Assembly: GCA_949710005.1 (NCBI GenBank)
Contig: OX453273.1
Span: 2,065,322 to 2,129,321, forward strand
Reading direction: 5' to 3'
DNA from: Ricordea florida
Lineage: Eukaryota > Cnidaria > Anthozoa > Corallimorpharia > Ricordeidae
DNA length: 64,000 nt
Position numbers and translations under genes: made by a program. Shown piece after piece: positions 1 through 64,000 of the stretch. The first letter of the stretch is position 1; each line of letters opens with the position of its first letter. Below the pieces are notes generated by a model that worked only from the letters and a program-made list of their open reading frames with translations, did not search any database and was not told the origin of the DNA.

Positions 1-213
1 AACGGTCCCTAAATTGCGTTTCTAGCCTCTGCAAATATGCGATTCATTTCATCTACTCGAATGGGCTGATCCCGACACTATACAGACAACTACGAATATT
101 GATTACCAAGAATGTGTTTCATCTCTGATCAGTTGTTTTCTGGGCGGGATTTTACAATACGGAACATTCCTACTTATGATAATAATAAAAATTAATGTGA
201 TATTTCTTATCAG

Positions 214-2045
214 GAAAAGTTCTCTTCTCATGCACCAGTGGCGTATGTAGACCTGGCTGACGGCGGCACACAGGTAAAGTTTAACGCAGATATGATGAAA
301 TATACCTAGCTTTGGGTATGTCTCTCCAATTGCCCGTTATTTTATCCACTGCCAACAGAACGAACTATCAAACGCAATCTTTTAACGTTTTTGCTGCATT
401 GTGGAAGATATAGCAATATGACACCACCACGTTGAATTAATGTTCAGGAGGTTTGCACGCAAACCATGAGATGGTCATGTCATTGTTGGCCTCGGAAACT
501 CAAGAATATGCTTGCGTTGTTTCTTTTGTCTAGGGCTATGTACGTTTTTTCACTCCTGAAAGTTCCACGTTGGTTTGGAATCAAATGTCATCTTCGAGTC
601 CCGAGTTCACTGTAGATCGACTCACAGGTGAGGACCTGTTCTCTTCTTCCAGCTGTAACAGTGAAAGTAGATTTTTGAATTGTATAAATTTATGAATGTC
701 TGTATGGCTCTCCGAAAGAGCATTGTTATAAGGGCGATTCCTTGTGTTGATAAAGATGATGATGATAATAATGATGATGATGTTGGGGGCGACAGTGTTA
801 CTGATGTTTTGTGACTGATTTGAAAAGACGTATCATTTCATGTCTAACTTGTTTTTCTTCAAAAGAAATCTGCACATTGAAACCAGGTGGACGATGACAC
901 ATAGTTTGATGTGGTTTTATAATGAATATGACTGAAAAACTCATAATTCACCGTCCCGACGTTTATTGTCTTCTTCAGAGATGATAAGGTTTGGGGCTGT
1001 GGAGCTCCTTTTATGCCTGAATGAATAGTGTTGCTTTATTAAAAGGTGTAAACAAGCGTCGTGTAATAACCCGCTTGCCGTCGTCGCGCCTCAGTGAGCC
1101 TGGGCGCTATTGATATGCCAAGCTAATAAGCAAGGTTTTGATAGTAGTGGCAGTTAGTGGTGATAATTCGAGAACTATCCCAGCCAATAGTATGGTTTTT
1201 GTTTTCCTTTCTTGCGCACACCATAAACGCCGTAATTTCTTCATCTTGTCCTTTGTAGAAGAGGAGGAGAAGTCATATTGGGAGAAGATAAACGCTGATC
1301 GCAAGGCCAGGTTCAATTCCAAGAAAGAAAAGAGAAGAGGCACTGAGAAAGTAAATTGTCCCTTTGTTTGCTCTTCTTGTTCCACTGAAGTCTTAGAACA
1401 AGAACAACGACACGGGCTCCAAAGACAGCAGTCGTGTTGGATTAAATTCTCTTCCCACATTGTTTGTCATGCATAAGCACTGTAAAATGAATCAATGTCT
1501 ACTATTGTCACTCATCCACGTTTTTTCAATCCAATTTAACCGTCGTTTGCTCACGTGCCGCAGAAGTATTCAGCGGTCAACCCGTTGAGTGCTGGGAGAC
1601 CACACAATATCTAGCCGCCATACAGAAGTCTCCATTTTCCTTCCCGCGTCTTGAAAAAGGAAGAAAGTAGGAGAAGTGTGTACGTAGGCTCCTGGGCATC
1701 CCATAATGTTTTTCATGTGACAATAGGATTCAAGATGACCTTGATATCAGTGTGGCTATTTTGAGTTTGTTTTTCCTTTCTTGGACTTTGTCTGTCTGTT
1801 TTTTGTTGTTGTTGTTTTTTCGTTTATTGTTTTTGTTTATTTATCAGTGGTTTGTTTTTATTTCTGTGTGTGTTGCAGCTTTTTTGTGTTATACAGCAGT
1901 TTCTTTGGATTTTCTCTCTCTTAATGTTTTTTTTTTCTAAATATTTCTTCTTTTTGTTTAGGTCGCAAAAAAAGCGGATGCTTTCCAAGTAAAGATTCAA
2001 AGTCATATTCGTTTTGACGATGGCGAAGACGAACTGGAGACTTAA
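214..2045 (+). CDS. LARP7: La-related protein 7, 3' end (last four exons)
   Basis: Four exons join in phase: 214-273, 534-627, 1259-1350 and 1962-2045 (stop TAA 2043-2045), all with AG acceptors and GT donors. The first two encode part of the C-terminal xRRM (VAYVDLADGG, then GYVRFFTPE, an RNP1-like strand). The third encodes the helix and basic tail (SYWEKINADRKARFN, then EKKRGTEK-like EKRRGTEK), and the last ends in SHIRFDDGEDELET. This order and the RGTEK and HIRF signatures match the C-terminus of LARP7, the La-related protein that binds the 3' end of 7SK snRNA and holds the 7SK RNP that sequesters P-TEFb in the nucleus. The La module and first RRM would lie left of the window. No clear AATAAA follows the stop. 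La (SSB) is the alternative, but the RGTEK/HIRF tail is specific to LARP7. Confidence 0.88.
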
Positions 2046-2350
2046 GATTCCCTTTACTTTACTCCACGCTGTATTGCTTTAGTCAAACTGAGAAGGATTC
2101 CGACATTTTATAACTGTCCCCGAGGAATTACACTCTCTTGCTTCCAAGTTACCTTCCCAAACATGGGGAAAAATGCAAAAAGCAAGCGAACAAGCGAAGA
2201 AAGATGTCGAAGGAAATTTTCCTTGACTGAAAGGGTTAGACAACAGCAAAATGTTTGTGCCGCAGAGTTACTTCCCATGTGGGAGAAAGTATCAAAGGTT
2301 TATGAATTCTCTTCCTGCACGTGTAAATGACTTGTAAGAATCGTACTTAC

Positions 2351-2489
2351 CTCGCAAAGAGCTGGTTGCCTCGGTAACGAAGTCAGGTCTCCGTTTTTTG
2401 AAGTTATTGACTAAGATGAGGATTTGCTCTAGCTGACCAGTCACAGTAAAACAAACATTACAATAAGCCAATAAGATTTCAAACTCCAT
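2351..2489 (-). CDS. Candidate first coding exon, unknown protein
   Basis: On the minus strand an ATG at 2489 opens 46 codons (begins MEFEILLAYCNVCF, ends with a basic stretch FKKRRPDF) and runs into a strong donor, CGAG|gtaagt. I do not recognise the protein. Its downstream exons would have to lie antisense to LARP7 or left of the window, and I found none. It could equally be a chance open stretch beside a chance donor. Confidence 0.22.
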
Positions 2490-2984
2490 GCTCGCACCGT
2501 ACACCTGGTTGGTTGAGTTGGTTGCGCGAGGTCTCCTCGTCCACAGTGCCGCAGTTTTTTGACATTCAGTGAAAACTCTCTCTCTATTGCAGTTCAAAGT
2601 TTTGCTTTTCTTCAGTCCGCAGGGTTCAATGAAGGCTTGAATATAACGTACTTTTACTTCCCTTTCTTATACCTGCTTTACCGCAATTTTGTACTAAACA
2701 TGCTGTGGCGCGACACAACGTTGTTTCCTATAATAACCAATGAGTGTCTTAAATGGGACATTATCTTTTGTTTCTTGTAGAAGAAGCTCTCTCAGTTTGT
2801 AAAAGAAATCTTCCCATACCTGTAAATTATTAAGTTATAAGAGTTTTACATGTGCAGTTACCTTCAGTCTGGTTGCTCCAAATTTGCTGCCTTCTTATCC
2901 TTGGTTACCATGGTTACCACAAATCCTCAACACAATAAGTCAATAACTTGTCAATGCAATAACCTGTCTTTGACCAACCCAGCC

Positions 2985-3145
2985 CTACCCCCACCCCCCG
3001 GAGGGAGCATTAGAGAAATCTTCTACCAAGATCAGGAAAAAAAAATTCGTGCAGAGGGGTTCACCTGAAAAAAAAATTCCTGCACAAGCAGTGAGCGAAA
3101 AAAAAAATTCGTGCAAGCTGAAAATTCCCCCCCCCCCCCCCATCA
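2985..3145. repeat. Degenerate repeat with poly-A and poly-C tracts
   Basis: Three imperfect copies of an A-run followed by ATTC(G/C)TGCA lie at 3038-3115, followed by a run of about 15 C at 3128-3143. The pattern looks like a piece of a dispersed repeat rather than gene sequence; I cannot assign a family. Confidence 0.5.
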
Positions 3146-3520
3146 CTTTTCTTATGGTCCGTCCCGTAGTCGAAACCCATAGTGCACCAGATGCAATAAA
3201 ACACAATCCCAAAATTGTTTCAAAAAGTGAATTTAAAATTAAGAACCGTTTGGCTAAACATTTGCAGTCCAAAATCAAGGGTTAGTGTAAAATTACGATT
3301 TTTCATATGTGGGGTTGGCGAAGTGTTCTCGTTTAGAATTTTTGCAAGCATATCAATGGGCTCGATGTTTTCTTCTCGCCGAATATTTCCCTGTAGATGT
3401 GATACGTTTTTACTGCAAGTTTTTTTTTTTTTTGCTTCTAGTCTAACAAAAACCAACCTGTTACCCCAGTTGGTGTGGTCAAGTCCAGTTCGGTGATACA
3501 AAGCAAAAAATATTAACCGC

Positions 3521-3548
3521 TTACTAACCGAGCTTGCTCGGTTAGTAA
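3521..3548. repeat. Perfect 12-bp hairpin after the PTTG1IP-like poly(A) signal
   Basis: TTACTAACCGAG and its exact reverse complement flank a CTTG loop. On the minus strand it lies directly downstream of the poly(A) signal of the PTTG1IP-like gene, so it could mark the transcript end, or simply be a small inverted-repeat relic. Confidence 0.5.
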
Positions 3549-3552
3549 GTTG

Positions 3553-3558
3553 TTTATT
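3553..3558 (-). promoter_or_regulatory. Poly(A) signal AATAAA of the PTTG1IP-like gene
   Basis: The plus strand reads TTTATT, so the minus strand carries AATAAA about 75 bases after the proposed stop codon at 3633-3631. Its placement supports the two-exon model. Confidence 0.55.
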
Positions 3559-3630
3559 ATATGGCACTCTATTTCTGATAGTAAAATGCACTTCAAAAAA
3601 ACTCGCTTGGAGAATGTTCGTCTTCTTCAT

Positions 3631-4660
3631 TCATCTTTGAAATTTCGGAAAAATTTCAATCTTTTTAGCTTCTTCTGGTAGTTTCACTGTGAAGAATGAA
3701 AATATTCACAGTTTTTTTCGCTGTTTTGTTGCAAATTTTGAATTTGCCGGCTTTGCTCCAAAACAAAAATACACGGGTTGGACCGTTTCCATGGAAATGG
3801 TCCGTACTGCAAAATCCTGACCGAGAAAGAACCAATCAGAGCACAGGGATTTGCCTAAGACTGGCTTTGCCATATAATAAATGAAGATCAACACGTTACT
3901 GCAAATAAGGTTGTATTGACGCACTACTCAGTTTGTACTTTGCAGCAAATTTCTGTGCTCTGCTGCTCTGTCTCTTCCTGTGTTTTCGTCTTCTGCTCAG
4001 TCGCTTCTCTTGTCCAATAAGTCTTTCCGTGTCGTTGTCGAAAGTTTGCGTGTCCATGAAACGTTTCCAGAGTTTTTTCTTGACACAGAAAAAGAGTAAG
4101 GCACCTGCTGGGGTAGAAATAAAATGTTTGACGGATTTATCACTGAGTACAGCACTTCATGATAATGTTCAGCCAAATTAAAGCATAACTTGAAACGTTG
4201 GGAACCCCAACACTGACACAGTTTTTGCGGGATAATTTGGGTTCACCAGCAGAGTGAATCCCATCCAGACGGAAATTTCTGATAGCTCGTAATTCTAGAT
4301 TAAAAAAAAATACGGTAACATGCTCCACGGAAAGCAAAAATTTAAGAGATTAAACTTACCACAAATGATTAGCGCAACAACTGTCGCACTGATCACAACT
4401 GCCACGTGCCCTCTGCCCTGCTTACACGAGTTTAAACTCCCTATTTCACATTCCTCCGGGCTTTGCTTTTCTAAATGTGATTTACACATTGATTTCGATT
4501 CGCACCACAAGCAGAGGGACTTTTGAACGCAGATTTCACAGCTTTTTATACTTGCACAACTCGCTGTTGACGAAATGACTACATTTTTGCCAAGAGGATC
4601 CGCAGAATGAACATTAAGTGTCGTGATTAACAACAGCAATAAAACATTTCTAGAAATCAT
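3631..4660 (-). CDS. PTTG1IP-like PSI-domain type I membrane protein
   Basis: Exon 1 runs 4660 to 4360 on the minus strand and ends in TGTG|gtaagt; exon 2 is 3686-3631, preceded by an AG acceptor, and restores the frame across the split codon. The ATG at 4660 has A at -3 and opens a signal peptide (MISRNVLLLLLITTLNVHSA); the in-frame codon at 4705 is TTG, so it was not chosen. The lumenal part is a cysteine-rich PSI-type domain (CEICVQKSLCLWC, then CKSH and C spacing) followed by a hydrophobic membrane segment (VAVVISATVVALIIC). Signal peptide, PSI motif and a single membrane span are the architecture of PTTG1IP, the PTTG1-interacting protein of the endomembrane system. The predicted cytosolic tail is only about 18 residues (VKLPEEAKKIEIFPKFQR), much shorter than the charged coiled tail of vertebrate PTTG1IP; an alternative downstream exon is possible. 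Confidence 0.62.
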
Positions 4661-4800
4661 CTTTTCGTGTAAATCTGTAATGCAAAATTTGAATCTCTGA
4701 CGCAACGGTTTTAAAATTCGCTAGCTTGTTTTTAAATATGTGCGCGCACCACGTGGGCATATACTAGCGCGCGCTCAGGCTTCGTGCGCATGTCCCTGGC
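4661..4800 (-). promoter_or_regulatory. Putative CpG-rich promoter of the PTTG1IP-like gene
   Basis: Immediately upstream of the minus-strand start the sequence becomes locally rich in CG and CGCG steps (4741-4792) and includes an E-box-like CACGTG at 4750-4755. Nothing else in this stretch codes. Promoter identity is inferred from position and composition. Confidence 0.35.
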
Positions 4801-5900
4801 TGCAAGGGTTCCCGACACAGGTTGAAACGAAAATGCTTCAACCAAACTGCCAACACCCTTAGGTATCACTACTAACTTTGCCATCCATGACATATTTCAA
4901 TAACTGCGAAAATTATGCTCAACCCACGGAGCAATGAAGTCCTTCGCGCCAATAGCAACGTTCATATGAGCTAATTGTGAGAAATTATGACAAAGAAAAA
5001 TTAAAAATGTTCACTTACTAATCCTTGGTCATTTTTTGCTGTAGAGTGTAAAGATGTTGTTCTGTTCTAACGGTGGTAACAGAGTAGGCCAGGAAAATGA
5101 AAGGAACAAATAATTCAAGTGACATAGAACAAGTTATGAATTTTAACTGGCTGCAGGTCAGTCAGTGACTATTTATAATCGTGATCGGGACTTGGATTCT
5201 GTTCCCCCTTGAGGGGGGGGAACTCCCGGGCTGTGTTCCTTCGGCTTTCAAGTTCACTTCTTAATAAAGCCACTCGGTCGCGCCAATCAGCCCAGCCGCT
5301 TCCATTTACAATGTTAATGAATGAAATAAATAATTTATTTCCACAATGGATTTAAATGAAATAGAAGATTTTACCCTTGCAGTGATAGCCGGCCAGATGG
5401 AAAATACCCCAGTGGAATCTGGACTAGACTGGACTGGACTGGACTTGTGGGCATGAAATAAAATGTAACTTCCACAAGAATTAATCTTTCACAGACTTGA
5501 AGAGCTTTCAAACATTCGATTACGTGACATTTAAAGTATGGAGTAAGCGGCAGTAATTATATTGTTATAATTGTCACCGAGTAAGAGGACATGAGCCATA
5601 TTAGAGTAAGTAAACGAAACGTGAGGCAAATTTTAGGAAGTAAACTTTGCTGATGTTCAGACGACAAACTCTACGGATTCCAGGAGTTCAAGTCGATGTA
5701 TACAAACACTGTTGTGTGCCTTTAAGCACACAAGCCAGATGATCCCAAAACGGCAGCAGGCATAAGTCATAATCAAGATTAACAACCATGCAACATGGTC
5801 CCAGTCGTTTGTATGGTGCAGGTGATTGTTGACAACGACTTAGTGGCGTTTCCTCCACCGTATAAACGACTTACTGACGTACGACATCCAGATCGAAAAA
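4801..5900. other. Intergenic, no gene seen
   Basis: No open reading frame with recognisable content. It contains a G/C-run inverted motif near 5208-5230 and a short GGACT-type tandem at 5420-5440. Confidence 0.5.
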
Positions 5901-5904
5901 TGAC

Positions 5905-5990
5905 CAATAGCAACTGAGCCTTCACAGCCAATAGCACCATGGCTTTACTGTGCAAACAGCCAATAACATCACGGCGTAATTGACCAACGA
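5905..5990. promoter_or_regulatory. Cluster of four CCAAT-type boxes
   Basis: GACCAATAG, AGCCAATAG, AGCCAATAA and GACCAACG occur in one orientation with roughly 22-30 base spacing. They may be a decayed tandem repeat or an NF-Y-type promoter element; no adjacent gene start is clear. Confidence 0.3.
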
Positions 5991-5995
5991 ATCAA

Positions 5996-7143
5996 CTCAG
6001 GGCGCGCTTTCCATTCGACAAAATTTTCGAAATTTTCGGGTGGGAATCGAATGGAATAGATCTTTTCCGGAAAAGATCCAGAAAAGGGGCGCTTACCATT
6101 TGTACAGAAAAACTGGAAATTCCGGTAAAAGTTTAAATGGAACGGTTTATTCCAGTGGACTGTTTTCGGAAAAAAAGTAATGCCTTCCAAGGTATTACCT
6201 TTTTCTCGGTTGTACCGGAATATCCGGAAATTTTTGTACCATTTGACAATACCAGTGCCAGGTTCCTCACTATGATATTTGCGAGAAGACAGCATGGCGG
6301 ATATCGCGAATGATCATGATCAAGTGTTGCAAGTTTATCAATGCGAAAACTGCTTGTTGTCCTTGCCAAATCTCTTCCAGTTCTTTTAACACACCTGTCG
6401 CACCCCAGGTGAGAAAGCGTTAAGTTTTTGTTGTTGATAGTTATGTTTTTCTTTTGTTTTGAAGGTTCGCGCTTTTGAGCTAAGTAGCGCAGGAAAACAC
6501 TAATACTAGGCCCCAGCTTACCGGCATCCGAGACTTCGGATCAAATGGTACAGATCAATCCGTTCCGTTTCCCGTTGATGAGAAAAAGTACAGTACCAGG
6601 AGCCCATCAATATATATTCAATCTTGATGGGCTTCTGATCAACAGTACCGTTTGTCGCAAAAAATGCATCGAAAATTCCATTCAAATGGTAAGCGCTCAA
6701 GATTTTCGACAATTTAGGACAACCTTTTCAGTGCTCCCGAAAAGTGGAAATTTCGGTATTTTCGAAATTCTCGTGTTCCATTCAGAATCTTCTAGTCGGA
6801 CTGTTCTCCAGTCTCCTCGCGTGCATGATTTACTCTTTGGAATAAAACAAAATTCCGACTACGAATACGAAGAAATCGTTTCTTGCATGAAGCCATTTAT
6901 ACGGTTCCGACTTCTCCGCATGAAGCACGAAACTGCAGCCAGTAAGGGTATTTCGTTTTTATCATCGAACATCGGTTGCTGCGTAAATTTTTAAAACACC
7001 CGCCATTTTGAAGACGAGCGTCACGGCGTCAAGAAGCCTGGCAAAAACTGACCTCCTGACGACCGAGAAGAAGCCCGTTCCATTCGAGACCGAAATTTCC
7101 GAAAATTCAAACCGAAAACTTTTGGTGAATGGAAAGCACCCTC
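5996..7143. mobile_element. Nested MITE complex with GGGCGCTTTCCATT-type termini
   Basis: The left end (GGGCGCGCTTTCCATTCGAC, from about 6000) is mirrored near 7090-7143, where the reverse complement reads GGGTGCTTTCCATTCACC followed by similar TTTTCG/GGAAATTTC sequence. A second, internal pair (GGGCGCTTACCATTTGT at 6087 and its inverted partner near 6685-6703) lies inside. No transposase frame is present, so this is a non-autonomous DNA-transposon cluster; target-site duplications are not clear enough to assign a superfamily. Confidence 0.55.
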
Positions 7144-7145
7144 AG

Positions 7146-7735
7146 TTTCCATCCAAATCTGCGTTTAGATCATCATTCTTCGCCGAATCTTCGGGTATCC
7201 GGTGGCGATACCGACCGCCATTAAGTTTTCATTGTTGCATCTAAGGTTTGGTCTCCAACGTTCCTTTTTTTCCCAAATTGCCCGGATTCACCACTCATTC
7301 AGACAGAACAAGGCCAAAAAGATATAAATACTATTACTATTGGTCTATTTCAAATGAAAGACGTGCGCGTAAAATGTGTGCACAATCTCCCGAGCCAAAG
7401 CGTTTGTTCGCAGGAATAAAGAACATCATGTTTCTGTGAAACTCCATGCATCAGTGTACCAACAAACAATTTTTGCCACATTTTCAATAAAATGATGAAA
7501 TACTTCATGGTTCAAAAATCTTTTATTCCCGAAGGACCTTTGTTTGAAGAGCGAGCTTCTACTTGCTGAAAGAAGCGCTCTTGCAGTGAATGAGATATGT
7601 CTATGCTATGCAACGGGGAATCCCCTGATCTCATCGCCACAAATAAACGTCTAATGATCGAAATGCATTGCGTTGTTGTTCTGCTGATATTTTAAGCTAG
7701 GCGGGACATTCCCTCAAACACTGAAAGCGTCTTCT
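7146..7735. other. Intergenic, no gene seen
   Basis: No recognisable coding or repeat content between the MITE complex and the TNIP-like 5' region. Confidence 0.45.
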
Positions 7736-7870
7736 TCACCCCTGAATTTGAGGTTTGTCGATTTTTCTCTGCTTGTGTTTTTTCGGCGAAATATATTTTG
7801 CTTTGTGATGTCGACTTTCAATCGTTTTTTTCCGCTGTGTGACACGACAAAGGAAGATTTGGGAGCCAAT

Positions 7871-7930
7871 ATGGCGGACAAAAATGCTTTCTCGGAAATC
7901 TATGTTAAACGGACTCCAAGAAGCAGATAA
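7871..7930 (+). CDS. Upstream ORF in the TNIP-like 5' leader (19 aa)
   Basis: An ATG in good context (AATATGGCGG) opens a 19-codon frame (MADKNAFSEIYVKRTPRSR) that stops 117 bases before the proposed start of the TNIP-like protein. If transcription begins upstream of 7871 this would be a uORF. Whether the leader extends this far is not shown by the sequence. Confidence 0.3.
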   Translation: MADKNAFSEIYVKRTPRSR

Positions 7931-8047
7931 CCGTTCCTTTCTCGGCTGTTTACTAATTTCAGTTTTTCCCCTAGGTGCACAAATTCCTGTGACGACCGGG
8001 TCGTCGTTTCGAGAATCGATGAAGTATTCTGGTTTGTGTTTTAAGCT

Positions 8048-11000
8048 ATGGAACTCGTACACGACGAAACAAACACGCTACAGCAACTTTCTGAACTTCG
8101 GGATGAAATGCATAAGCTTCTGTCGAAAAGGGACGAATTGCTTGAGACGGTGAACAGTGGCGAAGTTCTGAAATCGAAGCTCCGAGAAACTCGCAAAGGA
8201 ACAAAATATCTCTCCAAACAAAAGGACAAGTTGCGAGCGTTAGCGGATGTGGAAAGACCCGACGACAGAATTGAGGTAGTATTGAATAACTTTCACGAAA
8301 ACACTGTATTGATATATTCTGCTCTTCCTTAGATGTAGCTCAGCGAAAAGAATGCGTAGACGTATGTGAAACAGCGCATTAATTTTCGTGCCAACCCTGT
8401 GACCTGTTCGATCGAACTTAGTCCGATGTAAATTTATGTTAATCCAACCACAGCTGTGGAAAATATGGAGAGTTTTCATTACTTAGACAGAGTGAATGGT
8501 GCAGTTATTCATGGGAGGCCCTTTGGTTAGTTTGTGTCAAAGCTGCGGAAGACACAAAAGACGTGCAAACTAAATAGTGCTGTGGCATTCCACCATTTTG
8601 TGTTTGGTCTTCCGCTTCTTTGAAAGCGGAACAACATGTATTTATGCGAATGATGTGTGGCTGCAAAAATCGGGAAAATGAAAAACCAACTTAACCACAG
8701 TTTGTTCTTAAATATTCCGTCAGTTTATATGGAGGGGGATACACGGAAATCTCCTATTGTACCCAAGGGCCATGCTGAAACGGAAATCATATTCCCTAAA
8801 CCTTTCGTTGGTCACGGGGGCTTTTGTCGACATGTGCAAATAATTGATAGCCAAGATTTAATTTGAAATGCACAGTAACATCTTCCAATTCGCTGAAATT
8901 TGCAGGATCTTCGGAGTAACACCCTTATAATACATTTCAAGTTGGGGCGGTTTCTTACCCTCGAAAGGTGCTCTTGTTAAAACCATTGGCCAAACCTATT
9001 CTAAAAGTCCTATAAGTGAGTGTTGTAAGGAAGTGGTCGCTTTAGTTGGCAGGTTGATGGTTTGCGGAACACTGCAATATTCAGCTGACATCACAACTTC
9101 GGGCCACATTACAACCGCATGCAAATACACAGTATTACAAGAAAGCTCTGTCCTGACTGAACAAGAAGTTATGTCGTCAACTTATCGATTGATCCTAAAG
9201 GAATTTGGAGCATTTTAAACCAATAGAATAGACATGAACAAATGCGACAGAAAGTATACAATGTTTTCACTCAGAGTGTTTTGTTCGCGGTTCTCAGAAA
9301 AAAAGGAATCAAGAAACCTGGGCTGCGTTTCCCCGTAGTCAAACGTTTTCTTTCGGTTTCGTTTCCGTAAAAAACGACTGGACCGGGACAGGACTGTAAG
9401 ACCAGGGTTACCATTGTATAACTTTTTCTATAGGAAAATCCTTGCTTTCGAGCTTGTTCCTTAACGTTTGGATCAGAGAGGACTTGATATGATTTGAATA
9501 AGTCCATGGCCGTCGACTTCTTATTCCTGTTATTTTTAGGGCGAAACATTTCAGTGGTAGTGATACTTCGCCGAGCAAATCTGGGCCTGGGTCAGTTGCC
9601 AGCAACATTGATATGTTGGTAAACAGAGCAAAGGCAATCTTTTTTAACAATGTTTAATAATCCCCTCGAGTTCTACTCACTTGTTGAACGTTTTTGTTAT
9701 GGTAGATGGTTCTGTTTTTCAGATTCCGAACCCAACTGTTGATGTAAAATTTGCTGAAAATAGGAAGTGCGTTGTTTGCAGTTTTTTGTGTGGGTTACCT
9801 CTGATCGCTCCACACTAACGCTATCGAAATGCAAGGAAATTAAACACTTGTTGTGACATCCCTGTGTACAGCCCACACATGTACCAGATGAGTACCTATT
9901 TTGATCGCTGTTTGAACGGTAGATGTTTGACATAAATTAAAAAAGTTCTTAATTTAAAGTTACCAAATAATACTCCACTGGCAATGAACGGTATCAATCC
10001 CTTTTGAGAAGTAATTCAGTGTTTGTTCACAGCCAACAAACCCAAATGAAAGCTCGGGAAAGTGACGAAGATGAATTTTTCGCGGAGTGACACGGATTGA
10101 TTCGTGGTGATTTTAGTTGACCAGAATTGAAGAATTAGGACCACGGAGCAAGAGTAGACGTTTGATTCTGTCAGCTATGAATATGCAAAAGTAGGATTAT
10201 GTTTTCTATCTCAGTAAACAAGGCTGCTATCATTATGAAATCAGAAATGCTGATTTTCACTTTGCTAGAACTTAATCGACGACACCATATCACACCGGTG
10301 TCTGGAAGCTTTAAACAAGACTGCCCACTCGTTGGATCAACGGCGTCGAGAAAATCTGAATTCCGTCAATTATTGTGATATATTGTAATCCTATCGGCCT
10401 ATTCGTAAATCACAGATAGACATCAATGACTCTTTAATAAGAATAATCAAATTTCTTTAGTCTTGGTGCTTCCTTTTAAAAGATTGGCTTTCTCTCTATT
10501 TTTATCATGTTTAAATTTTCCGACATTTATGTTAACGTGAGTGCCTTCCCGTGCTCAAAAACACAGATTATGAAATATAAACACAGAAGCAAAAACGTAG
10601 AGAATTCTGACCTGCTTTGACCTCGCTTTCGCGTCCCTGTTATATTCCATCATACGGACAAATTTGACACGCCGGAAAACATGGATATTTATAACAGCTG
10701 CCTGTGTTTGTGTGAGGTGCACAGCTTTGCCGGCTGGTTTGCCTCACTATGTTTCTCAAGACAAGAACATCGCTATCCTGAGAAAGGTTCACGATTTCCA
10801 TGTGAACACAGACGTCAACTTGTTCTTTCACTAGGGATGGCTCAGGCCTTTCGTCACTAATCAGACGCACATCTGATTTAAGATAATTTTTTTCAATCTT
10901 TCTTTTGTGAATTATCAGCAAACAAGCACAACCTATATGAAAGGCTGCTCAGAGCCGTTCGACTGAGTCAACAGAAATAAAAAGGCAGAGCCAAACTGTT

Positions 11001-14000
11001 TAGTGAAACAAAAGCAAAAAAAAACAGTATAGCATTGTTTAGTCGTTTTCCAAACATTGGTCGCACATGGTTTGATCCGCAGATGAAAGAATTAGAGCCG
11101 AATGATATACTTAAGTAAACAGTAACACAGTACAGTTCTGTTCAGTAGTTTTCCAAAGGATGGTTACACTGCATGGTTTGATCCACAGATGAAAAATTTA
11201 GAAGCACACTGTATAGTAAAACAAACATTACCACACTACAGTTCTGTTCAGTACTGAGCTTTCCAAAGGATGATTATACTGCATGCTTTGATCCACGGTT
11301 GAAAATGTTAGCACCACGTACACTTTATAGTAAAACAGACAGTGCCGATTTAGAGTACTGTGCTTCCCAAAGGAAGTTAGAAAAACGTTAATCGAATAAG
11401 AAAATCAAACAGCACCAAACAGGCAAATCACTGTTTGAAGTCATTCCAACGGCGGCTCAGAATACAGCATGGCTTCACCTAGAGATAAAGAGGTTACTTC
11501 TGTACAACGTTTCAGAAGTCTGTCTTTTTGTTTCACTCCAGTGTTCAGGACAATCAGGATGAAACCTTGAAGTTCCTTTTTCTTTATTCGGTCTGTGATT
11601 GGCTTTGTCAATCACGTGTTGTATCTGTTTGATATTCGTTGTAGAATCTCTCAGGTTTTCTTTTCGTTGTAGCAGTTCCTCGGTGAGGGTATGTTCTATA
11701 ATTGTCAACGAAATTGGTGGACGGAATTGGGGGGAATCCCCCGCCTTAAATAATCTCTATAAAGATATGCGACTCTGAAGAGTATGGTTTTCGAACTATT
11801 TTGGTATGTAAATTACGTGGATTTTACCCGTTGGATCTGGCATAGTTCTCTGACACATAATCTTGAATCAGGTTCGGTAGCTACGCATGTTTTATGGTAG
11901 TTAAGGCAAGCGAACCTTTTGGTGTAACATCAATAGTCACAGCTTTTATCAAATGCGTTTTAGAATGGAAACAGGTACAAATCTCATACATTTGCTGAGT
12001 ATAGGTTATGTAGGTCTGAAATAGGGTGTAGAATTTTGGCTAAGGCTACAAATACAACATAAAAATTGTTTCGGTCTGAAACAGGATAATGGCATTACAA
12101 CTGTACCAATTATTTGCACACCCCATTTTGTTTCTTATACTATGGCCTCCTTCTCCGGTTGACGCATCACCATTTTGGTGCGCACGTGAAAATGGTATCA
12201 TCGCTCGTTGCCACCATTTTATCCAGAGAAACCAAGGAAATCGGATCATTATTTCAGTTTCGGGGAATGTGATCATTGATTGCTGAATAACTTGTGTGGT
12301 AAGGAAGTAGCCAGGTCTTAAAAACCAGGACCTGATTTCAATCATCTGCTTTATTTTTAGTTTGGTGAGAGGTGGCTGGGGCCCTCTGCCGCGCAGTGGT
12401 TTCGCAGCCAGACCGTTCAGCTATAGGTTTAAGAGTCTAAAGCTTTGTCAGTTTTCTTTATCATTTTAAGCAAAAACAGCAGCAATGCGAAATGATTAGC
12501 ACCGACCAGCTGTTCCTTACTTTATGATTCATTCCTTTTCAGGAGTTCGAGCTTTCGTGGGAAAGTTTAAACGGGCTCCCTGAAGATCCACATACAGAGG
12601 AGAATTTAACAAGCATCCCTCCGCCACCGTTACCAACAAACAGTTTTCATGCTGAAGAGCCATCACAGCTAACTCCACCACCACCCCCCCAACAAGCAGA
12701 GGTAATGAGTGGTGAACAGTTCCCTGTGGACCCTACTGGTTATACATTCGCTGCACCTGGGGGTGAGGGAGAGGCATTGGAAGCCAGGACGGAAGCGAAT
12801 GCTCTGAGACTGGAGAAGGAAAACTTGGTGAGAATGAAAAGAAAACTCGAAGAGCAAGTGCAAAGCTTGGTACAGGAAGTCGCTGCGCTGGAGGCAAAGT
12901 ATGAGGAGCTCAGAGGAATTGCTAAGTGGTAAGGCGTGTACGATAACAACTGGTCAGTGGTGGTATCATGCAGCTAGTAGATGTAATCAATTTGGTTTAT
13001 CAAACAAGTTTATTGATGTAATGACATTCATTCATGTTTTCTCACGATTCATCACTTTCGTAAGTGCACAATTTCATTCACACAGATAATATGTATATAA
13101 TTTGAATTCTGTTTGTCTTAGCTTGGAAACCGAAAATCAACAGCTGTTACAATACGTGCCCTTACAACGCTGTGGTCAGCAGACGTTCCCATCAGAGCAG
13201 ACCAGAGACAGTTCGTTGATGAAGCTTCAAGTATGAAATTACAGTTACTTTGTTAATTTTACTTGTATTGCGGGGCTAGTGTACAATTTTATACAAGATC
13301 TGTGGTTTATGTTCGGTGTCAGAAACGGTGTGAAGATTTTTTTGTTTTGGGCCATTGTTGTCGTGGTCTGCATTGTTGTCGTGGTCTGCATTGTTTGAAT
13401 TTTGGTTTGTTGTCTTTTGTTTAGTCTCCTTCGCAGCCGTTATTAGGGTCGTCAAGCAACGCTCCTCCCCACTAACGGCTGCTCACGAGAGAGACACATT
13501 CCTTTCCCTAAAATTGACCAATAAGAAGCAGGCTTCCATATTCTGAAAACCTGGTCCAAGTCGTTTCGCACGTGTGCATCTGTCATGTTTTGTTTTCGCG
13601 CGCACAGCAAGCGCCCAGCAAATATAACGAGGAATTTGATTGGCGTAGCCGATAACAATAACGTGCATTCTATTGGTTCTCAAAAACAAAGGGAAAGGAA
13701 TGTGTCTCTCTCGTGAGCAGCCGTTAGTGGGGAGGAGCGTTGCGTGACGACCCTAATAACGGCTGCGAAGGAGACTATCTTTTGTTGTATCACCGGTGCG
13801 TCTTACACCGCACATCAGCCAGATCTGTATGTCTCCCTGGAAGCCAGAAAAAAAAAATACACCATAATTGCTCCTATTTTACAAATGCTAGTCAGCTGTA
13901 CAGCATATGAAAACAGAGCTGACAAGCTCTGTTATTTTGTGTTGAATTAACGACAAAGTCTTAACACATTCCAAGTAAGGTTTACCTGTCGACCGTGAAA

Positions 14001-15821
14001 AGACCATAAAGTCGGCTGATCATGAGTTTTTTTTCCCAGTTAAAAGTCTATGAGGAGGACTTTAAGAAAGAGAGATCCGAGCGAGAGAATGCACATGCGG
14101 AAAAAGAACGTTTGAGGGAAGAACTGAATGAAGCAAAGGCCACAATCAGAACTCTGCAACGTCAACTGAAAGAGGTGAGTATCATTAGACTAAACACAAC
14201 AGTAACATGACAGAGGTTATGAGTATCATTAGACTAAACATAACAGAGGCTATGAGTATCATTAGACTAAATATGACAGAGGCTGTGAGTATCATTAGAC
14301 TAAACATGATAGAGGCTGTGTGTATCGTTAGACTAAACATTACAGAGGCTGCGAGTATCATTAGACTAAACATGACAGAGGCTGTGAGTATCATTAGACT
14401 AAACATGACAGAGGCTGCGAGTATCATTAGACTAAGCATTACAGAGGCTGTGAGTATCATTAAACTAAACATGATAGAGGCTGTGTGCATTATGATGTTA
14501 AAATAAACTCGGCGTAACCAATCAGAAAGGTCGTTCCATCACTTAAATTTTCTATAGCAGGTCTTTCTGCATCATCTTCCTGAAGTGCCGTCGAATTAAT
14601 CTCTTGCATGTGTGTTTTTGTTTATTTAGGTTTGGCTAATGAGGCTTTTTATCGTTATACTCTTACAGTGCGACCACTCGAACCAAGTCCACCTAAACAA
14701 ATTTTCACATAAATTATCCAGTCACGATCGGCTACCCAAACAAATTTTCACATAAATTATCCAGTCACGATCGGCTCTCTTAACAATGGAATCTCTACAA
14801 ATGTTTAATTTTTCGCTTAAAATGCAAATAATTTGCTCTATAACTGTACAAAACATATCAAAATTGAAAAAGAATCATCTTAGTCGGTAGAAAAACCCCA
14901 CAAATCTGTTGCTCAGCGTCGAAACAGACATTGAAAATTTCAATGAAAATTGATTTGGGTAGCCTTGGTTCGAGTTGTCGGACTGTAACTTTATAAAACT
15001 AGAGTTGCATGTGTTTTTTTTCTTATGTACTGGAGATCGTTAAGTCAATAGACTAAGAGGACCCCAGTTACTAATGTCTGTTTACTATTAGTATGTAAAT
15101 AAATACATTAATTGATTAATACATGTTGTTTTCTTTCCCAGGCTCTCACGGGAGAAGGAGGATACGGAAACGCTCAGTTTGGCCGCGGCGAACCAATCAT
15201 AAACGAACCCTACTACCCTTACATGCCTGCAAAGTACCCCCTGAATTACCAAATGGCACGCACCTACTCCGCGGGGTACATTGGACCGAGTGCTAGTCAA
15301 GTGAGTATAACTTGTGTTTTGCTGGCAGTTGCAGAGTAAAATATATAGGCACTGATCACGCGACACAGTAAACAAACTCGTTGCCAGGAATCCTTAGTAT
15401 CACCCCGGTAGTAGCCTTGGATTTTTTGCGTGTTACTAGTTCATAATGGGAGCTCTAGGATCGCTAGTTTGATTCCTTCCGAAAATACAAGGAAAGACTG
15501 GGAGCGAGGTTGAAAAATTGAATGAGCACCTAGACATCCGTACTAAGATGTTGCAGCTTTTCGTTAGAATGAATCAACATTTGTATCAGCAAGATTTTTT
15601 CATGGTCTTTTGTTTTCAGATGAAAGATTAAAAATGGTGGCATTGGGTTTTGTTTGTATTATTTCGCGGGCATTTATCATGATTTTTTCGTCTTATAGGA
15701 CGTGCTACGTCGTGAACATGCGTACAATCAACGGAAGGCGTTCCTGTCACCGGACATGACAGCCATCATTGACCATGACGTCGTTGACGGGTCAAAACTG
15801 AGATCGCTTAATAGTATTTAG
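8048..15821 (+). CDS. TNIP/ABIN-like UBAN-domain protein (six exons)
   Basis: Exons 8048-8275, 12543-12928, 13122-13230, 14040-14174, 15142-15300 and 15699-15821 join in phase to 379 codons; stop TAG 15819-15821. Residues 1-76 are a charged coiled coil. Residues 77-205 begin with a proline-rich linker (including PPPPPQQ) and end in a second coiled coil. Exon 4 (residues 242-286) carries VYEEDFKKERSERENAHAEK, the signature of the UBAN domain that binds linear ubiquitin in TNIP/ABIN, optineurin and NEMO; the VYEEDF and ERS spacing is closest to TNIP. The tail is Tyr/Pro-rich (YYPYMPAKYPLNYQM). TNIP proteins are cytosolic adaptors restraining NF-kB and cell-death signalling. Exon 1 is joined over a 4.3-kb intron through a weak donor (GAG|gtagta), so its membership is the least certain part. 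No C-terminal zinc finger of the NEMO/optineurin type is seen. Confidence 0.75.
8276..11036. other. TNIP-like intron 1, left part
   Basis: No convincing exon on either strand. Several long minus-strand open stretches (9271-9650, 10640-10921) have no recognisable motif or splice framework and are treated as chance. Confidence 0.45.
11037..11370. repeat. Degenerate tandem repeat, about 115-bp unit, 3 copies
   Basis: Blocks containing TTTTCCAAAGGATGGTTACA, then TGGTTTGATCCACAGATGAA and ACAGTTCTGTTCAGTA recur three times in the same order with small indels (11045, 11150, 11260). It lies inside intron 1 of the TNIP-like gene. Confidence 0.6.
13422..13777. mobile_element. 356-bp MITE, 9-bp TSD (Mutator-like)
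   Basis: An inverted repeat of about 88 bp (outer end TAGTCTCCTTCGCAG) has one visible mismatch between arms. The element is flanked by the exact 9-bp duplication TCTTTTGTT at 13413-13421 and 13778-13786. Long near-identical TIRs with a 9-bp TSD are typical of MULE-type MITEs. It has no coding capacity and sits in an intron of the TNIP-like gene; the arm identity implies a recent insertion. Confidence 0.8.
14172..14495 (+). repeat. 33-bp minisatellite derived from a 5' splice site
   Basis: About nine units of 33 bp (GAGTATCATTAGACTAAACA plus ACAGAGGCTGT) follow directly from the donor of the UBAN exon (GAG|gtgagtatcattagac). The donor itself is the first unit. Later units keep GTGAGTAT at 14285, 14384 and 14450, GCGAGTAT in two others, and decayed forms elsewhere. 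The unit is a multiple of three, so it looks open in several frames; that is not evidence of coding. Confidence 0.85.
14695..14776. repeat. Direct duplication, 39-bp match, 43-bp period
   Basis: AAACAAATTTTCACATAAAT through GATCGGCT occurs twice without visible mismatch (14695-14733 and 14738-14776), in an intron of the TNIP-like gene. Confidence 0.75.
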
Positions 15822-15854
15822 CTTGAATGCGAGATTGTAAGGCCATATACCTCT

Positions 15855-15950
15855 GACGTTTCTAAAAGATGCTCAGTTTAAAGGGACGCCTTGTTTGTTG
15901 TGTTCAAAGATGCTCAGTTTGAAAGGATGCCTTCTTTGTTGTGTTCATCG
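15855..15950. repeat. Tandem duplication in the TNIP-like 3' UTR
   Basis: AAAGATGCTCAGTTT(A/G)AA followed by GATGCC- or GACGCC-type sequence and TTTGTTGTGTTCA occurs twice, just after the stop codon. Confidence 0.65.
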
Positions 15951-16203
15951 CGCTACGCACATTTAGTTTGGTCATACTGTGCTTCTGGGTTCTTCTCGTC
16001 TCGAAAGAGAAGCAAGTTCTCATCGTATTCAGACTCACTGGTATTAATAGACAGCAGTATCCCTTTATATGGACTATATAGGTATCGTGGTTTTTTTTCG
16101 GCCGATTTGATCATAAATAGGGTATCGATTTTAGCACTCGCGTTATAGTGAGGAATTCTGAGCTCGAAACTTTAATTTACATTTGCAGTATTGTAACCTA
16201 CCT

Positions 16204-16209
16204 AATAAA
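16204..16209 (+). promoter_or_regulatory. Poly(A) signal AATAAA, TNIP-like gene
   Basis: The first AATAAA downstream of the stop at 15821, about 385 bases into the 3' UTR, in a T/A-rich context. Confidence 0.55.
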
Positions 16210-16665
16210 AGCTGATAAACATTGACTTAACGTTGGTCTGAACTATGGAAATAATTATAGGGCAGTTCTGAAACAGGGCATTGATTTAAAGGTGAAGCAA
16301 GAAATAATGTGTCAAATTTTTGGTCAGAAATTTTTTTCATAACTAGGGTAAGGGTCCCTATCCAATTTTTCTGGGAGTACCCCCCCCCCCCTTCCGTAAA
16401 CAGGTGACAATATCATTTGCCTTTAAACTTTAAATTTCACTCAGTGATATATTTTCATCGTCAGGAATCGAACAAGCGTCTTTTAGTGTCTAAAGTTGCT
16501 AGGCAACCTTAACGCACACTAACAGAAAGAGAAATGTTTGGACTATTCGTGGTATTCTCGGAAGAATCGACACCCTTTCGGCTTTGTCTGCGAAATACTG
16601 CCGAGGAAGGCGCTTGTCCTTATATATTCAAGCACTGACGTTTTTACGATAACGGTTGAGTACAA

Positions 16666-16779
16666 TCAGTTTACTTTCGGTGATTGCTCAAGCAATTTTC
16701 TCCTCTTCTTATCGACTTTCAGTTCTTCAGGAGTTATATTGCCGCCTTTAACGAATAAGTTATCATTGTTAGGATCCAT
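16666..16779 (-). CDS. Candidate small ORF or first exon, unknown
   Basis: Minus strand ATG at 16779 opens 37 codons (MDPNNDNLFVKGG, then a basic stretch KVDKKRRKLLEQ) ending TGA. A GT donor (AAA|gtaaac) lies two codons before the stop, so it could be a first exon. It lies downstream of the Gremlin-like stop and might instead be noise in that 3' UTR. No homology recognised. Confidence 0.2.
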   Translation of the reverse strand: MDPNNDNLFVKGGNITPEELKVDKKRRKLLEQSPKVN

Positions 16780-16964
16780 TATGTGATTTCAAGTTCCTCA
16801 ATCTTCCTGTGAGGTCTAAAAGTGTACGACACGGACTGTCTATCCCGCAACCGCGTCAGACTCTTCAGCCAGTCGACATGCTTGAGCCGAAAGTACCTTC
16901 GAGCACGTCTTGTACAACTTCGTAATAAGTCGACTGGGTTTCCTTTTTCTTTGGCGTTCTTTCT

Positions 16965-17372
16965 CTAGACTGACGTACATCTACACCTCTTGCTGTGGAG
17001 GTACTTATATTTTTTGATCTTGACAGGTAAAAAAGGACATTGCAGAGTTACAGTTTTCACGAATGTGCGCTGAGGCACGCAGCTTGTACAGGAATGAAAC
17101 AACGGTTCTTCGGACGAGTGACTCGGTATGTAGTATGAGTTACACTGGCCATAGCAGTAATTATTGAGCACTTCCACTGGCAGACATCCGGGAACTCGTA
17201 TTGTTTGTTTGAGCGGGCGTGTCTTACACCAGTCCTCTTTGAGCTCGGTTTTCTTCATGATAAACAGCTCGTCACTTTCTTCTGCTGTTAAACCATCTCC
17301 TTGAACTGTGGACGGACGACAAACGGTCCTCTCCAGCAGCAGACAAATAAAAATAACTAACACGTTTTTCAT
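16965..17372 (-). CDS. Gremlin-like secreted BMP antagonist (DAN family)
   Basis: A 135-residue protein in a single coding exon, with an acceptor (TTGCAG|GAGACAAAATG) just upstream of the start, suggesting a 5' UTR intron. Residues 1-18 form a signal peptide (MKNVLVIFICLLLERTVC). The C-terminal half is a DAN-type cystine knot: DWCKTRPLKQTI, then PGC, NNYCYGQCNSYYIPSH, HSCTSC, TLQCP and a terminal KRCRCTSV. Nine cysteines in this order, the CYGQCNS(F/Y)YIP block and the RCRC end match Gremlin rather than Cerberus or sclerostin. Gremlins bind BMP ligands extracellularly and block receptor access. The protein is short N-terminal to the knot, as in compact Gremlins. Confidence 0.9.
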   Translation of the reverse strand: MKNVLVIFICLLLERTVCRPSTVQGDGLTAEESDELFIMKKTELKEDWCKTRPLKQTIRVPGCLPVEVLNNYCYGQCNSYYIPSHSSEEPLFHSCTSCVPQRTFVKTVTLQCPFLPVKIKKYKYLHSKRCRCTSV

Positions 17373-17496
17373 TTTGTCTCCTGCAAAAGGAAAAGAAAAA
17401 ACGATTGAAAGAGATCAACTCAGCCTCCTTCTCCACGATGTTGCGCTAATATTTCGACATCATTCTATGCTTTTGGACAGATACACTTCCGAAAAA

Positions 17497-17650
17497 AAAA
17501 AATAATAATAATAGTAGTAGTAGCAGCAACTTAGTCTTCCTCGTCTATCGAGAGACAACCTATAGTAGCAGCAGCAGCAGCAGCAGCAGTAGCAGCAGTA
17601 GCTGCAGTAGCAGTAGTGGTGGTGGTGGTGGTGGTGGTAGTAGTAGTAGG
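17497..17650. repeat. Compound trinucleotide microsatellite
   Basis: AAT, AGT, AGC and GGT tracts follow one another, broken by a 50-base unique stretch, just upstream of the Gremlin-like gene. Confidence 0.85.
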
Positions 17651-20600
17651 ATTTTCTTTATTTGTTTAGTTATTTAGCTTTTAACAAGGCATTGGAGACA
17701 GTAAATTGTGGTATAATGGTATACGAACAAAGAGAGGACTGTAAACAATGAAGAGTGCTGCTCTAAGTAGTCGAATCAAGCCCTGTATTCCTGTCATTGT
17801 ATTTGCACGATTCATTTCCTTTTTGTCAAGTCGACGTGCCCTTGACCTTTCAACCTCCGTGATTAACCTCCCAAAATGTCATCTTTATAGACTACCCAAA
17901 AATTATAAGAACCTGAAGAAAATTGCTCTGAAACTCTACAACATGATCACAACTGCACAATACAAACTTAGAAAACTGTAGCAAAAGTTTTGTCACTGTT
18001 TCCATTAACAGTCCATTTACAGTGAATAAGGGTTACCAGGAGCCCATCAAGGGGAGCCTCTATCTCCACTAACTCCTTGAGTCAACCCTTTCCCAAGTAG
18101 ATTTATTTTTAGAACGACGTTTCTCCCGCGAAAAGTATCATGTTCCAGTTGAGTAAACCATGAACTGAGGAAAAAAAATGGCGGACGAAAGGGAAAACCA
18201 TCCAGTAGCTCGTCTATTGACTGTTTTTCCCTTTTCCATGTATTGTTTTCCTGATTTTACAGTCGTAGGGGACTGGGTATCAATGAATTAAAGTCAATGA
18301 ACAACCAGACTGAGCATGAAGTGATGGAATACGTTTTCCCAAGTTCTCGCAAGCTCATGTGTAGTGTGTTATAGCCTTCAGTTCCCATGTAAGCTTTGCG
18401 AAAACTGTCGATAATGAAACGTGGGCTCCTGGGGTTACTCAGTTCTGGAACTTTTGAAAAAGCGATAATCTATGGTGTGCATGTGTTAACGGCCTTCTGT
18501 GACTATTGGCGCGAAAACAATAATAATAATAATAATAATAATAATGAATAATAATAATAATAATGGTATATGTGTACAAAAATTTGTCTACGTGTAAATG
18601 TATAACCTCACCTCCAGAACACTGAGTAAGCACTGCAAGTTAACCTAGCGCTCGAAGGTTTTGCAACTATGACTTCCACGATTGTTAACTAGAACTATGC
18701 CTTAGGTGAGACAGAATTAAAGTATTTATAGTGTATGTGAAGTTATGGAACAACCGATTATCTCTAAATTAAGATATTAAGTCATGTCGCATGTCTCGCG
18801 TCAAACCGAAATATGACGCTAGGCCGAGTACAAGAAATGATCTCAAGTCTAGCAAAAATGACGTAACCAAACATGACAACATGAAAACCCTTTTCATCAA
18901 CCTACGTTGCTAAAAAAAACACTTAAAACTAGCGTCAATGCTGATATTTGTTCCACTCTAAAACGGACACAGAACGAGTATTAGTAGTGTTCAGTATCTA
19001 TTCACACCCAGCTGCAGCATTTCCTTTACTATATGGACAATTTCCTTCTACATTTGAACTACATTTTACTTAAAACTCTTGACGTACGATTGAACATGGC
19101 TATTTTGAACTCTAAAGGAAACGAAAGGTAGTTCGGGATAGTCGATAATGAATGACCGAAAAAACAGGGGTTAGGGAAAAGCGCTTGGGTTCTAGATAAC
19201 ACCGAGCATTCGACTATATCAGGAGCCCATTACCTGACTATATCGAGATTCGACTGTGTTGTATTAATTTAGTTGTGTTTCAAATATAAGTAAATAATTT
19301 GAATAGTTACTTAATGGAAATACATTATATGCTTCACTTATCTCCATCTTTTTCCTTCAAGGGCATTAACCTTTTTTTATTTGTTACTATGTCAAATTTC
19401 CTGCAGTCGCCAGCCAAGCATTACTTGCAATCAGTTGATTTCCTGTCACTCGTAAAATTGACGAGAAAGAGAAAGATGTACAAACGAACGATGACGGCAA
19501 GACTAACTACAATGATGTTCAATGTATCTTGAACGTCGATAATAAAGTTTCCTATTCTTGAGGTCTTAATTCAAAGTAAATACTCAGTATAATGTAATAC
19601 AGGAAATAGCAAGTCAGACGAAGTAACAACATAACTACGAAAGTACGCGAAAATAAGCGATCGAAAAATGTCAAATATCTATATGGGAAATGATCAAAAC
19701 GCTCCTCACAAAATGAAAGTGTTTTCAAAAGATTCTCAGGGAACTAAGGTTTCATTTTATGATTCCACTCTTAGATAACTAAAAGGAATCCGAGAATGGC
19801 CATGATTTTTACACATTAAAAAAACGTATTAAAAAAATTGCGTGACGTGCCAAATGTTCTTGAGGGTAGTTTATCAATATGACAAGCAAGGATGAAGTCG
19901 ATCATAACACACTGATATCTTTCTTTCAGTTACATTTCCAACTCAAAATAAACCTGAAAACCTGAAACAGCTCCAGGCGCCCTTATATATAGCGGGGGAT
20001 TCGTTCAATTTCTCTTTGTTTCTTCCTAGCTTTTTTAGTTATAAACCAGTGTACAACAAAAGACGCCGGATTAGACCCACTGTCTATCAACGCTTGAAGC
20101 TACTTGTATTGGCTCCCATTCCAAGCATTCTGAAGATTGCCAAACCATCTATTACCAGCGTTAAACCTTGAGCTTTGATCTATCGTTTTCAAAACTATTT
20201 AAACCCCACCAAAACGAAAAAGACCTATGTGCTTGTAGCTTTATTATTGTGTGGAGTAAAACTGTGTAGTGTTGTCACTTCGGAAAACAAGAGTTGGCTG
20301 AAATGGAGGAAGCCTTAAAATGTATGCTTCATGCACCTCACTGACGGTGTCGCTGCTTTAATGATGTGACCTCAAATATGTTTTGAAGATTTATCAATTT
20401 TGTGTAGTTTCAGACCAAAGTTGGTAACGTGTGGAACCATCGAGTACTTTCATTCACTGACAGCCGGTTACATTTGAGAGCATTTACAAGTATGCCAGAC
20501 ATTCCTTGAGTCAGAAATTCCGACACATTGAGTCTAAGGTTTCTATCTAATAACCACTAAAAAAATTACTTCGAGCATAGACTTAAATTTTGGTGCGTAA

Positions 20601-23600
20601 AGTTGAATGTAGTTTACGAAGCCGAGCTCATGCATCACGCTTTTACTTGATTGCCGAGTTTGCCAAATCCAAACTTTGAACAAGAGTCGAGCGCCTATAC
20701 TGAACTTAACTTTTACCGCTATAATTTTCTCATCGGTGTGAGGCGTCAACAATAAGGACGATAAAACCCGAGATATTTTGACAAAATTTTTATCAGTCAG
20801 TGCCAGAGCGGTGTCATACATGGACTACGAGAAAACATAAAGTTTTCTTTAGCAAACAGGAATTTTGAAAATATAATTATGACCGTCTGCAATAGCAAAC
20901 AAGGCTAACTACGCACTCACTACAGTATTCATGTTTTTAATCGCAGACTATCAATGGTCTGTGGTAGGTACGTATACGAATTAACTATATTAATAGAAAT
21001 TGCATCATTAGAGTTCGCTCGTGCATGAAATGGTACCAAGCAACATTTATCACAGGTGTATTTACAAAGTTTGTTTGCTCAAATAGTACATTAATCAAAT
21101 CTCTGCGTGCTAGAATTGAACAACATTCTCACAGAACGCGTGTCACACATTGAGACGTAAACAAAATCAAACAATATAATCATGATTAACTGTTGTTTTT
21201 GTTCTCTTTCAAGTCTTTCACAATTCCGCGGCTCCAGACAGGCGCCCAAGACCGCCCTTTTTCACTATTCAGAACCGACACAAGAAAATCAGAACGTCGG
21301 CAAATAATTCGCTCTGGCGGCGATAGGGAAAAAACGCACTCGGCTGTGCGCACAAGTTTAATAGCTGCATGCTATTCGTCGATTAATTGGCACTTAAGAC
21401 ATTAATTAACTGGGGGGGAACTCTAAAAAGACTTAAATTTTCTCTTACTAAGTAAAAATTTAAGAGGTTTAAAAAGCGTGCATTTACAACGGGAGAAGTG
21501 AAAATCAACATGCGAGATAATGATTTCATCGCTACGTGAGGAAATTGATTTCTAATCGCTTTTAAACAAGATCTTTATTAGATAAACAGCATTTGCAGTT
21601 TTTTTTGGTGACATTCTAAACCAAGTAGTTTTCTCTGCGGGGAGTTTATTGTTCCAGTTTTAGAGTTAGGACTTATGCAAGGTGCATTTTCCTTTAACTT
21701 AAAGTAACATTGCGCTAAATAAACAAAAGAGTCAATTCAAGGAAAATAAAGAAACACTCTCATGATGTGTGTATTTTTCCAGTAGGATGTAAAATAGGGG
21801 CATTATGTCTATATAACAACCGTTTCAATAGCTTTCTATTTAGTTAGAAGTAAATATTTATTGTTTATGCCAGGAGCCCATTACTGTTTATGCTCCTTCC
21901 CGATCACGAACTCTGATATTTTGTTACGAGGCAATATGCCAAAGAGGAAAACTGAAAGCGAAGGCTCTTAAACCACTCAAGGTTATGAACTCGACGAAAC
22001 TTGTCCAGCCGTATATCACGGAATATCTTGAAAAGCTACGGTCGTTGTTTTGCTCTTCGTTCAAGTCCCTAAGTCGCTAAGTGTAGTGTAGAAAAAATTA
22101 AGCTAGCTAAAAATGCGGGCCTACTTAAAAAACGACCCCAAAGTGTGCAACTTGTAATTTTTTGCTACCAAAGGTCATCCTTACTACAGCGCCTGCAGGA
22201 AAACGCGTTGGAAAACGTTAGTACCTTCTCAATTAATGCTGTAAGTAAATGAAAGTTATCGATTAAAACGCGTTCACTGCTTTTTGGTCCGTATTTTCCA
22301 TCGTTTCCCAGCTTCCCTTTCTTTTCTTGTGCTCATTGAAAGTGCCCAGAAAAACATTGATCGTCCTTGATTTTCCGAATTCCAGAATAAACGAGACCTC
22401 AAAGTGAATCAACTCCTGACCAGAAACGTTTAGACGGCCTCAATTCAAAAAAACAAAAAAACACTATTCCACACCAGAGGCTAAACTTTTTTTGTAAACC
22501 GGAGCACGATAAAATGAACATGGGGGTTTGAAGGCAGCGACTAATCGGATGATATGAGAAAAAAATATAAGCTGTGGGCCAGTTAACCACAGACGAACAT
22601 TCGTTGCAATACGCGAAATAAGACAAAAGTAGCTTTACTTTAAGTGCAACCTGCGGCTTCTTTTCGTTCCAGGGAATCATTGAGTTACAATGCACGAATT
22701 TTCCTTTTCCCTTTTTGTGCAGGGTATAGACTAAATGGCAAAATGTTGTGCTCATGACGCATCGAGAAATGATTTGCAAACTAAATGCGGGGGCTACACA
22801 CGTAAAGACTTAACCTCTTGATTCAAGGGTCTATGTTGTTAAACTCAGTCTCCTGAAGTGTATTCAACTTGTTAAACCTTGAACGGATTAGAAAATATTG
22901 CAGTAGCAGACTGCAAAAGTGCAAATTGTAGATATGGATACTTACGGCTCAGTAAATACGTATTCGTATTCCTAGGAGTGACGTGCCTTCTCTTAGCAGC
23001 GATTTCGCGAACGTCAGATCAAGGGAGTTTCTATGCTAGCTTTGAAGGGGGACTCTTAATTATACCAGGGTCGGTAACCTGTTGATTGTGGTCGACTTAA
23101 GTGGCGGTAGTTCTTTTAAGTTGTCCTCTTTCAATTGTGATTGGACCACAGTCTGTTATTTAATGATATCGCGGGCTGAGATAGCATTTAAGCAAGCGTC
23201 ATCGTGGCCATTATCGGGAATACATATCAAATTGGGGTGAGCACTTATGCCAAGGAGAAAAAAAAAGAAGCAAAGGATATAAATAGCGCAAACAAGCAGC
23301 TTCATTTCACAGGCGCAAGCCTGATGGCCACCTCACACCATCAGTAATACGTCGCAGCAATTCGGTAGCAATAATATTTATATATATATATATACGATTC
23401 CTCAGCTAATCTATGATGAGCATCAGAGCGTTGTAATCGAATCGTCTTTATATTATTCTTGGCGACAAGTTGCCTCATCTAGGATGGTAGCGCCTCGCCG
23501 GCAGACCACTCGGCTGGGAAATCATTTGTAATGGGAGCGCAAGCTAATCTGCCCAAATTCCACAACATCGCTTTGTAGATCAATCAATAAAAAAAAAACA

Positions 23601-25180
23601 AATGTAGAAGTTGATTAAGGTCTCCGATGCCACTATACCGCTATTTCCGTTATATTGTTAAACAGTCTTAGAGTCGCTATGTCTAGGTCCTTTCTTCGGC
23701 AATGGATTCTCGGATGCTGTATTGTTTCCGTCCACAACAAATCAGAAAGCAATCATTATCAAACTTACTGAAAGCTTCCGTCCATTCAAAAAAGAACTCA
23801 GTCATGTTTGTTTTTTTCCTTACTACGTGAAAAATCTTTTACAATCTTGGATGATCTGTTTTCTGTGATTATTTCGACAAGTTTAACGGTTCATTGCAGC
23901 TTTCAGGCAATGAACAGTAACAACTTTACCAAGTTTAAAATTCTGAAGTGCCCTGGCCTTAGTTGGTCAAATTTTATTTCTGTAAGGAAGGAAAAAGAAC
24001 AAAAAATAGTTACACTCCTCTTCCAGAACTCTCTACACCATTCCTGAGATTCAGACGTGATTTGTTGGCAAACAGAACGATAACACGGTCTCTAATTACG
24101 CAAACTATTTTAGCATTTTGGTGCATTCCAAGATGGCCTTCAGGTCTCCTTTACTCATTGTACTTGGGCGACAGCGTGGCTACCATGCGCCTGCATGGCG
24201 CACGCGTCATTGCTTTACGGAATGTGCACATTTCGCTGGGAGGTCGAAGCGGAACTAACCTCGCTTTCATGCATCTATTATACCAACTGTATTTTTTCTT
24301 TTCCCGGCCGACAGATTTCCTAGCCTGGGCTAAACGCCTCCTCAAAAAAACAGTATTTTCTTGAGTCCCCATAGTGAAGAAAGTGTAGCAGTGAAGATTT
24401 TCAACAGATGGCGTTTACAAAGCGTTCATTTCTTTTTCGTGCGCTAAGTGTCCTCCCTTTTGTTCTCATTAAAATAATTAAAGCGCGCGGTTAATTATCA
24501 ATTCGACAGTCTCTCTTTGCAGTCATGTTATCACGAATTGTTCCAATGTGATCTAAGGAACAAGTATTTGCTAAAACCCTTCATGGTGGGTCGTATTTGT
24601 CACACGCTTTATACAGAAACCTGGGCCAATACTACAGCCGGCTTATTAAGAAGTCAACCAAACTTCAGTTAATGGTGTTGTTTGTGGTACTTGATCATGA
24701 CATAGTTCTCTACTAACTATGATCATGAGATGCTTAAAACACTCAACCAATTGCAAAACTGTTTTCCAACGCATTCCTGTTGAACTCAACTAATGAGAAA
24801 CGATCATTAATAAAGGAAACGAAGCTCTATCAGCTAATAACATTAAACTCAAACCTTCTCTTGCATTGGTGGTTTGGATACACTGTTTCACCTCAAACAT
24901 TTTTTTTTTGCGGTGCTTCTCAGTGTAATTGACTGGTAAGTCGGACACTTCAGTTATTTCCGCTGGTGAAGTGTGATACGCCTTCTATTTCCGCCGAATA
25001 CGAAGACTGGTTATCGCTTCATTTCCGCGTGTGTGGTTCAAAGCTACTCACACCGACTCTACACTCTGCCTTGCTGTGATAACATTTTATTTGCATGTCT
25101 TAAAGTTTGTTTTTAGTTGATTTAAACATCATTTACTGACTGCATTGAAAGGCTAATGCAAGAATTTTAGACTGCTGACT
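17651..25180. other. Long intergenic region, no gene recognised
   Basis: Several open stretches occur on both strands (for example minus 22399-22779 and plus 23963-24364) but none has a motif, splice pattern or composition that I can support as a gene. Microsatellites are noted separately; (TA)n lies at 23375-23394. Regulatory DNA for the Gremlin-like gene could lie here, but no element is identifiable by eye. Confidence 0.5.
18519..18562. repeat. (AAT)n microsatellite
   Basis: About 14 AAT/ATA units with one interruption. Confidence 0.9.
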
Positions 25181-25191
25181 TAGTTTAAGTA

Positions 25192-25290
25192 ATGTCGACA
25201 TTGAAAGAAGGACAGTTGAAATTCCGGTTTGCAAGACGAGCCAACGTGGAAGGATCCATGGATAGCTTTCTAAAAGAACATATTCCTTGA
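25192..25290 (+). CDS. Small ORF, 32 aa, unknown
   Basis: ATG at 25192 opens MSTLKEGQLKFRFARRANVE and ends at TGA 25288. Its composition is protein-like, but there is no recognised family and no support from neighbours. Confidence 0.15.
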   Translation: MSTLKEGQLKFRFARRANVEGSMDSFLKEHIP

Positions 25291-25839
25291 AGCGATCAGA
25301 ATCAACGCAATCTTTCCCATTATTATTCGACTGTGAAAGGTTGGAATGAGCTGAACAATAGTTTTAACTACTCACAGTTCTAAACTAACGATAAGGAGGA
25401 AAGCTAATGAACAGTACTCTTTTCTGGTACTGCTTGTTCTAAAGTATACGAAGTAACCTTTTGATCTATAGATTAAACCATTAAGTGTGACCATGCTTTG
25501 TAAAGCCTCTGAACAGCACTGTACTGTAGTACTATTTGTTTTACTATACGGTATTGTTTTAACTTTTTCATCTGAAGATCAAGCTATCAGTGCTGTGACC
25601 ATCCCTTCACTACATAGTGCGCTATTGTGGTATTTTTTTACACTGTACAGTGTCTCTAACTTTTATGATTGGATAAGGCCATGCGATGTGTAAACAACTT
25701 CTAATAAACTTGTCGAACAGTACCGTACCGTAACAACGTGGTTATAATTTAATGCGGCGAGGCTGCTACTCAGCCCTGCAATTCTGTTTGTTTCTAATTT
25801 TCTGGCGGAACCGTTTTATCAGCAGTTTCATAAGTATAC

Positions 25840-25936
25840 TTGATAAAAGCATAAGTATACTTGATAACAGCATAAGTATACTTGATAACAGCATAAGTAT
25901 ACTTGATAACAGCATAAGTATACTTGATAACAGCAG
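25840..25936. repeat. 21-bp minisatellite, about 4.5 copies
   Basis: AGCATAAGTATACTTGATAA plus C repeats head to tail; each unit contains the palindrome AAGTATACTT. There are no spacers, so it is not a CRISPR array. Confidence 0.85.
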
Positions 25937-26016
25937 GAAATGGTTAACAAGACCGCCGAAATAGCAAAAATAATTTAAATACCCAAGTCGCCTCTTCTTC
26001 TGGGCTCGATTACCGG

Positions 26017-26116
26017 TAGGTACGTGGTGTAAGCATCATATAGTGGTTCCCTGTTAGTGAACATATGGCATACATTGCTCTCCATAGCCATACACGATGC
26101 TTACACCACGTACCTA
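26017..26116. repeat. Inverted repeat, 21-bp arms, 58-bp loop
   Basis: TAGGTACGTGGTGTAAGCAT plus C at 26017-26037 is mirrored exactly at 26096-26116; imperfect similarity (ATTACCGG) continues outward. Probably the end pair of a small foldback element. Confidence 0.7.
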
Positions 26117-26479
26117 CCCGATTACCGGCCGCTGTTCGGGAACGGAGCCCGCGGTCTACCCCGGGAGAAGAACAAAGACCGGACGCGAGAGAGCGGCGGA
26201 AATCGAGCCTACTTTTTTTCCTGTCTACTACAACCACAAAAGTGCAAGCAGAGCCAACAATTCACGTGTCGACGATTTCTCGCATCCCATGTCGTACGTT
26301 CAAAATCATGGGTATGCAGTAATCTAACAACATGGACTCGTAGAAAAACAAATCGAACAGTCTTTTGATTCTTACTTATGGCCACTTCTTATTTACCAAT
26401 ATAATGAAATCATGTCGGTAGGTACCCAACCGTATCTCTCTGTGTTTCCCTAAGAACGTCTTGACGAAAGATAGATATT

Positions 26480-26662
26480 CAGATATATAGACATTACGCT
26501 CTCTTGGGCGATCGTTAGATATATAGACATTACGCTCTCTTGGGCGATCGTTAGATATATAGACATTACGCTCTCTTGGGCGATCGTTAGATATATAGAC
26601 ATTACGCTCTCTTGGGCGATCGTTAGATATATAGACATTACGCTCTCTTGGGCGATCGTTAG
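26480..26662. repeat. 36-bp minisatellite, 5 copies
   Basis: Units TTAGATATATAGACATTACG + CTCTCTTGGGCGATCG repeat five times with no visible difference, implying recent expansion or homogenisation. Apparent ORFs on the minus strand are by-products of a period divisible by three. Confidence 0.9.
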
Positions 26663-26700
26663 AAGCCATATTTCAGGGGCGTAGCTAGCGAAGACAACAT

Positions 26701-27150
26701 CTGACAGACAGCTTCAGACTTCAAACAGGAGTGAAGCAAGGATGCATCCTATCCCCCTTCCTCTTCCTCTTGGCCATGGACTGGCTCACTAAACTAACAA
26801 CAGCTGACAGGAAGAGAGGCATCCAATGGACACTCAACTCAGTACTGGGGGACCTGGATTTTGCGGACGACATTGGTCTGGTATCCAGTCTCTTCCTTGA
26901 CAAACAGGGGAAATGGACCGATTAAGTTCACTTGCTGAACAGATTGGCCTGAAAAGGAATGTTGGAAAAACTAAGCTGATGAGGTTGACCTCCACATGCA
27001 ACCATTTGGTTAGTGTCAACAACCAAGAAGTGGAGGAAGTGGATGAATTCACATACCTGGGTAGCAAAGTCTCTACTGATGGGAACAGTGGACGAGATGT
27101 GTCAGCTAGACTATCCAAGGCTAACCAGGAAGCTAAAATCGTCAGCATTG
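26701..27150 (+). pseudogene. Non-LTR retrotransposon reverse transcriptase fragment
   Basis: From 26701 the frame reads through TGVKQGCILSPFLFLLAMDW and LDFADDIGLVSS, the RT finger and catalytic (F)ADD blocks of LINE reverse transcriptases. A +1 shift at about 26905-26915 leads into MDRLSSLAEQIGLK, NVGKTKLM and EFTYLGSKVS. It is truncated at both ends and broken by the shift, so it is a dead copy. The style (FTYLGS, NVGKTK) is that of RTE/CFDP2-like LINEs, possibly the same family as the minus-strand endonuclease at about 29 kb. Confidence 0.75.
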
Positions 27151-27261
27151 GGTAATCGATGTAACTTAGATAGTACGCGCATTCTGATTGGTCAATCAGC
27201 TATCGTTTATTGTGCCGGTAAACTCATAGGAATTTCGTGCGTCTTCTGAATTATTATATAA

Positions 27262-27449
27262 AAGCGATAGACCACACGTTTCTGTGGTTTATAGGCTGAT
27301 AAACCACTTGGGATGTTAGAAGAACACTCGAAGAATTCGTAAATCACTTGCCTCGGCTCGTGATTTACGAATTCTTCGATCTCGGGTTCTCCCAACATCC
27401 TGCGTGGTTTATCAGTCTATAAACCATAGAAACGTGTGGTCTATTGCTT
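27262..27449. mobile_element. Foldback MITE, arms about 90 bp
   Basis: AAGCGATAGACCACACGTTT at the left end is mirrored by AAACGTGTGGTCTATTGCTT at the right; GTGGTTTATAG and AATTCGTAAATCAC blocks pair inside, with a short GC-rich centre near 27355. It has no coding capacity. Confidence 0.75.
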
Positions 27450-27560
27450 AAAAATCTACTACCGTTCTATCACAAATGCCGCGCTCTGATTGGCTACGCT
27501 ACCCACTATCTATTCTGTGATTGATAGTGAGTAGCGTAGCAGTGTGCCCTTGCTAAGAAA

Positions 27561-27653
27561 ATGGTGGCCGCTTCTTCACGTTTTCGAAGTGTCCGTGAAG
27601 AAGATTTAGACAGTTTACTGGTCGAGGCTGTTCCAGAAAATACAAAGTGTTGA
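27561..27653 (+). pseudogene. Start of a Crypton-like/DUF3504-type ORF, truncated
   Basis: A 30-codon frame begins MVAASSRFRSVREEDLDSLL and stops at 27651. A short Ser/Phe start followed by (S)EEDLD is familiar from tyrosine-recombinase (Crypton/DUF3504) ORFs of cnidarian genomes. Only the N-terminus is left, between foldback elements, so it may be the captured start of the autonomous parent. This assignment rests on recall of the pattern, not on a search. Confidence 0.3.
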
Positions 27654-27672
27654 GCGACTAGTAGATTTACAC

Positions 27673-27889
27673 TAAAACAATTAGATTATTTGCTCTCGAT
27701 TTCTATGCGTGATAGTTGTGCGCCCTCGTCAACCATCACGCGATAGAAATCTCGAGCTCATAATCTAATTGTTTAATAGAAACACTCGTGAAAGTTTGGA
27801 AGAACTCAAAAAAGCTGTGGAAACACTCGCATATCGGCTCGTGTTCCCACAGCATTCCTCGTTCTCCCAACTCCACCCGTGTTTCTATA
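27673..27889. mobile_element. Two adjoining foldback repeats
   Basis: 27673-27775 pairs TAAAACAATTAGATTAT with ATAATCTAATTGTTTA, and CGATTTCTATGCGTGATAG with its near complement. 27776-27889 pairs ATAGAAACACTCGTG with CCCGTGTTTCTAT and GCTGTGGAAACAC with GTGTTCCCACAGC. They abut and share the ATAGAAA end motif. Confidence 0.65.
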
Positions 27890-28344
27890 ACTCGCGCGAT
27901 AGAAACACGGTTCATGTTTTCTATTTCTTAAATACTACAACAATTCGTTCTACTTCGTCATTGGTCAAAGTCGCTTTGGCGTCTCGTCAGATACGCACGC
28001 GAAACCAGAGCATATACTCGCAAGCGAGGCCTAGAAGTTCACAGAACACAAGTTTGAATTGAAGCCTATATCACCTATATCTCACCTGAAACCAGTTCAT
28101 CGGAGAAGAAGTGCAAGGCAACCTCACTGAAGATAACTGATTTCGAGAGTTTCCCTCTTGCATGCCGCCAAAATATAAGCACTTTTGTTAACATATCTCC
28201 TGGTTGGCAAAGACGGTCCAAGCTCTTGTCACGTGTTCTGCTAAATAAGCAGTCGAAAACAAATCGCTTTCGACTGGCCTGGGAATCAGGGAGATAACTG
28301 ATAAAATACCATCCAGGTGCAAAGTAAGTCGATTTTATTGAAAA

Positions 28345-28785
28345 AAATCAACTTTCCTTTGCACTAAAAATAGAAGACTATCTTCGAGCTGTCTGTAACT
28401 ACGTCGCATCAGCCTACTCGACAACAAAACTCTCATATGAATCGTCAATGGTCTTGTTTTAGCAGGCTGTCTTATTGCTCTAACGTATGGGGTAATACCT
28501 CCAGCAAAAACATTTGCAAACGTCCATAATTTTGCCTGTGGAATAATCCTAGGTATCACAAAATTTGATCATGTCTTTGCTGCACGCAAATCCCTTGGCT
28601 GGCTAAGCGTCCGATAGAAAATCTGATTAAATACTGTTATTATGGTCAAAAATGTAGAACAAATCAGGCTCCACTCTTCTTTGCAGTATATTTCATGACA
28701 GATCTAGTATTTAAGGACGTAGCACTAGAAATAAGTTACATCTTAACTTACCCAAATGCAGATTATCAACTAGTCAACTCTATTT
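28345..28785 (+). pseudogene. Degenerate LINE C-terminal region, left half
   Basis: Across frameshifts and stops the plus strand reads SNVWGNTSSKNI, ILGITKFDHVFAARKSLGWL and HLNLPKCRLSTSQLYFA, a typical post-RT C-terminal segment of CR1/L2/Jockey-like LINE ORF2. The expected continuation (WNSLPNNIK) is not next to it but at 32265, across 3.5 kb of inserted sequence. Confidence 0.6.
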
Positions 28786-29769
28786 CGCTTTAAATACCGT
28801 CTCCGCAACTTCTAACAATGCCTTCTTCATGACACTGAAGTCCTTTTCCACTCAGTCGTCCTCTGCGTCTGTCTCCTCTTCTACTCTTCCTTCATCGCGG
28901 TCTTGCTCCAATACTTGGAACCTATTTCTAAGTTCGATGCTAAATGTGTTCTTCACTTCACGTCCTCGTCCTTCAATTTTGATGTATCATATTTCACCCT
29001 GACGTTACTCTTTCAAGTTAGGGCTTTCTTTAACCTTAGCTTCACATTTGCACAAACCAAGGAGTGGTCACTTCCTATATCCGCTGATCTGTAGACTCTT
29101 GTGTCTTCCAATGAATTCTTAAACCTTCTGTTCACCAGAGCATGGTCTACCTGATTCTTTGTCTTTCCATCTGGTGAAATCCATGTTGCCTTGTGGATGG
29201 TTCTATGCGGGAAACGCGTCCCGGTTATCACTAGTTCGTTAAGGTCACACATCCACATAGTCTTTCTCCGTTATCATTTCTTAGTCCTAATCCATACTTC
29301 CCCATAACTCTTTCGAAGCCCAGGTTTTGGTCTCCGACCTTTGTGTTCATGTCTCCCGTGATGACTAGCATTTCGTACTGGTGTCTCTTATCTAGTACCT
29401 CCTGCAACCGTGAATAGAACTCATCTTTTACCTGCTCGTCTGCTTCCTCCGAAGGCGCGTATATGTGAATGATGGTTAATTTTATGTGCCTGGAGTAGAA
29501 TCTTGCTTGAATCATTCTCTCACTCAAAGGAGTCCATTCCATTAAAAAAGTCACTTCAGTTTTCGACATTATGATCCCTACTTCCTCTCTATGAGTGTTG
29601 TCTTCTCTTACGGAATAAACCATGGGCTCGCCATCTCTTAGCTGCATCTTCCCTTGACCTGTCCAGTGAGTTTTACTGATCCCCATGATGTCAATATTTC
29701 TTTTGCTCATTTATCTTGCTGCTTGGGCAACTTTGCCACTGCTATATAATGTTCTAACATTCTTATTAA
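28786..29769 (-). pseudogene. LINE APE endonuclease and linker (interrupted copy)
   Basis: The minus strand from about 29760 reads NVRTLYSSGKVAQAAR, then a stop, then MSKRNIDIMGISKTHWTGQG, GIIMSKTEV, IIHIYAPSEEADEQ, VITGDMNTKVGDQ and, after a frameshift near 29250, HRTIHKATWISPDGKTKNQ, VDHALVNRRF and DIGSDHSLV. These are the APE-type endonuclease blocks (GDMN, SDH) of a non-LTR retrotransposon of the CFDP2-like/RTE type. Sequence to 28786 continues into the linker (FSIELRNRFQVLE, DFSVMKKALLEVAETVF). Two frame breaks make it inactive. The N-terminal part lies across the piggyBac insertion, at 31899-32261. Confidence 0.75.
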
Positions 29770-31894
29770 CCCTAAAACCACCAAGTTTTTTTTTAGACTT
29801 TTTACAAGGAATTTTTAAAAAATCGTCAAAAATTAAGTTTTTAGGCGTTTTGTTTGAAATTTTCTGTATTGACAGCTAAGAGATTGATCTTTCAAAAAAT
29901 GAGGTTAGAAATATTATGGCCCCCGAAGTTTTCGTACCACTCAGAGAAATACAGCCAAATAGAACTGAGATTTTCCCTGAATTTTGACTTTCAAGAGCGG
30001 TATTGCCGTTAAATGAAAGCGGGAGCCTGGTAAACTAGTGCCCAGGGTATCCTCAACTCACTAGCTTCAAAATGGCGGCTAATTACGACAGTGGTGAAAG
30101 TGATGAAGAAAATGTGCTAGATGAACTCCTGCAGCCTGATAATGGGGAAAGTTATGACGATGAGGAATCAAACTATCCTGAGTGGACACTTCAGCGCCTG
30201 AAAGAAGAGCTGAATCGAAGAAATCTTTCGAAAACAGGTCGAAAACAAGAGCTGATCAATCGACTGATTGAACACGATGAAGGTGGAGCTGTGATGTGGT
30301 CAGACGAAGAAATTGAAGTGGAAGACCTTCCTGCTTTTCGGAAACATCCTGGCCCAACATTTGTTTTTGGCGAAGGAGAAAATGCCGGAGATATATTTTC
30401 TCGCTTTTTTACACCGGATATCGTTGATGTTTTGGTTACTGAAACCAACCGCTATGCACATCAAAAGGGGGCTGTCAATTGGGTTGCCACTTCTGCTGAA
30501 GAAATAAGAGCATTTCTGGGAGTATCAATTTGGATGGGTCTGAAACAAGTACCAGACCTTTACGATTACTGGTCGAACAGTACAGTTCTGTCGGTTGATG
30601 GTATAAAACGTGTTTTCCCCAGGAAAAGGTATGAGGAGTTGCTCCATAATTTACGTTGTGCTGACAATGCTTCTTCTATCCCTGCTGGCCAGCCCGGTCA
30701 TGACAAAATTTACAAAATTCGAAAGGTTGTGACTATTCTCAACAGAAATTTTCAGAAAAACTGGACACCACATCAGCAAAACGGTGTAGATGAGGGGATG
30801 ATTCCATTCAAAGGTAGAATTGGTTTCAAGCAATATATGAAGGACAAACCTACCAAGTGGGGTATAAAGGTTTGGAAACTTGTGGACTCGGTAATGGCCT
30901 ACCTTCTTCACTTCAGTATTTATACCGGGAAAACTGACAACCCAGGAGCAAATCTTGGAGAGAGAGTTGTCCTTGATCTTTGCTCTTCACTTCCAAGGGG
31001 TATTCCCTGGAAACTGTACTTTGATAACTTTTATACTAGTTTATCTTTAGCAATTTCACTACTTGAGCGAGGTATCTTCTGTACTGGCACAACCAGACCC
31101 AACCGGGTGGGGTTCCCTCGTCAACTTCAGACAGCACGACTCAAAACTGGAGAGAGCAAGTGGATGATGGAGGAGCCAAGGCTTTTTGCACTGAAGTGGA
31201 AGGATACAAAGGATGTGTATGTGCTGTCTTCCATGGCAAAGCCAGGGGTAGAAGATGTCCGAAGAAGAGAGAAAGGTCAACCAGAAGGGGTTGTCAAGCG
31301 GTGTCCTTCCATGGTGGTGGACTACCGCAAGTATATGGGTGGAGTGGATACAAATGATCAACATCTTTCATATTACAAATGTTCCAGAAAGTCCAGCAAA
31401 TGGTGGATGCCTGTCTTTATGCAGATGTTAGACATGGCAATTGTCAATGCTTGGATTTGTGAATGTTTTATCAGGGGAAGTGATAAGTCGAGAAAGCAGA
31501 AAGTATTCAGAGATGAGCTTGTAGTCTCTCTTTGTGGAAAGTTCACAATGAGAAAAAAGAGTGGAAGACCTTCTGAACTCCAAGGACCAAGGTTTGACAA
31601 GGCAGAACACTGGCCCAAGAAAAGAGAGCAAAGAGGTTACTGTGCTTGTGGCTGTGGAAGTCGTGGCCGTATTTACTGTGGAAAGTGTGATGTACCTCTC
31701 ACTGTAGAGTGCTTTGAACTTTGGCATACTACTGCCTAACTGAGGGATTTCAAAGGTTATTCTAACCCAAAACTATTGTTACAAGGTTATTTTCATTATA
31801 GAAACAGTTTTAGAGACATTTTAGAAGTTCTTTTCATTCTCAGGACCATGTAAATATCTTGACGGACCATATGGTCCATTTGGTGGTTTTAGGG
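29770..31894 (+). mobile_element. Complete piggyBac transposon
   Basis: The element is bounded by TTAA at 29766-29769 and TTAA at 31895-31898. Immediately inside are perfect 15-bp terminal inverted repeats, CCCTAAAACCACCAA (29770-29784) and TTGGTGGTTTTAGGG (31880-31894). The interior holds one uninterrupted transposase frame. TTAA duplications, CCC-starting TIRs and a DDD transposase define the piggyBac superfamily. The right end has a subterminal palindrome GGACCATATGGTCC (31863-31876). Total 2,125 bp with no visible decay. Confidence 0.93.
30072..31739 (+). CDS. piggyBac transposase with N-terminal SAP domain
   Basis: An uninterrupted 555-residue frame. Residues 1-35 are acidic. Residues 38-68 (WTLQRLKEELNRRNLSKTGR and onward) form a SAP helix-extended-helix DNA-binding motif, unusual on piggyBac. 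The DDE_Tnp_1_7 core follows, with the expected acidic triad at D240 (VDEGMIPFKGR), D318 (FDNFYTS) and D426 (GGVDTNDQ). The C-terminus is cysteine-rich (GYCACGCGSRGRIYCGKC), the position of the piggyBac C-terminal zinc-binding domain that recognises the ends. It cuts and pastes DNA at TTAA without leaving a scar. The full triad, open frame and intact ends suggest the element may be recent and possibly active. Confidence 0.93.
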   Translation: MAANYDSGESDEENVLDELLQPDNGESYDDEESNYPEWTLQRLKEELNRRNLSKTGRKQELINRLIEHDEGGAVMWSDEEIEVEDLPAFRKHPGPTFVFGEGENAGDIFSRFFTPDIVDVLVTETNRYAHQKGAVNWVATSAEEIRAFLGVSIWMGLKQVPDLYDYWSNSTVLSVDGIKRVFPRKRYEELLHNLRCADNASSIPAGQPGHDKIYKIRKVVTILNRNFQKNWTPHQQNGVDEGMIPFKGRIGFKQYMKDKPTKWGIKVWKLVDSVMAYLLHFSIYTGKTDNPGANLGERVVLDLCSSLPRGIPWKLYFDNFYTSLSLAISLLERGIFCTGTTRPNRVGFPRQLQTARLKTGESKWMMEEPRLFALKWKDTKDVYVLSSMAKPGVEDVRRREKGQPEGVVKRCPSMVVDYRKYMGGVDTNDQHLSYYKCSRKSSKWWMPVFMQMLDMAIVNAWICECFIRGSDKSRKQKVFRDELVVSLCGKFTMRKKSGRPSELQGPRFDKAEHWPKKREQRGYCACGCGSRGRIYCGKCDVPLTVECFELWHTTA

Positions 31895-31898
31895 TTAA

Positions 31899-32261
31899 CC
31901 AATTCTCATTGCATGTTTTGGGTGGACCAATGGCCTTCTCGGCCCAGGGGCGGCCGGATGGCTTTGGCCTCTGTGCGTCATACAATCCCTTGCGTGAGAT
32001 GCAGCCACGGTTTTCCCTCTATAAAGTGGATTTGCTCTGCTTCTGGTTTCTGTGATAGGTTGTTTCTTTTTTTTTATGGGAGAGGGTCATCAACCCTTTG
32101 CCCAACCCCCAACCTGGAGGACCAGGGTATCACTCTTCGTCTGTCCCCTACCTTTCGACCTGTCCGGCATGGGTGACCCTACCAGGAGCATAGCTCCAGC
32201 CGACATAGCTCTAGAGGTCACTGGGGCATGCAAACACCCACACCACGGTAAGGTCGCGATC
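31899..32261 (-). pseudogene. 5' part of the minus-strand LINE, separated by piggyBac
   Basis: The minus strand reads MSAGAMLLVGSPMPDRSKG, RGQTKSDTLVLQVGGWA and further down HAMRIG before the TTAA. That leader is what I associate with the region upstream of CFDP2-like endonucleases. Across the piggyBac the frame resumes (one-base shift) with NVRTLYSSGK at 29760, so the two pieces are one element split by the transposon. Confidence 0.55.
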
Positions 32262-32650
32262 CCTGGAATATGGAATTCATTACCAAATAACATCAAAGAT
32301 GCCACAACTTTTAATATATTCAAACATGTGATCCAACCATTTCTAAGGGTTAGACAGGATACAACCTAATTACCTTAACACCTTATATCTATATATTTTT
32401 TTTAACACACTTCTATAATTAAAGTGCGCGTCTTTTTTCTTTTTTTTCAAATGTTGCCTAGTATTTAAGTTGCCCGTGGGGGGAAATCAATATTCATCAT
32501 AAGCTCTACTTCTCAGAGATTTCCCCGCCACAGTCACTCCTTCCAAGCTGTATGCTTATTATAAATTTAACATTAATTAGATTATTTATTTATTCTTTCT
32601 ATTCTATTTGTAATTTATTCTGTGTGGCCAAATAATAAAATAAAATTAGT
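32262..32650 (+). pseudogene. Plus-strand LINE, 3' terminal piece and tail
   Basis: Reads GIWNSLPNNIKDATTFNIFK and HVIQPFL to a stop at 32369, the canonical last residues of a CR1/L2/Jockey-like ORF2, followed by an AT-rich 3' UTR with AATAAAATAAAAT at 32634-32646. It completes the fragment ending at 28785. Confidence 0.65.
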
Positions 32651-33291
32651 ATATACTAAAACAGTGGATAGTGTTGAAGGTGCGCTCTGATTGGCTAGTC
32701 AAACTCCGAATATCCTGTGCTATTTACATCCAAGCGACCAGCGAGTTTTTCGATCCGTTGCATGAATTGTTTCTTTGAAAACACAAAGAAAGTGACTATA
32801 TTTGGCTTGGTCGTGTTCAAAGGTAATGGCTTATGTTTTTAACCAGGAGTTCCATCTCCACTTAGGTGAATTATATAAATAAATCTAAATAATTGTAAAT
32901 AAATCTTTTTTTGATGGAGAAACGATTTTGGTATAAGGTTTTGTTTTGGCTAGACTGTGCTAGTGAACTCAGTTTCTGGAAAAAAGCTACTCTAGGATAG
33001 GAGTGATTTGGGGGGTTTACTCTAGTACAGGGTAGCAAAATTCAGCTGAACCAGCTCTGGTATAGGCTAAGGGTTACAGGGTTCCAGCGGCACATCCCCA
33101 CCCAGAAATTCCTAAAGTTCTCCCCCCGGGCTTGAGGTGTGCTGGACACAATCCACACTTTACTAGTTTATGAATTTCCATGCGTAACTTAAAAGGCTTC
33201 AATCATAGTTCACCGCAGCAGGTAATTTTTCTCACTTTTGAGCTCAAACAGGTTTCGCTAGGAAAGTAGAAAATGCATCAAACATACAAAC

Positions 33292-33372
33292 CTCTTCCCA
33301 TCTCGTCAACAAAGTCACCAATTGAAGACCCTCAGACACAGTAACATCCCATGAGATTCGAGGAGCCGCCAT
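33292..33372 (-). pseudogene. Mirror copy of PLC-beta exon 1
   Basis: On the minus strand ATG at 33372 opens MAAPRISWDVTVSEGLQ and reaches RWEE|gtttgt, the same 27 codons as the genuine exon 1 at 38282 with three amino-acid changes (T3A, S18L, G19V). Frame, start and donor are all kept, and the upstream promoter-proximal sequence is duplicated too. Only about 17 bases of exon 2 follow, so it cannot make a PLC by itself. Confidence 0.85.
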
Positions 33373-33722
33373 CCCGATTATGCGAAAACCAGCGACCGAA
33401 AACTCTCGTCGCTGACATTACACATACTTAAGTCTCAAATCGGCAATTTAATGATCGTATTTGCCGTCGTGGAATCACAGTTTCGTGATACAACTGGCCG
33501 GTGACCTCCGCTTAGCCTCCTCTGGTTGGTCATGTCATGTGTAAATCGCTGTAAAGCGGCCTCACGAAGCAGTCTGTTGGCTTCCGCTAAATTGACCAAT
33601 CACAAATGAGCTAAGTACCGAATCCATCAATTATTTAACTTGTTGTCTTCTCTTGATCTTTGCTGGCCAAGTTTTTTTAACCAAAATAAAGTAGCTGCAA
33701 AACGTTTCGTTTTAGTAAACAT

Positions 33723-34040
33723 TTAATGATAATAATAATAATGATAATGGTAATGATAATGATAATAATAATAACAATAATAATAATAACTAGAAGGGCA
33801 CTCGGTAGAGCGCATACCTCCGCCACGCCACATATGTACACCTGATATAACACTCATCTGGATCTGAAATCCGGAGTTTAATCCGGATAAATCCCAAATT
33901 TTAATCGATTGATCCTGGGTATATTTGCGACCTTTCCACCAAATTTGGTGCAAATCCGTTGATTAGTTTTTGCGTAAAACGATTAACAGACAGACAAACA
34001 AACAAACAGACAGGCGTGAAAACATAACCTCCTAGGCGGA

Positions 34041-34067
<27 letters not shown>
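33723..34067. repeat. Unclassified dispersed repeat between AAT tracts
   Basis: Imperfect (AAT)n at 33727-33789 and (AAT)n at 34044-34085 bracket about 250 bp that includes GCAAATCCGTTGATTAGTTT and CAGACAGACAAACAAACA, a pattern I have met as a dispersed animal repeat. CCTCCGCC near the left end and CTAGGCGGAGG at the right form short inverted ends. Confidence 0.45.
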
Positions 34068-34071
<4 letters not shown>

Positions 34072-34075
<4 letters not shown>

Positions 34076-35223
34076 TAATAATAATAACCACGATAGGGCT
34101 CGATGCATACCTAAAGAACACAGATGATGCCCTAATCAAACTAATGCAAGAACATGATGGCAGAAAGAAATTGTACTCTATACAAAGGCAAGCAGAGCAA
34201 TTCAAAGAAGAACTAGACCTAAAAACCCCAGACATACAAGCAGATGAATCAACCACCAAATATGCAAAGAGAACCAAACAAATGGCACGAAATAAGATCC
34301 AAGAAAAATTAACAAAGCAGTGGGAGGACAAAGCCCTCCATGGAAGATACCCAAAGAGAATAAAGGAAGCAGATGTTGATCACCACAAAACCAACCAGTG
34401 GCTCAAAAGCAGTGGACTAAAGGCAGAAACGGAAGGATTTATAATCGCAGCCCAAGACCAAAGTCTAGCTACCAGATCATACCACGCCAACATTATCAAA
34501 GATGGTACTAGCCCCCTATGCAGGATGTGTAACAAATACGACGAAACAATCGATCATATCATGTCTGGGTGTCCTGAACTTGCGAAAAGAGAATATACCC
34601 ACCGACATGATAAAGCAGCCGCGTATATACATTGGAAAGTCTGTCACAACTATAATATAAAGACATCAGAAAAGTGGTATAACCATGAACCTGAAACAGT
34701 TACAGAGAACGAGGATGTCACAATATTATGGGACATGCCGATACACACTGACAGGAAAATAACAGCCAACAGACCCGATATAGTGATTAAAGACCACAAA
34801 ACAAAAACCTGTAAATTTATTGACATGGCAGTACCATCAGACAGGAACACATCCGTGAAAGTCACTGAAAAACTATCCAAATATAAGGACTTGGAAATCG
34901 AAACAAGCCGAATGTGGGGCATGAGAACGGAAACAATACCAGTTATCATTGGAGCACTTGGACATGTCAAAAAGGGTCTAGAAATGTACCTTGGAAGAAT
35001 TCCCGGCCAAGTAAGCATTAGTGAACTGCAGAAGATAATCTTGCTGGGTACAGCACACATTTTGAGGAGGGTGCTATCAAGTAAACACTGGCTACCCTCT
35101 AGTGCCCCAGGACCATGGTTTGGTCTCGGCCCTAAGGATGTTAAGCAAACATTACGCGAGATAATAATAATAATAGTAACGAGCGATTTATATAGCGCTT
35201 TATCCAAGGCTCAAAGCTCTTAA
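34072..35223 (+). pseudogene. RLE-type LINE (R4/Dong-like) C-terminal half, 5'-truncated
   Basis: A 383-codon open frame starts inside an (AAT)n tract, so the N-terminus is translated microsatellite. From about residue 9 it matches the post-RT region of restriction-like-endonuclease LINEs: a CCHC zinc knuckle at C150, C153, H162, C167 (LCRMCNKYDETIDHIMSGC), then the nuclease signature RPD236 and D251 (NRPDIVIKDHKTK, FIDMAVPSD), then GALGHVKKGLEMYLGRIPG and TAHILRRVLS. The C-terminal half has no stop or shift, so it is young, but the RT is absent. Both flanks are AAT repeats, the known target of Dong-type elements. It sits in the left arm of the inverted duplication and is missing from the right arm. 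Confidence 0.75.
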
Positions 35224-35636
35224 CAACACTTTTTGTGGGGGACTTTGCCAGACTGCTTATTAAAGGCGCAAATTGCAGTCACGCAGATCACAATCTTATT
35301 AAAGTGAATAGTAGGATACACAGGTGGCCCCATAACAGAATAACTGATAGACCATCACACCGGGGACTACGTCCCCTACTCTTTCCGAACAGTGTGTGGG
35401 TTCTTTAACGTCCCACACCATTACCGGCTGTGAGACGGAACCTACGTTTATCGTCCTTATTCGAGAAGACTAGAAAGTCTAACCATTTGCAAATGTTATT
35501 CATGACAAAGGCAGCACTTTATTTTCAGTTATTTAAAGACCCTGAGTGTTGGTACGGTCGAGGATTTGAACGTAACCCACGACATCCCGCACGGTAGTCC
35601 GGTGCTCTACCAACTGAGCTAACTTGTCGGCGATTA
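35160..35636 (-). mobile_element. tRNA-derived SINE, copy 1
   Basis: On the minus strand the element starts with a tRNA-like head: A box TAGCTCAGTTGGTAGAGC at about 35606-35623 and a degenerate B box (GTTCAAATCC) downstream. A body of about 300 bp follows, ending in AAAGCGCTATATAAATCGCT and an (ATT)n tail at 35160-35175. A second copy at 43.1-43.4 kb shares head and body. Confidence 0.8.
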
Positions 35637-36066
35637 CGGTAACCGATTGAGCGTTCCTTCCGCTAGTTTGAGGCAAGTTAAGTTTGTGTATTTTGTTCCT
35701 GCATTAAAACCGTAATTAATTTTTGGCGTGAACTATCAGTTTGTTTATAAAATGACTGTTTGTTTGTTCTTGCCTTTTAGTAGCTGAGTGCCAAGCCAGT
35801 GAAACAGACTAATGACATTCTAAGGAATCTTGTCTGAAGCTGGTTGATCCCGTTAAAATCAGGAAACTTACGGAAACAAATATACATTTCGATAACACAA
35901 TCACCTTAGCGTTTGTAAAACTCTATATCTCATAAACCGATCCTTGAGTGTTTTCTATTTTTCGGATTTAAGATTCAGTTACAAGCACATGACGTGCAGA
36001 ACGGTACTGAACACGTTGAATCCAAAGAGGAAACTGAGTAGTATTCGCTCATATATATATATATAA

Positions 36067-36980
36067 AGAAACGAGCAGCATGTTAAAATAGCCCAATATT
36101 CGACTTAGATTACACTAGAAATTGCATTTCAATATAATCGAGCGATCGTCAAGATTTCCAAAAATACCGTACGAAATTATAAATTCGTCGTCTGAATATG
36201 CTGGATCGATCGTAAATTCGTCACAGTTGAAGTGCGACGTTTTCAAATGGCCCTAGAGCACTTTGGAATAATTACTACAAAAATTTTTTTAACGACGCAC
36301 AATTTGCTGGCGATTTTTGGAATGTTTCTCGCAAAGTTCAATTGAATCCCAAGCGAGTTACAATACGATGTGGGACTATTACTTTAAAGGTACCTTTGGG
36401 GGCGTCTTACTGGAACAGTGGAAAAGAGCGGGCGGCTAAATAGAGGGGGGTGGTTATCAATTTAGCTAAATGCAGCATAATAGGTTTACCGTATTTAAAA
36501 TTATCTATTTTCGTAGTATCAAGAGTTTTTTCCACCTCGTTTGAGTTTCAAGAATCCCTAAACTCCGAAAATACAAATTAGAGCGGGGCGGCTTACTTTA
36601 AAGAGTGTGACTTAACTAACATCTAGTGGATTTACCGCATGAGATCAAGTGGCTTTACATGGCCTCCAGGGAACACTCGATATATCTCAGGAAGCGCTTG
36701 ATATTATTGATTACGGTTACAGAAGGAAACCGTAACGCTGTGAAACGAAGAATTTAAGGAGAGCCCTCTGAAAACAATGTCAACAATGGTAGTAATGAAA
36801 AAACGAAAATTTCCTATGGCATGGCAGGACACACAGAAATTGCAGTCACTTGCCTTTAACTTTTGTTTCAAGAAAACTGCAAAACAGGAAACGTTTTACG
36901 ATACCAGCGAAAGTGCTGAAACCTAGCCGGGGCGGATCATTAAGTCATCAAAATACATAAAAAAATATACCTACGCAGTG
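36067..36980. other. Centre of the inverted duplication, no gene
   Basis: Single-copy-looking AT-rich sequence. 36405-36560 resembles 45400-45550 (GGGGGGTGG, TTTAGCTAAATGCA, CAAGAGTTTT), a low-grade dispersed repeat. Confidence 0.4.
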
Positions 36981-37008
36981 ATCATAAGCTATGCAGCTGC
37001 TGTCATTT

Positions 37009-37046
<38 letters not shown>

Positions 37047-37143
37047 TGTAAAAGTTGATTAATCGTAAAACAGTGCTCAATACGTGAACGTAGAGCGAAG
37101 TAGTTGTTGCGGGAGAAAAAAACACACAAACAAACTACAGGTT

Positions 37144-37188
37144 TATCCCTACAAGCCTGTTTCGTGGTTGCCCACTCATCAGGGGATA
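37144..37188 (-). ncRNA. Hammerhead ribozyme, type I, minimal (minus strand)
   Basis: Mirror image of the plus-strand motif and identical in sequence, read from 37188 down to 37144, with the predicted cut after position 37150. Its first stem overlaps the plus-strand ribozyme by two bases at the palindrome centre. Confidence 0.8.
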
Positions 37189-37231
37189 TCCCCTGATGAG
37201 TGGGCAACCACGAAACAGGCTTGTAGGGATA
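37187..37231 (+). ncRNA. Hammerhead ribozyme, type I, minimal (plus strand)
   Basis: All core elements are present in order: stem I strand TATCCC (37187-37192), CTGATGA (37193-37199), stem II GTGG-GCAA-CCAC (37200-37211), GAA (37212-37214), a 3-bp stem III ACA-GGCT-TGT (37215-37224), unpaired A17 (37225), then GGGATA (37226-37231), which closes stem I. Cleavage would fall after 37225 (TGTA|GGG). A short stem III is typical of the hammerheads of Penelope elements and animal retrozymes. Activity is inferred from the fold. In a full-length transcript the long hairpin would compete with ribozyme folding. Confidence 0.82.
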
Positions 37232-37603
37232 AACCTGTAGTTTGTTTGTGTGTTTTTTTCTCCCGCAACAACTATATATATATATATATATGAGCGAATA
37301 CTACTCAGTTTCCTCTTTGGATTCAACGTGTTCAGTACCGTTCTGTATGTCCTGTGCTGATAACTGAATCTTAAATCCGAAAAATAGATAACACTCAAGG
37401 ATCGTTTTATGAGATATAGAGTTTTACAAACGCTAAGGTGATTGTGTTATCGAAATGTATATTTGTTTTCGTAAGGTTCCTCATTTTAAGGGGATCAACC
37501 AACTCTAAACAAGATTCCTTAGAAGACTTAGAATGTCATTAGTCTGTTTCACTGGCTTGGCACTCAGCTACTAAAAGGCAAGAACAAATAAACAATCATT
37601 TAA

Positions 37604-37807
37604 CCCTTTACTCCCTGAGAGTGACCAACATGCATCTTCTCTTAAACGTAATACTACAAAGGCAACCATAGAGCTCATGAGAATATGCAATCTGAAAACT
37701 CGTATAGGTTTTTGTTGATATAACATCAAAATCTCCACACTGTTGTAATGAATGATGTATTGAGATCAGTTAGAAGAATTAAGATTTTGATCTCAGGGGT
37801 TAAAGGG
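37604..37807. mobile_element. piggyBac-type MITE with TTAA ends
   Basis: Bounded by TTAA at 37600-37603 and 37808-37811, with TIRs CCCTTTACTCCCTGAG and CTCAGGGGTTAAAGGG. The left arm of the duplication keeps the unoccupied site near 35757 (CATTTTATAAAC), so insertion postdates the duplication. Confidence 0.75.
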
Positions 37808-38281
37808 TTAATAAACAAACTGATAGTTCACGCCAAAAATTAATTACGGTTTTAATACAGGAACCAAAAACACAACTTAACGTGCCTCAAACTAGCGGTA
37901 GGAATGCTAGGAAGGTACGTTTTTCAGCTACTTCATTTTGGTTAAAAAAACTTGGCCAGCAAAGATCAAGAGAAGACAACAAGTTAAATGATTGATGGAT
38001 TCGGTACTTAGTTCATTTGTGATTGGTCATTTTAGCGGAAGCCAACAGAAATCTGTAACGCAATAAGTGCGATCGAGTGGACTACTTCGTGAGGCCGCTT
38101 TACAGCGATTTACACATGACATGACCAACCAGAGGAGGCTAAGCGGAGGTCACCGGCCAGTTGTATCACGAAACTGTGATTCCACGACGGCAAATACGAT
38201 CATTAAATTGCCGATTTGAGACTTAAGTATGTGTAATGTCAGCGACGAGAGTTTTCGGTCGCTGGTTTTCGCATAATCGGG

Positions 38282-62632
<24,351 letters not shown>

Positions 62633-63002
62633 GTAAGTCAGAGAATGCTAACACACAAGATTTTCAGTCCGACCAATATAGCTAACCATAAAAGAAACCA
62701 CTATTTGACAAACTACCTTAGGTGATCCTAATATACATTTAAGTAACAAGTCTCAATGTCAAGAACAGTTTTTTGAGTGTTTAAGCTTTTTATGACCATG
62801 TTTATTTTAAGTAATGGTCCGCGTAAGAACTAGGCAGGTCAAACGCAAAATCGATTAAAAAGTGTGAACTCTTAATTGTTAATCTCAATTAAATCGACGA
62901 ATCTGATTGGTGGACAGCCAAAAATCGCCGAAAAAACAATGAAAAACCCGACATAAACAACATTTTTGTCCTTAGTTTTCCCCAGGTCCCTCCTGTCTAC
63001 CT

Positions 63003-63931
63003 GGTGAAAATGAAGAACAGCTCCCAGAATAACCTGTCGGCCGACTGTCAGCCGACTGTCGGCCAACTGTCGGCCGACAAGCGGCCGACAGTTGGCCGAC
63101 AAACGGCCAACAGTCGGCCGACAGTTGGCCGACAGAATTTGTGCATATGAACGTTAACTTGTTGGCCGACTGTCGGCCGGCAGTCAGTAACATGTCGGTG
63201 ATCTGTCGGTAGGCTGTTGGTGAGCTGTCGGTAAGTTGTCGGTAAGCTGTCAGTAAGTTGTCGGTCAAATTTATCGTAAACAAATGCGTATTCAAAGTTT
63301 TCAACAAATAAGACTTGGATCCAAAATTAACTCAGGAAGGATACTTTACTTCTCAGAACAATCTCTTTCAATGATTTGGTTAGTGGAACATCACTTCAAT
63401 GCATTTCCTCGAACACGGTAATGTTCAGCAAACATGTCGCCATATTGATTTTTTAAGTTAGGTCCCAGCCCCCTGTTTCAAGTTTCCCACTCCCCGGTCT
63501 TTTTTGCAAATGGCTTCGGAGTGTTAGGGGAAAGAAACGCAACTTTACTGTTTTATCAATAGCAAAGATTTCATTAATGATCATTGACTTTTGCAAACTT
63601 GGTGGCTCCTAAAGGAGCCGTTGTTTTTGAACATCACTGTTCAGTCGTAGAAACGCTCATCAAACTTTAATGGCAACAGTTTGCCCTCCTGCCGCATATC
63701 TGCTATAACAGGCAAATGCCGCTTCAAACGCCTCCTGCACGCCGCCTCTAACTCTCTTACGGAACCGCTTCTAACCGCTTATATCTGTTGAAAGCCATCA
63801 CAGATATAACGATTTTACCACTGTAAGGTATCTGTCGGCCAACTGTCGGTGACCTGTTGGTAGACTGTCAGTAATGTGTCGGCCAACAGTTGGCCGACAG
63901 GTTATTCTGGAAGCTGTTCTTCACTTTCACC
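63003..63931. mobile_element. 929-bp MITE with 8-bp TSD (hAT-like)
   Basis: The duplication GTCTACCT lies at 62995-63002 and 63932-63939. Terminal repeats GGTGAA(A/G)(A/G)TGAAGAACAGC and CCAGAATAACCTGTCGG match at both ends in inverted orientation. Subterminal zones are packed with TGTCGGCCGAC/TGTTGGCC direct and inverted subrepeats, as in hAT elements that present many transposase-binding sites. No transposase frame is present. Confidence 0.82.
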
Positions 63932-64000
63932 GTCTACCTCACGATCAAATATTAGCATTGTTCTGTGCGCCAATCAAAAGTTAGGGCTATTGCACTAGCC

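Follow-up and report, generated by a model that had tools for sequence, protein, structure and literature searches.

Several features of the structures described here are already known from Penelope-like elements (PLEs): head-to-head pLTRs, palindromic junctions, optional tails and pLTR hammerheads. For the endonuclease-containing Penelope elements of Adineta vaga, the accessible text describes head-to-head pLTRs with palindromic junctions and pLTR pairs that usually bound an ORF or captured DNA, and a word search of the paper gives 0 mentions of 'hammerhead ribozyme' (PMC3846280). The protein of the Poseidon element PAc of Anolis cuts both target strands and extends each of them, begins at the internal sites that bound the tail and takes unprocessed RNA as template; the hammerhead of this element cleaved only with protein present, and the accessible part of the main text does not describe palindromic products (PMC11167929). 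Metazoan retrozymes, as the available part of their description has it, are direct tandem repeats with canonical type I hammerheads, and minimal PLE-type hammerheads have been noted in a coral (PMC7229834).

We analysed a stretch of 64,000 nt of Ricordea florida DNA, hereafter the window, in which an initial annotation had singled out a palindrome with a hammerhead on each strand. Compared with what is accessible on A. vaga, the commonest tight form here has two ORF-less arms, each bearing a hammerhead motif, that meet at the inferred 5' end of the RNA. As in PAc, the hammerhead lies at the pLTR-ORF border and the tail lies between internal starts of reverse transcription, and both target strands would be cleaved and extended with uncleaved RNA as the main template. 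Unlike PAc in vitro, where the start site did not differ between strands (PMC11167929), paired arms here nearly always use different start sites. Small repeats with a type I hammerhead are shared with the metazoan retrozymes, but here they form inverted pairs of minimal hammerheads, as far as the retrozyme text at hand allows the comparison (PMC7229834). The initial annotation described hammerhead retroelements as carrying direct tandem copies; this is too narrow, given the inverted head-to-head pLTRs with palindromic junctions in the accessible account of Penelope (PMC3846280) and the hammerhead between pLTR and ORF in a PLE (PMC11167929).

Anatomy of two palindromes and their hammerhead motifs

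Positions 37101-37274 of the window form a perfect palindrome of 87+87 bp, with 0 nt between arms that are 100% complementary, as had been annotated. A strict descriptor of type I hammerheads (stem I of at least 5 bp, CUGANGA, stem II of at least 4 bp, GAAA, stem III of at least 3 bp, UH) also recovers the motif annotated on each strand, the 2-bp overlap of the two motifs and the annotated cut positions. A second palindrome lies at 55 kb. The features of both loci are as follows.

37012..37043, no strand: (TA)n on the tail side, presumed target
37043..37100, minus strand: PLE 'tail' of 58 nt, extending the left arm only and lying outside the coordinates annotated initially
37101..37187, minus strand (antisense on the plus strand): left arm, putative PLE 5'-terminal segment, perfect complement of the right arm
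37144..37188, minus strand: minimal type I hammerhead motif by descriptor, predicted cut 37150/37149
37187..37231, plus strand: minimal type I hammerhead motif by descriptor, predicted cut 37225/37226
37188..37274, plus strand: right arm, with the 'no-tail' 3' end AACAACTA followed directly by (TA)n
37273..37291, no strand: (TA)n on the no-tail side, presumed target
53971..55035, no strand: PLE2, a second PLE family adjoining the 55-kb copy, with inverted terminal segments at 53971-54020 and 54986-55035
54005-54406: GIY-YIG ORF fragment inside PLE2
55128..55185, minus strand: tail of the second copy, by arm mapping
55186..55341, no strand: second head-to-head palindrome, both arms identical
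55220..55264, minus strand: hammerhead motif of the second copy, predicted cut 55226/55225
55263..55307, plus strand: hammerhead motif of the second copy, predicted cut 55301/55302

A deletion common to both arms at 55 kb is absent from the rest of the assembly. TA repeats on either side make the TSDs of both window copies unreadable. The sequence GAGCGAA, which flanks the 37-kb palindrome, was considered as a TSD and dropped, as its left copy sits within the tail. Both ends of the neighbouring PLE2 carry hammerhead-like cores (CTGATGAAGGTC...GACCGAAA) with one extra A relative to the usual core, and its truncation point is marked by a fold-back palindrome at 54028-54073 (23 nt, 96%). Elsewhere in the window, an ORF of 566 aa (30039-31739, plus strand) encodes a SAP domain followed by a piggyBac-type transposase domain (PF13843), and about 236 copies of the trinucleotide TAC (51720-52427) produce long open frames in several frames.

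Each strand of the 37-kb palindrome encodes stem I (UAUCCC/GGGAUA), CUGAUGA, stem II (GUGG-GCAA-CCAC), GAA and a cut site after GUA, with a stem III of three pairs (ACA/UGU) and the loop GGCU. The descriptor finds four motifs in the window, two at 37 kb and two at 55 kb, and none in 100 dinucleotide shuffles. The initial annotation would have given up the ribozyme if a covariance model had no hit, and indeed none of the Rfam hammerhead models matches at gathering score: the best, Hammerhead_3, scores 19.5 bits (E 0.2) where 48.5 are required, and the type I model RF00163 is absent from the Rfam matches at E≤5. We thus speak of a hammerhead motif by descriptor and claim no Rfam membership. A search of eight loci with Rfam, including two with other hammerhead-like families, gave no matches. 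Further hammerhead-like cores are a third family with core CTGATGAGTGCGTAAGCACGAAAC, seen as a tight head-to-head pair at L060 2819-2854 (the same place as L061), and a fourth core at L068 near 1626. The only match at gathering level in the window is a histone 3' UTR stem-loop (63580-63624, minus strand), as would suit the genome of an animal.

Stems I and II form in the predicted fold of the isolated 47-nt motif. For the complete arm RNA of 89 nt, a competing fold has a lower predicted energy than the hammerhead, and self-cleavage of the arms is a prediction from the motif. For stem I, we make no claim of covariation support: at one pair, the double variant occurs once and the single variants 9 and 5 times, so that the single variants outnumber the double. 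At L043, a paired change of C to T and G to A keeps a stem I pair in the plus arm only of the pair at 3034; this may be due to chance, since single-side variants are commoner genome-wide.

Abundance, ends and source of the arms

We searched the assembly (537.8 Mb, 48 contigs) and found 1086 exact occurrences of the 25-nt ribozyme core, and none of the reversed control. The impression of a singular structure does not hold: 17-nt cores separated by at most 30 nt form head-to-head pairs at 176 places, and the exact 48-bp centre of the 37-kb palindrome occurs at 92. Of the neighbour pairs formed by the first 100 cores of C1, 17 lie within 120 bp, and every one of these is head-to-head and none direct, while direct orientation is found in 12 of the 26 neighbour pairs at 121-3000 bp. 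The direct tandem repeats that characterise retrozymes are thus seen neither at the window copies nor among C1 neighbours within 120 bp. The head-to-head pair itself is repeated in a tandem array at L042 (2882-3750), whose seven exact cores alternate in orientation and which looks like a local duplication.

The arms have two fixed outer ends, 58 nt apart and beside TA-rich DNA. Genome-wide, the no-tail end forms 615 exact junctions with TATATA and the tail end has 807 exact starts (reversed-pattern controls 0). Of 56 tail ends examined, 49 run on into sequence resembling [AC]TTTATATA. Local pairs nearly always combine the two ends: among the 25 with typed ends, a set that excludes L017 and L060 as lacking a scoreable arm end, 24 have one tail and one no-tail end, and L014 has two tails. 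With independent choice of ends, at least 24 of 25 would be expected with P ~5e-7, a value to be read knowing that several of the 25 pairs are mutual duplicates. A looser list of 28 pairs at most 2.4 kb apart includes 24 tail/no-tail, one tail/tail, one no-tail/no-tail (1388 nt apart, the only such pair of the list) and two untyped. The 22 pairs of C1, typed from those listed rows near them that were picked by eye (52 of 100 tail rows and 20 of 100 no-tail rows), comprise 12 tail/no-tail, five tail/untyped, three no-tail/untyped and two untyped, with no equal ends. One solo copy (L006/L007) begins with ATCCCC, ends with AACAACT and has the 12-bp duplication ATAAGTTAATAT on both sides. This is direct evidence for the insertion of a single arm alone.

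The inner end of the arms is equally sharp and lies at ATATCCCC, just upstream of the ribozyme. We counted distinct 160-nt contexts, merging identical arms at different loci: of 110 contexts, 30 are long and 80 short, and in 59 of the short ones the end lies no more than 2 nt from the first A of ATATCCCC. Fifty of the 176 pair junctions were listed; 25 of these are the seamless GGGGATATCCCC and 25 differ, with small losses, fillers or zigzags. At least one arm reaches the first A in 41 of the 50. Long copies have TATATAAG 31 nt upstream of this A, and CCATATCC around it fits the initiator consensus. We infer that ATATCCCC is the start site of the PLE RNA, which would put the ribozyme at the extreme 5' end of the transcript, and each arm would be a 5'-terminal piece of this RNA.

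A 300-nt stretch taken from the long copy L022 was mapped onto 40 loci and onto the window. Long copies (L022, L037, L009 and others) extend upstream into an ORF that stops just before the pLTR segment. The ORF of L022 aligns with that of L028, from a neighbouring family (E=1e-9, 22% identity), whose GIY-YIG domain is Pfam-positive, and the source of the arms, PLE1, is therefore filed as a Penelope-like element. The support for this assignment is good but indirect. Three of three PLE1 ORF pieces have no Pfam match at E≤0.01, and four more have weak or no matches at E≤1; the PLE1 ORF has 0 matches among PDB sequences, and NCBIfam gave nothing above cut-off for three ORFs. The PLE1 ORF contains what we take, by eye, to be a YRDD-type RT motif. 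Two PLE traits are present, the head-to-head pLTR palindromic junction (176 places) and the optional tail on one inverted pLTR (24 of 25 pairs). A full-length copy with a 5' pLTR-tail-ORF order was not found among the loci examined.

Probable two-sided insertion and competing explanations

The palindrome is probably a two-sided PLE1 insertion, in which each target strand primed reverse transcription of an uncleaved PLE RNA. Both strands of a TA-rich target would be cut, and from each of them reverse transcription would be primed at one or other of the two internal starts in the 5' pLTR region. Both cDNAs would pass through the uncleaved ribozyme up to the RNA 5' end, where their 3' ends (...GGGGATAT) would join, in about half of the cases via the self-complementary ATAT, to give a seamless palindrome. 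Two-strand target-primed reverse transcription, for which PAc provides a biochemical precedent (PMC11167929), explains why the outer ends are fixed but differ, why the inner end is shared and how the chimeras described below arise. Twin priming of LINEs similarly involves two target strands that each prime cDNA and give inverted copies. LINEs start at the poly(A) 3' end, whereas PLE1 pairs have two fixed internal start sites instead.

The templates used seem to be mostly uncleaved because arms usually span the whole ribozyme. At 41 places (at most 30 nt between parts), one arm stops inside it. Only 3 of these stops are exactly at the predicted cut, while about 9, counted by eye, are within 1 nt of CGTGG in stem II; 4 of the 41 places belong to one tandem array on C15. 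We therefore rejected cleaved RNA as the main template, the more so as the three stops at the cut are explicable by the shared TATCCC. Since the templates are mostly uncleaved, any role of the ribozyme would lie elsewhere in the life cycle.

A self-primed origin, in which a cDNA or antisense transcript folds back and the second arm is copied from the first, has a precedent in the self-priming on an antisense template proposed for rotifer Penelopes in the accessible part of PMC3846280. It would account for the unusual similarity of the arms of one pair, including the genome-unique deletion shared by the 55-kb arms, and fold-back palindromes do occur at PLE truncation points (54028-54073 and the centre of L033); zigzag junctions are seen in L012 and L026. 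Yet a loop of zero nucleotides is impossible for one strand and half of the listed junctions are seamless, copying of an arm would not produce two different outer stops in 24 of 25 pairs, and junctions between two PLE families require two templates. We thus consider self-priming unlikely as the general explanation. Of the alternatives proposed in the initial annotation, a replication product is the one that fits best; a lone dead snap-back does not, as 176 pairs share fixed outer ends. The identical 48-bp centre at 92 places might instead suggest that the whole palindrome is a mobile unit amplified from one founder. We find this improbable: the centres vary, with 25 of the 50 listed junctions unlike the perfect one, solo and long copies have the same end points, and the RNA of the palindrome, predicted to form a hairpin of -167 kcal/mol, would probably be a poor template.

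An arrangement with a function of its own, either a processing switch or a source of retrozyme-like circular RNA, is more doubtful still. The motifs are intact on both strands, and cnidarian type I hammerhead retrozymes make circRNAs according to the text available to us (PMC7229834). Against this, retrozymes are direct tandem repeats and close neighbours among the first 100 cores of C1 are exclusively head-to-head, and the variants of stem I lend it no covariation support. For the switch that had been suggested we found no evidence: at -167.1 kcal/mol, the predicted hairpin of the full palindrome is far more stable than the hammerhead fold (-14.6), and the ribozymes present in the inserted DNA are uncleaved. 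Among assembly artefacts, long perfect palindromes form a known class, and the initial annotation had envisaged that the palindrome might derive in this way from one arm. The outer ends of the two arms differ and varied junctions occur at 176 places, which contradicts an artefact and leaves it a negligible probability.

Within the two-sided insertion, we asked how many RNAs are involved. At L021, a PLE2 terminal segment, also present in the window at 53988-54024, is joined to a PLE1 arm, both at their 5' ends. A pattern search gave three further PLE2-PLE1 junctions, including C6:34456636 and C12:19343291, one of the three being ambiguous (TA filler). These chimeras imply that two RNAs can be joined. 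On the other hand, arms are closer within pairs than between loci (edit distance 1.4 vs 2.66; 0 of 20000 permutations), which together with the deletion unique to the 55-kb locus points to a single template, or to copying from arm to arm, more than to two independent RNAs. In 23 pairs, a set without the 37-kb pair of the window (identical contexts merged), 15 private substitutions are in one arm only and 1 is in both, so that the arms are not simply held identical by conversion. The similarity may come from one RNA read twice, from arm-to-arm copying at some loci or from a shared source locus.

A more specific version, which we put forward tentatively and hold to be possible rather than probable, involves a PLE dimer. 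Both RTs would copy one RNA, from the no-tail site and from the tail site 58 nt downstream, using one target strand each, and the trailing enzyme would displace the first cDNA. The two identical cDNA 3' ends could then anneal via AUAU at the capped 5' end of the RNA and close the insertion, so that second-strand synthesis need not be a step of its own; chimeras would result where two RNAs are occasionally used. If true, such a scheme would account for the single tail per pair, the close resemblance of paired arms and the deletion common to both arms at 55 kb.

Novelty and meaning for Penelope-like elements

What looks new relative to described PLEs is that two ribozymes come together in a form without an ORF, that pairs follow a one-tail rule almost strictly and that the junction lies at the 5' end. 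In the accessible part of the literature searched, which lay mostly outside subscription papers, we found neither an ORF-less head-to-head hammerhead pair nor a per-pair count of tails nor a junction at the RNA 5' end. The finding bears on how PLEs, the sister group of telomerase, complete their insertion, for which a self-priming proposal stands beside a purified enzyme that extends both strands. The 176 tight natural junctions, of which 50 are listed, have two outer ends each and make the self-priming, two-RNA and one-RNA models separable by counting. That most inserted templates seem to have had an uncut hammerhead narrows the possible roles of the ribozyme.
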